Origin: an uncultured Algibacter sp.
GTDB lineage: Bacteria; Bacteroidota; Bacteroidia; Flavobacteriales; Flavobacteriaceae
NCBI GenBank assembly: GCA_937958265.1
Contig: CALGNX010000018.1
Coordinates: forward strand, 43,311-107,310
DNA length: 64,000 bases
Direction of reading: 5' to 3'
Shown here: positions 1 to 64,000 of the stretch, in pieces
Layout: each line of letters starts with the position of its first letter
Numbering within the stretch: the stretch's first letter is position 1
Notes under the pieces: generated by a model
Told to the model about the DNA's origin: nothing
Seen by the model: the letters and a program-made list of their open reading frames with translations, nothing else
Database searches by the model: none
Program-made: the position numbers and the translations under genes

Positions 1-103
1 AAAAATTGACAAGTTAAAAGGAAATCCTTACATGGTAAAAACTTTATAACGGTTGCAACTTTGCACCAGTAATTCGAAACAACACAATTTAAAAAATAAA
101 ATT

Positions 104-637
104 ATGAGCACATTTAACATCCCAACTAGAGCAGAAGTAAGTGAAAATAACCAAGCTATTTTCGATAATTTAAATAAAGCTTTAGGCTTTGTACCAAACT
201 TATATGCAACTTATGCAAATAGCGATACAGCTTTAGAGAACTACTTAAATTTTGCAAATGCAAAAACTTCATTATCGGCCAAAGAAAAAGAAGTTGTTAA
301 TTTAGCTGTAAGCGAAGTTAACCGTTGTATTTACTGCCTGTCTGCACATACAGCAATAGGAAAAATGAATGGTTTTTCTGATGAACAAATTTTAGAATTA
401 AGAGCAGGTGGCGCTTCATTTGACAAAAAACTAGATGCCTTAGCAAAATTAGCTAAAAATATTACAGAAAATAGAGGAAAAACAGACCAATCTGTTCTTG
501 AAAACTATTTTAACGCAGGATACACTAAAGGAAATTTAATTGATACCATCTCTTTAGTTGGCGATAAAACCATTTCAAATTATATACACAGTACCACACA
601 AGTACCTGTAGATTTTCCAATAGCACAGGCATTATAA
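104..637 (+). CDS. Carboxymuconolactone decarboxylase / AhpD-like alkylhydroperoxidase
   Basis: ORF with CxxC-H motif (EVNRCIYCLSAHTAIG) typical of AhpD-like family; ATG at 104 preferred over the upstream ORF start at 53. Confidence 0.8.
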   Translation: MSTFNIPTRAEVSENNQAIFDNLNKALGFVPNLYATYANSDTALENYLNFANAKTSLSAKEKEVVNLAVSEVNRCIYCLSAHTAIGKMNGFSDEQILELRAGGASFDKKLDALAKLAKNITENRGKTDQSVLENYFNAGYTKGNLIDTISLVGDKTISNYIHSTTQVPVDFPIAQAL

Positions 638-747
638 CAAACAATAGCATAAAACAAAAAAACCTGTAAAATTTAAAAACAACTTTCAGGTAACATTAAT
701 AATTCAAATCCATTAACCGGAGCATTAAGCTCAAAAAAAATTAAACA

Positions 748-1131
748 ATGAGAAAAGTAATTTCAATTTTAGTAGTAGTATTAGCATTTGCATTTAACTC
801 AAATGCACAAGACAAAATGAATAAAAACGTAAAAACCATTTCTTTGGAGCAAACTAAAGGAGAATTTGTTCAAAAAGCGTTAACAGTTAGCGAAGGTACA
901 TATGTTTTTGAAGTAGCAAACAACCACGCTGCAGAAGCAGTAGGCTTAGTTTTAGTAAAAAAAGGTGACGATGCTAGCAATGCAAAAAACCATATTAAAA
1001 CAGCTTATGTAACTCAAGTTGTTAAAGACGGGAAGATTGAAAAATCTAACGCTACAAAATTAGCGAAAGGAGAATATGTATATTTTTGCCCAATGAATCC
1101 AACACCACAATATACATTAACGGTACAGTAA
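748..1131 (+). CDS. Small secreted cupredoxin-like protein
   Basis: Signal peptide (MRKVISILVVVLAFAFNSNAQ), C-terminal YFCPMNPTPQYTLTV resembling cupredoxin metal loop. Confidence 0.5.
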   Translation: MRKVISILVVVLAFAFNSNAQDKMNKNVKTISLEQTKGEFVQKALTVSEGTYVFEVANNHAAEAVGLVLVKKGDDASNAKNHIKTAYVTQVVKDGKIEKSNATKLAKGEYVYFCPMNPTPQYTLTVQ

Positions 1132-1259
1132 TTTATTAAAAACTAATAAAACAAAACAAAAGGTTACCTAAAACGGGTAACCTTTTTTGCGTTTAATTAA
1201 GTGTTAAAAGCATTTTAACAAAACAAAAAAAATGCTAACTTTACTATAAAACGAAAACT

Positions 1260-1778
1260 ATGCTATCAAAATCAGTTCAAGACGCTTTAAATAAGCAAAT
1301 ACGAGTAGAAGCAGAATCATCTCAAATATACTTAGCCATGGCATGCTGGGCAGAAGTTAAAGGATTAGAAGGTATTTCAAATTTTATGTACGAACAAAGC
1401 GATGAAGAACGCGAGCATATGCTAAAGCTAGTAAAATTTGTAAACGAACGCGGTGGTCATGCAAAAATATCGGACCTTAAGGAACCAAACGTAGCCTTTG
1501 GATCTATTAAAGAAATGTTCGAAAAATTATTTAATCACGAAGTTTTTGTATCCGAAAGTATTAATGACTTAGTACACATCACGCTTCAAGAAAAAGATTA
1601 CGCAACGCATAACTTTTTACAATGGTATGTTGCAGAACAAATAGAAGAAGAAGCTGTAGCAAGAACTATTTTAGATAAAATAAATATGATTGGCGACGAT
1701 AAAGGTGGGCTTTATTTATTCGACAGAGACATCAATAATTTAACAGTAACCACAGCAGCAGCTAACCAACCAGAATAA
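1260..1778 (+). CDS. ftnA: Ferritin
   Basis: Ferritin motifs (EAESSQIYLAMACWAE, EQSDEEREHMLKL, QWYVAEQIEEE). Confidence 0.92.
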   Translation: MLSKSVQDALNKQIRVEAESSQIYLAMACWAEVKGLEGISNFMYEQSDEEREHMLKLVKFVNERGGHAKISDLKEPNVAFGSIKEMFEKLFNHEVFVSESINDLVHITLQEKDYATHNFLQWYVAEQIEEEAVARTILDKINMIGDDKGGLYLFDRDINNLTVTTAAANQPE

Positions 1779-1852
1779 TTTAACACTTATCCTTATTTAG
1801 ATTTAATAAAAATAACTATTTTTGTTTGTATTTAGAATACAATAATTCTACT

Positions 1853-2008
1853 ATGGGCAAAAAAAAGAAAGCATTAAAAAAATTACAAATACTAAGTGAT
1901 AAACTCCCAAAAAAGGTAAAAGAAAACTGTTGTAAAAAATTTAAAAAAGGAGAAAATAAGCGTTGTAAAAAATGCCCTTGTTTCGATTTAATTAAAAAAG
2001 TAGCTTAA
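1853..2008 (+). CDS. Small Lys/Cys-rich hypothetical protein
   Basis: Short ORF, CCKKFKKGENKRCKKCPCF; in-frame ATG at 1853. Confidence 0.45.
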   Translation: MGKKKKALKKLQILSDKLPKKVKENCCKKFKKGENKRCKKCPCFDLIKKVA

Positions 2009-2310
2009 ACCAAAGCAACAAACATATTATAGACCTGTTAAGTTTTCAAAAAAAACAAACAGGTCTTTTTTTTACAGAGTAACTACGTTATAGCAATTTA
2101 ACTAAAAGGGTCCAAATTATAGCCTTTTACGAAACGTTTTAAATCAATCTTCAATAAAACGAATTAAAATCATAAAAAAAGCATACGTAATATGTGTTGG
2201 TAAATGGCATATCCTACACTTTACAAATTGGCACATTTATAAGAAATTTTCAAACGCTAAATACTTTAAAATTTATTAGCTTTGGGTAAAATTAAGAGCG
2301 CGCTATTTAC

Positions 2311-4434
2311 ATGATATCCTATATAATTAAAAACACCAAACTTCCAGAAACCGCAGTAAAAAACACAGTTGCACTTTTAAATGAAGACTGTACCATCCCG
2401 TTTATTTCGCGTTACAGAAAAGAGCGTACAGGTAATTTAGATGAAGTTCAAATAGGCGATATTATAAAATTTAAAGAGCAATTTGAAGCCTTAGAAAAAC
2501 GTAAAAAAGCGATTTTAAAAGCACTGGAAGAACAGGACGTTTTAACCTCCGAATTAAAACTAAAAGTTACATCATCTCACGATTTAACTGCCCTTGAAGA
2601 TTTATACTTACCCTTTAAAAAAAGTAGAAAAACAAAAGCAGAAAAGGCAAGACAAAACGGTTTGGAACCCTTAGCTAAAATCATTATGGCTCAAAATGCC
2701 AATAATTTAGAATCTGTAGCTTTTAAATATGTAAAAGATGAAATACATTCTGTTAAAGATGCCTTAGAAGGTGCACGCCATATTATTGCAGAGTGGATTA
2801 ACGAGCGTTCTGATATTCGCAATAACATACGTAAACAGCTAGAACGTAGCGCTATAATTTCAACCAAAGTAATAAAGAAAAAAGCCAACGATGAAACTGC
2901 ACAAAAATTTAGAGATTATTTTGAATGGGAAGAAAACTTAAGTCGTATACCATCACACCGCCTACTCGCCATTTTAAGAGCTGAAAAAGAAAATTTTATT
3001 CGTGTAAAAATAGAAATAGATAATGAAAAGGCATTAGATACTATTTCGCGCCGCATAATAAAAAGTAATAACGCTTGCGCAGAAGAGATAAAACTAGCAA
3101 TTAAAGATGCTTTTAAACGCTTATTATTCCCATCTTTAAGCAACGACGCTTTACAAACCGTAAAAGATAAAGCCGACGCATCTGCAATACACGTATTTGC
3201 AAACAACCTAAAACAATTATTATTAGGAGCGCCATTAGGCGAAAAACAAGTACTAGCAATAGATCCGGGATTTAAGTCTGGTTGCAAATTGGTGTGTTTA
3301 GGTGCGCAAGGGGAATTGCAATATAACGAAACCATATATCCGCACCCGCCACAAAATGCTAGCGCTAGTGCTATTAAAAAAATAATAGCACTTTGCGAAA
3401 CACATAATATTGAAGCTATAGCCATTGGAAATGGTACTGCATCTCGAGAAACTGAAGCTTTAATTAAGCAAATCGACTTCAAAAACGACATTCAAGTTTT
3501 TGTGGTTAGTGAAGCCGGAGCAAGTATCTATTCAGCATCAAAAATAGCACGTGAAGAATTTCCAAATTATGATATTACCGTACGCGGTTCAATTTCCATT
3601 GGTAGGCGCTTGCAAGACCCTTTAGCCGAGTTAGTTAAAATTGATGCAAAATCAATTGGTGTTGGTCAATACCAGCATGATGTGGACCAAACAAAACTTC
3701 AAAAAGAACTAAATAATGTAGTAGAAAACTGCGTGAATGCAGTAGGTGTAAATATAAACACAGCCAGTAAACCTTTACTAAGCGCTGTATCTGGTATTGG
3801 ACCAAAACTAGCAGAAAATATTTTCAATTATAAAATAACGCATGGTGTTTTTAAAGATAGAAACGACATAAAAAAAGTACCTCGTTTAGGCGCTAAAGCC
3901 TTTCAGCAAGGCGCAGCTTTTTTAAGAATAAAGAATCCTAAAAACCCATTAGACGATTCTGCAGTACACCCAGAAAGTTATACTATTGTTACATCAATGG
4001 CGAAAGATTTAGAAAAATCTGTAACAGATTTAATAGGTAACCCTAAGTTGCTTCAAAAACTAAATTTAAAAAAATACTGTACAGCAAATGTAGGTTTACC
4101 AACCCTAGAAGATATTATTAAAGAGTTAGAAAAACCAGGTTTGGATATTCGTGAGCAAGCTAAAGTTTTCACATTCAACCAAAACATAAAAATCCTTACC
4201 GATTTAAAAGCAGGCCAAATACTGCCAGGTATTGTTAATAACATTACCAATTTTGGATGTTTTGTGGATATTGGTATTAAAGAAAGTGGTTTAATTCATG
4301 TCTCTAATTTGTCCGACAGCTTTGTAAAAGATGTAAACGCACACGTACATTTACAACAACAAATAACAGTAAAAGTTTTAGAGGTTGATGTTCCGCGAAA
4401 GCGCATACAGCTAAAACTAGTAAAAGTAAAATGA
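2311..4434 (+). CDS. tex: Tex family S1 RNA-binding transcription accessory protein
   Basis: Full-length Tex with RNase H-like, HhH and C-terminal S1 domain (GIVNNITNFGCFVDIGIKESGLIHVSNLSD). Confidence 0.95.
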   Translation: MISYIIKNTKLPETAVKNTVALLNEDCTIPFISRYRKERTGNLDEVQIGDIIKFKEQFEALEKRKKAILKALEEQDVLTSELKLKVTSSHDLTALEDLYLPFKKSRKTKAEKARQNGLEPLAKIIMAQNANNLESVAFKYVKDEIHSVKDALEGARHIIAEWINERSDIRNNIRKQLERSAIISTKVIKKKANDETAQKFRDYFEWEENLSRIPSHRLLAILRAEKENFIRVKIEIDNEKALDTISRRIIKSNNACAEEIKLAIKDAFKRLLFPSLSNDALQTVKDKADASAIHVFANNLKQLLLGAPLGEKQVLAIDPGFKSGCKLVCLGAQGELQYNETIYPHPPQNASASAIKKIIALCETHNIEAIAIGNGTASRETEALIKQIDFKNDIQVFVVSEAGASIYSASKIAREEFPNYDITVRGSISIGRRLQDPLAELVKIDAKSIGVGQYQHDVDQTKLQKELNNVVENCVNAVGVNINTASKPLLSAVSGIGPKLAENIFNYKITHGVFKDRNDIKKVPRLGAKAFQQGAAFLRIKNPKNPLDDSAVHPESYTIVTSMAKDLEKSVTDLIGNPKLLQKLNLKKYCTANVGLPTLEDIIKELEKPGLDIREQAKVFTFNQNIKILTDLKAGQILPGIVNNITNFGCFVDIGIKESGLIHVSNLSDSFVKDVNAHVHLQQQITVKVLEVDVPRKRIQLKLVKVK

Positions 4435-4447
4435 TTTATTAAAAGAA

Positions 4448-4741
4448 ATGAAAAAAGTAAAAACTACACTTGCCATTGGCATTTTTAGTATTTCTATATT
4501 TCCAATACTAGCCAAGCTAAGCCAAACGCCCGATGTCGTTTCGGTACTTTACAGTATGTTGCCTTTCTTGCTACTTTTACTACCTTACGCTTTAATAACA
4601 CAACAATTTAAAATACAAAAATTAAAAACATTTGATCCAACTACATTGTGTGATATTATTTTTAGCAGTCATTTAGCTGTTTGGAATATTGCCATACAAG
4701 AGCCCTCTACAACCCAAGTATCTTTATTACCAAATTTATAA
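4448..4741 (+). CDS. Hypothetical small membrane protein
   Basis: ORF with hydrophobic segments, directly downstream of tex. Confidence 0.4.
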   Translation: MKKVKTTLAIGIFSISIFPILAKLSQTPDVVSVLYSMLPFLLLLLPYALITQQFKIQKLKTFDPTTLCDIIFSSHLAVWNIAIQEPSTTQVSLLPNL

Positions 4742-4890
4742 CGTATTTAGGTTGGTAGTTTAGCCTAAAAATCTATTAATAAAGTAATAACGCTCCAAAT
4801 AATAATTCGCAGTTTTATATTACTAACAATAATATGCTTTACCTTTTACACAAAACAATTACTCACCAAACATAAAAACACTTAGTTTTA

Positions 4891-5793
4891 ATGCTAAAAA
4901 TAGCTAACCATAACATATACAAACACCCATTACCAGACGAACATCGCTTCCCGATGATTAAATACGAGTTACTACCAGAGCAATTACTGTATGAAGGCAC
5001 TTGTACACCCAACAATTTTTTTAAGCCAAACATACCTAATAACCAACATATATTACGCGCGCATACTGCTAGCTATTATAAAGACTTACAAAACTTAACA
5101 CTAGATGCTAGAGCCGCCAGAAAAATAGGTTTTCCATTAAGTACAGCCCTTATAAAACGTGAACTTATTATTGCAGATGGCACCATTAAAGCTAGTGCTT
5201 TTGCTTTAAAATATGGTATTGCCATGAATATTGCAGGCGGCACACACCACGCCTATTCTAACCGAGGCGAAGCGTTTTGCATGTTAAACGACCAAGCCAT
5301 TGGCTCACATTATTTATTACACAAACAATTAGCTAAAAAAATTTTAATTGTAGATTTGGATGTACACCAAGGTAATGGAACCGCAGAAATTTTCCAAAAC
5401 AACAGTAGTGTATTCACTTTTTCTATGCACGGTAAAGGTAACTACCCTTTTAAAAAAGAGCAAAGCAGTTTAGATATCGCTTTAGAAAACCATACTGATG
5501 ATACTACCTATCTGCGCATACTAAAAGAAACCCTACCAAAATTAATCGACACACAAAAACCCGATTTTATTTACTATCTATGCGGTGTCGATGTGCTTGC
5601 CACAGATAAATTAGGTAAACTAGGCATGACGGTTCACGGCTGTAAAACCCGCGATCGTTTTGTTCTAGAAACTTGCAAAAAAAACCAAATACCTGTAATG
5701 TGCTCTATGGGTGGTGGCTACTCTCCCGATATTAAAATTATTATTGAAGCACATGCCAATACTTTCCGTTTAGCACAAGACCTCTATTTTTAA
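4891..5793 (+). CDS. Histone deacetylase family protein
   Basis: HDAC motifs GGTHHAYSNRGEAFCMLND, VDLDVHQGNGTAEIF, CGVDVLATDKLG. Confidence 0.93.
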   Translation: MLKIANHNIYKHPLPDEHRFPMIKYELLPEQLLYEGTCTPNNFFKPNIPNNQHILRAHTASYYKDLQNLTLDARAARKIGFPLSTALIKRELIIADGTIKASAFALKYGIAMNIAGGTHHAYSNRGEAFCMLNDQAIGSHYLLHKQLAKKILIVDLDVHQGNGTAEIFQNNSSVFTFSMHGKGNYPFKKEQSSLDIALENHTDDTTYLRILKETLPKLIDTQKPDFIYYLCGVDVLATDKLGKLGMTVHGCKTRDRFVLETCKKNQIPVMCSMGGGYSPDIKIIIEAHANTFRLAQDLYF

Positions 5794-5854
5794 AACTATT
5801 GCATAAAAAAAGCACCCTAATGGATGCTTTTAATTTATATTGTAATAAAACAAA

Positions 5855-6289
5855 TTACCTATTCATATTTCGTATTGCATCAGAAAAAGTTTCAACATCA
5901 TCCTCGCCAGCAGCAATTAAATTTAAAGCCTTATCTACAACGTATTTTGCATTCTCCGGCTTAAACCCTAAACCAACAGCTATTTTCTCTAATAAAAGAA
6001 CCTGCTGCTCGTCCTTAATACTGTCTGCATATACCATTCGCGCCAAATCAAACAAACGCTCCAAACGTCTATCATAAGTGTTTGGTGGGTTTATAGCATG
6101 CGTACTGTAATTTTTTAAAATTAATTCATAATCAACCTGGCTAATATCTAAATTGCGAGCCAATCTATCCAAAAACTCTTTTTCATCGCTCGTAATAACA
6201 CCGTCAGCCATAGCCACACGTACTATAGCAGCGAAATGACTTTCATTACGCTTTTTAAAACCACTATCAAACAAATCAGAAAACGACAT
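5855..6289 (-). CDS. TerB-like tellurite resistance family protein
   Basis: DGVITSDEKEFLDRLARNLDI pattern of TerB domain. Confidence 0.7.
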   Translation of the reverse strand: MSFSDLFDSGFKKRNESHFAAIVRVAMADGVITSDEKEFLDRLARNLDISQVDYELILKNYSTHAINPPNTYDRRLERLFDLARMVYADSIKDEQQVLLLEKIAVGLGFKPENAKYVVDKALNLIAAGEDDVETFSDAIRNMNR

Positions 6290-6356
6290 ATCTTATTTTT
6301 TAAGGACGCAAAATTACATTTTTTTTTCAAATTTTTAGTTGAAATTTCAATTATTT

Positions 6357-6456
6357 GGGCGTTACCCAAGGGTCAGGCTTTCGGCAGTCGCTTTTTTGTG
6401 TTGCATAAGTGCAACAACACAAAAAGAGCTTCAACAAACGCCTCAATCCTTAACGC
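6357..6456. repeat. GCGTTA...TAACGC intergenic repeat, copy A (diverged)
   Basis: GGGCGTTACCCAAGGGTCAGGCTTTC...GCTTTTTTGTGTTG...CAACAACACAAAAAGAGC...CTCAATCCTTAACGC. Confidence 0.5.
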
Positions 6457-6629
6457 AGATCCTTTATGTAAAATTAATTACCTAAATCTATATTTAAAAT
6501 TACTGTTTAATAAATTTAATATTTTTTTTACAAAAAAATATAGCCGTATTAAAGCTATAATTTAATTATTCTCTTAACTAAAAATAAAGCTATGTTTAAT
6601 TACGTTTTTACTAAATAAAATAACATCTC

Positions 6630-6926
6630 CTAACCAATAATTGTCATTTCATTTAAAGTAAAACTTTCAATAGCATCTGCTGTAGCGATAACGTAATCGG
6701 CTAAATGTTTATTTTTCATATGCTTTTGCCATAACAGCTTACTTTCCCAATTTTCATAAAATAAAAACAAATGCTTATTACTATTATCTTGATGTAAATC
6801 GTAATTCACACAACCAGCCTCTGCCCTTGTAATAGCAATTAATTTTAACAATTCCTGTTTTACCAAGTCGCTTTGGCCTTCCTTAGCTAAAATATTAGCT
6901 AAAATAGTTAATTGTTTTTCCTTCAT
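6630..6926 (-). CDS. Antibiotic biosynthesis monooxygenase (ABM) domain protein
   Basis: Short ORF with ABM pattern (ITRAEAGCVNYDLHQDNSNKHLFLFYENWESKLLWQKHMKNKHL). Confidence 0.8.
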   Translation of the reverse strand: MKEKQLTILANILAKEGQSDLVKQELLKLIAITRAEAGCVNYDLHQDNSNKHLFLFYENWESKLLWQKHMKNKHLADYVIATADAIESFTLNEMTIIG

Positions 6927-7090
6927 AAATTTAAAATTAATTTTAAACACCTAAATTAAAAAAAACAATTTCAATTTTAAAACCAAACCATTAATAGCAT
7001 AAAACAAAATGAGCATGATACAATAACGTACTTAATGCCTATGTTAAAATTATACGAAACCGTATATTTGTATTTCTAAACAAATTTTAG

Positions 7091-10000
7091 GTGAGTAAAA
7101 ACAACATCTCTCAAACCTATTTACAGACTTTGCAAACACAAAATCTGGAAAATATTATTGGCCAAAACGGAACAAGAACACATTTAAAAGGCCTTTTAGG
7201 ATCTTCTTTCTCCTTTGTAATTTCAAGTGCATTTAAAACCAGTAAAAAACCATTCTTACTCGTTTTAAACGATAAAGAAGAGGCCGCGCATTACCTTAAC
7301 GATTTAGAACAACTACTTAGCAGTAAAGATGTGCTATTTTACCCAGGAAGTTATCGCAGGCCTTACGAGATTGAAGCTACCGATAATGCCAACGTGCTTC
7401 TACGCGCCGAGGTTTTAAACCGCATAAATTCACAAAAAAAACCAGCTATAATTGTTACCTACCCCGATGCCCTTTTCGAGCAGGTTGTAACCCGAAAGGA
7501 ACTAGAGCGTAACACCCTAAAAGTAGGCATTAACGATAGCTTATCTATCGATTTTGTAAACGAAATGTTGTTTGAATACAAGTTTAAACGCGTAGATTTT
7601 GTTACCGAACCTGGAGAGTTTTCTGTACGTGGTGGTATTGTAGATGTATTTTCATTTTCGCACGACGAGCCCTATAGAATAGAATTTTTTGGCGACAAGG
7701 TGGATAGCATTAGAACCTTCGATGTGGAAACACAATTATCCATCGAGCAAACCAAACAAATTAATATTATACCCAACGTTGCCAATAAGTTATTGGATGA
7801 AAACCGCCAAAGCTTCTTAAAGTATATGCCTCAAAAAACAGTAATCTGTTTAAAAAATGCCGATTTACTATTTTCAAGAATTAACGACTTTTATAACAAA
7901 GCTGAAGATGCGTTTAAAAAACTATCTACCGATATAAAACATGCCCAACCACATCAACTATTTTGCAATGCCGAAATTTTAAAGAAACAATTACTAGATT
8001 TCTCAATTATTGAATTTGGAAATACAGCCATATTCAATAAAACAGATAATGCCCAAGAAATCACCTATAAAACAGCACCACAACCCACATTCAATAAACA
8101 ATTTAATTTATTAATTGCAGATTTAAATAGTAACCATAATAAAGGCTACACCAATTATATTGCTTGTGTTAGTGAACAACAAGCCAAACGATTTCATGAT
8201 ATTTTCGACGATTCAAATTTACAAGTAGCACCCTATAACACTATTATATTATCGCTACACCAAGGATTTATAGACCACAATACAAAAATTGTTTGCTACA
8301 CAGATCATCAAATTTTTGAGCGTTATCATAAATTTCATTTAAAAAATGGTTATGCAAAAAAACAAGCCATTACCTTAAAGGAATTAACCAATTTAGATAT
8401 TGGAGACTATGTAACACATATCGATCATGGCATTGGTCGTTTTGGCGGACTCCAAAAAATAGATGTAGAAGGTAAAAAACAAGAAGCTATTAAATTGATT
8501 TATGGTGAGCGCGACATCTTGTATTTAAGTATCCACTCGTTACACAAAATAACAAAATTTAATGGTAAAGATGGTAAGCCCCCAAAAATCCATAAGCTTG
8601 GCAGCAACGCCTGGAAAACACTAAAACAAAAAACTAAAGCCCGTGTAAAACACGTCGCTTTTAACCTTATAAAACTTTACGCAAAACGTAAAACCGAAAA
8701 AGGCTATCAATACAATCCAGATAGCTACATGCAACACGAACTAGAGGCCTCCTTTATTTACGAGGATACGCCAGACCAAAGCACCGCAACAGCCGATATT
8801 AAAGCAGATATGGAAAGTGAGCGCCCTATGGATAGATTAATTTGTGGCGATGTTGGTTTTGGCAAAACCGAAGTTGCTATTCGTGCTGCTTTTAAAGCCG
8901 TAGACAACGGCAAACAAGTTGCCGTTCTTGTACCAACCACCATATTGGCTTACCAACATTCTAGAACATTTGCGGCACGCTTAAAAGATTTCCCTGTTAC
9001 TGTAGATTATGTAAACCGGTTTAGAACAGCCAAAGAAAAACGTGAAACACTAGAAAATTTAGAACAAGGCAAAATTGATATTATTGTTGGCACACACCAA
9101 TTGGTAAATAAAAAAGTAAAATTTAAAGATTTAGGTTTATTAATTGTAGATGAAGAGCAAAAGTTTGGTGTAGCCGTAAAAGAAAAATTAAAAACAATAA
9201 AAGACAATGTAGATGTATTAACCCTAACCGCAACACCTATACCAAGAACACTACAATTTAGTTTAATGGCCGCACGAGATATGTCTGTAATTACCACAGC
9301 ACCTCCCAACCGTTACCCTATTGAAAGTCATGTTATCCGTTTTAGCGAAGACACCATGCGCGACGCTATAAGCTACGAGATTGAGCGTGGTGGCCAAGTA
9401 TTTTTTATTCATAATCGTATTGAAAACATAAAAGAAGTAGCCGGCATGCTACAGCGCTTAGTACCAGATGCTAAAATAGGCATTGGACATGGGCAAATGG
9501 ATGGCAAAAAACTGGAACAACTTATGTTGCAATTTATGGATGGCGCTTTTGATGTTTTAGTAAGTACAACAATTATTGAAAGTGGTTTGGATGTACCAAA
9601 CGCCAACACAATTTTCATTAATAACGCCAATAACTTTGGGTTAAGCGATTTGCACCAAATGCGCGGTCGCGTGGGGCGAAGTAATAAAAAAGCATTTTGT
9701 TATTTTATTACACCCGAATATTCTGCCATGACAGACGATGCTAGAAAACGCATAACAGCCTTAGAGCAGTTTACAGAATTAGGAAGCGGCTTTAATATTG
9801 CTATGAAAGATTTAGAAATTCGTGGTGCAGGCGATTTACTTGGAGGCGAGCAAAGTGGATTTATTAACGAAATAGGTTTTGATACTTACCAGAAAATTTT
9901 AAATGAAGCTATTGAAGAACTGAAAGATAATGAATTTAAAGATTTATATGATGAGGATGAAGACACTAAAATTTACGTAAAAGATGTTACTATTGATACA

Positions 10001-10441
10001 GATTTTGAACTCCTTTTCCCTGATGATTACATAAACAATATTTCAGAACGACTTAAACTCTACACCGAATTAAACAATATAAATACTGCGGAAGAATTGC
10101 ATACCTTTGAAAATAAGCTAATAGATCGTTTTGGTGTATTACCTAAACAAGTGAACGATTTATTAAACAGTGTCCAAATAAAATGGCTAGCAACCAAAAT
10201 AGGATTGGAAAAAATTATTATGAAAAAAGGAAAACTAGTTGGCTATTTTATTAACGACCAGCAAAGTAATTTTTACCAAAGTAGCAGTTTTACCAAGGTA
10301 CTAAAATTTGTTCAATTACATCCCCAAGCTTGTAAGATGAAAGAAAAACAAACCCGAACAGGATTACGATTAATGCTAACTTTTGAGAATATAAAAACTA
10401 TAAAACAAGCCTTAACAGCTTTACAACCTATTATGGCTTAA
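7091..10441 (+). CDS. mfd: Transcription-repair coupling factor Mfd
   Basis: 1116 aa, CarD-interaction domain, helicase motifs (GDVGFGKTEVAIRAAFKA, DEEQKFGV), C-terminal TRCF domain; GTG start. Confidence 0.96.
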   Translation: MSKNNISQTYLQTLQTQNLENIIGQNGTRTHLKGLLGSSFSFVISSAFKTSKKPFLLVLNDKEEAAHYLNDLEQLLSSKDVLFYPGSYRRPYEIEATDNANVLLRAEVLNRINSQKKPAIIVTYPDALFEQVVTRKELERNTLKVGINDSLSIDFVNEMLFEYKFKRVDFVTEPGEFSVRGGIVDVFSFSHDEPYRIEFFGDKVDSIRTFDVETQLSIEQTKQINIIPNVANKLLDENRQSFLKYMPQKTVICLKNADLLFSRINDFYNKAEDAFKKLSTDIKHAQPHQLFCNAEILKKQLLDFSIIEFGNTAIFNKTDNAQEITYKTAPQPTFNKQFNLLIADLNSNHNKGYTNYIACVSEQQAKRFHDIFDDSNLQVAPYNTIILSLHQGFIDHNTKIVCYTDHQIFERYHKFHLKNGYAKKQAITLKELTNLDIGDYVTHIDHGIGRFGGLQKIDVEGKKQEAIKLIYGERDILYLSIHSLHKITKFNGKDGKPPKIHKLGSNAWKTLKQKTKARVKHVAFNLIKLYAKRKTEKGYQYNPDSYMQHELEASFIYEDTPDQSTATADIKADMESERPMDRLICGDVGFGKTEVAIRAAFKAVDNGKQVAVLVPTTILAYQHSRTFAARLKDFPVTVDYVNRFRTAKEKRETLENLEQGKIDIIVGTHQLVNKKVKFKDLGLLIVDEEQKFGVAVKEKLKTIKDNVDVLTLTATPIPRTLQFSLMAARDMSVITTAPPNRYPIESHVIRFSEDTMRDAISYEIERGGQVFFIHNRIENIKEVAGMLQRLVPDAKIGIGHGQMDGKKLEQLMLQFMDGAFDVLVSTTIIESGLDVPNANTIFINNANNFGLSDLHQMRGRVGRSNKKAFCYFITPEYSAMTDDARKRITALEQFTELGSGFNIAMKDLEIRGAGDLLGGEQSGFINEIGFDTYQKILNEAIEELKDNEFKDLYDEDEDTKIYVKDVTIDTDFELLFPDDYINNISERLKLYTELNNINTAEELHTFENKLIDRFGVLPKQVNDLLNSVQIKWLATKIGLEKIIMKKGKLVGYFINDQQSNFYQSSSFTKVLKFVQLHPQACKMKEKQTRTGLRLMLTFENIKTIKQALTALQPIMA

Positions 10442-10473
10442 TTATTGTTTTCTAGAAATAAAACAACCCTATA

Positions 10474-11808
10474 ATGTATAAAAACCTACTTTTTTTTCTT
10501 TTTTTAGCTCCAAGTATTTTTTTGGGACAGCATACCATAAAAGGTAAATTTTCACCAGCTAAAGATTTTAATTTTGCTTTACTTTATAAAGTTAACCCCT
10601 CTATTTTCGATTATGTTACAAATGCTGAAATTGCAGAAGATGGCAGTTTTACCTTTAAATTAGATTCTACAAATACTAAAGGCACCTATCGATTAGTTTA
10701 CGCGGTACCTCAAGAAGATTTTAATTTTGATATCATGTATAACGGAGAAGAAGATATTGAACTCACTTTTAACTCAGAAACCGGGGTAGAATTTATAAAA
10801 TCTACTGAAAATAAATTATTAGCCTCTTACCGTAACAGCATGTCTATGGTTACACAAAGTATTGGCAACTATTTTAGCCAAGCAAGTAAAGAGAATAAAG
10901 CCTTAAAAGCCATTTTTAAAACACAAAGAGAAACACAAGACCGTTTTGAAGAATTAGCTAAAGGAACTATAGCTCTTACATTTATAAAAGCCAACAGACC
11001 CTATATACCCAGTAAAGTAGAACCCTTAGAAGAATACATTAAAAACCTGAAAAATCATTATTTTGATTATGTAGATTTTAGCAACCCAATACTGCAAAGT
11101 TCAAATTTTTTAGAAGAACGCGCGCGTAATTATGTTTTTGGCATGTCATTAGAGAATGAGGATGAATTTGAAAATTACAAAGAAAACATAACCGTTCTTT
11201 ATAGCCATATCAAAACAATTCCGAAAGAAATACAACGTATTTTATTACTAGACTTATGGGAACAAATGGGCGATTTAGAGTTTGAATCTATTGCTAATTT
11301 TATTTCTAAAAAATATTTAAAAAATATTGCCACAACACTAAATGATGATGAACTTTTAAAATCTTTAACACTCTACGAAAATTTAACTAAAGGGGTAATA
11401 GCACCAGATTTTGATATAGAAATTGAAGAAAGCAATAAGCTAGTCACAAAAAAAATGACAGACTTAAAAGGTGCTGAAAACTACATTATTGTATTTTGGA
11501 GTAGTACCTGCTCACACTGTTTAAAGGAAATACCACAATTAAAGACATTTGTAAATTCCTTAGAAAAAGACCGCATAAAAGTAATAGCTATTGGTTTAGA
11601 GGATGAGCCTTATGGTTGGAAAAACCTAACCTACGACTACCCAAATTTCATACATGTTTACGGCAAAGGAAAGTGGAAAAATAAGACAAGTCTTAACTAC
11701 GGAGTAACGTCTACTCCTACATACTTTATATTGGATAAGGATAAGAAAATAGTTTTAAAACCTCTAGATTTTGACGGGCTGAAAGAATATTTTAAAAAAG
11801 ACGAATAG
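10474..11808 (+). CDS. TlpA-like thioredoxin family protein
   Basis: Signal peptide, C-terminal thioredoxin fold with WSSTCSHCLKEIPQL. Confidence 0.8.
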   Translation: MYKNLLFFLFLAPSIFLGQHTIKGKFSPAKDFNFALLYKVNPSIFDYVTNAEIAEDGSFTFKLDSTNTKGTYRLVYAVPQEDFNFDIMYNGEEDIELTFNSETGVEFIKSTENKLLASYRNSMSMVTQSIGNYFSQASKENKALKAIFKTQRETQDRFEELAKGTIALTFIKANRPYIPSKVEPLEEYIKNLKNHYFDYVDFSNPILQSSNFLEERARNYVFGMSLENEDEFENYKENITVLYSHIKTIPKEIQRILLLDLWEQMGDLEFESIANFISKKYLKNIATTLNDDELLKSLTLYENLTKGVIAPDFDIEIEESNKLVTKKMTDLKGAENYIIVFWSSTCSHCLKEIPQLKTFVNSLEKDRIKVIAIGLEDEPYGWKNLTYDYPNFIHVYGKGKWKNKTSLNYGVTSTPTYFILDKDKKIVLKPLDFDGLKEYFKKDE

Positions 11809-12051
11809 CATTATATTTAAAACCACAGCCGCGTAAAATATAATAAATTATAAAACAGAGTTTATGAATAATTATTAATCAAAAAAGGTTAAAATTAACT
11901 TGACCAATTGCTCCTATTACTTGGACTTACATATCAATAAAATCTTAAAAAAAATATTACCCCAAAAAAAAAGAATAGCGAATGTAACATTCACTATTCT
12001 TTTATAATAACTCAGAAATATAATATTTATTAAAGTCGTATCAAGAAGCTA

Positions 12052-12438
12052 TTAGTTAGGTAAACCTAAAGCTGCAGAAGCAGGAAATCCTCCTCTTGAA
12101 GGAGCATTACCAGTTCGTCTAGTTCCACTAAATACAGGTCTTACTCTAGTTGAAGAAGGCGTACTTGGAGTTCTCACAGTTTCTGGATTAGATCCTTCTG
12201 CTCTCAAACGTGTGCATCGAATACCAACTCTATTTCCTTCAATTGCAATATTATCCAACTCTTCACCTGTTCTACGATTTAAAATCGTTACGCTATCTCC
12301 ATTAAAGACTACACGAGTAATACCGTCATAAACTCTAGTTGTAGAATTACCATCTGCTGTTATAGTACAAGAAGATTGCTGTGCACTCATAACTGTTGAC
12401 ATTGCAAAAAAAACAAGCATTGAAAATAATGTTTTCAT
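12052..12438 (-). CDS. Secreted hypothetical protein
   Basis: Signal peptide; no recognised family. Confidence 0.5.
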   Translation of the reverse strand: MKTLFSMLVFFAMSTVMSAQQSSCTITADGNSTTRVYDGITRVVFNGDSVTILNRRTGEELDNIAIEGNRVGIRCTRLRAEGSNPETVRTPSTPSSTRVRPVFSGTRRTGNAPSRGGFPASAALGLPN

Positions 12439-12515
12439 AATAAAAAATTTTGTTTTCCCTACTCTATTTTCATGGGCTTTTCGGGTTACGCCATGAGGTA
12501 GGACGTTAAAATTTT
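12439..12515 (-). promoter_or_regulatory. Candidate structured 5'UTR RNA (putative cis-regulatory)
   Basis: On minus strand: CCTAC-CT-CATGG-CGTAACCCGAAAAGC-CCATG-AAAATAGA-GTAGG, two nested perfect helices just upstream of the 12052..12438 start codon. Confidence 0.4.
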
Positions 12516-12723
12516 AAACATATTACAAACAAATAGAAAAAAAAAATATTTTTTTTTCATTATTGCTAGACATTTATTACAATACTGTTATCTAGGTGAG
12601 TTTTTTACTATATATTTTTTATCTAAAATTCACCACAACCCTAGTAGATTAAAAAAACTAAATAATTAAGGTATATATATATATATATTAATTATTATAG
12701 GCAAAGTAGTATTTATGTTTATT

Positions 12724-13083
12724 TTAAAAATGATAAAAAGCATTTTCTAAATGCTCAATATTAAAAGCATCATAATCTTTAACAATAGAAATAACATCAA
12801 AGCGTACTTCAAAATCTAAATTATTAGCCATTATATATGCGTTAACTGCCCTTACTAGGCGTTGTATTTGTTTAGGCTTCACAAAATCTTGTGGATTTCC
12901 AAAATATCTTGTCGAGCGGGTTTTAACTTCAATAATAGCTAAAACATCTTTTTTTAGTGCGATAATATCCACCTCAGCCTTTTGAAACCTGAAGTTACGC
13001 TCCAAAATCTTATAATTATTTTTCAAAAGAAAATTCACAGCAAGCTGTTCTCCTTTTTTACCGAGTTCATTATGATTTGCCAT
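12724..13083 (-). CDS. yraN: YraN family (UPF0102) endonuclease-like protein
   Basis: LGKKGEQLAVNFLLKNNYKILERNFRFQKAEVDIIALKKDVLAIIEVKTR. Confidence 0.9.
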   Translation of the reverse strand: MANHNELGKKGEQLAVNFLLKNNYKILERNFRFQKAEVDIIALKKDVLAIIEVKTRSTRYFGNPQDFVKPKQIQRLVRAVNAYIMANNLDFEVRFDVISIVKDYDAFNIEHLENAFYHF

Positions 13084-13294
13084 ATTTTACCAGCTGAAAT
13101 TTAAAACAAATTACTCTACATTTATAAATATACTATACTTATATTTCAATATGACGCTAGTTCATAGCCTACGCAATTTTTCAATTTTCGCAGCAATAGC
13201 AACAAAGTATAGTACAAAATATTTTCACAAGAGTTTATAGATGAATCTTATAAGAAGGCTTTAATAAACGAACTAAAAAACTAGCTTTATAGTA

Positions 13295-13969
13295 TTATTT
13301 AGTATAATCAAAAATAAAATTAATATGTGGACTACTGGCCATAAGGTTTGGATTAGTACCCTCAAAACCTTCGGGAATAGCGTGGTTAAGTTTCTTATAA
13401 TAATTAACCCAACTCGTTAAAAACACACCTGTATCGTCTTTAAAAGTCATCGCATGCGTAACAAACGGGACTTTATCTTTACCTAACTTTTGATGAGCCA
13501 ACATTTTGTAAATCAATTCAGAACAATAATAAGCACTATCATCCCATAAAAAAACACTATCGTAAGGGGTATTTAAACGTTTTACACCATATTCTATAGC
13601 TTTTGGGATGTATTTTTTAAATTGTTCACTTAATCTTGCTATCGCGATTTGCGGTTTATTCTTTTCATTTCTATTTCGATTAAGAAAGTCCTCTAGTGAT
13701 GTTCGAGTAACGCCCTTTCTAGGAATTGCCTCAATAACGAACCATTTACCATCGTTAAGCATAACCATGCCTACGTGCGAAAAGTTTTTAGAAATTGAGG
13801 TGGCTGATACCGATTTAATAGCCTCATCAATTTCCCCTGTTCCTGTATTTTGAAAAAGCAAATCACCTTCTTGCATCTGGTAATCTTTATTATTTTGAGT
13901 GTTATTACAACTCAGTAAAACAAAAAACAAACTAAAAATAAGAAAAAAAATCCGTTGTATATTATGCAT
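13295..13969 (-). CDS. YiiX/YebB-like permuted NlpC/P60 cysteine hydrolase (lipoprotein)
   Basis: GDLLFQNTG, FSHVGMVMLNDGKWFVIEA, YYCSELIYKM motifs; lipobox LLSC. Confidence 0.8.
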   Translation of the reverse strand: MHNIQRIFFLIFSLFFVLLSCNNTQNNKDYQMQEGDLLFQNTGTGEIDEAIKSVSATSISKNFSHVGMVMLNDGKWFVIEAIPRKGVTRTSLEDFLNRNRNEKNKPQIAIARLSEQFKKYIPKAIEYGVKRLNTPYDSVFLWDDSAYYCSELIYKMLAHQKLGKDKVPFVTHAMTFKDDTGVFLTSWVNYYKKLNHAIPEGFEGTNPNLMASSPHINFIFDYTK

Positions 13970-13994
13970 TATCCAATAACATTAGTTTATAAAT

Positions 13995-15155
13995 TTAACC
14001 TCTAAACAAGAAAAAATCATCTTTCATATCTTCAATTTGAGCATCCTTATTGGTTATAATGTATGTAATGGCTTTTGATGTAAAACCCTCCCCTTTCTCT
14101 GTTAAAGACACTATATGTTTATCAATATAAATCATATTATTTTTTAACGCCAAATCCAAAACGGTTTTAGAACGCACTTTTTGCCAATTAATATGTTCAT
14201 TAAGGTGATTTACGTGGCGCTCACTTTTCTCTTTATGGTTTTTCAAATGTAATAAAAAAGTTAGTAATGATACTTCTATACGTTGTTGCTTTTCCCTATA
14301 CATTACCGCAATAATACCCTTATTTGGTGCGAACAAATATACTCCTAAAAAAAAGACACCTAGCATGGTAGTTATAGATCCGGCAATAGAGGCATCTAAA
14401 AAATGCGCTAACCAATACCCAGAAATAGCACTAATTACCCCAAAACAAACAGCATAAACAAGCATGCGTTTCAAATTATTAGTTAACAAATAGGCTGTAG
14501 CAGCAGGAGATATCATAAGAGCGACAACTAAAATTGCACCAACAGCATCAAAAGCTCCCACAGTGGTTACCGATGAAACCGCCATAAGGCCATAATGAAT
14601 AATTGCTGGTGAAAAACCCAATGAAGCCGCTAATCCAGCATCAAAAGTACTTACTTTTAATTCTTTAAAAAAAGCGATTAACAAAGCTACCGTTATTAAT
14701 AATATTGTTCCAATAATCCATAATGATTTTGGTCCAACATCCACCCCATAAACTAGCATTCTATCAAAAGGCGCAAAGGCTAACTCGCCCAATAAAACAG
14801 CATCGACATCCAAATGTACGTCATTTGCATTTTTAGCAATCATAATTACCCCAATACTAAATAAAATTGGAAACACTAAGCCAATAGCGGTATCCTCTTT
14901 TACCAAGCCTGTTTTTTGAATATACTCCACTAAAACTACCGTTATAATACCTGTTAAGGCTGCTAAAAAAATTAGTAAAGGTGAATTTAAATCTTGGGTA
15001 ATAAAAAAACCAATAACAATACCTGGTAGTATAGAATGGCTTATCGCATCGCTAATCATAGCCATTTTCCTAAGCACCAAAAATGTTCCCGGAATTGCAC
15101 AAGCTATGGCTACTAAACTCGCAATAAGTTGTATTTCTATTTGTGCACTACTCAT
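13995..15155 (-). CDS. Metal (Mn/Zn/Fe) ABC transporter permease with C-terminal winged-helix-like extension
   Basis: ABC-3 permease signature (SDAISHSILPGIVIGF); C-terminal DtxR-like helical tail. Confidence 0.9.
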   Translation of the reverse strand: MSSAQIEIQLIASLVAIACAIPGTFLVLRKMAMISDAISHSILPGIVIGFFITQDLNSPLLIFLAALTGIITVVLVEYIQKTGLVKEDTAIGLVFPILFSIGVIMIAKNANDVHLDVDAVLLGELAFAPFDRMLVYGVDVGPKSLWIIGTILLITVALLIAFFKELKVSTFDAGLAASLGFSPAIIHYGLMAVSSVTTVGAFDAVGAILVVALMISPAATAYLLTNNLKRMLVYAVCFGVISAISGYWLAHFLDASIAGSITTMLGVFFLGVYLFAPNKGIIAVMYREKQQRIEVSLLTFLLHLKNHKEKSERHVNHLNEHINWQKVRSKTVLDLALKNNMIYIDKHIVSLTEKGEGFTSKAITYIITNKDAQIEDMKDDFFLFRG

Positions 15156-16275
15156 TTTTTTGGGTTTGCTGGTTATATAGATTTGCTGCTGTTTTAAAAC
15201 CTTCCTCGGTTAAACTCCACATGGCACCATGTATTTTTACATAATTTTTTTGAACTAATTTTTGAAGTGACCCTTTGGTGAAACCTTGAAAATTATTTAA
15301 AATTTTTATTGCGTGCGGATGTCCAATATTTTCGTGAGTTTCGGCAATATGAAACATAAATGACAATGTTTTTTGAAGCTGTAAATCTCGACGATTTCTT
15401 ATAAAACGAATTTGTTTAAATAACAAACCACGACTTGGGGAAAAAATAAAAGAAAATATAACAAATACACCAGCAACAAGTACAATAACAGGCCCTGTTG
15501 AAAGATTATTTTCACTGGCACTAATAGCAGTACCCACAACACCAGAAAAAGCACCAAAAATTGCGGCTAAAAAAACCATGACAGACAAGCTATTTGTCCA
15601 TTGCCTTGCTGCTGCTGCTGGCGCTAAAAGCATCGCACTCATTAAAACCACACCAACGGTTTGCAACCCCAAAACTATAGCCAATACAATAAACGTGGTA
15701 ATTAATATGTCGATAAATTTGGTATTAAAACCTAGTGTTTTAGTATAATCGGCATCAAAAAGTAATATTTTAAATTCCTTCCAGAATAACAATAAAACAA
15801 ATAAACATATTCCTGTAACCAGAGCCATCATCCAAACATCGCGTTCTACTAAAGTTGCTGCCTGCCCAAACAAATATTTATCCAACCCAGCTTGATTGGC
15901 ATTGGGCTGTTTTTGAATAAAGGTGATCAGTAACATTCCAAAACCAAAAAACAACGATAAAATTAAGCCTAATGCTGTGTCGGATTTTAAATGTGTTTTA
16001 CTAATAATACCTCGAATCCAAAAGGTACCAATAAGGCCGCTAACTAAAGCACCCAATAATAGTATATTACCATCTTTAGCTCCTGTTATTAAAAAAGCTA
16101 TAGCAATACCCGGTAGGGCAGCGTGCGAAATAGCATCGCCCAAGAGGCTTTGCTTTCTTAGCACCGCAAAACTACCAAGCATACCTGTAACAGCACCTAG
16201 TATGGCGGTACCTAGAGTTATAGTTCTTAGGGTGTAGTCTGTAAAAACTAGTTTTATATATTCGGTAATATCCAT
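15148..16275 (-). CDS. Metal ABC transporter permease
   Basis: ABC-3 permease (LLGDAISHAALPGIAIAFL); overlaps next permease by 8 nt. Confidence 0.9.
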   Translation of the reverse strand: MDITEYIKLVFTDYTLRTITLGTAILGAVTGMLGSFAVLRKQSLLGDAISHAALPGIAIAFLITGAKDGNILLLGALVSGLIGTFWIRGIISKTHLKSDTALGLILSLFFGFGMLLITFIQKQPNANQAGLDKYLFGQAATLVERDVWMMALVTGICLFVLLLFWKEFKILLFDADYTKTLGFNTKFIDILITTFIVLAIVLGLQTVGVVLMSAMLLAPAAAARQWTNSLSVMVFLAAIFGAFSGVVGTAISASENNLSTGPVIVLVAGVFVIFSFIFSPSRGLLFKQIRFIRNRRDLQLQKTLSFMFHIAETHENIGHPHAIKILNNFQGFTKGSLQKLVQKNYVKIHGAMWSLTEEGFKTAANLYNQQTQKNE

Positions 16276-16276
16276 T

Positions 16277-17014
16277 TTATTCCTGAATACTTACTTTATA
16301 ATTAATACCGTAAGTTTTGGTTAAATTATCGTCGTTAAAAATATCTTTAACGGGACCTGTGGCTATTTTTTTTACATTCAAAAAGGTTACCCAATCAAAA
16401 TACTCTGGAACCGTTTGCAAATCGTGATGTACAACAATAACGGTTTTACCTGCTTTACGTAATTCTTTTAAAATATTAATAATAGCAATTTCTGTAGTAG
16501 CATCTACCCCCTGAAAAGGCTCATCCATAAAATAGATAGAAGCATTTTGTACTAAAGCTCGTGCTAAAAATATGCGTTGTTGTTGCCCGCCCGAAAGCTG
16601 ACTTATTTGTCTGTTTTTAAAGGGTAGCATACCTACTTTTTCCAGCGCTTCTAGGGCTGCTTTCTTTTCTTTTTGTCTTGGCCGTTTTATCCAGCCTAAA
16701 CTGCCATAAGTTCCCATGATTACAACATCTAAGGCTGTGGTAGGAAAATCCCAATCGACACTTCCTTTTTGGGGTACGTATGCTACTATTTGCCGTTGTT
16801 TTGCATAAGGTTTTCCAAATATTTCTACACTTCCTGCTATAGGTTTTAGTATGCCTAAAATGGATTTAATAAGGGTGGATTTTCCGGCGCCATTAGGGCC
16901 TACTATAGCCATAAGTACGCCTTCGGGAATTTCTAAATCGATATCCCAGAGTACGGGCTTGTAGTTATAAGCAACCGTGAGATCGTCTACTTTTACGGCA
17001 ATTTTATCACTCAT
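16277..17014 (-). CDS. Metal ABC transporter ATP-binding protein
   Basis: Walker [10 protein letters not shown], signature LSGGQQQR, Walker B IYFMDEP. Confidence 0.95.
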
Positions 17015-17028
17015 AATATTATCTTTTT

Positions 17029-17165
17029 AGCCCTGATAGTAGCGGCATCCTTTTTTTGTGTTATATAACCTTAATTCGCAACTATACATTTCAAGAAGCC
17101 ACTAATTTAATTAAAACACATGAACTTGAAACAAAAAAAGATATAGCGGATAGCAGGAAATAGCT
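17029..17165. repeat. Flavobacterial-type intergenic repeat (AGCCCTGATAG...AGCGGATAGCAGGAAATAGCT)
   Basis: AGCCCTGATAGTAGCGGCATCCTTTTTTTGT ... ACAAAAAAAGATATAGCGGATAGCAGGAAATAGCT; ATCCTTTTTTTGT can pair with ACAAAAAAAGAT. Confidence 0.5.
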
Positions 17166-17253
17166 TCAAATTATTAATTTACTAACACACATTTATAATC
17201 TTTTAAAATGCTCATGCCTTTTTTTAATGCTGGCTACAACATAAATTAAACAT

Positions 17254-18159
17254 TTATTTTAAAGCATTTACAATGGTGTTTACGTTGTACTGAAACATAC
17301 CAATATATGTACCTTCGCTAGTTCCTAAATCGCCCAATGCATCTGAAAATAAAGAACCACCAATTATTACTTTATGGCCCTTAGAGTTTACTGCCGCCTG
17401 CAAGGCCTCGATAGTACGTTTTGGCACGGAACTTTCTATAAATATGGCTTTTACATTTTTCTCTATTATAAATGCTGATAACTTTTGAACATCTTGTACG
17501 CCTGCCTCGGTTGCTGTTGATAGACCTTGAAGACCATAAACTTCAAAATTAAATGCTTTACCAAAATAGTTAAAAGCATCGTGTGCTGTTACTAAAATAC
17601 GTTGTGCTTTTGGCAAGGTTTCTATAGTGGCTTTTAGCTTTACTTTTAAATTTTCTAGTTGGGTTATATATGCTGCGCCATTGGCTGCAAATGCTGCTTT
17701 TTGTTCTGGAATGGCAATAGATAATTTTTGAACAACAAACTGCGTGGCTTGCACCCAATAATCGAGATTAAACCAAATATGCGGGTCGTAATTTGAAGCG
17801 AAATATTCCGATCCTATTAGCGTTTTTTTATCTAAAGCATCGCCTATTGCAATGGTTTTTGTAGTTTTCATTTTCTCGAAAACCTCAACTAACTTGCCCT
17901 CTAAATGGAGTCCATTATAAAAAATAATATCGGCTTTTGCTAGTTTTGTAACATCGCCAGCACTGGCTTTGTATAAATGCGGATCGACTCCACTACCCAT
18001 TAAACCTTGCAAATTAATATGTGTACCACCTATGTTTTTAACCAAGTCGGTTATCATGGATGTGGTGGTTACTACGTTTAATTTTGTGTTGCTTTGTTTT
18101 TCGTTTTTACAACTGAAAAAAACTAAAAGTATTAATGATGCAAAAATAATTCTTTTCAT
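17254..18159 (-). CDS. Metal ABC transporter substrate-binding lipoprotein (ZnuA/MntC type)
   Basis: TSMITDLVKNIGG, GSGVDPHLYKAS, ASNYDPHIWFN metal-ligand His motifs; lipobox FFSC. Confidence 0.92.
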   Translation of the reverse strand: MKRIIFASLILLVFFSCKNEKQSNTKLNVVTTTSMITDLVKNIGGTHINLQGLMGSGVDPHLYKASAGDVTKLAKADIIFYNGLHLEGKLVEVFEKMKTTKTIAIGDALDKKTLIGSEYFASNYDPHIWFNLDYWVQATQFVVQKLSIAIPEQKAAFAANGAAYITQLENLKVKLKATIETLPKAQRILVTAHDAFNYFGKAFNFEVYGLQGLSTATEAGVQDVQKLSAFIIEKNVKAIFIESSVPKRTIEALQAAVNSKGHKVIIGGSLFSDALGDLGTSEGTYIGMFQYNVNTIVNALK

Positions 18160-18227
18160 GCCTTTAAAAATTTGAATTATGTTTTTATAAAATAGTTGAA
18201 TTACAACTGTTTTGAACAGTGCTAAAT

Positions 18228-18390
18228 AATACCAATTAAAATTTAAAAAAAGGCTAATAACGCGTTTCTATCGCACCTTTATTTCAAAATAAAATAAAAC
18301 CGTAGCTAAGGCTATGCTATAATTTTCTTTCTCATATAGGCCCAATATAATTCAAGTTCTTTAGCCTAATTTTAAATCATATTTGGTATA
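18228..18390. mobile_element. MITE-like element (no ORF) with TACCAA...TTGGTA terminal inverted repeats
   Basis: Left end AAATAATACCAATTAAAATTTAAA, right end TTTTAAATCATATTTGGTATAATTA; ~160 bp non-coding insert between two minus-strand genes. Confidence 0.4.
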
Positions 18391-18391
18391 A

Positions 18392-18859
18392 TTATAATTT
18401 GTTTAATATTTTTTTTGATGTATAGTAACTAAATAATCGTTCTTTTATTAAAAAATCACGATTAAAAATTAGTGTTGCTGGTAATGTAAATTCCTTATTT
18501 TTTCTTGATGCTAGTAAAAGTGGCAACTCGTGTACTCCGTTACGTTTTGTTTTAGCCTGTTTATTTATAAACGTTACACCATCGAAAACAATAGTATCTA
18601 AGGTTTCAACATCCATCTGTACAGCATAATAATTGCTATTTAATGTTTTAATAACTTTATTTTTAGAAAACACATCCCGATCTATTTTTTTACAATAAGC
18701 ACACCACTTTGCGTGAAAGTAAATAAAAACAGGTTTAGGTGCTTTAGAGAAAGCCGCCTCTAATTCCGACCATGTTTTCCACTCAATAGTTTCCTTAGAC
18801 TGCGCAAGACCACTATACATTATAAAAAAAAATAGTATGGTTAATAATAAATGTTTCAT
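18392..18859 (-). CDS. Thioredoxin family protein
   Basis: YFHAKWCAYCKKIDRDVFS. Confidence 0.85.
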   Translation of the reverse strand: MKHLLLTILFFFIMYSGLAQSKETIEWKTWSELEAAFSKAPKPVFIYFHAKWCAYCKKIDRDVFSKNKVIKTLNSNYYAVQMDVETLDTIVFDGVTFINKQAKTKRNGVHELPLLLASRKNKEFTLPATLIFNRDFLIKERLFSYYTSKKILNKL

Positions 18860-18867
18860 ATTAGATT

Positions 18868-21228
18868 TTAAAAGTCTCCAAACTTAATACCCATAAAAAA
18901 AGTTCGTGGTCTGTTAGGGCCATAAACATAATCTGAATCTCGGGTTGCTCCAGAATCGAAATCATTTTGATAGCTATTAAATAAATTCTGTATGCCTGCG
19001 CTAAACTCCATATGAAAGGTGTCTTTTAAATCGAAATGGTATGTGATTTTAGTGGTCATATCTAAAAAGGATTTAGAATCGACCAAATCCAAAAAACCAG
19101 ATTCACTTATAACACGTGGCACAACCATGGGACCTGTGTAATTACCAGTAATATCCAACTTAAAAGCATCGTTTATTTGCCAATTACTAGTTAAAAAACC
19201 GTACAAGTTTGGTGCTCTAACAAATTCATCTACAATTATATCTTGTTCTCCCTGTACACTGCCATCTGTTTCAAAAAGAACTTGGTCTTCCCGATATATT
19301 GACTTTTGAAATGTACCACCAATCTGAAAAGCCAAATCTGAATTTGGAGAAACACTTAACTCTATATTGGTTCCGGCAACATAGGCCCCAGAACCGTTTC
19401 TTGACTCTTCTAGAATAGAACCATTGGCTAAAGTATTACCGGTACTAACTATGGTAAATGGATTCTCTAAGGTTGTATAAAACGTTTCGAATAACAAATT
19501 GGTTTGAGTTTTGTTGAAATTTTTAGTGTAATCTAAGGATGCTGTATATGCATTGGAAAATTCGCTTTCTAAGTTTTCTGAAAGGATTACAAAACGCTGC
19601 TCGCCACCAACAGAAGAAATATGTAGATCTTCATTAAATGCCTGTGCTGCCCTAAAACCTCTGGAGTAACCTCCTCTAAACTGAAGTGCCTTGTTGATAT
19701 TGTACAACAAAGTTAACCGAGGGCTAAGTACCGTCTGGGAAACATTAGAGGTTCGGGCAATATCTTGTATAGTATAAAAACCATTTACAAGAACATGGTC
19801 TAGGCGCGCACCCAAAAGTGCTGTAAATTTATCTGTTGGCTTCCATTCGTATTGTCCATAAAAGCCAAAGTTATTCACCTTTTGGTCTATTAATCTGTTA
19901 TATCCAATAATAGCGTCGTTAGTATCGTTTAATTGATATTCAAACCCGCCCGTAAAAACATCATTATTTTGAAATTGGAAATTGTATTTGGAACCTGCCA
20001 CAAAAGCAATATCTTTTGTATAACCAAAAGCATTGCTAGCAGCCTCAAAATCCTCTGGCGTTCTGCCACCACCTAAACCACCATAATAGCTATCGCGTTC
20101 TGTATGTTGTATAGAGGCGTATGCACTTAATGTATTTGTACGTGAGTTGTTATACAATTCGTAATCGATACCCGAAAAAATGGTATTGTGATCTAATTCT
20201 TCTGTAATATCTGTAAACTGGGGTGCTAAATCTAAATTGTTACCACCTCGTCTGTACTCTTGTATGGCTGTAAAATCTAGGCCTATCCTACTATTATCAT
20301 TAGGCTTTAAAAATGTCTTGGCACCTAACGCATTATTTTTTAATTCGGTAATTTCGGTAAAACCATCATCATTAGCATCAAAAGCATTACGATCGCGAAA
20401 AATCCCGTAAACGGTTATACCATTTGTTAAGTCCTCGCTAACCACATTGGCATTAACGTTTAGATTGCGGTCTGCGGTGGTACCATTAATTAAAGCTAAC
20501 GAAGTGTTAACTTCCCAACTATCGTTAACAGGCGCTTTGGTTATAACATTTATAGTACCTGCAATGGCGTTAGAACCAAATAATGCTGAACCACCACTAC
20601 GAACTACCTCTATACGATCTATAATACTTACCGGTATTTGCTCTAAGCCATAAACTCCATTTAATGCACTAAAAACTGGGCGACTATTAACTAATATTTG
20701 TGTGTACTGCCCTTCCAAACCATTCATTCTAACTTGGGTAAAGCCACAATTTTGGCAGTTCGTTTCAACACGTACTCCTGGTTGATAATTTAAACCATCA
20801 GCCAAGGATAATGATTGTGTAGCATTAAAAAGTTTAGGGCTTAAAACCTTAACAATAACAGGTGCTTGTTTTTTGCTTATTTGATTTCTGGTGGCGCTTA
20901 CTACAACTTGATCTAACCCCAAAGGATCTTCGGCCAGATTAAAATTTACAATTTGATTGGAACCTGTTACTACTATTACTTTTTTTTGTTGCGTCCTAAA
21001 ACCTTGAGATTGCACGACCAAACCGATTTCGCCAGGAGCTATATTTAATTCATAATACCCTTCTTCATCTGCATTTGTACCTTCAATACCATTTTTAATA
21101 TTAATACTGGCGTAAGGTATGGGAGTATTTCCGGATATAATTTGACCCGAGATTTTAGTTTTATTAGTCTGGGCAGAAACCATAGACACTAAAAGTAAAG
21201 CCGTAAAGGTGAAATATTTAATAAACAT
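18868..21228 (-). CDS. TonB-dependent outer-membrane receptor
   Basis: CarboxypepD-reg-like N-terminus, plug (INVITKAP), beta barrel ending in ...GIKFGDF; in-frame MFIKYFTF is the likely start. Confidence 0.93.
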   Translation of the reverse strand: MFIKYFTFTALLLVSMVSAQTNKTKISGQIISGNTPIPYASINIKNGIEGTNADEEGYYELNIAPGEIGLVVQSQGFRTQQKKVIVVTGSNQIVNFNLAEDPLGLDQVVVSATRNQISKKQAPVIVKVLSPKLFNATQSLSLADGLNYQPGVRVETNCQNCGFTQVRMNGLEGQYTQILVNSRPVFSALNGVYGLEQIPVSIIDRIEVVRSGGSALFGSNAIAGTINVITKAPVNDSWEVNTSLALINGTTADRNLNVNANVVSEDLTNGITVYGIFRDRNAFDANDDGFTEITELKNNALGAKTFLKPNDNSRIGLDFTAIQEYRRGGNNLDLAPQFTDITEELDHNTIFSGIDYELYNNSRTNTLSAYASIQHTERDSYYGGLGGGRTPEDFEAASNAFGYTKDIAFVAGSKYNFQFQNNDVFTGGFEYQLNDTNDAIIGYNRLIDQKVNNFGFYGQYEWKPTDKFTALLGARLDHVLVNGFYTIQDIARTSNVSQTVLSPRLTLLYNINKALQFRGGYSRGFRAAQAFNEDLHISSVGGEQRFVILSENLESEFSNAYTASLDYTKNFNKTQTNLLFETFYTTLENPFTIVSTGNTLANGSILEESRNGSGAYVAGTNIELSVSPNSDLAFQIGGTFQKSIYREDQVLFETDGSVQGEQDIIVDEFVRAPNLYGFLTSNWQINDAFKLDITGNYTGPMVVPRVISESGFLDLVDSKSFLDMTTKITYHFDLKDTFHMEFSAGIQNLFNSYQNDFDSGATRDSDYVYGPNRPRTFFMGIKFGDF

Positions 21229-21256
21229 AATTATTTTAGATGTGTAAAACATAAAA

Positions 21257-21272
21257 TTTAGACAAATCTAAA
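21257..21272. promoter_or_regulatory. Candidate DtxR/MntR operator palindrome TTTAGA-CAAA-TCTAAA
   Basis: Perfect 6-bp inverted repeat in the divergent promoter between TonB receptor and DtxR-family regulator. Confidence 0.55.
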
Positions 21273-21320
21273 AATTTGTTATTGATTTAAAAAATTTATC
21301 TTTGCCAAAATTATTTTTTC

Positions 21321-21974
21321 GTGACTTTATCTGAAGAAAATTATCTTAAAGCTATTTATCATTTAGAACCGCTATCTAAAAAAGGCGTAACTACAAACGC
21401 TCTTGCCGAGGAGATGCAAACCAAAGCATCTTCGGTTACAGATATGGTTAAAAAATTATCAGAAAAAGGTTATGCACATCATAAAAAATACCAAGGTGTT
21501 ACTTTAACAAATAAAGGCAAAGGCATTGCTATTGATATTATAAGAAAGCACAGGCTTTGGGAGGTTTTTCTCGTAAATAAACTAAATTTTTCGTGGGACG
21601 AAGTTCACGAAGTTGCCGAACAATTAGAGCATATAAAATCTAAAAAATTAATTAGTCAATTAGATGCTTTTTTAGAATTCCCTACACACGACCCTCATGG
21701 CGACCCCATTCCCGATAAAACGGGAAAAATAAACACTGTGGACAAAATATTATTATCGGAGGCTAAAACAGGAGATCATTGTATTTGTGTTGGCGTTCAA
21801 GATTCATCTTCAAATTTTCTTAAATATTTAGATAAAAATAAGATTGCTTTAGGCTCGGCCTTTGAGGTTTCCCATAAAGAACCTTTTGATAATTCCGTAA
21901 CTATAAGAATAGAAAACCGCGATCTTATTATTTCCAACATTATTACTAGTAACTTATTCGTTAAAATTTCTTAA
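21321..21974 (+). CDS. DtxR/MntR family metal-dependent transcriptional regulator
   Basis: N-terminal HTH (TLSEENYLKAIYHL...SSVTDMVKKLSEKGY), metal-binding/dimerisation HEVAEQLEHI, FeoA-like C-terminus. Confidence 0.92.
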   Translation: MTLSEENYLKAIYHLEPLSKKGVTTNALAEEMQTKASSVTDMVKKLSEKGYAHHKKYQGVTLTNKGKGIAIDIIRKHRLWEVFLVNKLNFSWDEVHEVAEQLEHIKSKKLISQLDAFLEFPTHDPHGDPIPDKTGKINTVDKILLSEAKTGDHCICVGVQDSSSNFLKYLDKNKIALGSAFEVSHKEPFDNSVTIRIENRDLIISNIITSNLFVKIS

Positions 21975-22014
21975 AGTCACAGAACTAAACACGATTGGCC
22001 AATTACTAAACCAC

Positions 22015-22560
22015 CTACTTAAAACGTACCTGCTTTCTAATAAATTTAGGAAATTGTTTTATTGGAGTAATCACCATATTTTTATAATAACATTCTGCAG
22101 CCTCAGATTGTATTTGTATTTGGCCTTCCACAAGTGGTTTATTCGTTTCTGGATTAATTGCATTTTCAACCACCATGACCACTTCTCCATTTACAACATG
22201 CACAGCATTGTTTCCAATAACATACAACTCTAAATGATTCCAATTGCCGTGTGGTGCTTGCGGCTCGGTATAAGCACCAATATAACCTTTACCATCAAAA
22301 TAAGTTTCAAAATTAGGATTGTATTGCTTTTTAGGCGCCTTACTGTCCCCTCTAATTTCAACTAATGGTACACCAACCTTAGGCTTAACACTATTCCCTA
22401 ATAAAGCTATAAAGTCTCCTAAATCTGTTTCTTGCACCTGAAACTCTAAACATGTTTTCCATGTATTCCAAAATCTGCCATACGCACCGTAACTATGATA
22501 CAAAATACCTGTATCCCTTTTGCTTAAATTGTAGATAACGCTAAGATATATGGAAAGTAG
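22015..22560 (-). pseudogene. 3' fragment of DUF1080 (3-keto-disaccharide hydrolase-like) gene
   Basis: C-terminal part of DUF1080 fold ([33 protein letters not shown]); N-terminal half absent; 5' portion duplicated at ~23450-23550. Confidence 0.6.
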
Positions 22561-22676
22561 CAGATTAGTATGTGCTCATTTTCGGCTTATAAATAAAGAT
22601 AGCAGAAAAGAATTAACTTTTGGTTTAGCTCTTTACTGCTATTTTTTATATACATGGTTGTAGGCAGTATTTAATT

Positions 22677-23141
22677 CTATATTATAAACTCATTTTTAAA
22701 CTTTTTATAGAGTTCTAAATAAAAATCTAAAATTTCTTTTAAATCGTTATCGCAAGTATTTATAGGGTAGTTAAAATTCAAGCTTTTCATAAGGTCCGGC
22801 TCTAATTGCTCTACTATTCGCCTTACTTCATAACCTTGTAAGTTCTCTAAGTCGTTGTCAGAATGATTGCTGTTTCTTGGCATAAAAGTAGATCCTATTA
22901 TTCCATGTGAAAATGAGATAAAAAAACGAAAATCTCCTTCACTATAACTAGAATCTTCATACATTAAGTTTTCACGCCCCGAATATTTTAAATTCAGCTT
23001 GTGTTCTTTTGCTAATTTCAATAATTCATCTTTTTTAGGCTTTGTCGAATTGTCAAAATCTGAATACCTAAGGCAGAGCGAATAATATTTCTCTGGTAAT
23101 TTTTGTTCTTTAAAAAAATCGAATATTTCTTTTTTTTTCAT
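22677..23141 (-). CDS. Putative immunity protein (paralogue of 23719..24177)
   Basis: Shares layout and C-terminal EILDFYLELYKKFKNEFII with the second copy; lies directly downstream of toxin-CT fragment. Confidence 0.6.
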   Translation of the reverse strand: MKKKEIFDFFKEQKLPEKYYSLCLRYSDFDNSTKPKKDELLKLAKEHKLNLKYSGRENLMYEDSSYSEGDFRFFISFSHGIIGSTFMPRNSNHSDNDLENLQGYEVRRIVEQLEPDLMKSLNFNYPINTCDNDLKEILDFYLELYKKFKNEFII

Positions 23142-23143
23142 AT

Positions 23144-23461
23144 TTATTCTGTTAAATAAGTTATAATGATACCTTCTAACTGATTTTCTTTACCATATTC
23201 AGAAGCTATTTGTTTAAACCGCTCCAAATTATTAGTGTTTTGATTGGAAGCAGGAATTTCAAGATAATATTTTCCAGACAAATTTACTTGACTATTTAAT
23301 TTTCTAGAATTAGTTAATTTACCTGCTTTATATTTTGTAACCAGTTCTTGGCAATAATTGCGCCATGTGCTCTCTTTAATATTGTCAATGTCTGTAGCTT
23401 TTCGTGATAATATTTTTTTGTCTATGTATATATGTGTCCATTCTTTTACCATGTATCCCAA
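23144..23461 (-). pseudogene. Orphan polymorphic-toxin C-terminal cassette
   Basis: ILSRKATDIDNIKESTWRNYCQELVTKYKAGKLTNSRKL...SGKYYLEIPAS.QN...NLERFKQIASEYG, near-identical to the toxin C-terminus read across the stop at 24421. Confidence 0.6.
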
Positions 23462-23718
23462 AATCGGCCATAGGCGCCGTGACTATAGTATAAAATACCG
23501 GTATCTTTTTTTCTTAAATTGTAGATAACGAAATGATATATGAAAAGTAACAGGTTTAGACATACAGTCTTTTCAGTAATGCCCAAATAAATAGATGAAA
23601 ATCAAACTAAAAAGCTCAAAGAATCAAATTAATGAATCTATGAGCCTAGAATAATAGTGTCTTAAATTAAGGAAGAAAAGAGTTGTTTTTTACCTCAGTT
23701 CTTGGTTGTAGGCAGTAT

Positions 23719-24177
23719 TTAATTCTTTATTATAAACTCATTTTTAAACTTTTTATAGAGTTCTAAATAAAAATCTAAAATTTCTGCTAAATCTTGATTA
23801 GATGTGCTAAATGGATACGGATAGCCTAAACTTTCAATTGATTCAGATTTTAGTTCTTCACAGATGAACCTAATCCCATTTCGATAAATAGGTTTTTTAA
23901 CACCTTGATTCCATAAGATGTACGAAGTAGAAATTATACCATCTTTTGTATATAAATTTAATTGAAATTTAACTTCCTTGGTTTTAATTTCCTCATAAAA
24001 CAATCTATCAGGATGGGAATATTTAAATTGAAAATCCCGTTTCTTTAATAATTCCAAAACATCTTCTTTTTTGGGATGTTTCATATTATCAAAATTATTG
24101 AACTTTTCACAGATTAGTGAATAGTTCTCTACTAAATGGTTTCTTTCAAAAAACTCAAAAAATTCTTTTCTTGTCAT
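23719..24177 (-). CDS. Putative immunity protein
   Basis: Paralogous to 22677..23141 (shared ...EILDFYLELYKKFKNEFIIKN), follows toxin C-terminus. Confidence 0.6.
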   Translation of the reverse strand: MTRKEFFEFFERNHLVENYSLICEKFNNFDNMKHPKKEDVLELLKKRDFQFKYSHPDRLFYEEIKTKEVKFQLNLYTKDGIISTSYILWNQGVKKPIYRNGIRFICEELKSESIESLGYPYPFSTSNQDLAEILDFYLELYKKFKNEFIIKN

Positions 24178-24180
24178 CTA

Positions 24181-25185
24181 TTACTCTATTAAAAAAGTTA
24201 TAATAATACCCTCTGGTTGATTTTCAGTTCCGTATTCAGAGGCAATTTGCTTAAATCGTTCCAAATTACTTGCATTCTGGCTAGAAGCAGGTATTTCCAG
24301 ATAGTATTTCCCGCTCAATTGAACTTGGTCACTAGAGTCTCCTAATTTTCTTGAATTAGTCCATTTGCCAGCTTTATATTTTTTAACTAGTTCATTACAA
24401 TAGTTTCGCCAAGTACTTTCTTAAATATTGTCAATATCAGTGGCTTTTCTAGAAAGAATTCTTTCTCCATCAATATAAGTATCTAAACGCTTACCATCAG
24501 CAAGCACGATTTCAACATTATCATCTCCATATTTTAACCTTCCTTTTATATTAAAATCATTCCCACGTTTAAAAAGTGCTTTCACTTCTGGCCAAGTTAG
24601 TTTTCTGCCTTTTTTAGCAGATAAATCTGCAATTTCCTGTCCAACTTCAATAATTATTTCGTTATCAAGAATTTCTCCTTTTCTTAAGGCTTCTTGCAGG
24701 AGACCTCTAGCTCCTTCTGTATAATTATCGAAATGCTTTATAGTTTCTTCGGTAAGTTCTCTTACAGTTCTGGTAAAAACTTTATCTCCATTTTTGATAA
24801 CTACTTTCCAAAGTTTACCAGTTCCTTTACTTAAAGGTTTTAGCAGTTTGCCTCCTGGAACAATGCCGACAATCATAAAACCAGCTGTTTGTAAGCGAGA
24901 CACTTTTTCTCCGTCAAAATCGGTGTCAGTTATAAGTATTTTAACATCTTCAACTGGCAAGACATAAGTTCCAATAGCTTTTGCAAGTGGCGTACCTTTT
25001 CTAACATTGTTTGATTGATAAGTCCCTTCTGGCAAACCAACAATTGTAGCATGCGGGACGCCTATAAACGTTTCGAAATGCGTTAAGTTAGCATCTAATA
25101 ATTGAATAGGCTCATTTTTTCTTTATGAAAAAGACTTACTCAAAAATGAAAATATAAATAATAAAGAGAGTAAATGTATTTTCAT
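24181..25185 (-). pseudogene. Decayed secreted polymorphic toxin (signal peptide + C-terminal region with two in-frame stops)
   Basis: Minus-strand frame: MKIHLLSLLFIFSFLSKSFS-stop-RKNEPIQLLDANLTHFETFIGVPHATIVGLPEGTYQSNNV...KATDIDNI-stop-ESTWRNYCNELVKKYKAGKWTNSRKLG...IIITFLIE-stop, all in one frame. Confidence 0.65.
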
Positions 25186-25220
25186 TTTTAAAATTTTAAA
25201 ACTAATATTTAAATGTTTTC

Positions 25221-25358
25221 TTAGTGACAGCCGCAACCATCGCCACCACCACATGCTTTTTTAGGTTCTGTTTTTTTCCAAAAGAATTTTTTAAACAAAA
25301 AAACAAGAGACAAGACAATAGCGGCTAAAGCTAATAGATTTTGAATTATTTCGTTCAT
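25221..25358 (-). CDS. FeoB-associated Cys-rich membrane protein (45 aa)
   Basis: Manual translation MNEIIQNLLALAAIVLSLVFLFKKFFWKKTEPKKACGGGDGCGCH; directly downstream of feoB; below ORF-track cutoff. Confidence 0.8.
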   Translation of the reverse strand: MNEIIQNLLALAAIVLSLVFLFKKFFWKKTEPKKACGGGDGCGCH

Positions 25359-25402
25359 AATTTAAATTAATTTTAATGAGCTATCTTTTTCTATGGTTCT
25401 AA

Positions 25403-27517
25403 TTATTTTAAAAACTGAAATGCTATTAAAGCAACAACATAAGCAAAAGCAGTCATGATAATAAGTTGTAACATGGGCCACTTCCAAGTATTAGTCTCTT
25501 TTTTAACAATAGCTAATGTACTCATGCACTGCATGGCAAATGCATAAAACAACAATAACGAAATACCCGAAGCAAATGTAAATAGAGGCCCACCTAAAAC
25601 AGGATTAACTTCGCCTGCCATTCTATTTTTTATGGTTTCTTCCTCATCACTCCCAACACTATAAATCGTAGCTAGAGTACCCACAAAAACTTCGCGAGCA
25701 GCAAAGGAGCTAACAATAGCTATACCAATTTTCCAATCGTAACCAAGCGGTCGTATAGCTGGTTCTATGGCGTGCCCCGCAATACCAATAAAGGAATGCT
25801 CTAACTTATGCGATGCTATTTTTTCATTCAAATCCTCAGAAGATAAGTTAGCCGATGCAAATTGGTCTTTCACTATAACTTCAGCGTTATTAAACTGCTC
25901 CCCAGGACCATAAGAAGCTAAAAACCATAACACAATGGAAATAGCAAGAATAATTTTTCCCGCACCAAAAATAAATGCTTTTGTTTTTTCAATAACCGTT
26001 AATACCACGTTTTTAAAAAGCGGCAATTTATAGTTTGGCATTTCAACAACAAAAAACGTTTTATTTTTTATTTTCAAAATTTTATTTAAAATATATGCAG
26101 AAACAATAGCAGTTCCAAAACCTATAAAATACAACAACATTAAGGTAAGCGCTTGGTAGCTTAACCCCAATATACGCCCTTCAGGAATAACCAACGCTAT
26201 TATAATAAGGTACACTGGCAACCGTGCAGAACACGTTGTAAAGGGTGTTACCAAAATGGTAATTAAACGCTCTTTCCAACTCTCTATATTTCGTGTTGCC
26301 ATAATGGCTGGTATAGCACAAGCTGTTCCCGAAATTAGAGGCACAATACTTTTCCCGCTAAGGCCAAAACGCCGCATAATGCGATCCATTAAAAACACCA
26401 CACGACTCATATAACCACTTTCTTCAAGCACTGCTATAAACAAAAATAAAAAAGCAATCTGCGGAATAAAAATAACAATACCACCTAGGCCCGGTATTAT
26501 ACCCTCGGCAAGTAAACTTGTAAAGGCACCTTTTGGCAACGCGTTCTTAACCCATTCGCTTAAAGCAGCAAAGGCGCTATCTATAAAATCCATTGGCACA
26601 CCCGACCAATCGTAAATCGCCTGAAAAATAAGTAAAAGTATAAGCGTAAAAATAACATAGCCCCATATTTTATGAGTTAGTATTCTATCTAATTTTATAC
26701 GTAAATCTTTCGCTTGAGACAAATCTATAGTTTGCCCCTTATCCAATGCATTATTAATAAACTGGTAGCGCTTAATTGTCTCTTTTTGCTGTAAACGTTT
26801 TAAATCGCCCTTACTTTTGGTTTTAAAATTCGCAACAGCATCTACTTGATTTCTGTCGGTTTTACCAAAATTCACATCTTGCGTAATAACTAACCAAAGC
26901 TTATAAAGCAATTGATTTGGAAATGCTTTTTTTAAATTCCCAAAATAAACCGGATCAATTCCATTTGTATCTATACAAGGCATTACAGACACCTCCTTAT
27001 AATTAGCTATAAGATGCTTTAACTTATCAATACCTTGATTTTTACGTGTACTAATTAACGCTATTTTTGTATTTAATTTTTCCTCTAAATAATCAATATC
27101 TAAAGAAATACCCTTGTAACTCATCCTATCAGCCATATTAATAACCAATAAAGTAGGAATTTGAAGATCTTTAATTTGAGTAAAAATTAAAAGGTTACGT
27201 TTTAAGTTTTCCACATCTGTTACAACAACAGCAATATCAGGAAAATCTTTATCTTTTTTATTGAGTAAAAGCTCAATCACAACACTTTCATCAAGCGACG
27301 AGGCATTCAAACTATACGTACCTGGCAAATCGATAACATGCGCCTTTACCCCACGTGGCAACCTGCAAACACCCTCCTTTTTTTCTACTGTAATACCTGG
27401 ATAATTTCCAACCTTTTGGTTTAAGCCAGTAAGCGCATTAAAAACAGATGTTTTTCCTGTATTTGGATTTCCAATTAATGCTACATTTATTTGTTTACTC
27501 ATCCGTAATTTTTTCAA
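25403..27517 (-). CDS. feoB: Ferrous iron transport protein B
   Basis: GTPase GNPNTGKTSVFNALTG, DLPGTYSL, multi-pass Gate domains. Confidence 0.95.
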   Translation of the reverse strand: MKKLRMSKQINVALIGNPNTGKTSVFNALTGLNQKVGNYPGITVEKKEGVCRLPRGVKAHVIDLPGTYSLNASSLDESVVIELLLNKKDKDFPDIAVVVTDVENLKRNLLIFTQIKDLQIPTLLVINMADRMSYKGISLDIDYLEEKLNTKIALISTRKNQGIDKLKHLIANYKEVSVMPCIDTNGIDPVYFGNLKKAFPNQLLYKLWLVITQDVNFGKTDRNQVDAVANFKTKSKGDLKRLQQKETIKRYQFINNALDKGQTIDLSQAKDLRIKLDRILTHKIWGYVIFTLILLLIFQAIYDWSGVPMDFIDSAFAALSEWVKNALPKGAFTSLLAEGIIPGLGGIVIFIPQIAFLFLFIAVLEESGYMSRVVFLMDRIMRRFGLSGKSIVPLISGTACAIPAIMATRNIESWKERLITILVTPFTTCSARLPVYLIIIALVIPEGRILGLSYQALTLMLLYFIGFGTAIVSAYILNKILKIKNKTFFVVEMPNYKLPLFKNVVLTVIEKTKAFIFGAGKIILAISIVLWFLASYGPGEQFNNAEVIVKDQFASANLSSEDLNEKIASHKLEHSFIGIAGHAIEPAIRPLGYDWKIGIAIVSSFAAREVFVGTLATIYSVGSDEEETIKNRMAGEVNPVLGGPLFTFASGISLLLFYAFAMQCMSTLAIVKKETNTWKWPMLQLIIMTAFAYVVALIAFQFLK

Positions 27518-27731
27518 TTAAAATAAGCGCCGCCGTTTCTTTTCTTATAGCTAAATGCGATCCATTTATATTTAAGTACATAGGGTCTTTAAATGGCGCA
27601 ACCTGCAACAACTCTACAGAATTACCAGGCAAACAGCCCATTTCAAGTAATTTTAACGGTATATTAACAGACGAAACATCGGTAATAATACCGCGTTCTC
27701 CGCGCTTTAAATGTGCTATAGTGTCCTGCAA
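27495..27731 (-). CDS. feoA: Ferrous iron transport protein A
   Basis: FeoA fold, overlaps feoB start. Confidence 0.9.
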   Translation of the reverse strand: MQDTIAHLKRGERGIITDVSSVNIPLKLLEMGCLPGNSVELLQVAPFKDPMYLNINGSHLAIRKETAALILIEKITDE

Positions 27732-27821
27732 GCTTATTTAGATTGATTTTAAAGAAGTAAAAGTAATATAAAAGATTAAAACCAAAAAGTTAAAAGTTTT
27801 TAATCCAAAAATAATTATTAA

Positions 27822-27907
27822 GGCGTTACCACAAGGGTCGGGCTTTCACTACTCAATCTTTTGCGAAAAGCAAAAGGATTTCAAACATACCGTTCAATCC
27901 CTAACGC
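27822..27907. repeat. GCGTTA...TAACGC intergenic repeat, copy B
   Basis: GGCGTTACCACAAGGGTCGGGCTTTC...CAATCTTTTGCgaaaGCAAAAGGATT...TTCAATCCCTAACGC. Confidence 0.55.
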
Positions 27908-27960
27908 AACCAAATACTTATAAAATTATAAGCTACAACAATAATGTTTTAATAAACACA

Positions 27961-28629
27961 TTAATTCTCCTGCTTCAAAATTTTAATATCGTCAAGTAAT
28001 CTATCAATATCATCCAGGTTTGTACCATCATAAAAACCACGAATTTGTCGCTTTTTATCAATTAACATAAAATTCTCGGTATGTATCATATCAAAAGGGC
28101 CACCATTTCCATTATCCTTAACCGCTAAATAACTTTTTCTGGCTAGTTTATAAATATCACGCTTATTACCAGTAACCAAATTCCATTTTTTGCTATTTAC
28201 ACCTTTCTCCTTCGCATACCGCTTTAATTGGGCCACATTATCAATTTCTGGGGTAACCGAATGGGATAGCAACATAACCTCATCATCATTCAAAATTTCT
28301 TTTTGAATAGCCGCCATATTAGTAGTCATGATTGGGCAAATTGTCCTACAGGTTGTAAAAAAGAAATCGGCTACATAGATTTTATTCACATAATCGTTTT
28401 GGGTTATAGTTTCACCGTTTTGATTTGTTAAACTGAAATCGGCAATTTTATGATATTTCTTTTTGTGTTGTATCGTACTATCCACCAGTACAGCACTCAC
28501 CATGGTTGGTTGGTATACAGGAAGCGGCTTATAAACATTAAGTTTATTATAAATTAAAAACATAATAATTAGTGAAATAACACCAAATACAATGGCAAAT
28601 ACTTTGTATTCCTTAAAAGATGATACCAT
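27961..28629 (-). CDS. SCO1/SenC family protein
   Basis: Thioredoxin-like FFFTTCRTICPIMTTNMAAIQKE with C-x3-C and downstream His. Confidence 0.9.
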   Translation of the reverse strand: MVSSFKEYKVFAIVFGVISLIIMFLIYNKLNVYKPLPVYQPTMVSAVLVDSTIQHKKKYHKIADFSLTNQNGETITQNDYVNKIYVADFFFTTCRTICPIMTTNMAAIQKEILNDDEVMLLSHSVTPEIDNVAQLKRYAKEKGVNSKKWNLVTGNKRDIYKLARKSYLAVKDNGNGGPFDMIHTENFMLIDKKRQIRGFYDGTNLDDIDRLLDDIKILKQEN

Positions 28630-28837
28630 ATAATGTAATTTTTAAAAATATAGTTTAAATACTTAATAGCTCTTAAAAAAAGACTAACAGCCACACAAAA
28701 ATACAAAGTTTTTAATCTTTAAAATATTTATACTAGACTTAAATTACTGTTAAAACCCACGCCTTTACGTAACAGACTTTTTAAACTTGGTTTAAAAGCT
28801 TACTTTTGTTCGATTAAAAAAAACCTTACCCTAATAT

Positions 28838-30184
28838 ATGGAATTTGTTATTAAAATATCACAGTTTTTATTAAGCCTTTCTTTGCTTATTGTATTACAC
28901 GAATTAGGTCATTTTATTCCTGCTAAACTTTTTAAAACTCGTGTCGAAAAATTTTATTTATTTTTTGATGTTAAATTTTCTTTATTCAAAAAGAAAATAG
29001 GCGACACCGTTTACGGTATCGGTTGGCTCCCTTTAGGTGGTTACGTAAAGATATCAGGCATGATTGACGAAAGTATGGACACCGAAGCCATGAAAGAAGA
29101 ACCTAAACCATGGGAATTTCGCTCTAAACCCGCATGGCAACGCTTAATAATTATGTTAGGTGGTGTTACTGTAAACTTTCTATTAGCTATATTAATTTAT
29201 ATAGGCATGAGCTATTTTTACGGCGATACATTTTTACCAAATAATAATATTACCGATGGCTTAGTAATTGAAAGCACTGTGGCTAACAAGGCAGGACTAC
29301 TAACAGGCGACAAAATATTAGCTGTGGATGGCAATAAAATTGAAACCTTCTCTGAAATCCCTGAAAAAGTATTGTTTGGAAAAGAAATACTAATAGAACG
29401 TAATGGCAACCAATCAAAAATAACAATGCCAGAAGACTTCTTAGCACAATTATTAGAATCAAAAGAAACTAAATTTATAAATTTAAGACAACCTTTTGTT
29501 GTAATTCAAGTTCCAGATACATCTGCCAATAAATCTAGCGGATTAAAAGCTGGCGATATTATTGTAGGTATTAACGATTATGCTACCAAATATACAGATC
29601 AAGTAAAAACAGCTTTAGAAAAATTTAAAGGACAACAAGTAACGGCAACTGTTAAAAGAGACAACCAAGAAATTAAAGTACCACTATCTATAAACAAAGA
29701 AGCTTTATTAGGCATTGTTGTAGCAGGAGCTTCAACTCCAAAAACGCTAGAAACTTTAGGATATTACAAGTATAATGTTAAAGATTATAGCCTTGTGGAA
29801 TCGTTCCCTGTAGGCTTAGGTAAAGCAAAAAACAGACTAGTCTCATACTGGGACCAATTGGGCGCTATATTCACCCCTAGTACAGGAGCCTATAAAGGTG
29901 TAGGCGGCTTTAAAGCTATATACGATATATTTCCTAGCTTTTGGAGCTGGCAAGTTTTTTGGAGCATTACAGCCTTTTTATCCATTATGCTAGGCGTTCT
30001 TAACCTATTACCAATTCCAGCGTTAGACGGTGGCCATGTAATGTTTTTACTTTATGAAATGATATCTGGCAGAAAACCTGGAGATAAATTTATGGAGTAT
30101 GCGCAAATGGTTGGCTTCTTTATTTTAATTGGATTAGTACTATTCGCGAACGGAAATGATATCTATAAGGCAATTTTTAAATAA
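28838..30184 (+). CDS. rseP: Site-2 protease RseP (zinc metalloprotease with PDZ domains)
   Basis: HELGHF motif, two PDZ domains, NLLPIPALDGGH. Confidence 0.95.
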   Translation: MEFVIKISQFLLSLSLLIVLHELGHFIPAKLFKTRVEKFYLFFDVKFSLFKKKIGDTVYGIGWLPLGGYVKISGMIDESMDTEAMKEEPKPWEFRSKPAWQRLIIMLGGVTVNFLLAILIYIGMSYFYGDTFLPNNNITDGLVIESTVANKAGLLTGDKILAVDGNKIETFSEIPEKVLFGKEILIERNGNQSKITMPEDFLAQLLESKETKFINLRQPFVVIQVPDTSANKSSGLKAGDIIVGINDYATKYTDQVKTALEKFKGQQVTATVKRDNQEIKVPLSINKEALLGIVVAGASTPKTLETLGYYKYNVKDYSLVESFPVGLGKAKNRLVSYWDQLGAIFTPSTGAYKGVGGFKAIYDIFPSFWSWQVFWSITAFLSIMLGVLNLLPIPALDGGHVMFLLYEMISGRKPGDKFMEYAQMVGFFILIGLVLFANGNDIYKAIFK

Positions 30185-30264
30185 TTTTTTAAAATTTTTT
30201 AAAAAAACTTTGTGAGAAGTAATAAAAGATTATATATTTGCACTCGCTAAGCAATATAGCACAC

Positions 30265-30338
30265 TCCTTCTTAGCTCAGTTGGTTAGAGCATCTGACTGT
30301 TAATCAGAGGGTCCTTGGTTCGAGCCCAAGAGAAGGAG
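30265..30338 (+). tRNA. tRNA-Asn (GTT)
   Basis: Cloverleaf: acceptor TCCTTCT/AGAAGGA, anticodon loop CTGACTGTTAATCAG, T-loop GGTTCGAGCC. Confidence 0.95.
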
Positions 30339-30339
30339 C
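30295..30339 (+). repeat. attL core: 45-bp direct repeat within tRNA-Asn 3' half
   Basis: GACTGTTAATCAGAGGGTCCTTGGTTCGAGCCCAAGAGAAGGAGC identical to 50046-50090. Confidence 0.95.
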
Positions 30340-30349
30340 TTAGTAATAG

Positions 30350-30381
30350 AAAGCCATTCAAGAAATTGAGTGGCTTTTTTT
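30350..30381 (+). terminator. Intrinsic terminator supplied by the element downstream of tRNA-Asn
   Basis: AAGCCATTCAA-gaaa-TTGAGTGGCTTTTTTT. Confidence 0.75.
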
Positions 30382-30386
30382 ATGGA

Positions 30387-30414
30387 CTCAGGTTAAACAT
30401 AGGTTAAACATTTT
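30387..30414 (+). repeat. Left subterminal direct repeat (candidate integrase arm sites)
   Basis: CTCAGGTTAAACATAGGTTAAACATTTT, identical to 49909-49936; contains tandem GGTTAAACAT. Confidence 0.85.
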
Positions 30415-30454
30415 TGGTTTATCTATATTTGTATTGACTACCAAAAGCCTTTAT

Positions 30455-31342
30455 ATGCAATCTTCAAGTTCAGTACTCTCCTTTTATTTTGATATGCTAT
30501 TTGTTAATAGTATTCAATCTGTAAAAGATTCCTTCATGGGGAACTCTACATTACAAGAAAATGGATACTCTTACCTTCAAGACCATAAATATTATATAAA
30601 AGAAGAAATGGTTGAGGATAATGGTTCAATGCCAGTTTTTGTAACGGACATTATTGGGAGAGAAGATTTTTTAGACCGCTTACTTAATTTTGAAAATATC
30701 TCTATTTACAGAACTATTGAAACACAAGTTTCTAGCTTAACTAATTTAGTAGACAAGAAAGAATACCTAAATAACATCTTTAATGATTTAAAGATTCTAT
30801 TTAGAAGAGTTGTTAATACGGTTTCTGATTCTATTGAACTGGTAGATGATTCTCTAACAGATTTATTAAGAAACCTAAAGGACAAGTACGCTAACATTAT
30901 TAGTTCACATTCTGTATTTGGCAACTTACATAAAGATATAGGTGCATCATATTTTAGATGCTTAGAGTCTTTGAAGCCCTCATTTTTTTCAAAATTATTT
31001 GAAGTTACTTGTGTTTTAGGTTTGATTGATGATATTGATATTTATGAAGAAGACTTTGTTGAAGCTTTTACAAGTTCTAAACCTCAAGAGTTGTCTACTA
31101 AGATTAAGTTTATAGAAACAGGAGGAATAGTGGCTTATTATTTTATGTCAATTAAACCGTTCTTCAAAAACTTCACAAGTATGGCAATACAAAACAGTGA
31201 GGCATTTTTAAATAAAGACAATAAGTTCTTTACCGCTACAGGAATTGACAAAGCTAGGTCTACTTCAAAAGAAAAACATTTAGAAATTAAAGCGAATATC
31301 GATTTGCACATTAACAAGCTTAAAAAACAACATATAAAGTAA
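30455..31342 (+). CDS. Hypothetical protein
   Basis: ORF; no recognised family. Confidence 0.5.
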   Translation: MQSSSSVLSFYFDMLFVNSIQSVKDSFMGNSTLQENGYSYLQDHKYYIKEEMVEDNGSMPVFVTDIIGREDFLDRLLNFENISIYRTIETQVSSLTNLVDKKEYLNNIFNDLKILFRRVVNTVSDSIELVDDSLTDLLRNLKDKYANIISSHSVFGNLHKDIGASYFRCLESLKPSFFSKLFEVTCVLGLIDDIDIYEEDFVEAFTSSKPQELSTKIKFIETGGIVAYYFMSIKPFFKNFTSMAIQNSEAFLNKDNKFFTATGIDKARSTSKEKHLEIKANIDLHINKLKKQHIK

Positions 31343-31467
31343 CCTTACTTTGCACCTTACCATCTTTCTTACCCTATGCTTACCAATTGTAAACATAGGG
31401 TTTTTTGATGCCTTTCTTTGTTGAAGTATTAACAAGGATAGGCGCCTATCCATAACAATTTTAAGTT

Positions 31468-31770
31468 ATGGAATTTATCCAAAATGAATTAAAAGAAATA
31501 AAGGAATTGCTGATAAAACAATCTATTCAGCAGAAAGAAATTTTAACTGTAGAGGAGACAGCAGAGTTTTTGGGATTATCAGTATCTCGTATACATAAAA
31601 TCACAAGTAATAAGGAGATACCTCATTACAAGCCTGGAGGCAAGAAGATATATCTGAAACGTCAAGAATTAGAGCAATGGATTCTAAGTAGTAGGATTGC
31701 CTCAACCAATGATTTAGATGATGAGTTGGATAGTTACATAAGTAGAACTAACAAAAACCTATCATCATGA
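31468..31770 (+). CDS. Excisionase-like helix-turn-helix protein (HTH_17)
   Basis: ILTVEETAEFLGLSVSRIHKITSNKEIPHYKPGGKKIYLKRQELEQWI. Confidence 0.85.
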   Translation: MEFIQNELKEIKELLIKQSIQQKEILTVEETAEFLGLSVSRIHKITSNKEIPHYKPGGKKIYLKRQELEQWILSSRIASTNDLDDELDSYISRTNKNLSS

Positions 31771-32642
31771 TAGATTTTGTAAGGTCATATCATAATGATA
31801 AAACCCAATTAGAAGACACGGTACTAAATGGAGATTTGTTTGACGATGTGAGAAGGACTATAGACCCTAAGACAGGAGAAACAATTTATCCAATAACTAG
31901 TTCTTGTGATGGCTTTTTTGTTTCAATAGATAGATATAGGGCGTATATAAATTGTGTAATTAAAGCTATACTATATAATTTTTCGAAAGTGAAATTACGT
32001 TCAAGTAAAAATTTCTCATTTTCAGATTTAAAAACTGCTGTAAATTCTATTAACGCTGTATCAGACCATGATGAAACAAAGCTCTCTGGGATACATGTAG
32101 GATTTGTCATTCCAACTACCATTGCAGGTAAGGAGATAATAAAAATGAATGTCCTAATGCATAAATATAAATATTGTAATCATGATTTAATGAAGAACAC
32201 TAAAGAGCATATAAAGGAATTTGTTTCTCACAACTATAAAATAGGATTCTATTCATATAAAAATCCTGAAAATGAAAATTTCTTAAAAATAGTATTAAAG
32301 CTAAATAAGAGTGCAGAGTTCAGTAAGTATGAAATTAAAAGCCTTAATGATTTAATCCAAAAAAAGAAGCTTATTGACTTGTTTAAACTATTTATGAAAA
32401 GATTTGATGAGATGATTATAATAGACTCCTTTGAGTCTTTTGAAGGAGATGATTATAGGGCATTACAGGAATTTTTAAACTATGGATATTGGAAAAAGCT
32501 AGCTAAAACAAAAAGTAGACAGACACAATCAAGACATAAAAAAAAATTTGAAGCACTAATTTATAAATACCATTTAGACTCTCAAAAGATAGAGCTAAAA
32601 AAAGAGTTAAATAATGCTTTTACTAGATTTATTTCTAACTAA
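31767..32642 (+). CDS. Hypothetical protein, possible phage/plasmid-type replication initiator
   Basis: Overall layout (C-terminal ...LLxRFDEMIIIDSFE...YGYWKKL...KFEALIYKY) resembles Bacteroidota phage/plasmid replication proteins; weak by eye. Confidence 0.35.
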   Translation: MIDFVRSYHNDKTQLEDTVLNGDLFDDVRRTIDPKTGETIYPITSSCDGFFVSIDRYRAYINCVIKAILYNFSKVKLRSSKNFSFSDLKTAVNSINAVSDHDETKLSGIHVGFVIPTTIAGKEIIKMNVLMHKYKYCNHDLMKNTKEHIKEFVSHNYKIGFYSYKNPENENFLKIVLKLNKSAEFSKYEIKSLNDLIQKKKLIDLFKLFMKRFDEMIIIDSFESFEGDDYRALQEFLNYGYWKKLAKTKSRQTQSRHKKKFEALIYKYHLDSQKIELKKELNNAFTRFISN

Positions 32643-32644
32643 AT

Positions 32645-32698
32645 AAGTGACATTTTCTCAATTAGATATATAATATATATATCGAGAATTTGTCACTT
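32645..32698. repeat. 54-bp imperfect palindrome
   Basis: AAGTGACA TTTTCTC ... ATATATA/ATATATAT ... GAGAATT TGTCACTT. Confidence 0.75.
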
Positions 32699-32715
32699 TA
32701 TAAAACATAAATATT

Positions 32716-33948
32716 ATGGCAAGTATCAAGATATTACTAAGAAACAAAGCAAATAAGGAAGGTCAGTATCCAGTAGTACTTAAAATCATCAAGGACAGAC
32801 AAATTAAGGTCATTACACTTGGAATTAGTTGTTTGAAGAAGGATTGGGATAAAGCAAATACTCGGTTTAAAAAGAGTCAGAGCAATTATATGCAACGTAA
32901 TAGAGCTCTACTTAAAAAGAAAGAAGAAGCACTAAAGATTATAGATGACTTTTTTCTTGAAGGTATTGACTTTACTCTTAATCAGTTTGAAGACAAGTTT
33001 AGAGGGGGAAAATCATCAAAAGTTACTGTGTCTGAATTCTGGAAAGAAAAAGTGTCAGATTTAAACAGAGCTGGCAGAACAGGAAATGCAAGAGCATACA
33101 AGGATGTTTATAATTCATTTTTCAAGTTCCACAAAAACAAAAATTTAGTGTTTAGAGAAATCACACCTACTTTGCTTGATAAATATGAGACATATTTAAG
33201 AAGTAAAAATAATTCTGATGGAGGTATTGGAGTAAAGATGCGTGAAATAAGAGCGTTATTTAATGATGCTATTAAGAAAGGTGTAGTAGATGAAAAGTAT
33301 TATCCTTTTAAGATATATAAAGTATCAAAGCTAAAAGGGAAAGGACTTAAAAAAGCTTTAACACGAGATGAAATGAAACTTATGGAAGCACTTAATATAG
33401 AGGAAAACCCACACCTTATTGATACCAAAAACTATATGCTATTTAGCTATTACATGGGTGGGATGAACTTTGTTGATATGATGAAACTAAAATGGGAGAA
33501 CATTCAAGGAGATAGAGTTTTATATATCCGTTCTAAAACCAAAGGAAGATTCTCTGTAAAAATGTTAGAGCCAGTTAAGCAAATTATAGCTTACTATAAA
33601 ACTCAAGTAAGACCAACAGATTATGTATTCCCAATCTTGTTGAAAGAGAACCTAACACCAATGCAGATAGAGAACAGAAAACACAAGACCTTAAGTAGGT
33701 TTAATAAGCAACTTAAAGAGATAGCCAAAATTCAAGGGGTACAGCAAAACGTAACTTCTTATGTGATAAGACACAGTTTTGCAACAAATTTAAAGTTTGC
33801 AGGGATTTCAACAGACTTAATTGGAGAATCTATGGGACATCATGATGTTAGTGTAACTAAAGCGTACCTAAAAGAATTTGATGATGATGTTATAGATGAT
33901 GCAATGAGTAAACTACTTGAAGAGCCTAAGCTGAAATATGCATCTTAA
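32716..33948 (+). CDS. Tyrosine-type site-specific recombinase (integrase)
   Basis: Arm-binding/SAM-like N-terminus, catalytic R-K-HxxR-H-Y pattern (YVIRHSFATNLKFAGISTDLIGESMGHHDVSVTKAYLKEF). Confidence 0.95.
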   Translation: MASIKILLRNKANKEGQYPVVLKIIKDRQIKVITLGISCLKKDWDKANTRFKKSQSNYMQRNRALLKKKEEALKIIDDFFLEGIDFTLNQFEDKFRGGKSSKVTVSEFWKEKVSDLNRAGRTGNARAYKDVYNSFFKFHKNKNLVFREITPTLLDKYETYLRSKNNSDGGIGVKMREIRALFNDAIKKGVVDEKYYPFKIYKVSKLKGKGLKKALTRDEMKLMEALNIEENPHLIDTKNYMLFSYYMGGMNFVDMMKLKWENIQGDRVLYIRSKTKGRFSVKMLEPVKQIIAYYKTQVRPTDYVFPILLKENLTPMQIENRKHKTLSRFNKQLKEIAKIQGVQQNVTSYVIRHSFATNLKFAGISTDLIGESMGHHDVSVTKAYLKEFDDDVIDDAMSKLLEEPKLKYAS

Positions 33949-34059
33949 AACAATATTTAAAGGCTCGCAGAAATGAGGGTCTTTTTCATTATATATTGAA
34001 CCTATTAAGGTTCAGCTTTATTCATTCAATTTAATATTAACCTTCAAAAACATAAGATT

Positions 34060-34923
34060 ATGCAATTAAGAAAATCAGAAAGACAACAAGCAAAAATTAA
34101 AATGGCTCTGCAAGGTTCATCAGGCTCAGGCAAGAGTTTAAGCTCTCTTTTACTTGCTAAAGGACTAACTAATGACCAACTAGATAAAGTAGCTGTAATA
34201 GATACAGAGAATGGTTCAGCAGACCTTTATGCTCATTTAGGTAACTACAATGTATTACCATTACAACCACCTTATACACCAGAGAAATTCATCCAAGCTA
34301 TTTCTGTTTGTGAAGAAGCAGGAATGGAAGTGATAATTTTAGATTCAATCTCTCAAGTATGGGATGAACTTATAGATTATCATTCTAAACTCCCTGGTAA
34401 CTCTTTTACAAATTGGAACAAAGTAACTCCAAGACAAAAAGCATTTATCAATAAGATTTTACAATGTGATGCTCATGTTATAGCTACAATGAGAACAAAG
34501 CAGGACTATGTCCTACAACAAAAAGATGGAAAATATGTTCCTGAAAAAGTTGGACTTAAAGCTGTACAAAGAGATGATGTGTCTTATGAATTTACTATAG
34601 TATTTGATATAGATATTAAACACTTTGCAATAGCTAGTAAAGACAGAACTAATCTATTTTCAGGTAAGCCAGAATTTATGATAAATACTTCTACAGGAAA
34701 ACGCATTTTAGAATGGTGTACTTCACCTGTAAAAGAAGAAGATGTAAAACAGCGAATAGAAGAGTGCTTATCTGTTAGTCAGTTAATGGAACTATATAAA
34801 GAATATCCTAGTTTTCAGTTGCCATTAAAAGCTTTGTATCAAGCTAAAAAAGATTTATTAGAAAAATTAGTTAACCCACAAAAAATTAGTCAAAATGGAA
34901 ATAGTATCAGTAACAGAGCTTAA
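34060..34923 (+). CDS. Phage-type nucleotide-binding ATPase (Sak4/RecA-like)
   Basis: Walker A GSSGSGKS, KVAVIDTENGSADLYAH, VIILDSISQVWDE. Confidence 0.75.
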   Translation: MQLRKSERQQAKIKMALQGSSGSGKSLSSLLLAKGLTNDQLDKVAVIDTENGSADLYAHLGNYNVLPLQPPYTPEKFIQAISVCEEAGMEVIILDSISQVWDELIDYHSKLPGNSFTNWNKVTPRQKAFINKILQCDAHVIATMRTKQDYVLQQKDGKYVPEKVGLKAVQRDDVSYEFTIVFDIDIKHFAIASKDRTNLFSGKPEFMINTSTGKRILEWCTSPVKEEDVKQRIEECLSVSQLMELYKEYPSFQLPLKALYQAKKDLLEKLVNPQKISQNGNSISNRA

Positions 34924-35929
34924 CAAGCAACGTAAAGGAATAATTAATATTCCTGAAGGTAAGCCAGAAGTTGTGCATCCTTTGCAAATACCTTCAGAAA
35001 ATAAAGTATATCCACATAACCCATTTATTGAGGCTAACACAAAAGAGGTTAGCCTTTCTACTTTAAAACATGATTGCATTATTCCTGTATTCTCAAAGGA
35101 TAATGAGAAGACATTAGCTCATCAAGAGTTCATAGAGATAGCTCAAAATTGTGTAGGTAAAGTGTTTTCGCATCATACTATTGAAGTGCCAGAAGTTAGA
35201 GTTTCTCATCAAATCAAAGGTAGAACTGCTGATGCCATTTACAAGCCTGTAAAAGAGCTTTTAGAACATGAAAAAACTCAGTATTTTGAAAGGATGGCTT
35301 TCATCATTAGAATTCCATCTATAACAGAAAACATTAATGGTCATGATGTTTCATTAACTATTGGAGGAGTTAGAGCTTACAACCAAGAAAATCTGTATAA
35401 CAGAAAAACGTATGAGAAGTTTAAGTTTTTCATCGGGTTTCAAAATATGGTGTGCTGCAACCTATGTATTTCTACAGATGGGTATCAAGATGAAATGCGA
35501 GTAGGGAACTATTCTGAATTACAGTCTAAAATTATGGACTTAATTGAGAATTACAATGCACAATCTCATTTACATGAAATGAAGCAGCTATCTCAACATA
35601 ATTTATCTGAACAGCAATTTGCTCAGCTTATTGGTAGAGCAAGGTTATATAACTTTTTACCTAAAGAGGAAAAGACTCTAATTCCAGAATTAATGCTTAA
35701 TGATGGACAGATTTCTACAGTAGCTAAGGACTATTATTTAGATAATAGCTTTTGTAGAAACGAAAATGGAGATATTAACCTTTGGAATGTATATAATCTC
35801 TTCACAGGAGCTAATAAGAGCTCTTATATAGACTCTTTTCTATCAAGAAATGTAAATGCCTTTGATTTTACTCAAGGTCTGGCAAATGCTATCAATGGTG
35901 ATTCTAAACATCGTTGGTTTTTGAGTTGA
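34895..35929 (+). CDS. DUF3871-like protein
   Basis: Recognisable Bacteroidota mobile-element protein pattern (PEVRVSHQIKGRTADAIYKPV...TIGGVRAYNQENLY...FKFFIGFQNMVCCNLCISTDG); overlaps upstream gene. Confidence 0.65.
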   Translation: MEIVSVTELNKQRKGIINIPEGKPEVVHPLQIPSENKVYPHNPFIEANTKEVSLSTLKHDCIIPVFSKDNEKTLAHQEFIEIAQNCVGKVFSHHTIEVPEVRVSHQIKGRTADAIYKPVKELLEHEKTQYFERMAFIIRIPSITENINGHDVSLTIGGVRAYNQENLYNRKTYEKFKFFIGFQNMVCCNLCISTDGYQDEMRVGNYSELQSKIMDLIENYNAQSHLHEMKQLSQHNLSEQQFAQLIGRARLYNFLPKEEKTLIPELMLNDGQISTVAKDYYLDNSFCRNENGDINLWNVYNLFTGANKSSYIDSFLSRNVNAFDFTQGLANAINGDSKHRWFLS

Positions 35930-35935
35930 GTGATG

Positions 35936-35971
35936 CCCAATCTCTATTTGTTTAGAGGTTGGGTTATATAT
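35936..35971 (+). terminator. Intrinsic terminator-like hairpin
   Basis: CCCAATCTCTatttgtttAGAGGTTGGGTTAT. Confidence 0.5.
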
Positions 35972-36117
35972 TAGGTAATTAAAGATAATATATTACTTAT
36001 AATGAAATAGATAATTTAGTTTGAATTAGATAAGTGAATTAAAGGGATAAACATAGTAACTTAAGTAAAGTAATTAAATATATTTGTAGAAATAAGATTT
36101 TCTGGAAGACCATAATT

Positions 36118-37446
36118 ATGACGAATCAAAGACCAAATCAGATAAGATTGTTTACCGAAGAGTTTAGAGCAATAAATTCCGCAGATATAATCATTGATGG
36201 AATTACTGTTGTTTCAGGGGAGAATGGATGTGGAAAGAGTACATTGTCTAAATTACTTTATTATTCATATAAAACTATGTCTAATTATGATGTACTTGTT
36301 GCTGAGGCTTTAAGTTCTGAGTTGTCAAGTGTTGAAAGGTTTGTAGATATAGCTTTAAGAGGTTTGACAAATAGGAGTCTTAAGAGAAATGACCGTTTAG
36401 AATTATATCAAGATTTTATGACGCTTAAAAGCGAAGTGAATTACGGAGATGTTAATTCTAATTCATTGACAGATTGGTTGAATTTAATTGAGAGAATTCG
36501 ATTAGCTCTCACTCTTTCTCCTAGTGATAATAGCTATAGCAAGCGATTAGACTATATAGCGAGAGATATTGTAGGAGATAGTTATGATGAAGAGAGGGGG
36601 GGGAAGCCATTTGAATTAATAAATAAACATATTAATTCTTTATTTAAAAAGGCATTTGGCTTAATGAAATCTCGAACAACAAATTTGTTTAAAGAAGGGT
36701 TAAAAGAGGTCTTTCATGATGAAAAACTTCCAACTGTTTTTAAAGTTTACGAATTTGGAGAGGAAATAGTATCATTGTCAAAAAACAGCTTGTCAATTCC
36801 ATATTCTATTCAACAAGTTATTTATATAGATACTCCAATGATGATTGGAATTGATACTTTTGAAGATAATCATTGGGATGATTTGAATAGCAAATTAAGG
36901 AAAAAGGGAGGGAATTCTTTTACAGAGTTTTCCAAATTGATAGCTGAGGATATAATTCAAGGAGATGCTTCTCATGATGAATCAATTCTTGGTTTAAGTG
37001 ATTTTGTATTTAAACGTTCTGATGGAGAAACTTTTAATTTGTTAGATTGTGCAACAGGAGTGAAGTCATTTAGTATACTTCAAATTTTATTAAAGAATGG
37101 TTCAATTAATGATAAGACACTGCTAATACTTGATGAACCAGAAACTCATTTGCATCCTCAATGGATTATTGAGTATGCTAGATTAATAGTTTTATTAAAT
37201 AAATATGTCGGGGTTAAATTCTTTATTGCTAGTCACAACCCTGATATGGTAAGTGCAATTAGGATTATTTCTGAAAAAGAGAGAATATTGGATAATTTAA
37301 ACTTTTACATTGCAGATAAAAGTAGCTCTGATGAGTATAGTTATAATTACCATAATTTGGGTACTGAAATAGACCCTGTATTTGACTCTTTTAATATTGC
37401 GTTAGATAGAATGCATTTTTATGGAGAGGAGAGCGATGAGTTATAA
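36118..37446 (+). CDS. AAA/ABC-type ATPase (putative defence ATPase)
   Basis: Walker A SGENGCGKST; Walker B LLILDEPETHLHPQW; H-loop FFIASHNPDMV. Confidence 0.85.
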   Translation: MTNQRPNQIRLFTEEFRAINSADIIIDGITVVSGENGCGKSTLSKLLYYSYKTMSNYDVLVAEALSSELSSVERFVDIALRGLTNRSLKRNDRLELYQDFMTLKSEVNYGDVNSNSLTDWLNLIERIRLALTLSPSDNSYSKRLDYIARDIVGDSYDEERGGKPFELINKHINSLFKKAFGLMKSRTTNLFKEGLKEVFHDEKLPTVFKVYEFGEEIVSLSKNSLSIPYSIQQVIYIDTPMMIGIDTFEDNHWDDLNSKLRKKGGNSFTEFSKLIAEDIIQGDASHDESILGLSDFVFKRSDGETFNLLDCATGVKSFSILQILLKNGSINDKTLLILDEPETHLHPQWIIEYARLIVLLNKYVGVKFFIASHNPDMVSAIRIISEKERILDNLNFYIADKSSSDEYSYNYHNLGTEIDPVFDSFNIALDRMHFYGEESDEL

Positions 37447-37957
37447 GTATTCAGAGCCTTTAACAAAAAGTTTAAATGTTTTATCTAATTGTAATGCTTC
37501 TATCAAAGATTTTGAAGATATATTAAAAACAGAAGGGTGTGATGTCTTACCATCACCTTTCAATGGTGAAAATATTGAAGTTGTTGATGGAGATGAATTA
37601 GAGGCTTGTTGTTCTGTTATTACAGGTAGAGGATTAGGTAATAAAAATAAGTCTGTAGATGTTATATTCGGTGTGCAAGACGATTCTGATTCGAAATTAA
37701 CTAGCTTTGTTTTTGTGGAATTAAAATTCAGGAGTAAGACATTTACTAAATTAGATAAAGAAAGTTTAGTTGATAAAGTTAAATGTTCATCTACCTTAAC
37801 TGGTACTAATGGAAAAATGTATACTTACCATTTTATTGTATTTAGTAAAAAAAAACAAAAGTGGGGGAGACATTATTTATTTCGAACTAACCCAATCTTA
37901 AATAGTTCATTTAAGGCAATAGATATAGAAAAGTTATATAATTTGTTCTTTACTTAG
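37436..37957 (+). CDS. Small PD-(D/E)XK-like protein paired with upstream ATPase
   Basis: SVDVIFGVQDDSDSKLTSFVFVELKFR (D...ExK pattern); internal ATG at 37436 overlaps ATPase stop. Confidence 0.5.
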   Translation: MSYKYSEPLTKSLNVLSNCNASIKDFEDILKTEGCDVLPSPFNGENIEVVDGDELEACCSVITGRGLGNKNKSVDVIFGVQDDSDSKLTSFVFVELKFRSKTFTKLDKESLVDKVKCSSTLTGTNGKMYTYHFIVFSKKKQKWGRHYLFRTNPILNSSFKAIDIEKLYNLFFT

Positions 37958-37978
37958 TAAAGAAAAGAGTAGGATCAT

Positions 37979-38701
37979 CTATAAACTATATTTAATAGGG
38001 TTAGCAGCTCCTTTTTTCTTGGTATGAGCAATAGACTTATTGATGTACAATTCTCTAACATCATCACTTGCCACAGCACCATTAAAACCCCATCTGTTTT
38101 GTCTCTTTGCATTTGGAATATGAACTGGGTACCATTCTTCTATATGAAAGACCTCTATTACTATTCCTGAGTATTCAGCAAGTGCATATTCTACAGTATT
38201 TCTTCTATGTTCTCCTACTATCCAAGCCTGTTTAGTTGCTTGGTAAATAGCATCACTAGAGTTACCTCTGTTATACTTTTTGTTAATATTAATAATAATT
38301 GCAGAATGTTCAAGTTTATCTAGAGGTTGTGCATTATGCAACCTTATTATTTCATCAGTTGTCATAAGACCTTTAAATCCTACATGATGACCTTCAACAA
38401 TATTAGATAAGTTTAGACCAATATAATTTCCAAAATCCATTAAAGATGCTTCTACTTCAAATGCTTCAGACTCTTTTAAACCGTGTCTTATTATGATATG
38501 ACCAACTTCTAGATTTTTACTAATAATATCTCTAATTGTATCTAATTTTAGACTAGAGTCTTCGTATTGAATAGCGCAATGTTTATGATTAAAAACTCTG
38601 TTCCCAACTCCTTTGCCAATGTAAAAGGGAGTATTGTCTACAGGGTTTATTAATGCGTAAACATAGTATTCTAGTAACTCTACTGTTTTATTATCAAACA
38701 T
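37979..38701 (-). CDS. GIY-YIG (LEM-3-like) nuclease family protein
   Basis: YYVYALINPVDNTPFYIGKGVGNRVFNH; LHNAQPLDKLEHSAIIININK... Confidence 0.75.
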   Translation of the reverse strand: MFDNKTVELLEYYVYALINPVDNTPFYIGKGVGNRVFNHKHCAIQYEDSSLKLDTIRDIISKNLEVGHIIIRHGLKESEAFEVEASLMDFGNYIGLNLSNIVEGHHVGFKGLMTTDEIIRLHNAQPLDKLEHSAIIININKKYNRGNSSDAIYQATKQAWIVGEHRRNTVEYALAEYSGIVIEVFHIEEWYPVHIPNAKRQNRWGFNGAVASDDVRELYINKSIAHTKKKGAANPIKYSL

Positions 38702-39640
38702 TTATTCTTCAAAATAATCTAAGTCAATCTTCTTTATAATTATGGTGTTATCTTCTTGTACACCCAAATTATATTCTATAGCAAGTTTTGATAACTCTTG
38801 ACCATCTATTAAAATAATTTTTTGTTGTTTACTGTCTTGAGCTGTTCTTGTAGCACTTTCTGAAAACCTAGAAGTAGTTAAAAACACTCCTTTATTTACT
38901 CCTTGAAGAGCTAATGAGCCAATAAAGTTTCTTATATCAGGAGAACCTACAGTTCCAGTAGTGAAGCGTTTTGCCTGTATATATACACTCTCTAAACCTA
39001 ATCTGTCTTGATAGATAATACCATCTATACCATTATCTCCTGTTCCTCCTGTAACTTTACCTGAATCTTCTCTAAATTCACCATATCCCATTTTTTGCAA
39101 TAATGAAATTACGAATCCCTCAAAGTATCCAAATGTATTTTCTTTCAGCTTATCTAATACTTCAGTAGCTAACTGTTTATTTAATTGAGTAACTGTACTA
39201 GCTAGAATTTCTTCAGGGGTTTTACTAGTTGTGTCTTTAGTTAAAGTAGTGTCTAAGGTATCATTTTGGTCTTGGTTAAATGTGTTAGTCCATTCTTTAT
39301 ATTTAGGCATCTTTTTTAGATGCTTTATTCTTAAATCTGTAGGACTAGTTTTTAAGTAGTCCTTACCAAAATCTGTGATTTGGTATACACCTCTACTAGG
39401 GTAATGAAGTAACCCTGCGTTTTTTAAATAGCTTCTTGTCCAACCTACACGATTTCTAAATAGTCCCATTTGACCACTAGGAACTTTAATTTTTAAATGG
39501 TCTTGAGTTAAATTAAAATGACTAGAAAGTAAAGCCATTACATCATTAAGTGATTTAGGCTGACCATCTGCTAATAATTCAAGCATTGGAAGCATTATTG
39601 TTTGAAAATCTGGTATTTGTGTTTTTAAATCTGTACTCAT
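38702..39640 (-). CDS. Mrr-like restriction endonuclease
   Basis: Winged-helix Mrr N-terminus; catalytic DNGIDGIIYQDRLGLESVYIQAKRF. Confidence 0.88.
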   Translation of the reverse strand: MSTDLKTQIPDFQTIMLPMLELLADGQPKSLNDVMALLSSHFNLTQDHLKIKVPSGQMGLFRNRVGWTRSYLKNAGLLHYPSRGVYQITDFGKDYLKTSPTDLRIKHLKKMPKYKEWTNTFNQDQNDTLDTTLTKDTTSKTPEEILASTVTQLNKQLATEVLDKLKENTFGYFEGFVISLLQKMGYGEFREDSGKVTGGTGDNGIDGIIYQDRLGLESVYIQAKRFTTGTVGSPDIRNFIGSLALQGVNKGVFLTTSRFSESATRTAQDSKQQKIILIDGQELSKLAIEYNLGVQEDNTIIIKKIDLDYFEE

Positions 39641-39641
39641 T

Positions 39642-42320
39642 TTATAATCCTTTTAAAACCTCAATAACACTATGAGCTGTATATGTGTTTTCAACTTTTT
39701 GACTTTGGAAAACCATAAAATACTTATACTTTTCTCCTGCTAATTTTTCCCAAGTTTTACCTAAAATATTTTTACTTCTACTATCTTCATTTACCCTATC
39801 ATCTCCTTTAGTTTCAAGTAAAATAACATTTCCTTTTTTTGTATAAAGGATAAAATCTGGATAGTGATTAGAGCTGTAACCATTTAAAGCGTAACCTTTA
39901 CCTCTCTCAAAGTTTCTATGCCAAAACACTATATTATCTAATGAAGCAACTTCTAAAATCATAGATTGCTCATAGTTATTCATTTTCCCTTCCCTTTCAT
40001 AAAGCGATTTGTTAATATTAGTACTTAGACTTAGAGGTGTAATCTTATCTGGAAAGGCAAAACTGTCTTTCACTATAATTTTGTTACTATCAATAAGTAC
40101 CTTAAACCGTTCTTTTGCATAGGTGCTTGATAGTTGGTTGATTTTATCTTTAATTCGTTTTACGTAGATAAAATCATTTTCAACGATATCTCTAATCTGG
40201 TCATTGGTAAGGTTGTCAAAAACTCTATTTACATACTTTTTTAGTTCTTGCTCCTTTATTGGTGTCATGTCTCCTAATTTGGAAACAACGATGTTACTTA
40301 TTTGATTTATTTGAGATTCTTTAGGTGTAGATAATATGTTATCTATTAGAATATCTTTTGCTCTTTTATTTATATTTTTTACTGTAGCAGTTCCCTTAGT
40401 TTCATCAAAATCTACAGCAATAATATCTTTAGAAATTTCATCAAAGGTTACCTCTGTATTGTACTTAGATAATTTAAACCCATCTAACAAACTGTTTTTG
40501 TGTAGTAATTGCCACTCTTCATTAAGTTCTGGAAATAAACCACTTTGTAAATCGTCTTTTTTCTCTATAAAGAATTGAGGAAGTTTTATGCTTTTTGCTT
40601 TTTCTTGATACCCTTCTATAATAGAGTAATGTTTGGGTACTGTTTTCATAACTTCTGTAAATATGGAGGTGGTTTCATCTATTTCTAACTCATTTACTTT
40701 CTGCTCAAATGCTGCTCCTTGTTGCTCTGCTTTTTTTGTAATACTACTTAGAAGAGGGTTGCTTTGCTCTATATTCTCTAGTGTAACTTCCTCGTTAGGA
40801 TTATACTGTATATCTGCAACATTAAAATCTTCATCTGATTTTGGCGTGTTATCAGGTTTTGACTCTTCTTGTTCAAATAAATTTTGTGTTAAAACCTCAT
40901 TTGGAGTTAGCTGTTCTTCTGGTTGCTCTTCTGCATAATAATCATCTTTACTAAACCCTGATTCTTGTAAGCCTTTTACAATATTTTCTAATGTGTCATT
41001 AAACTTTGAAGAAGCAGTAAGAACAAAAGACATATTTAATAATGCATTTTGATGCTTAACTACATAAGGCTGTCTTAAAACTCGACCTAAAATTTGTTCT
41101 ACTTCTACAGCAGAAGATTTATCTGCCAAGGATGCTAGAATATAGGCATTAGGGCAATCCCAACCTTCTTTTAAGGCATTTACTGTAATAATATACCTTA
41201 CTTTGCAGTCTTTAGCCATTAGGTTTATCCCTTTAAGCTCATCTATACCACTAGTTTTAATTTTTATTTGTTCTTCAGGTATTTGAAGCTTAACTAACTG
41301 TTCTTTTATTTTTTGAAAAGTAGTATTGTTTTTCCCTTTTATGTTAGATTGTGCCTGAAACAAAATAATAGGTCTTATGTATTTACCTGTTATTTTCTCT
41401 TCTTCTTTGGCTATAAGCTCTAGCTTTCTTTGTAAGTGTAAAGCAGAGGTAATCACTTCTTCTTTTTTATGATGGTTGTATACTACAACAGGTAGCTTAA
41501 CCATGTGTTCTTTTTTAAGAGCTAAAGCATTTACATAAGAAATTATATTACTGTTTTCTTTTGGTGTAGCTGTTAAGTCAAGAACTAAAGAAGGGTTTAG
41601 GTTATTAAGCATTTCAACACTTAAATCACTTTCTGCATTATGACTTTCATCTACAACAACAATAGGGTTTAAACTTCTAATTACATTTATTAAAGCAGTT
41701 TCGTCAGTATCTGGAATAACTAAATCTTTATCTACAATGGTATTTCTAAAAGACTCTAAAGCACCATTTTCTTGATATACTTTTCTATCATCCTTTTTTC
41801 TGCTATTTATACGTAAACTACTAAAGTTAAACACAAAAATATTTAGTTGTTCTGTTACAGAAGTAGGGTTGAAATTTGCACCTTGTAATAATTGGTCTTT
41901 TTCATAAACTTCAACTCTATTACCAAATAGAGTATTTAGCTTTTCTCTGTAAGGATGATTAGGGTTTGAGAGATTATTTACAGTTTGTTGCAGTAAGTTA
42001 GACCAAGGAACTAACCAAACTACAGCTTTAGCATTCCCTTTGTTAAAATTCTTATTAATGCTATGTAATGCATTTACAGCTATAAATGTTTTACCTCCAG
42101 CAGTAGGCACTTTTATAGCAATATGAACAGCATTAGGAATATTATCCTTGTAAGGTTGCATACCTTCAAAAGAACCATCTAATTGTGGTGTATAGGGCAT
42201 ACCTAATTTATCTTCCCAATATTGGTTGTATGCTTTTGCAGGACTAGGTTGCTTTTGGGTGTACTCCAAAAACCTTTCTAAGTCTTTAATTACTGCTTGT
42301 TGATATGGTTTTAATTCCAT
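39642..42320 (-). CDS. res: Type III restriction enzyme Res subunit (DEAD/DEAH helicase + PD-(D/E)XK C-terminus)
   Basis: VPTAGGKTF, VVDESHNAESD, LDLTATP, EQILGRVLRQ; C-terminal YPDFILYTKKGNVILLETKGDD. Confidence 0.9.
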   Translation of the reverse strand: MELKPYQQAVIKDLERFLEYTQKQPSPAKAYNQYWEDKLGMPYTPQLDGSFEGMQPYKDNIPNAVHIAIKVPTAGGKTFIAVNALHSINKNFNKGNAKAVVWLVPWSNLLQQTVNNLSNPNHPYREKLNTLFGNRVEVYEKDQLLQGANFNPTSVTEQLNIFVFNFSSLRINSRKKDDRKVYQENGALESFRNTIVDKDLVIPDTDETALINVIRSLNPIVVVDESHNAESDLSVEMLNNLNPSLVLDLTATPKENSNIISYVNALALKKEHMVKLPVVVYNHHKKEEVITSALHLQRKLELIAKEEEKITGKYIRPIILFQAQSNIKGKNNTTFQKIKEQLVKLQIPEEQIKIKTSGIDELKGINLMAKDCKVRYIITVNALKEGWDCPNAYILASLADKSSAVEVEQILGRVLRQPYVVKHQNALLNMSFVLTASSKFNDTLENIVKGLQESGFSKDDYYAEEQPEEQLTPNEVLTQNLFEQEESKPDNTPKSDEDFNVADIQYNPNEEVTLENIEQSNPLLSSITKKAEQQGAAFEQKVNELEIDETTSIFTEVMKTVPKHYSIIEGYQEKAKSIKLPQFFIEKKDDLQSGLFPELNEEWQLLHKNSLLDGFKLSKYNTEVTFDEISKDIIAVDFDETKGTATVKNINKRAKDILIDNILSTPKESQINQISNIVVSKLGDMTPIKEQELKKYVNRVFDNLTNDQIRDIVENDFIYVKRIKDKINQLSSTYAKERFKVLIDSNKIIVKDSFAFPDKITPLSLSTNINKSLYEREGKMNNYEQSMILEVASLDNIVFWHRNFERGKGYALNGYSSNHYPDFILYTKKGNVILLETKGDDRVNEDSRSKNILGKTWEKLAGEKYKYFMVFQSQKVENTYTAHSVIEVLKGL

Positions 42321-42404
42321 TTTTTATGTTTTTTCTAAACTCAGAATATTAACAAAATTGTTAAAAACTTGTTTATAATATAAATTTAGCTATATATTTG
42401 CAAC

Positions 42405-42470
42405 GTGTTCATCCTACCATATGGAGGAAGGAAATCGAGAAACGCAAGTCTAGATACTATGCGTTTTTTG
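42405..42470 (+). ncRNA. Putative small RNA between res and the BECR-like gene, opposite strand to the operon
   Basis: Bacteroidota-type promoter (TTG 42369-42371, TATATTTG 42393-42400), then AACGCA-agtctagatacta-TGCGTT-TTTTT hairpin terminator (42441-42469). Confidence 0.45.
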
Positions 42471-42473
42471 CAT

Positions 42474-42983
42474 TTATAGAAGCTCCTGTAATCTTCTCTT
42501 ATACTTGTTTTTTATCTTTTTCTTATCTCCACCTCTTAAATAATATGCTGTTAATAGGTAGTAATAAGACTCATTATTAGCATTAACTTTTGGCTCTAAA
42601 ATTATTACATACATTTCATCTTCATCAAAAATGTAGGTTCTCTTACCGTTTTTATCTCTAGAGCTAAATATTAATATGTTGTTTTGTTTCTTTTCTTCTA
42701 TATGGTATTTTAACCAATGTAATCTTTTAGACCTATCCATATCAAAATCTCTTTTTCTGGTAGCCTTATCTGTAATTACTGTAGTTAAATGATGAAAAAG
42801 AATATCCATAGGAATTTCTCCTTCTTTAAAAATTGGTCTTATTAGCTTGCCCTTAAAAGAGAAGTTATTATTGTTTGTAATATCTCTATCAAAAATAGCT
42901 CTTAGAGATTTTTTTCTCTCAGGAATGTTTAAACCTGCAATATCTAATAAGGAATTGTATCTTTTTAATTGGTTTAAAGGCAT
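42474..42983 (-). CDS. BECR-fold/RelE-barnase-like RNase domain protein (putative)
   Basis: C-terminal pattern RTYIFDEDEMYVIILEPKVNANNESYYYLLTAYYLRGGDKKKIKNKYKRR resembling phage barnase-EndoU-ColicinE5/D-RelE nucleases. Confidence 0.5.
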   Translation of the reverse strand: MPLNQLKRYNSLLDIAGLNIPERKKSLRAIFDRDITNNNNFSFKGKLIRPIFKEGEIPMDILFHHLTTVITDKATRKRDFDMDRSKRLHWLKYHIEEKKQNNILIFSSRDKNGKRTYIFDEDEMYVIILEPKVNANNESYYYLLTAYYLRGGDKKKIKNKYKRRLQELL

Positions 42984-42984
42984 A

Positions 42985-43653
42985 CTATCTTAATTCAATA
43001 AAAAATAAGTTAAACTCCTTATCATATGATGTTTGCTGTAAGCTCTGACCTGTATGATACTTTATTTTCTCTATTAGTTTTACCTTTGCAGCTACCTTTG
43101 GAGGGTGATTTAAGTTATAAGATAATGCTCCCATTAAAACATCTGTTATTTGTAAAAGCATGCTCTCATGAGACCTTATGTTTTGTATGTTTCTAAATAC
43201 ACCATACTTGGTATTAAGTATCTCTTTTAACTTCTCTACTTTATAAGCACTTAAATCATCTTTTATATCTAGGTATACGTTGTATGCAAAATTAGATTTG
43301 ATATTATGATTTAATAAGTAGTAATACATCTTATAATAAAATGTGTCAAAATCTTGCTGAAATGTGCCATTGTTAATTTTAGACTTATCTATTACAATAG
43401 CTCTAAACCTTAAATCTGTAGCAAAGAAGTAATCTATAAGTTCTTTGTAAAACTCATATTGAGAATTAGATACATTACTCCACTTTATTTCACCATAAAA
43501 GTTATGCTTCTTTTTTATGGAATCTATTTGTTGTGTATGTAACTTAACTTGGTGGTAAGCACAACTTACATAGCTAAGTAGCATAAATTTTTGATGGTCA
43601 TTTTCTAAATGACAACTTTCATCACAGTAAAGGTTAAATGTTTTTGATGCCAT
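42985..43653 (-). CDS. DUF3800 family protein
   Basis: N-terminal YCDESCHLE, FRAIVIDKS, C-terminal MLLQITDVLMGALSYN. Confidence 0.85.
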   Translation of the reverse strand: MASKTFNLYCDESCHLENDHQKFMLLSYVSCAYHQVKLHTQQIDSIKKKHNFYGEIKWSNVSNSQYEFYKELIDYFFATDLRFRAIVIDKSKINNGTFQQDFDTFYYKMYYYLLNHNIKSNFAYNVYLDIKDDLSAYKVEKLKEILNTKYGVFRNIQNIRSHESMLLQITDVLMGALSYNLNHPPKVAAKVKLIEKIKYHTGQSLQQTSYDKEFNLFFIELR

Positions 43654-43656
43654 ATT

Positions 43657-45234
43657 TTAAAATCTTGTTATGTCTCTAGGTATTTTTTTGAAAACTATAT
43701 GATACTTATCCATTAGCTTTTGGTCTAACAAACATAAATCTGCATAAATAATGTATTGTTGTGCTTTAGTTTTTAAAGTTCTTAAATAGCTTTCATCTAA
43801 TGTGGTTAATCTATCTTTTTCGTAATAGAAATAGTAAGCAGTATCATGTTTAGTGCCTAATAAATAGTTTTCTTCTTGTGCATTAAAAGCTTCTTTGGTT
43901 TCTGTGTACCATACATATTCTTGTATTTTGGTTAAGGGTACATCTTCATTAAGCATTTTGTCGTCTTTAAAGAGTGCTTCTCCTAACTCATAATATGTAA
44001 AATCCCCTCCTGTACCTTCAATAGCTTTTGAGCCTTCTCCATAGCCATTAATAACTCGTTTTACCCTTTCCCCAGTAATAGTATTAGCATAGTCTTCCAT
44101 TTCTATTAAAATAAATTTCCTATTACCACCATCTTCTTTATTAAGGTTTAGAACTGCATGAGCAGTTGTGCCTGAACCTGCAAAAGAGTCAAGGATTATG
44201 GAGTTTTTATCAGCAGTTAAGCTTATTATTCTTTCTATAAGTTTAACAGGTTTTGGGGTTGCAAATAAATCATCATTAAAGATTTGTTTTAAGTCTTTTT
44301 TTGCATCTTGTGTATGTCCAACTTCTGAATATAACCAAGTTGTCAAGGGAGTTATACCATCACTAACTTCACTCAAAAAGAGTTTAGGAGCCCAAATTGA
44401 ATTACCATCTTTTCCAAACCATATTCTATTATCATCTATCAATTCATTTAATTTTTCTTCTGAGTAAAGCCAGCTTCTACCTTTTGGTGGTAAAACAATT
44501 CTTCCAGATGGGCATTTTACTTTATAAACGTTTTTCTCAACTGCTGGACCTACTGAAGGGTTACCTGCTTTCCAATTACCTCTAGGATCTTTGTCAGGAT
44601 TTTTATAGTCTTTATTTTGTTTTTCTGTCCTTTTTAATTTTTTAACTCGATAGATGTCTTTCTTTTTAGAGTAACAAAGAACGAAATCATGATTTGTTGA
44701 AAAATATTTATTTAAGCTAACAGGGGCATAGGCTCTTTGCCATGCAATTGAGGTTACAAAATTCCTGCCTCCAAAAATCTCATCACAAATCAACTTTAAA
44801 TTTGCCTGTTCATTATCATCTATAGAGATGAAAATAGCTCCGTCATCAGCTAATAACTTATGTAATAACTTTAATCTTGGGTACATCATGCATAACCATT
44901 TGTCATGCCTAGATAAATCTTCACTTTCTTTACCTACAACCTGTCCTAACCATTTTTTTAATTTAGGATGGCTTACATTATCATTATATACCCAACCTTC
45001 ATTTCCTGTATTATATGGAGGGTCTATATAGATGCATTTTATTTTACCTTCATATTCTGGTAATAAACTTTTAAGAGCTTCAAGGTTATCTCCATGTATA
45101 ATTTTATTTTCAGAAGTAGCACCTTTACTTTCTTTTCCATTACTAAAAGTATATTGAGGCTCTAGTATTTTATAAGGCACATCTTGGTGATGGTTTATTA
45201 CCTTTTCTTTTCCTATCCAGTTTAATGTTGGCAT
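43657..45234 (-). CDS. mod: Type III DNA-methyltransferase Mod subunit
   Basis: IYIDPPYNTGNEGWVYND, DSFAGSGTTAHAVL. Confidence 0.93.
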   Translation of the reverse strand: MPTLNWIGKEKVINHHQDVPYKILEPQYTFSNGKESKGATSENKIIHGDNLEALKSLLPEYEGKIKCIYIDPPYNTGNEGWVYNDNVSHPKLKKWLGQVVGKESEDLSRHDKWLCMMYPRLKLLHKLLADDGAIFISIDDNEQANLKLICDEIFGGRNFVTSIAWQRAYAPVSLNKYFSTNHDFVLCYSKKKDIYRVKKLKRTEKQNKDYKNPDKDPRGNWKAGNPSVGPAVEKNVYKVKCPSGRIVLPPKGRSWLYSEEKLNELIDDNRIWFGKDGNSIWAPKLFLSEVSDGITPLTTWLYSEVGHTQDAKKDLKQIFNDDLFATPKPVKLIERIISLTADKNSIILDSFAGSGTTAHAVLNLNKEDGGNRKFILIEMEDYANTITGERVKRVINGYGEGSKAIEGTGGDFTYYELGEALFKDDKMLNEDVPLTKIQEYVWYTETKEAFNAQEENYLLGTKHDTAYYFYYEKDRLTTLDESYLRTLKTKAQQYIIYADLCLLDQKLMDKYHIVFKKIPRDITRF

Positions 45235-45238
45235 ATAG

Positions 45239-45532
45239 TTAGTTCTTTACTTCTGTTTTAATTCTTTTTAATGCTAATTTAATGGCATCTATGGCTACAT
45301 CTTCTCCTTGTACATCTTCATATACTTTTTCGCTAAGCCATAGTGTTAAAAGCTTATTGTACTCTATATCTAAAGCCAAAGCCAGTTTTTCTATTTGTTC
45401 TCTTGTAGGTTTTCTGTCTCCTTTTTCAATTTTACTTATTAAAGCAGTATCTACATCTACTTTATAAGCTACCTCTCTTAGGAGTAAACCTTTAGATTCT
45501 CTTTTAGATTTTAATAATTCTGATAGTGTCAT
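45239..45532 (-). CDS. XRE family regulator (restriction-modification controller-like)
   Basis: LLREVAYKVDVDTALISKIEKGDRKPTREQIEKLALAL. Confidence 0.85.
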   Translation of the reverse strand: MTLSELLKSKRESKGLLLREVAYKVDVDTALISKIEKGDRKPTREQIEKLALALDIEYNKLLTLWLSEKVYEDVQGEDVAIDAIKLALKRIKTEVKN

Positions 45533-45546
45533 TAGTAGTCAAATTT

Positions 45547-45563
45547 CAACTTGTCAAAAGTTG
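45547..45563. promoter_or_regulatory. Candidate operator CAACTT-GTCAA-AAGTTG upstream of the R-M operon
   Basis: Perfect 6-bp inverted repeat 15 nt upstream of XRE start. Confidence 0.55.
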
Positions 45564-45816
45564 TCTAAAACTACATCTATTTTCTTACATAAAAAATTTT
45601 TATAAAATATTTTTTTCAAGATGTTCTGTGAGAGCTTAGAGTACCTTGTGCAATGACCCCTACCCAGTTATGGGAATCAACATCCCCAACCCACTTAATA
45701 CAATAAATAAATTTTTCAGGCAGGATAATAAATTCAAGGTGATAGTTGTAATTTATATTCTGTAGATGATTTATTTCTTGTGTGTGGTTAAGTTCAACTC
45801 AAAAATTCAAAAAACT

Positions 45817-46212
45817 ATGGTTACAATCATTAATTTTAAAGAAAGACAAAGAGAAGATGGAACAGAATTCTATGTTCTGGAACTTCAAGGAGGCATTGAA
45901 ATGGTTAAGTCTAAAGAGACAGGTAATTTCTATGCTACAGCAAAAAGAGCATTTATACCTTCAACATTTACTAAAGAGGTGTGTAGCTCACTTATAGGTA
46001 CACAAATGTCTGGTGGAATTGTTAAGGAGGTTTGTGAGCCTTTTAACTATGTTATTACAGAAACAGGAGAGGAGATTACTTTAAACCATAGATGGGTTTA
46101 TAAATCTGAAGATGAATTAAAACCTGCAAAAGCACCTGTTAGGTATGAGCAAAATGTAATTGCTAATTCAGAGGTTTTCTCTAAGAATGGGATTCTTGAA
46201 CATGCAGAGTAA
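45817..46212 (+). CDS. Hypothetical protein of Bacteroidota mobile elements
   Basis: ORF (MVTIINFKERQREDGTEFYVLELQGGIEMVKS...) with ATG at 45817. Confidence 0.55.
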   Translation: MVTIINFKERQREDGTEFYVLELQGGIEMVKSKETGNFYATAKRAFIPSTFTKEVCSSLIGTQMSGGIVKEVCEPFNYVITETGEEITLNHRWVYKSEDELKPAKAPVRYEQNVIANSEVFSKNGILEHAE

Positions 46213-46221
46213 AAATATCAG

Positions 46222-46252
46222 TCCAGTCTATATTATGTAGATTGGGCTTTTG
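46222..46252 (+). terminator. Intrinsic terminator-like hairpin
   Basis: CCAGTCTAtattatgTAGATTGGGCTTTTG. Confidence 0.5.
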
Positions 46253-46502
46253 TTTAATATTAGTAACCCTGATTACTTTTATTTTATACTAGTTTGCTCT
46301 TACCTACAAGAATATAAGAGTGTACTGTGTGTAGCCTTGCATTGCTTAATTATAGTGGATGTACTTAAATGAGGATATATTAATTTTCTTGAAGGTTTGA
46401 ATATCCTTATTGCACCAACAATTATTAATCATAAAAACAGTAAATTTTCCGTATTACTATATAAGGAAATGGAAAAAGACTGGTTTTTTAAAAGTTATTA
46501 CC

Positions 46503-46940
46503 ATGCAAATATCAGAGATAAGTGTGTCATACTCTAGCAATAAGAATGACAAGTTGAAAATAAGTAGTAGTAAGCAATCATATGATGTTTTAATGTCTTG
46601 TTGGAGCAAATCTACTATAGAACTACAAGAGGAAGTCAAAGTATTAATACTTAATAGAGCTAACCAGATTTTAGGTATTTACCCACTCTCTAAAGGGGGT
46701 GTTTCTGGAACTGTGGTAGATGCTAAATTAGTGTTTAGTGTTGCCTTGAAATGTAATGCTTCAAGTATCATTTTAGCCCATAATCATCCCTCAGGCAACG
46801 TGAATCCAAGTGAAGCTGATAAAAACCTAACAGATAAACTAAAGTTAGCAGGTCAGTACTTAGATATAGTCCTATTAGACCATCTTATTGTTACTAAAGA
46901 TGATTTTTATAGTTTCTCAGATAACGGATTGTTGAAATAG
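46503..46940 (+). CDS. RadC-like JAB/MPN domain protein
   Basis: HNHPSGNVNPSEADKNLTDKL. Confidence 0.9.
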   Translation: MQISEISVSYSSNKNDKLKISSSKQSYDVLMSCWSKSTIELQEEVKVLILNRANQILGIYPLSKGGVSGTVVDAKLVFSVALKCNASSIILAHNHPSGNVNPSEADKNLTDKLKLAGQYLDIVLLDHLIVTKDDFYSFSDNGLLK

Positions 46941-47085
46941 TTCTCTTTTTTTAATTCATTATATCTAGAATTGGAAAAAGTGGAACTTTTATCTTAAATG
47001 AGTTTGTGCATGAGAGAGATTACAGCCTTTTTGAGGTGTTTTTAGAAGATTATAAAACCCATAGATAGGTATAAATAGCGAAATT

Positions 47086-47304
47086 TTAAAAAGTTACTAT
47101 ATCACATAAGCTAACTTCAAGATTATCTGCAATCCTTTTTAGTGTATAAATTGTAGGATTTGTTCCACCAGCTTCTAGGCGACTTAAGTTAGACTTTTCA
47201 AGATTACATTTAGCAGCAAGGTCTTGTTGAGGAATACCTTTTTCCTCTCTTAAGCTTTTAACTCGCTTTCCAATTGCTAACTGTAACTGCTTTTTATCTT
47301 TCAT
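47086..47304 (-). CDS. XRE family HTH regulator
   Basis: VKSLREEKGIPQQDLAAKCNLEKSNLSRLEAGGTNPTIYTLKRIADNL. Confidence 0.88.
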   Translation of the reverse strand: MKDKKQLQLAIGKRVKSLREEKGIPQQDLAAKCNLEKSNLSRLEAGGTNPTIYTLKRIADNLEVSLCDIVTF

Positions 47305-47334
47305 TTTAAATCACTAAATAACTAGTTACCAAAA

Positions 47335-47375
47335 ATGATAATTAAGTGTATTGTCTTGGTTATCATAAATGATAA
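47335..47375. promoter_or_regulatory. Candidate XRE operator: ATGATAA half-site + TTATCAT-AA-ATGATAA palindrome
   Basis: Perfect palindrome 47360-47375, extra ATGATAA at 47335-47341, in divergent promoter. Confidence 0.55.
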
Positions 47376-47408
47376 AATAAGTATGTTTGTTTCATCAATA
47401 CTAAATAG

Positions 47409-48080
47409 ATGAAATACATATTAATTTTTACTGCATTACTGTTACTACTTATTTTTTTAAGAAAGTTTAAGAAGACTAATAAGAGTAGTCTTGTAATAGA
47501 TAAACCTAAAAAGAAAATTGATTATACTACTTCTAAGGAGCTATCTGATGTAGAGAAATTAGGCTTGAATGGTTCTGTCAAAAGCATTAAAGATGTTTAC
47601 TGGATGATTTCTATAAGGGAAGACGAAGTTGTTATAGGAGAACCTTTTGATTATGCAATAAAAAAAGAATTTGATGTGAAAGGTAATCTTTTAGATACAG
47701 TAATAGAGAACAACAACCCATACTATAAGGATAAAGAAACTAAGTTGTTTTATGATGAAATAGGAAACTTGATTCAGGAAAAGAAATATAAAGAGAATGG
47801 TAAGTTGTTGTGGAAAAAGGATTTTAGCTATAACATAAAGAACAAGCTATCTGAATGGGTGAATTTTAATATTGAAGGTATTGGGTTAGGAAGAATAACT
47901 TTTGAATATGATATAAACAATAACAAAACTTTTAGCATGCTCTATAGATATGACGAAAGCTTATATGGGAAACTTAATTATGAATATGATAAGTATGGTA
48001 ATTGCTTGAATGAATATAAAGAAGATACTTTTTGTAATCCAATAATGTCTATTCGTGAAATAGTTTATTATGAAGTTTAG
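47409..48080 (+). CDS. Hypothetical membrane-anchored protein with YD/RHS-like beta repeats
   Basis: N-terminal TM; repeats KLFYDEIGNLIQEKKY, FEYDINNNKTFS, YEYDKYGNCLNEYKED. Confidence 0.55.
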   Translation: MKYILIFTALLLLLIFLRKFKKTNKSSLVIDKPKKKIDYTTSKELSDVEKLGLNGSVKSIKDVYWMISIREDEVVIGEPFDYAIKKEFDVKGNLLDTVIENNNPYYKDKETKLFYDEIGNLIQEKKYKENGKLLWKKDFSYNIKNKLSEWVNFNIEGIGLGRITFEYDINNNKTFSMLYRYDESLYGKLNYEYDKYGNCLNEYKEDTFCNPIMSIREIVYYEV

Positions 48081-48432
48081 TGACTTAATTAAAGAGCTAG
48101 ATGCTCTAGCATCTTCTGAAGGTTTTTATAGTAGAGATAAAGTTGCTTGGTGGTTAATTAAATATGAAAAATCTTATAAAGCACTAAGTAGAATTAAAGA
48201 TACACTAGAAGTAGAATTCCCAGACAGAAACCTAAGAGCACAAAAATCATTTATTAAGGAATTATTATTCTTAGAACTGTATGAAGGTTTAGATAAGGGT
48301 TTTGAAAAATCTAAATCTAGAAGTAAGGAAGATATAGACCTTAATGATATTATAAATAAAATTAAAGCATCAACAAATGGACTTAGTAGGAAAGATAAAA
48401 ATTTTAAATGGGACTCAAACCCTAGGGGATAA
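48070..48432 (+). CDS. Hypothetical protein
   Basis: ORF overlapping both neighbours. Confidence 0.5.
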   Translation: MKFSDLIKELDALASSEGFYSRDKVAWWLIKYEKSYKALSRIKDTLEVEFPDRNLRAQKSFIKELLFLELYEGLDKGFEKSKSRSKEDIDLNDIINKIKASTNGLSRKDKNFKWDSNPRG

Positions 48433-48736
48433 CGGTTTTAGAAAGCGTGAAGTTGTAATCACTACAGAAGAACAGTATCCACAACATATTTTAGTAGAAT
48501 TCATCCAAGATAAATGTGATTTACTCAATGGTTATGTTGTAGGGCAAGAAGTGAAAATAGCCCTCAATTTAAGAGGTAGAGAATGGGTAAATCCTGAAGG
48601 AGTATCAAAATACTTCAATGCTATTCAAGGTTGGAGAATAGAGCTTATAAATAGCCAAGAATCTACTTCAAATAGTTTACTAGAACAAGAACCATCAAGT
48701 TTTTTGGATGACCCAGATAATGACTTACCATTTTAA
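48377..48736 (+). CDS. DUF3127 family protein (SSB-like)
   Basis: GFRKREVVITTEEQYPQHILVEFIQDKCDLLNGYVVGQEVKIALNLRGREWVNPEG; acidic DDPDNDLPF tail. Confidence 0.8.
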   Translation: MDLVGKIKILNGTQTLGDNGFRKREVVITTEEQYPQHILVEFIQDKCDLLNGYVVGQEVKIALNLRGREWVNPEGVSKYFNAIQGWRIELINSQESTSNSLLEQEPSSFLDDPDNDLPF

Positions 48737-48768
48737 CCCAAATCAATTAAAAATTAAAAACCAGTATT

Positions 48769-49503
48769 ATGAAGAAAGTATTATTAGTATTAATAGCTGT
48801 TTTATCATTTACAGCCTGTTCAAATGATAGTGATGACAACAATTCAAGTGAAATAGAAACAAAATTACTAGGTAAATGGCTCTTTGAAAACCCTAATAAT
48901 ACCCCTACAGTAAACAATTCATTTACATTTACTTCTGATGGTAAAGTAATATACTCTTATTGGGATGGAGGTTCAGGGAACAATTATGATAGTGAAACAG
49001 GTCCTTTTAGTTTTAATGAAGATGTGATGACAATGATTTTTCCAGAAGACGTAAGTTTAACCTTTGTTCAAAAAGTAGTGTTTATTAATGATAATGTTGT
49101 TGAATTTGAAGAAACAGGTGTGTCCAATGAGAATGCCTATGAAGGTGTTTATTATAGAGATGGTGCAGAAAGTTATGAAGGTTTTGTAGAGCAATTGCCT
49201 GCTAGTACTCAGCTTCATATAGTAGAATTTAAAACAGGTACATTAGATGCTTGGGTTTCTGTAAGTTTAACAACAAAGCTAACTTTTGGGGATGGTACCA
49301 AGTCCACCATTAATTCAAATTTTGATTATGATAAAAACGTAGTTAGTGTTGAGATACCAGAGAATACAGCAAGTTTTGAATTGGATTTTTATATAGAAGA
49401 TTCTTCACAAGCTGAAATGCGCTTTTATAATTCTGTAAATGATACTACTGTAAAACAAGAAACCATTAGTCAACAGAGTTATCAATATCAATATTCATTT
49501 TAA
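48769..49503 (+). CDS. Lipoprotein, lipocalin-like
   Basis: Lipobox LSFTAC; LLGKWLFENPNNTPTVNNSFTFTSDGKVIY. Confidence 0.6.
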   Translation: MKKVLLVLIAVLSFTACSNDSDDNNSSEIETKLLGKWLFENPNNTPTVNNSFTFTSDGKVIYSYWDGGSGNNYDSETGPFSFNEDVMTMIFPEDVSLTFVQKVVFINDNVVEFEETGVSNENAYEGVYYRDGAESYEGFVEQLPASTQLHIVEFKTGTLDAWVSVSLTTKLTFGDGTKSTINSNFDYDKNVVSVEIPENTASFELDFYIEDSSQAEMRFYNSVNDTTVKQETISQQSYQYQYSF

Positions 49504-49510
49504 TGAAGGT

Positions 49511-49918
49511 ATGTGTAAATCCTTATTAAAAGAGTTGCGTTTTAAAATTGGAGAACAATATGAACTAAATGAGTTTAATTTAAAGAGTATAGAATCAACT
49601 TTTAGTAATGGTTTGGAGTACGAGAACTATGAATACATAAAAGATGATTTAATAACGGTTTTAGGTTTAGATTTAGTTAGTAAAGTAATTCTACAGTATA
49701 ATGGAGATTTGTTATCAGGGTTTATCTATACTTTAGATGCAAAGGATTGGACAAACTTAATTAGTAAGATAAATAATTATTTACCTGAAATAGGAAAACA
49801 GAGTTTAGAAATAATGCCTGTTAATGTGATATTAGAGTATCATGAAACTTACAATATTAAGCTTTCCATTGAAGTAGGAGATAGTTTGTTTTTTAAGGTT
49901 TGTAAAATCTCAGGTTAA
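49511..49918 (+). CDS. Hypothetical protein
   Basis: ORF at right end of element. Confidence 0.45.
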   Translation: MCKSLLKELRFKIGEQYELNEFNLKSIESTFSNGLEYENYEYIKDDLITVLGLDLVSKVILQYNGDLLSGFIYTLDAKDWTNLISKINNYLPEIGKQSLEIMPVNVILEYHETYNIKLSIEVGDSLFFKVCKISG

Positions 49919-49936
49919 ACATAGGTTAAACATTTT
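49909..49936 (+). repeat. Right subterminal direct repeat (candidate integrase arm sites)
   Basis: Identical 28 bp to 30387-30414. Confidence 0.85.
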
Positions 49937-50045
49937 AGTCAATAAAGGATAACAAAGGAAACCAAGAGTAAATTGAAATATTTATATCTTATTGATAATC
50001 AAACAAGAGAAGCTAAAAGAAAGAATCTGAAAAGTATATTTAACA

Positions 50046-50090
50046 GACTGTTAATCAGAGGGTCCTTGGTTCGAGCCCAAGAGAAGGAGC
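50046..50090 (+). repeat. attR core: 45-bp direct repeat (tRNA-Asn 3' fragment)
   Basis: Identical to 30295-30339. Confidence 0.95.
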
Positions 50091-50099
50091 AAAAAACAA

Positions 50100-50128
50100 A
50101 CCCGATACGAGAGTATCGGGTTTTTTTG
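50100..50128 (+). terminator. Probable original tRNA-Asn terminator
   Basis: ACCCGATACgagaGTATCGGGTTTTTTT. Confidence 0.85.
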
Positions 50129-50889
50129 TGGATTAATATTTACACATCCTTCATTTTAAGAATCATGGATCAAACCCAAAAGTTGTGGGATTTTAGATTT
50201 ATGCAAAATACTAGTAAGTTTAAACAGGAAGAAATACACATTTCCAACCCTCTAAAGGCCTTAATTTTTACGTTGAATGATTCAACCTAAACTTTCGAAA
50301 TCTATTAACTGTAAATCCAACAGGTTTTGAGCAATCGTTTTAAATACTCTCTATCCTAATCTTTAGAAGTAACTTTTATAGCTTTTGCGAACTTATTTTT
50401 TTAAACGCTAGCCAATAAACGGTAATGAGTAGTAAAGAATTCTGGCTTGTTACTAAACAATATTTTGGGACCTACGCACCCCTCGGTAAACTTAAAACTT
50501 CTACCTAACGCTCCGTAAAATTGATAAGTTAATCCTGTTTAAATTACACCCAAAAAATACATATAGAGTTTCACTTTAAAAAAAAGCACAAATAGGCTTA
50601 CATTTACTAATACTTTGTAAAAAATTAAGTGACGAATAATAAAAAACTCCTCTAGTCTTTATATACTATTCTCGAAATTTCTATTTACTATAACTACCGA
50701 ATAAATCCTGGCATCTGTAAGGTTTCTTTATAAGTATTCTGAAGGCACCTATAATACATGAGTACAAATTCATGAGATTGCTGTACTTTTAACCCTTTAA
50801 ATTTAAACCTGTTTCTATTAAAATATTTAAATTTTGTTTAATACAAGTACTATCTATACATAGATTTTATTTTATTATTAAAGCCCTAG

Positions 50890-51174
50890 TTAGGATGTTT
50901 TTTTACGATCTGTATGTCCTAATTCTTTTTGAGGCGCTATCGTATCTCTTACTAGTTGCTTTAATTCTTTTATATCAGGAAAACCATTCTTTTCTTTTCT
51001 GGACCAAATTAAACTTCCATTCGCTTTAACTTCAAAAACACCTCCTGTGCCTGGTATTAAAGTCAGTGCTGTTAATTCTTGATTAAAAGTAGTTAGCAAT
51101 TCCTGGGCCATCCAAGAAGACCTTAAAAGCCATCTACATTGCGTGCAATACGTAATTTCCACAGTATTTTTCAT
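50890..51174 (-). CDS. SelT/SelW/SelH (Rdx) family protein
   Basis: VEITYCTQCRWLLRSSWMAQELL, GTGGVFEVKANGSLIWSRK. Confidence 0.88.
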   Translation of the reverse strand: MKNTVEITYCTQCRWLLRSSWMAQELLTTFNQELTALTLIPGTGGVFEVKANGSLIWSRKEKNGFPDIKELKQLVRDTIAPQKELGHTDRKKTS

Positions 51175-51353
51175 AGCAGGAAAATAAATAAAAATTTAAT
51201 TAATCATGCCAAAACACTAAAGCAAACTACCTTTTAAGCTGTAATTTTTCCGATAAACAGTCTTAACAATTATGTTTTTTCTCATAAAATAAAAAAAACT
51301 AGAAGCATAACAATATTGTATACTTCTAGTTAACGTGCCTAGGTTAAAAAAGC

Positions 51354-52229
51354 TTATCTATTTGCTCTCTTATAAGTTGTATTAGCCCATCTAATATGTG
51401 CTGTACCACCTGTACATCTGTAAGCACCATACCTAAAACCAGACTGAGTACCCCTACTCCCTTCTGGGACATTCCAATAATAAGTTTTCCCGTTTATAGT
51501 GGTATTGCAATAGTGTTGTTTCTCACCATTTCTAAACCTAAAACCCATTCTTACTTTAAAAGTGTTCTCCGCACCCTTTTTAACAGTTGTTAACTTTACA
51601 ATTTCTCTCCCTATATTTCTAGTTCTTTTTCCAACTATTCTCTCTGCGTAGATATCAAAATCTCCTTTAGCATTTCTTTTGGCTAGATATAAACAAATGG
51701 CAGGGTCCTTATCCCCACTTCCCGGACTAGATCCGCTTGCTCTATATTTTCCTTTTGTTTGAGCAAAATAAGTACCAGAGCGATTTGGATTGCTAGTATT
51801 TACACCAACACTCTCAATTATAAAATTTCCTTTAAAAACAAAACTACTTCCGAATTTACTATTTGTCCTCGGGTACGAGCGCTCCATTCTAGGTTGTAAG
51901 CCGTTAGTATCCCAATGGTTAGAATTGTGGGCAATTCTATAATTACCGTATTTTTTACCAAACTTGGTTATCTCGTAGTAGTCTTGATAACAAGTTCTAT
52001 CGTCCATTTTACCCGAGTTTACAGGTTTTCTTAGGTCTACATTTCTTGTTTGGAAATTACTCTTTCTTGGTGTACAATTAGTCTGTTCCCCCCTTCTGGG
52101 TAACAACTCTGTTTCAGTTACTTCATTTTGCGCTAAAGCGATGTCATCATTTTGGACGTCACAAGAAAGCAAAGTAGCAAACAAGAACACAAATCTGATT
52201 AATCTAATTTTAATGTTAATTTTTGTCAT
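51354..52229 (-). CDS. Hypothetical lipoprotein
   Basis: Lipobox LLSC; no confident family. Confidence 0.5.
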   Translation of the reverse strand: MTKINIKIRLIRFVFLFATLLSCDVQNDDIALAQNEVTETELLPRRGEQTNCTPRKSNFQTRNVDLRKPVNSGKMDDRTCYQDYYEITKFGKKYGNYRIAHNSNHWDTNGLQPRMERSYPRTNSKFGSSFVFKGNFIIESVGVNTSNPNRSGTYFAQTKGKYRASGSSPGSGDKDPAICLYLAKRNAKGDFDIYAERIVGKRTRNIGREIVKLTTVKKGAENTFKVRMGFRFRNGEKQHYCNTTINGKTYYWNVPEGSRGTQSGFRYGAYRCTGGTAHIRWANTTYKRANR

Positions 52230-52816
52230 AATTCTCTGTTTTTTTGGAAGGTTAGTTCACAAATTTAAAAAAAAAAAAAAAAAACCTTGAATTACCCTGT
52301 GCTATTCTGTAATATTCCATCATGCTTAGTTTTTTTTAAAAAAAATATAACAAATCTCAAAAAACTACATTAAAATATAAATTATAAGAAATTTACATTC
52401 AAATATTAAATTTACACGGCATTAGTTGCCTCCAATTAGGTACCTCCTAAAATAAAGTATCATTTCAGGAACACTATTGTAATTGCGCTTATACTTTGAT
52501 TAATTAATAGACTAACAGACTCATTAAATATAAACTTGTTTTAATCGCCAAAATGTATGTTGTAAAATTCCGCAGAAGTATTTGCGCTATTTCAAATTTT
52601 TAACAATTTTCACTATCCTAGAATTTATACTAAACGCTTAAAATATTATTTTTAAGTCTTAGTAAGCGCTTTTATAACTGCTCATTAGGTCTTAGACTTT
52701 TTATTCTGTATTTGCCACCTATCGGCTTCACGCTACAATTTATACCTATAAAATTTATCATTTACATTTTTTAGCGTCAACGCCACCATAAAATTTAACC
52801 AAAAGCTAAAGCCCCT

Positions 52817-53017
52817 TTACTTAATAATTTTTTTAACCAACATCATACCACCTAATTTACCCACTATTTTTAAACCAGATTGCATCCAACTAAGAGGTTT
52901 CAAATCTTCTTTATACTCATTTTTCAAACCTTTAATCTCTTCATAGGCTATTTTACGCTCTAAATCTAGAATTTCTAGCTCGCGCTCAATACTTTCCATA
53001 TTTTTGTATGCACCCAT
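52817..53017 (-). CDS. Small hypothetical protein
   Basis: Operon with holin-like and YtxH-like genes. Confidence 0.5.
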   Translation of the reverse strand: MGAYKNMESIERELEILDLERKIAYEEIKGLKNEYKEDLKPLSWMQSGLKIVGKLGGMMLVKKIIK

Positions 53018-53018
53018 T

Positions 53019-53366
53019 TTAATTAAAAATTTTTTTTGATAATTTTCGTACAGCTAAATTATTAATATGCGACTTTGCCATGTAAGCGATTAAAAAGCAT
53101 ATTACAAAAAACACCCCTACGGCAGTAAAACCCATAGCATAACTTTCTAGTAATTCTCCTAAAAATAAAGCCGACGCCACAGCCAAAAAACCAACACATA
53201 AAAACAATACCCCCCCGATAACCATAGTTTTAAAAACTAAGCCTATCGCGACTGATAGTTGCTGAAATAATTTTAGCTTGTAATACCTATAAGAGGCTTT
53301 AAAATATTTCTCCCCAAGATCTGTTGCTTTGGAATTTGTTTCGCTTAAAGCATCTATTAAACTCAT
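53019..53366 (-). CDS. Phage holin family / DUF1469-like membrane protein
   Basis: Two TM segments, amphipathic N-terminus; adjacent to YtxH. Confidence 0.65.
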   Translation of the reverse strand: MSLIDALSETNSKATDLGEKYFKASYRYYKLKLFQQLSVAIGLVFKTMVIGGVLFLCVGFLAVASALFLGELLESYAMGFTAVGVFFVICFLIAYMAKSHINNLAVRKLSKKIFN

Positions 53367-53369
53367 AAA

Positions 53370-53702
53370 TTATGATGTTTTTTGTAATCTTTTATTCTTC
53401 TCCTTTAAATCTTTTAGTTTTCTTTCCATCGTAGAAATTACGTCGTCTGCCTTATGGCTCGCACTCATAACAATGGAATCCATCTGCTCATCTAAGCTTT
53501 GCTTTTGTGAGGTTGCGGTGGATATTACTTGATCTTTAAAATCCACTGCTGTTTCAGAAATTTTCTGTTTTGCCAAAAGTGCCTCATCACTTATTTTCTG
53601 TCTGGTATTAGCGCCTTTATCTGGTGCAAACAATATGCCTAATGCCGCTCCAATTGCTGTTCCTGCTAATATACCTAATACTGTATTTCCGCTATCGCTC
53701 AT
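53370..53702 (-). CDS. YtxH domain-containing protein
   Basis: GNTVLGILAGTAIGAALGILFAPDKGANTRQKI. Confidence 0.88.
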   Translation of the reverse strand: MSDSGNTVLGILAGTAIGAALGILFAPDKGANTRQKISDEALLAKQKISETAVDFKDQVISTATSQKQSLDEQMDSIVMSASHKADDVISTMERKLKDLKEKNKRLQKTS

Positions 53703-53857
53703 AATTTTTTTATTATTTTAGTTATTAAATTACTCTCAATCAAAGATATATCTAAACAAATGTCTTGCTTAACGCATTAGATTTTACTTTTAACTTATTT
53801 CCAATTTATTTTACAAGCTGAAGTTAAAACAACAACTTCATATAATAGATTACTTTT

Positions 53858-54014
53858 GCGTTAGGGATTGAAACGGCATCCTTTATGTAAAACGTTAAAA
53901 CTAAAACCAAACCACAAAAAAAACACGTTTCTAAGCACAAAAATGCCCATTAAAAAACAATTAAACCTTTACATAAAGATATAGTGTAAAGCCCGACCCT
54001 TTCGGGTAACGCCC
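53858..54014. repeat. GCGTTA...TAACGC intergenic repeat, copy C (reverse orientation)
   Basis: GCGTTAGGGATTGAAACGGCATCC...AAAGATATAGTGTAAAGCCCGACCCTTTCGGGTAACGCCC. Confidence 0.6.
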
Positions 54015-54171
54015 AAATATGTGTTATGTTTACGAGCATTCTTAAAAAACGAAAACAATTTTACTTTAAATTTTCCAATTGAAATTACAAGCGTTTTTAA
54101 CACAATAAACACTAGTCAATATAGTAATAACAGCTATAACCCATTAATTTTTTGACTATTTTTGCAGAGCT

Positions 54172-56124
54172 ATGAATAATTTACAACTTTCAGATTGGTT
54201 ACCTACCACAAACAAAGAGGTTAAAATACGCGGATGGGATACCTTAGATGTTATCCTGTTTAGTGGCGATGCTTACGTTGATCATCCTTCTTTTGGGCCT
54301 GCCGTTATTGGTAGAATTTTAGAGAGTTACGGTTTACGCGTAGCTATTGTACCGCAGCCTAACGTAAAGGACAATCTACAGGATTTTGTAAAAATGGGTA
54401 AACCAAAGTTATTTTTTGGTGTTACAGGAGGCTGTATGGACCCAATGCTTAGTAATTATAATGCTAATAAAAAACGTAGGGACAAGGATGCCTACACGCC
54501 TAATGGTGATATTGGCTTTAGGCCAGATTACGCAACTACCGTTTACTCTAATATTTTAAAAGAAAAATGGCCAGATACCCCTATTTTAATTGGCGGTATT
54601 GAAGCCTCGCTGCGTCGTGTAACGCATTACGATTTTTGGAGCGACACTTTAATGCCATCCATTTTAGAGAGCTCTAAGGCCGATATGCTAGTGTATGGTA
54701 TGGGCGAACAACCCCTGCGCGAAGTCGTACGCTTAATGCAAAAAGGCGTGCCGTTTTCTAGTATTACTACTATAAAACAAACTGCTGTTTTATTGGATGC
54801 TGGTGCTAAAATACCAAAAAACAGTAATTGGGAAGATGTTGAGATTGCTTCGCACGAACAGTGTTTAAAGGATAAGAAAAAATACGCATCAAATTTTAAG
54901 GTCATCGAACAAGAATCGAATAAGTTGGCTGCCCGTCGTATTTTTCAAAAAATTGGTAACAAAACATTAATGATTAACCCACCGTGTGAAACCATGACGG
55001 AGAGTGAAATTGATGCCTCCTTCGAGTTGCCATACACACGTATGCCACACCCAAAGTATAACAAGCGAGGCCCAATTCCGGCATACGAAATGATTAAGTT
55101 TTCCATAAACATACATCGTGGTTGCTTTGGTGGTTGTAGTTTTTGCACCATTTCTGCTCATCAAGGGAAGTTTATTGCATCTCGAAGCCAAGAATCTGTA
55201 CTACGCGAAGTTGATACCGTTGCCAACATGCCAGATTTTAAAGGCTACCTATCTGATATTGGAGGACCAAGTGCCAACATGTATAAAATGAAAGGTAAGG
55301 TACAATCCATTTGTGATAAATGTGTTGCACCTTCTTGCATTTCGCCTGTTATTTGCAGTAATTTAGATACCTCGCACAAACCCTTAACAGACTTGTACCA
55401 AGCTGTAGATAGCCATCCAAAAGTAAAAAAATCGTTTATAGGTTCGGGTATTAGGCACGATATGTTAGTACCGGAATTTAATAAAAATGCCGACCCCAAA
55501 GAACTAGATGACTATACAGAGGAAGTTATGACGAAACATGTTTCTGGCCGCCTTAAAGTAGCACCAGAACATACAAGCGACCCTGTTTTAAAACTAATGC
55601 GTAAACCATCGTTTAGTTATTTCCATAAATTTAAAGAGCGTTTCGATAAAATTAATATTGCAAAAGGTTTAAAATTACAACTTATACCCTACTTTATTTC
55701 CAACCACCCGGCCTGCGAAGTTGAAGACATGGCAAACTTAGCAGCCGAAACCAAAGATATGGGGTTTCAACTAGAACAAGTGCAAGGTTTTACACCAACT
55801 CCCATGACGGTGGCTACAGTTATTTATTATAGCGGCTACCACCCATACACACTTAAAAAAGTAAAAACACCTATTTCTCGAAAGGAAAAAGAAGAGCAAC
55901 ACCGTTTCTTTTTTTGGTATAAAGACGAAAATAAAGCCTGGATTAAAAAAACCCTAAACAAATTAGGGCGCCAAGATTTACTAAAAGTGTTACTTCCTGA
56001 GAAAACGGAAAAGTGGCGCAAAAACAAACCAAAGGGCGAAGCAAAAAACACTTACGATGATGCTGTTCCGTTTAATAAACGTAAAAACAAAGCAAAATTT
56101 AGGAGTAAAAAGAAACAGCGATAA
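54172..56124 (+). CDS. YgiQ family radical SAM protein
   Basis: Radical SAM CxxxCxxC (NIHRGCFGGCSFCTISAHQGKFIASRS) and characteristic YgiQ length. Confidence 0.95.
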   Translation: MNNLQLSDWLPTTNKEVKIRGWDTLDVILFSGDAYVDHPSFGPAVIGRILESYGLRVAIVPQPNVKDNLQDFVKMGKPKLFFGVTGGCMDPMLSNYNANKKRRDKDAYTPNGDIGFRPDYATTVYSNILKEKWPDTPILIGGIEASLRRVTHYDFWSDTLMPSILESSKADMLVYGMGEQPLREVVRLMQKGVPFSSITTIKQTAVLLDAGAKIPKNSNWEDVEIASHEQCLKDKKKYASNFKVIEQESNKLAARRIFQKIGNKTLMINPPCETMTESEIDASFELPYTRMPHPKYNKRGPIPAYEMIKFSINIHRGCFGGCSFCTISAHQGKFIASRSQESVLREVDTVANMPDFKGYLSDIGGPSANMYKMKGKVQSICDKCVAPSCISPVICSNLDTSHKPLTDLYQAVDSHPKVKKSFIGSGIRHDMLVPEFNKNADPKELDDYTEEVMTKHVSGRLKVAPEHTSDPVLKLMRKPSFSYFHKFKERFDKINIAKGLKLQLIPYFISNHPACEVEDMANLAAETKDMGFQLEQVQGFTPTPMTVATVIYYSGYHPYTLKKVKTPISRKEKEEQHRFFFWYKDENKAWIKKTLNKLGRQDLLKVLLPEKTEKWRKNKPKGEAKNTYDDAVPFNKRKNKAKFRSKKKQR

Positions 56125-56436
56125 GTATAAATAAAAAAGTGGCAGTTGCTACTTTTTTATTTATCAATTTCTTCGAGACTAACCAAAAATAAATTTTGGT
56201 TTGCAATTAACCATTTAAAATATAATTTTAATATGGTATCCATTTCACTAAAGCATGGAAAACACAATACTTACAATGCTTTAGCAATGTTTTTTATTTA
56301 CTATCTCAATAAAACTAAACGCATTTTTTAAAACTCTTTTTTCAAACAAATCACGATACTAATAAATGGTTTTTATTAAATAATTTCACAACCTAGAACA
56401 GATGTAAAACCAAATTAATTAACTTATATTTAAAGT

Positions 56437-56856
56437 TTACTTTGTATCGATTTCAAACTCGTTATCGCAATTATTACACCTATATTTATCTTTAGAATAA
56501 AAGGGAAGTGTACCAGATAAAAAACCGAACACAAATGCAATAAAAGATTTTAAATTTTTAATTGTAGAAAAAAGCTCAACCTCTTGTTTACCACAATTTG
56601 GGCAAGAAACCAAATTACCATCATTATCCATAGAAAATTTTTCTATAGTACTTAAAATATGCTTAGCCTTTAATGTATCGTGAGCAAGCACCTTAAGCTT
56701 AACCCCACCAATGGCATTACTTACCAAAGGATCCGTATCAATAGTTAAATAATCGCTTAAAAAAACTTGAATACCATCAGCCTCCAACCGGCCTTTTATT
56801 ATTTGAGCTTCAGTTGAATATTGAAATGTTGCAATCGTTATAAAAGTTTCAGCCAT
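56437..56856 (-). CDS. DUF2007 domain protein with C-terminal zinc ribbon
   Basis: ITIATFQYSTEAQIIKGRLEADGIQVFLSD; CPNCGK...CNNC. Confidence 0.85.
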   Translation of the reverse strand: MAETFITIATFQYSTEAQIIKGRLEADGIQVFLSDYLTIDTDPLVSNAIGGVKLKVLAHDTLKAKHILSTIEKFSMDNDGNLVSCPNCGKQEVELFSTIKNLKSFIAFVFGFLSGTLPFYSKDKYRCNNCDNEFEIDTK

Positions 56857-57246
56857 TTAATACATTTAGTATTAATCAAAGATAAGCAAGCAACGTAAAG
56901 TATTCAAAACCTGAGTAATATATTTTAAATGTAACACAATTAAATACTGTTTTTAAAACACTTTGTTCGAGTTTGCATTGCTAAACACATTACTAATTTC
57001 TAATTATTTTCTCAAAAAAAGAAAAACACCTAATCCAATTATAGTATGATTTAGCATGATGGATTTGTTATATTTTACAATAAAGTACAACATTACAATT
57101 ACAAAATAAAATTAGAATGAATAATTTTCAAGCAAAGTAGAAAACCAAAAAAGATGTATTAAAAAATTAAACCTTTTTTAAACCAAAAAAACGTAACAAG
57201 TATCAAAAATTTAAATTAACTTTTAACCGGAAAACAAAATTTATTT

Positions 57247-57397
57247 GGGCGTTACCACAAGGGTCGGGCTTTTCACTATATCTTTTTAAAAAATTATAGC
57301 TAGCAAACATATATTACCATACCTATTAAAGGTATTTAACACACTAAATACACGTATATATATTTTTTAAAAAGGATGCCGCTACAATCCCTAACGC
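57247..57397. repeat. GCGTTA...TAACGC intergenic repeat, copy D
   Basis: GGGCGTTACCACAAGGGTCGGGCTTTTCACTATATCTTTTT...AAAAAGGATGCCGCTACAATCCCTAACGC. Confidence 0.6.
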
Positions 57398-57427
57398 AGA
57401 AAACAGTTAATTAACAGATTAAACGCC

Positions 57428-57868
57428 ATGGCATTAAACACAAACAAAGCCTTAACACTATTTAACCCAAAAACAATCGATGGTTTTGGAGCACTTTTTT
57501 TCGACACCGGAATTTCAGCAGGATTCCCAGCACCAACCGAAGATTTTAACCAACAACACCTATCCTTAGATAACGAACTTGTAAAGAATAAAGAAACAAC
57601 TTTTTACGCACGAGTTAGCGGACAATCCATGATTGGAGCGGGCCTTGATGATAATGATTTATTGGTAATTGATAGAAGCATTACACCTACCAATAATAAA
57701 ATAGCAGTCTGCTTTTTAGATGGTGAATTTACAGTAAAGCGCTTAAGAGTTGACAAGGACGGCATGTGGTTAAAACCAGAAAACCCTAACTACCCTATTA
57801 TAAAAATAACAAAAGCTAATAACTTTGTTATATGGGGCATTGTAACTAATGTTATTAAAAAAGTATAG
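57428..57868 (+). CDS. umuD: UmuD-like S24 peptidase (LexA/UmuD family)
   Basis: Cleavage region SAGFPAPTEDF, catalytic Ser (VSGQSMIGAGL) and Lys (GEFTVKRL). Confidence 0.88.
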   Translation: MALNTNKALTLFNPKTIDGFGALFFDTGISAGFPAPTEDFNQQHLSLDNELVKNKETTFYARVSGQSMIGAGLDDNDLLVIDRSITPTNNKIAVCFLDGEFTVKRLRVDKDGMWLKPENPNYPIIKITKANNFVIWGIVTNVIKKV

Positions 57869-58100
57869 CAGCAAAAAATATAAAACCCATGCATTGCTAA
57901 CGTTTTCTTCCACTTTAAATACATATTAAAAATAAAACCGAATTATACGAATTAACCATAACCATACTGTAAAACAATTTAAATGATTTATATCTAAATA
58001 TCCAGGCGCTTTAAAAAAACATATTGCTAATACCGTATTAATTATCAATTAAGGTTTAAATAAGTATATTTAGCTTTTAGTTTTAAAAAACCAATTATAT

Positions 58101-59831
58101 ATGGTAAATCTATCGGGCTTAGATATTACAATAATTATCGCTTTTTTTACAGTTACCCTTTTTATAGGTATTTGGGTCTCAAAAAAATCAGGAAAAAATT
58201 CTGAAGAGTTTTTTTTGTCGGGCAGAAATATGCCTTGGTGGTTATTAGGCGTATCGATGGTAGCTACAACTTTTGCCGCAGACACGCCTGGTTTAGTTAC
58301 CGAGTTGGTTAGAAAAAATGGTGTTTCTGGCAATTGGGTTTGGTGGGCCATGTTACTAACCGGTATGCTTACCGTATTTTTTTATGCAAAGCTTTGGCGT
58401 AAATCAGGTATTTCTACAGATTTGGAATTTTACGAACTACGCTATTCCGGAAAGTCTGCTAGTTTTTTAAGAGGCTTTCGTGCCATATACTTAGGTGTTA
58501 TTTTTAATATAATTACAATGGCTGGCGTATGCTTAGCCGGTGCTAAAATCGCAAATATATTATTAGATATCTCCCAACAAGAAGCCCTTTTATATTCGTC
58601 CATAATTGTTGTTATTTATTCATCGCTAGGCGGGTTAAAAGGTGTTTTAATAACCGATTTTCTACAGTTTATAATTGCTATGGTAGGCTCAATTTGGGCC
58701 ACAGTTTATATTGTAAACCTGCCCGAAATTGGTGGTATGCAAAATTTACTAGCACACCAAAATGTGGCAGATAAATTAGATATTTTACCAGATTTCTCAA
58801 ATTCCGAAGCCTTAATAACCTTATTTATTATTCCTTTTGCAGTGCAATGGTGGAGTACTTGGTACCCAGGAGCAGAACCTGGAGGCGGTGGCTATATTGC
58901 CCAACGTATGTTAGCTGCTAAAGACGAGAAAAATGCGACTTGGGCCACCTTATTTTTTAACTTCGCGCACTACGCTCTGCGCCCTTGGCCATGGATTGTG
59001 GTAGGCTTAGCCTCGTTGGTTATCTTCCCTACTCTGGAAAGTATTAATACAGCATTCCCAAATTTAAACGAAGATATGCAAGGCCATGATGTGGCTTACG
59101 CTGCCATGATGACGTATTTGCCTGCCGGTTTAATAGGTATTGTTTTAACCTCGTTAATTGCAGCATTTATGAGCACAATTTCTACACAATTAAACTGGGG
59201 AAGCTCCTATATAGTAAACGATTTTTACAGCCGATTTTTAAATAAAAAGGCTTCAGAAAAACAGAAAGTAAGCGTTGGTAGAATCTCAACAGTTGCGCTT
59301 ATGGTTTGTGCAGCCTTATTTTCTTTTTATATAAAATCGGCTAAAGATGTATTCGATTTATTACTTCAAATAGGTGCAGGTACAGGCCTATTATTTATTA
59401 TGCGCTGGTTCTGGAATCGTATAAACCCCTATAGCGAAATTGCAGCTATGAGTATTTCATTTATAATTGCTATCGTATTTTTTATTAATGGAAAACTAGA
59501 AACGCCTTGGTTTAAAATACCTGGCTATATACAATTGGTTTATGGTGTTATAATAACTACTATAGGCTGGGTTACAGTAACACTTTTAACAGACCAAAGC
59601 GATACAGAAACCCTAATAAAATTCGAAGCTTTAGTTTATGGAAACGACAGTAAGTTTAAAAATATAGGTTATAAAATTCTTGCTTTCTTTTTAGGTGTTA
59701 TAGGCACATACAGTGTTTTATTTGCAACAGGCTATTTTATTTATGGCAAAACCATGTTAGCCTTTAGTTTAACAGGTGTAGCTACCTTATGCTGTTTATT
59801 ACTAATTAAAAACTGGAAAAAAATTGTGTAA
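58101..59831 (+). CDS. Sodium:solute symporter family protein
   Basis: SSS family TM pattern, FFLSGRNMPWWLLGVSMVATTFAADTP. Confidence 0.93.
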   Translation: MVNLSGLDITIIIAFFTVTLFIGIWVSKKSGKNSEEFFLSGRNMPWWLLGVSMVATTFAADTPGLVTELVRKNGVSGNWVWWAMLLTGMLTVFFYAKLWRKSGISTDLEFYELRYSGKSASFLRGFRAIYLGVIFNIITMAGVCLAGAKIANILLDISQQEALLYSSIIVVIYSSLGGLKGVLITDFLQFIIAMVGSIWATVYIVNLPEIGGMQNLLAHQNVADKLDILPDFSNSEALITLFIIPFAVQWWSTWYPGAEPGGGGYIAQRMLAAKDEKNATWATLFFNFAHYALRPWPWIVVGLASLVIFPTLESINTAFPNLNEDMQGHDVAYAAMMTYLPAGLIGIVLTSLIAAFMSTISTQLNWGSSYIVNDFYSRFLNKKASEKQKVSVGRISTVALMVCAALFSFYIKSAKDVFDLLLQIGAGTGLLFIMRWFWNRINPYSEIAAMSISFIIAIVFFINGKLETPWFKIPGYIQLVYGVIITTIGWVTVTLLTDQSDTETLIKFEALVYGNDSKFKNIGYKILAFFLGVIGTYSVLFATGYFIYGKTMLAFSLTGVATLCCLLLIKNWKKIV

Positions 59832-59834
59832 TTT

Positions 59835-60209
59835 ATGAATGCATTTTTAGGCCATCAGACCACAGTAGATTTTTACGGTTGTAAATCTAATAAAATAAAC
59901 TCCTGCGAATTTATTGAACAAACCCTTTTAAAGGCTGCTAAAATATTAAAACTTACGGTAGTTAATACAACCATACACTCTTTTTCGCCAATAGGCGTTA
60001 GCGGTGTTATTGTTATTAAAGAAAGTCATATTGCCATACACACCTGGCCTGAGCATAATTATATTGCTATCGATTTTTTCACATGTAATAATACCTATAA
60101 TTTAAAGGCGGGTCTTATTTGGCTAAAAACAGAGTTTCAAGCAGAGCACTTTAACTCTAAAGAAATTAAACGCGGTAGCCTAAAAGTTATTCAAGATTTT
60201 AAAAGCTAA
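59835..60209 (+). CDS. speH: S-adenosylmethionine decarboxylase proenzyme
   Basis: KESHIAIHTWPEHNYIAIDFFTC autoprocessing site. Confidence 0.92.
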   Translation: MNAFLGHQTTVDFYGCKSNKINSCEFIEQTLLKAAKILKLTVVNTTIHSFSPIGVSGVIVIKESHIAIHTWPEHNYIAIDFFTCNNTYNLKAGLIWLKTEFQAEHFNSKEIKRGSLKVIQDFKS

Positions 60210-60212
60210 CAT

Positions 60213-61028
60213 ATGGAAATAAAACATAATATATTTCTACTAATAGATAGCGAAAAAGGAAATAAAAAAGGCGATTATCTTGTAGAGTATGTAATTTCCG
60301 GATTAATTTTACTTAATGTTATTGCTATTTTTTTAGAGTCGTATAAATCTATAAACACAAAATATAGCACCTTATTTTATGCTATAGAAATGGTATCGAT
60401 TATTGTTTTTTCCATAGAATATTTGGTAAGAATTTGGGTTGCAGATTTACAATACCCTAAACTAACACCTACAAAAGCACGGTTAAAATATATATTCTCC
60501 TTTTTAGGAGTTGTCGATTTATTATCCATTCTACCCTTCTATTTACCTTTTATAATAACTATTGATTTAAGAGTTATGCGCGTTTTAAGGCTTTTACGTT
60601 TGCTAAGATTATTAAAACTTAACAGACATTCTAAATCGCTACAATTAATAGGTACGGTACTTAAAAATACCAGAAACGATATATTAGTTACCGTATTTAT
60701 GGTCTTTATTTTACTCGTTTTAGCCTCTACGCTTATGTATAACCTGGAAAACGAAGCACAGCCCGATGCTTTTGAGAATATTGGGCAAGCACTTTGGTGG
60801 GCAGTAGCTACATTAACAACCGTTGGCTACGGCGACATTTACCCCATAACCGGTTTAGGCAAACTACTTAGCGGCGTTATTGCTTTATTAGGTATTGGTA
60901 TTGTTGCACTACCTACAGGTATAATAAGTTCAGCTTATATCGAAGAGGTACAAAAACAGAAAGAGAAGAATAAGAAAAAACGAGACACATATGCCTGCCC
61001 AAAATGTGGCGAACAGATAAATACATAA
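60213..61028 (+). CDS. Voltage-gated K+ channel family protein
   Basis: S4-like RVMRVLRLLRLLRLLKLNRHS; selectivity filter TLTTVGYGDIYP; C-terminal CPKCGE. Confidence 0.93.
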   Translation: MEIKHNIFLLIDSEKGNKKGDYLVEYVISGLILLNVIAIFLESYKSINTKYSTLFYAIEMVSIIVFSIEYLVRIWVADLQYPKLTPTKARLKYIFSFLGVVDLLSILPFYLPFIITIDLRVMRVLRLLRLLRLLKLNRHSKSLQLIGTVLKNTRNDILVTVFMVFILLVLASTLMYNLENEAQPDAFENIGQALWWAVATLTTVGYGDIYPITGLGKLLSGVIALLGIGIVALPTGIISSAYIEEVQKQKEKNKKKRDTYACPKCGEQINT

Positions 61029-61034
61029 CAGATT

Positions 61035-61523
61035 ATGTTTAGTAAAAAAGAAAATTCTAAATTAGATAAGTTACAAGAAGGCTACACTCTAAAAATAAAA
61101 GAAATAATTTGGGTTATAACAGAAATTGCAGAGTACGATTGGGGTAGCAATGGAAGAAGTATTGAATACACAATAACTTCAAAAGATAAAAATGAAAACG
61201 CTTTTCTAGAGGTTGAAGTAATAAAAGGCAATTATGAAGTATATTTTAGCAAGACCGCTTTTATAGACCATACTGTTTTGAAGGCTGCTATTGATACTAA
61301 GGAAATACACTATTTGGGGAATGTATTCTTATTAGAAGAAGATTACAAAGGGGCTTACAAAAATTTAACAAATGGTGGTTCATGGGAAAAATTAGAATCC
61401 TTTATGTTTTATAACAAAAATGAAGCTATTTTGACTATTGAAGATTGGGGCGAACACAATTTTGAGGCTTTTTATGGTGAAGAAATAAAAGCAAAAAACA
61501 TAAAGCATATAAACAACTTTTAA
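61035..61523 (+). CDS. DUF4178 domain protein
   Basis: YTLKIKEIIWVITEIAEYDWGSNGRSIEYTITSKDKNENAFLEVE pattern and neighbourhood. Confidence 0.7.
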   Translation: MFSKKENSKLDKLQEGYTLKIKEIIWVITEIAEYDWGSNGRSIEYTITSKDKNENAFLEVEVIKGNYEVYFSKTAFIDHTVLKAAIDTKEIHYLGNVFLLEEDYKGAYKNLTNGGSWEKLESFMFYNKNEAILTIEDWGEHNFEAFYGEEIKAKNIKHINNF

Positions 61524-61525
61524 TT

Positions 61526-62284
61526 ATGAAAGTATTACAAAACCTGATATTAGCAACCTCAATTACAGTATTAATAGTTTCTTGTGGCAATGTTGAAAGA
61601 GCCGGAGTAAGTGTACCAATTGAGCCTACCGAAGAACTTATTGAAGCGCTTAATGGCACAGAATTTTCTATCGTTTTAAACGATATGAATATTGACGAAC
61701 AAAATGGAAAAGATTTATTTCAGCACAAATACCATGTACTTAAAGTGATAAAAGATGCTTTAATTGTCGATTCGTTAGATTGGCAAACCGTTAACAAAGA
61801 CTTTTTTCTGAAACATGAAAATGATTTGGGCATGGAAATAGTTTCTAACCACAATAATAAACTTTCTAGAGTAGCTAAGCCCGTTGGTTTTGACTGGGCT
61901 GTTGGAAATGAAAAACATGGGCAATGGGAAGTAGAAACAGATAGTACAAAAACAGGTACAGGACCGCAACGAAGCTACTGGCGCCCCCATACTTCGTCGG
62001 GTTTATTTTGGTACTGGATGTTAAGCAGACGCACGTACCAAAGTCATTATGCTGGACATAGAGCCTATAGTAATACAGGCAAAACTTACTATGGGAAAAC
62101 ACAAAACGGCGGGACTACCTACGGCACAAATAGTGCGTATGAAAAAACAAAACGTTCCAACTTTTTTACACGTAGAAATACAAGCGCTACATACAAATCG
62201 TTTACTGCAAGAAAAAGCGCTAGTTCTTCCCGCTATAAGGGAGCTTCAAGCACACGTTCTAAATCTGGAGGTTTCGGTAAATAA
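61526..62284 (+). CDS. Lipoprotein with Ser/Arg/Tyr-rich, SGGFGK-ending C-terminus
   Basis: Lipobox IVSC; low-complexity tail. Confidence 0.6.
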   Translation: MKVLQNLILATSITVLIVSCGNVERAGVSVPIEPTEELIEALNGTEFSIVLNDMNIDEQNGKDLFQHKYHVLKVIKDALIVDSLDWQTVNKDFFLKHENDLGMEIVSNHNNKLSRVAKPVGFDWAVGNEKHGQWEVETDSTKTGTGPQRSYWRPHTSSGLFWYWMLSRRTYQSHYAGHRAYSNTGKTYYGKTQNGGTTYGTNSAYEKTKRSNFFTRRNTSATYKSFTARKSASSSRYKGASSTRSKSGGFGK

Positions 62285-62296
62285 ATAAAAAATCAC

Positions 62297-63835
62297 TTGA
62301 AAATTTCAAACAAAAAAAAGTCATTTGTATTAAAAGCAGCTTTGTTCGCTACAGGGTTTAGTGGTATAGTTGCAGAATATATACTCTCCACATTAGCATC
62401 CTATTTTATAGGCAATGCTATTTTACAGTTTACCCTTATTGTTTCCATCATGTTATTTTCAATGGGTCTAGGGAGCAGATTAAGCAAATCTTTTAATACA
62501 AACATCATATTCTATTTTGTAATTACAGAATTAATGTTGTCTGTTTTAGTTTCCTTTTCTGCCATAGTTTCTTATTTAATTTACGGTTTTACAAGTGTAT
62601 CTTGGGTTATTATCTATCTACTTTCAATAATAATCGGGCTTCTTATAGGTTTGGAAATACCATTTGCAACAAGAATTAATAATGAATTTGAAGAACTGCG
62701 TTTAAATATTTCCAATATTCTAGAAAAAGATTATTATGGCAGTTTATTAGGCGGCTTGTTTTTTGCATTTGTAGGCTTGCCCTATTTAGGGTTAACCTAC
62801 ACCCCTTTTGTTTTAGGCTTTATTAATTTAATAGTTTCCTTTTGGCTTTTTTATGTATTAAAACAGGAAATTTCAGAGCGTTTAAGACACTTCGTAATAC
62901 TTTTATACATACTTGTTTTTTCAGTAATTTTAATGGGTTTATGTTTTGCTAAACCCTTAGTTATGTTTGGGGAACAAGCTAAATACAAAGATAAAATAGT
63001 ATTTTCCGAACAAACCAAGTATCAAAAAATAGTTATTACTAAATGGAAAAATTGGCATTCTTTATACATAAACGGTAACCAGCAACTCTCCACCTTCGAT
63101 GAGTTTTTATACCACGAACCAATGGTACATACCACGATAGGTATTACTAAAAAACGAGAGCATATTTTAATACTTGGAGGTGGGGATGGTTGTATTGTAA
63201 GAGAGCTACTTAAGTACAAAGATATTGGTACAATTACTTTGGTAGATTTGGATGAAAAAATGATAGCATTAGGCAAAACTAATCCAATTTTCAAAACACT
63301 AAATAATAATGCTTTAAACAGCGATAAATTAGAGACTGCTGTTGCAGATGCCTTTACTTTTCTGGAAAATTCCAACCAACTCTACGATGCTATTTTAGTG
63401 GATTTACCAGATCCTAATAATGTAGATTTGAATAAATTATACACCAAAGAGTTTTATAGTTTATGCTATAATCATTTAGCGGATAATGGCACATTTATTA
63501 CCCAATCCGGGAGTCCTTACTACGCCACAAAAGCATTTTATTGTATTGAAAAGACTTTAAAACATTCTGGATTTTATACACTACCCATGCACAATCAAAT
63601 TTTAACTTTAGGGGAATGGAGCTGGATTATTGGAAAGAAAAAAAAGGTTACACCTGAAGATTTAAATGGCGTAAATTTAAGTGCATTGCATTTAAAGTGG
63701 CTTAACAAAAATAGTCTTTCGGCTCTTACTGCTTTTGGCCATCCATTAGTGGATACTACAGGCATTAAAGTGAATACCATATTTAACCCCAAACTTTATT
63801 TGTATTACAAGGACGGTAACTGGGAGCTATTCTAA
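62297..63835 (+). CDS. speE: Membrane-anchored polyamine aminopropyltransferase (spermidine synthase)
   Basis: N-terminal multi-TM domain, C-terminal LILGGGDGCIVRELLKY...VDLDEKMIALGK...DAILVDLPDPNN. Confidence 0.93.
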   Translation: MKISNKKKSFVLKAALFATGFSGIVAEYILSTLASYFIGNAILQFTLIVSIMLFSMGLGSRLSKSFNTNIIFYFVITELMLSVLVSFSAIVSYLIYGFTSVSWVIIYLLSIIIGLLIGLEIPFATRINNEFEELRLNISNILEKDYYGSLLGGLFFAFVGLPYLGLTYTPFVLGFINLIVSFWLFYVLKQEISERLRHFVILLYILVFSVILMGLCFAKPLVMFGEQAKYKDKIVFSEQTKYQKIVITKWKNWHSLYINGNQQLSTFDEFLYHEPMVHTTIGITKKREHILILGGGDGCIVRELLKYKDIGTITLVDLDEKMIALGKTNPIFKTLNNNALNSDKLETAVADAFTFLENSNQLYDAILVDLPDPNNVDLNKLYTKEFYSLCYNHLADNGTFITQSGSPYYATKAFYCIEKTLKHSGFYTLPMHNQILTLGEWSWIIGKKKKVTPEDLNGVNLSALHLKWLNKNSLSALTAFGHPLVDTTGIKVNTIFNPKLYLYYKDGNWELF

Positions 63836-64000
63836 AAAATATATGGAACCTTATCTTTAAACCTGAGTTCGATTAATACAAAGTAAGTTGGTTTTTATTA
63901 ACGGTTCGATATTTTATAGATGGTTTTTTAGGCAAAAAGCTATAAGCAATAAGACCTGCCACGATATTTGATAAGAAGTTAGTAAAGCTTCTATGTCTAG

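Follow-up and report, generated by a model that had tools for sequence, protein, structure and literature searches.

Among the described systems closest to the locus studied here, WonAB from the WASA-1 prophage of Vibrio cholerae consists of an OLD-ABC ATPase and a small PD-(D/E)xK protein, where both genes are required and the residues K34, R182, E300 and H333 of the ATPase, as well as K71 of the nuclease, are needed (PMC12137116). The ATPase mutants and the WonB-K71A mutant lose protection, and WonB is lost once WonA is inactivated; the system works by abortive infection, acting after phage DNA replication has started and blocking capsid assembly, and the DNA is not simply degraded (PMC12137116). 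The same paper likens WonAB to PD-T4-4 and groups it with an operon type that Krishnan 2020 described as 'OLD-ABC ATPase + novel REase'; this type is said to include all WonAB homologues and to occur in 0.96% of bacterial genomes, and its exemplar is from Anaerovibrio (PMC12137116). PD-T4-4 is an E. coli pair of an ATPase and a small protein (PMC9519451; domain table in PMC10952713), and the relatives with a tested function, WonAB (PMC12137116) and PD-T4-4 (PMC9519451), are defence systems. The related ATPase systems Septu and PARIS cut tRNA (PMC13096335 and PMC12409363).

The window, which is the whole stretch of 64,000 nucleotides analysed here from an uncultured Algibacter sp., harbors a pair of this kind. 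The OLD/ABC-type ATPase is encoded at 36118-37446 (+ strand, 442 aa), and the small partner gene at 37436-37957 (+ strand, 173 aa) encodes a putative effector nuclease that is PD-(D/E)XK-like; the two genes share 11 nt, and both reading frames were found at the positions, and with the overlap, reported in the initial annotation. The ATG at 37436 is the likely start of the partner and is favoured over an alternative in-frame ATG at 37421, which would give 178 aa, because it is preceded by GGAGAGGAG and because the MKYC... start of relatives falls at this point of the alignment.

The host element of the pair is integrated at tRNA-Asn (30265-30339), measures 19.75 kb and extends from this tRNA gene to 50090. 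Its ends are marked by an exact 45-bp direct repeat, with one copy forming the 3' part of tRNA-Asn (30295-30339, + strand) and the other lying at the far end (50046-50090, + strand), and it carries a tyrosine recombinase/integrase (32716-33948, + strand; Phage_integrase 8.2e-18, Phage_int_SAM_5 1.3e-21) and an excisionase-like gene. The site is empty in three genomes of the same genus, because the terminator that follows 50090 here directly follows tRNA-Asn there. The earlier placement of the pair in a mobile element next to restriction genes is borne out by these ends and by the neighbouring genes. A second exact direct repeat of 28 bp, CTCAGGTTAAACATAGGTTAAACATTTT, was observed near both ends of the element (30387-30414 and 49909-49936), and these copies are possibly arm-binding sites of the integrase. 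Directly downstream of the pair and convergent with it lies a GIY-YIG protein gene (37979-38701, - strand), whose product matches PADLOC PD-T4-3, a named E. coli defence system, at 5.2e-53. It is followed by a gene run on the - strand (38702-45532) with Mrr-like, type III Res, PDC-M04B, PDC-M04A (DUF3800), type III Mod and HTH genes, where the candidate pair PDC-M04AB is placed between the Res and Mod genes of the type III system. On the chromosomes of relatives, the two nearest neighbours of the pair are mostly housekeeping genes, as counted without a background control; association with defence islands is therefore not general and the pair usually travels alone, and its use as a general defence-island marker was not supported.

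The ATPase, a putative sensor/regulator subunit, matched the Pfam families AAA_15 (1.3e-13) and AAA_21 (4.2e-12), and its top PADLOC model was HEC-02A of the candidate system HEC-02 (2.6e-27, 94 bits, with the strongest stretch in the C-terminal half), followed by NsnB and, with weaker scores, PtuA (5e-18), AriA (4e-14) and PD-T4-4_A (1e-13). The AlphaFold2 model of the ATPase, built from 47 aligned sequences, reached a pLDDT of 90, and its nearest PDB folds were retron Eco8, retron-PtuA complexes, Septu PtuA and SMC heads, with E values from 4e-7. Across the 47 aligned relatives the nucleotide-binding motifs are highly conserved: the Walker A GENGCGKST (residues 34-42; 36217-36243, + strand) has G34, N36, G39, K40 and S41 invariant; the degenerate ABC-signature region CATGVKSF (311-318; 37048-37071, + strand) has A312, T313 and G314 invariant and F318 nearly so; the Walker B/D-loop LLILDEPETHLHPQW (335-349; 37120-37164, + strand) has D339, E340, P341, E342, L345, H346, P347 and W349 invariant; and the H-loop His373 (37234-37236, + strand) is invariant as well. 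The family consensus comprises a CATGxKSF signature and DEPExHLHPQW, and the protein carries the Walker A, the degenerate signature, the DEPE Walker B and the H-loop of an OLD-type ABC ATPase; the motifs SGENGCGKST and SHN picked out at the start are both present in the 442-aa reading frame. Past the H-loop, a C-terminal tail (residues 418-436 in the numbering of the window protein; 37369-37425, + strand) is also preserved, with F422, F425 and N426 invariant and I418, I421, S424 and Y435 nearly so among the 47 relatives, and this conserved stretch stops where the nuclease gene starts. By analogy with WonA, the tail is a candidate docking surface for the nuclease.

The partner of the window had no match in Pfam, NCBIfam, PHROGs, PADLOC or PDB sequences, and it did not match a non-nuclease family, a match that would have spoken against the first proposal. 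In an alignment of 66 relatives (~24% alike), its family displays the signature E33-D53-D75-E95xK97-K114, where D75 and K114 never vary (100%), positions 95, 97 and 53 hold E/D, K/R and D/E, respectively, likewise in 100%, and position 33 is E/D in 94%; the D-ExK motif is not a product of chance, because D75, E/D95, K/R97, K114 and D/E53 are kept in every one of these relatives. The catalytic K position holds R in 12 of the 66. The catalytic signature D75...E95-x-K97 lies at 37658-37726 (+ strand), and the motif reported in the initial annotation stands with a trivial correction of its spacing, from D-x18-ExK to D75-x19-E95-x-K97. K114 (37775-37777, + strand) lies in the helix following the catalytic strand and aligns with K80 of the sister nuclease alignment A9 and with the Q111 region of PD-T4-4_B. 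The predicted model is confident (pLDDT 93, pTM 0.89) and has a helix ending at E33, strand 48-51, a helix and strand 76-82 with D75 at its start, followed by strand 89-96 with E95/K97 at its end, the helix with K114 and strand 132-135, and this predicted order of strands and helices fits that expected of a PD-(D/E)XK core. Among the 20 best PDB fold matches of the model, 18 were chains of Mus81-Eme1, Can2, Nt.BspD6I, HamA or XisH, all of them PD-(D/E)XK proteins. None of the PDB fold matches reaches E 0.001, and the folds are for that reason support for a PD-(D/E)XK partner and not proof of it. The PD-(D/E)XK-like character proposed for the partner is supported by the conserved active-site residues and the fitting predicted topology, with best folds that are mostly such nucleases and non-significant.

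A scan of 85,462 GTDB species genomes with the ATPase alignment alone gave 163 relatives, from which 80 loci were kept. A recognisable partner was located directly downstream of the ATPase in 80/80 of these loci, which include close relatives of one another and are not 80 independent cases, in the order ATPase first and small nuclease second; 73 partners have the full motif, and seven are truncated, frameshifted or internally deleted. Where the start of the partner is intact, it lies ~ -50 to +62 nt relative to the ATPase stop. The loci belong mainly to Bacteroidota; the labels WOR-3, Fibrobacter, Lachnospiraceae, Lactobacillales, Erysipelothrix and Succinatimonas each cover a single locus or a small group. 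In searches run at the level of family, order or phylum, ~0.3-0.5% of the genomes carried the pair. Partner-led genome searches never found the nuclease apart from the ATPase. Pairwise distances of ATPases and partners are correlated (Mantel r=0.65, 0/2000 permutations as high), to which shared genome ancestry contributes, and the partner dN/dS was 0.05-0.19 in nine of the ten computable pairs, with the tenth (0.83) involving near-identical sequences with few changes. It is confirmed that the two genes form a real, conserved pair, and the rare co-occurrence that was named with the first proposal as a refuting outcome is not what these 80 loci show.

Some loci of the family differ in the partner. 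Partners of ~210-276 aa with a ~100-aa C-terminal extension past the nuclease core were observed at L071, L073, L075-L077, L082, L084-L086, L088, L089 and L091. The catalytic middle of the nuclease is deleted beside an intact ATPase in L023/L093 (Parabacteroides-type) and L065; the nuclease is frameshifted beside a family ATPase in L038 and L042; and L053 is also listed among the loci with a damaged nuclease (catalytic middle deleted or frameshift) beside a family ATPase. Such damage fits a nuclease that is selected against, and draft-assembly errors may explain some of the cases. The candidate L003 was rejected as a relative, since its match crosses four stop codons and the locus has other long ORFs.

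Searches of mobile DNA returned no match for the partner by tblastn in plasmids and phages, no close relatives in viral contigs and no match of the ATPase alignment of the window clade (A3) to viral contigs, and because A3 is without a match there, phage carriage of the window clade is not supported; the viral contigs yielded only the sister type (A8). Sister pairs were collected from Flavobacteriaceae, two plasmids, one phage record and viral contigs, and their nucleases carry S-x-D...EFKxG...K. In hhalign comparisons, the window nuclease family aligned with the sister nucleases at P 1.6e-6 with D53, D75, E95xK97 and K114 in register (score 44.5, where the highest of 30 column-shuffled controls reached 12.8). 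The window ATPase aligned with the sister ATPase profiles at E 3e-53, along 386 columns that take in the C-terminal tail. By profile alignment, both the ATPase and the partner of the window thus appear related to WonAB/HEC-02-like pairs. In two Flavobacteriaceae (L006, L007) a sister pair sits in the same place, between methionine aminopeptidase-like and methyltransferase-like genes, and this shared place is a possible defence hotspot. The sister pairs of L094-L108, from viral contigs of which many are probably prophages, have a highly conserved nuclease motif, EKSPDALF...YFIEFKEG...DIRxKIHEG, and no PADLOC nuclease model matched the two of these nucleases that were searched.

The pair is probably an anti-phage module, most likely of the abortive-infection type, in which the ATPase would hold and fire the nuclease. 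The ATPase would dimerise as ABC-type ATPases do, and its conserved C-terminal tail may keep the PD-(D/E)XK protein bound, either inactive or stabilised. On infection, a signal read through the variable helical insert or through the ATP-bound state would release or activate the nuclease, which would then cut nucleic acid and halt phage production, and the infected cell would probably pay with its life. What the analysis shows ends with sequence, conservation, predicted fold and context; that the ATPase dimerises and senses infection, that the two proteins bind each other, that the partner is an active nuclease, that the module acts against phage in an abortive mode, and what it cuts (DNA, or tRNA or another RNA) are inferred, the mechanism by analogy with WonAB. 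A costly effector nuclease would fit the family, because some relatives keep the ATPase but lose the nuclease, draft assemblies possibly explaining some of them, and RNA is as plausible a target as DNA, because WonAB does not simply degrade DNA and Septu and PARIS cut tRNA.

It is unlikely that the locus is instead Septu-like, with the ATPase as PtuA and the small protein replacing the HNH protein PtuB as the tRNA/DNA-cutting subunit of a PtuA-type oligomer. The PtuA profiles do match the ATPase at 5e-18, PtuA/retron structures are among its fold matches and an HNH protein accompanies one relative ATPase, encoded on a Vibrio plasmid; however, the top PADLOC match is HEC-02A and not PtuA, what follows the ATPase in the 80 loci is a D/ExK protein and not HNH, and the profile homology of both proteins points to ATPase + PD-(D/E)XK pairs. 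The overlap of the genes and the loci where the ATPase is kept and the nuclease deleted or frameshifted (L023/L093, L038, L042, L065), as expected of a costly nuclease, would also suit an ATPase antitoxin with a nuclease toxin that mainly stabilises the mobile element rather than defending against phage. This reading is improbable, given that most relatives are solitary pairs among chromosomal housekeeping genes, that the function-tested relatives are defence systems (PMC12137116, PMC9519451) and that the element bears other defence genes. Least plausible is a housekeeping pair for DNA repair or recombination, composed of a RecF/SbcCD-like ATPase and a small nuclease: the core of the ATPase is RecF/Rad50-like, but, whatever the rank searched, the pair turned up in far fewer than 1% of the genomes; it is patchy across phyla and, in the window, sits in an integrated element, and this role is accordingly very improbable.

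Compared with the named systems, the window partner matches none of the nuclease profiles HEC-02B, PD-T4-4_B, PtuB and AriB. The HEC-02B profiles (~170 aa) do not match the window nuclease; they touch the L007 partner at 8e-5 and, among 45 relatives of the partner, two, at best 5.8e-4, and they found no match in 289 class-level genomes, where the controls were equally silent. The PD-T4-4 nuclease family (E31-D56-D82-[DE]xK101-Q111) has the same order of conserved residues as the window family, and the hhalign comparison of the two families (P 0.0026, score 25.7, shuffle maximum 19.0) is suggestive of kinship; PD-T4-4_B matched neither the window partner nor its 45 aligned relatives, whereas a true member scores 8e-84 and L128 is a true PD-T4-4 pair. 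With the nuclease profile unmatched and the profile-profile comparison only suggestive, PD-T4-4 was rejected as the home family. Septu (PtuAB) has an OLD/SMC-like ATPase and a nuclease in common with the window pair, but PtuB is an HNH protein, and the window partner gave no HNH match and is a D/ExK, PD-(D/E)XK-like protein instead. PARIS (AriAB) likewise combines an ATPase with a nuclease thought to be held by it, yet AriB is TOPRIM-like and had no match in the window partner, which bears the PD-(D/E)XK-like signature, and the AriA match of the ATPase is the weaker one (4e-14). As to identity with an already named system, the pair has no formal profile match, and its kinship with the named systems is remote.

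As first proposed, an ATPase and a PD-(D/E)XK-like partner make up a two-gene module that is conserved as a pair and lies in a defence-bearing mobile element, and this is supported; calling it an undescribed system was too strong, as the layout is published as WonAB, PD-T4-4 and 'OLD-ABC ATPase + novel REase', and PADLOC has HEC-02A/B. The new part is a divergent, mainly Bacteroidota clade without a name, whose window nuclease matches no Pfam, NCBIfam, PHROGs or PADLOC profile. A tentative and rather doubtful reading is that this clade is a functionally separate system, set off by a trigger of its own and directed at a specific RNA, for example a tRNA, to which the unrecognised window nuclease in the searched libraries, the R at the catalytic K and the ~100-aa extensions may point; if true, it would deserve its own name and not be filed under WonAB or PD-T4-4. 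The class of ABC-ATPase sensor + PD-(D/E)XK nuclease (WonAB, PD-T4-4) is extended to a mainly Bacteroidota clade missed by defence-annotation profiles, the 80 loci and the signature E-D-D-ExK-K are supplied for detecting and mutating the class, and the clade, if functional, would be a Bacteroidota test case for what its nucleases cut. The operon type of Krishnan 2020, as described in PMC12137116, has the same architecture and predicted roles as the window pair. WonAB and the window pair have in common the two-gene layout of OLD-ABC ATPase and small PD-(D/E)xK protein, the ATPase motifs, a distance of 33 residues between the Walker B Glu and the H-loop His (WonA E300/H333, window E340/H373) and a similar rarity (WonAB 0.43% of genomes, window clade ~0.3-0.5%), whereas, from the published residue numbers, the insert differs (K34-E300 of WonA spans 266 residues, K40-E340 of the window 300), as does the N-terminus of the nuclease (WonB K71, window K97). 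Because its ATPase and nuclease profiles align with those of sister pairs, the window pair appears to be a divergent member of the broad OLD-ABC + PD-(D/E)XK class.
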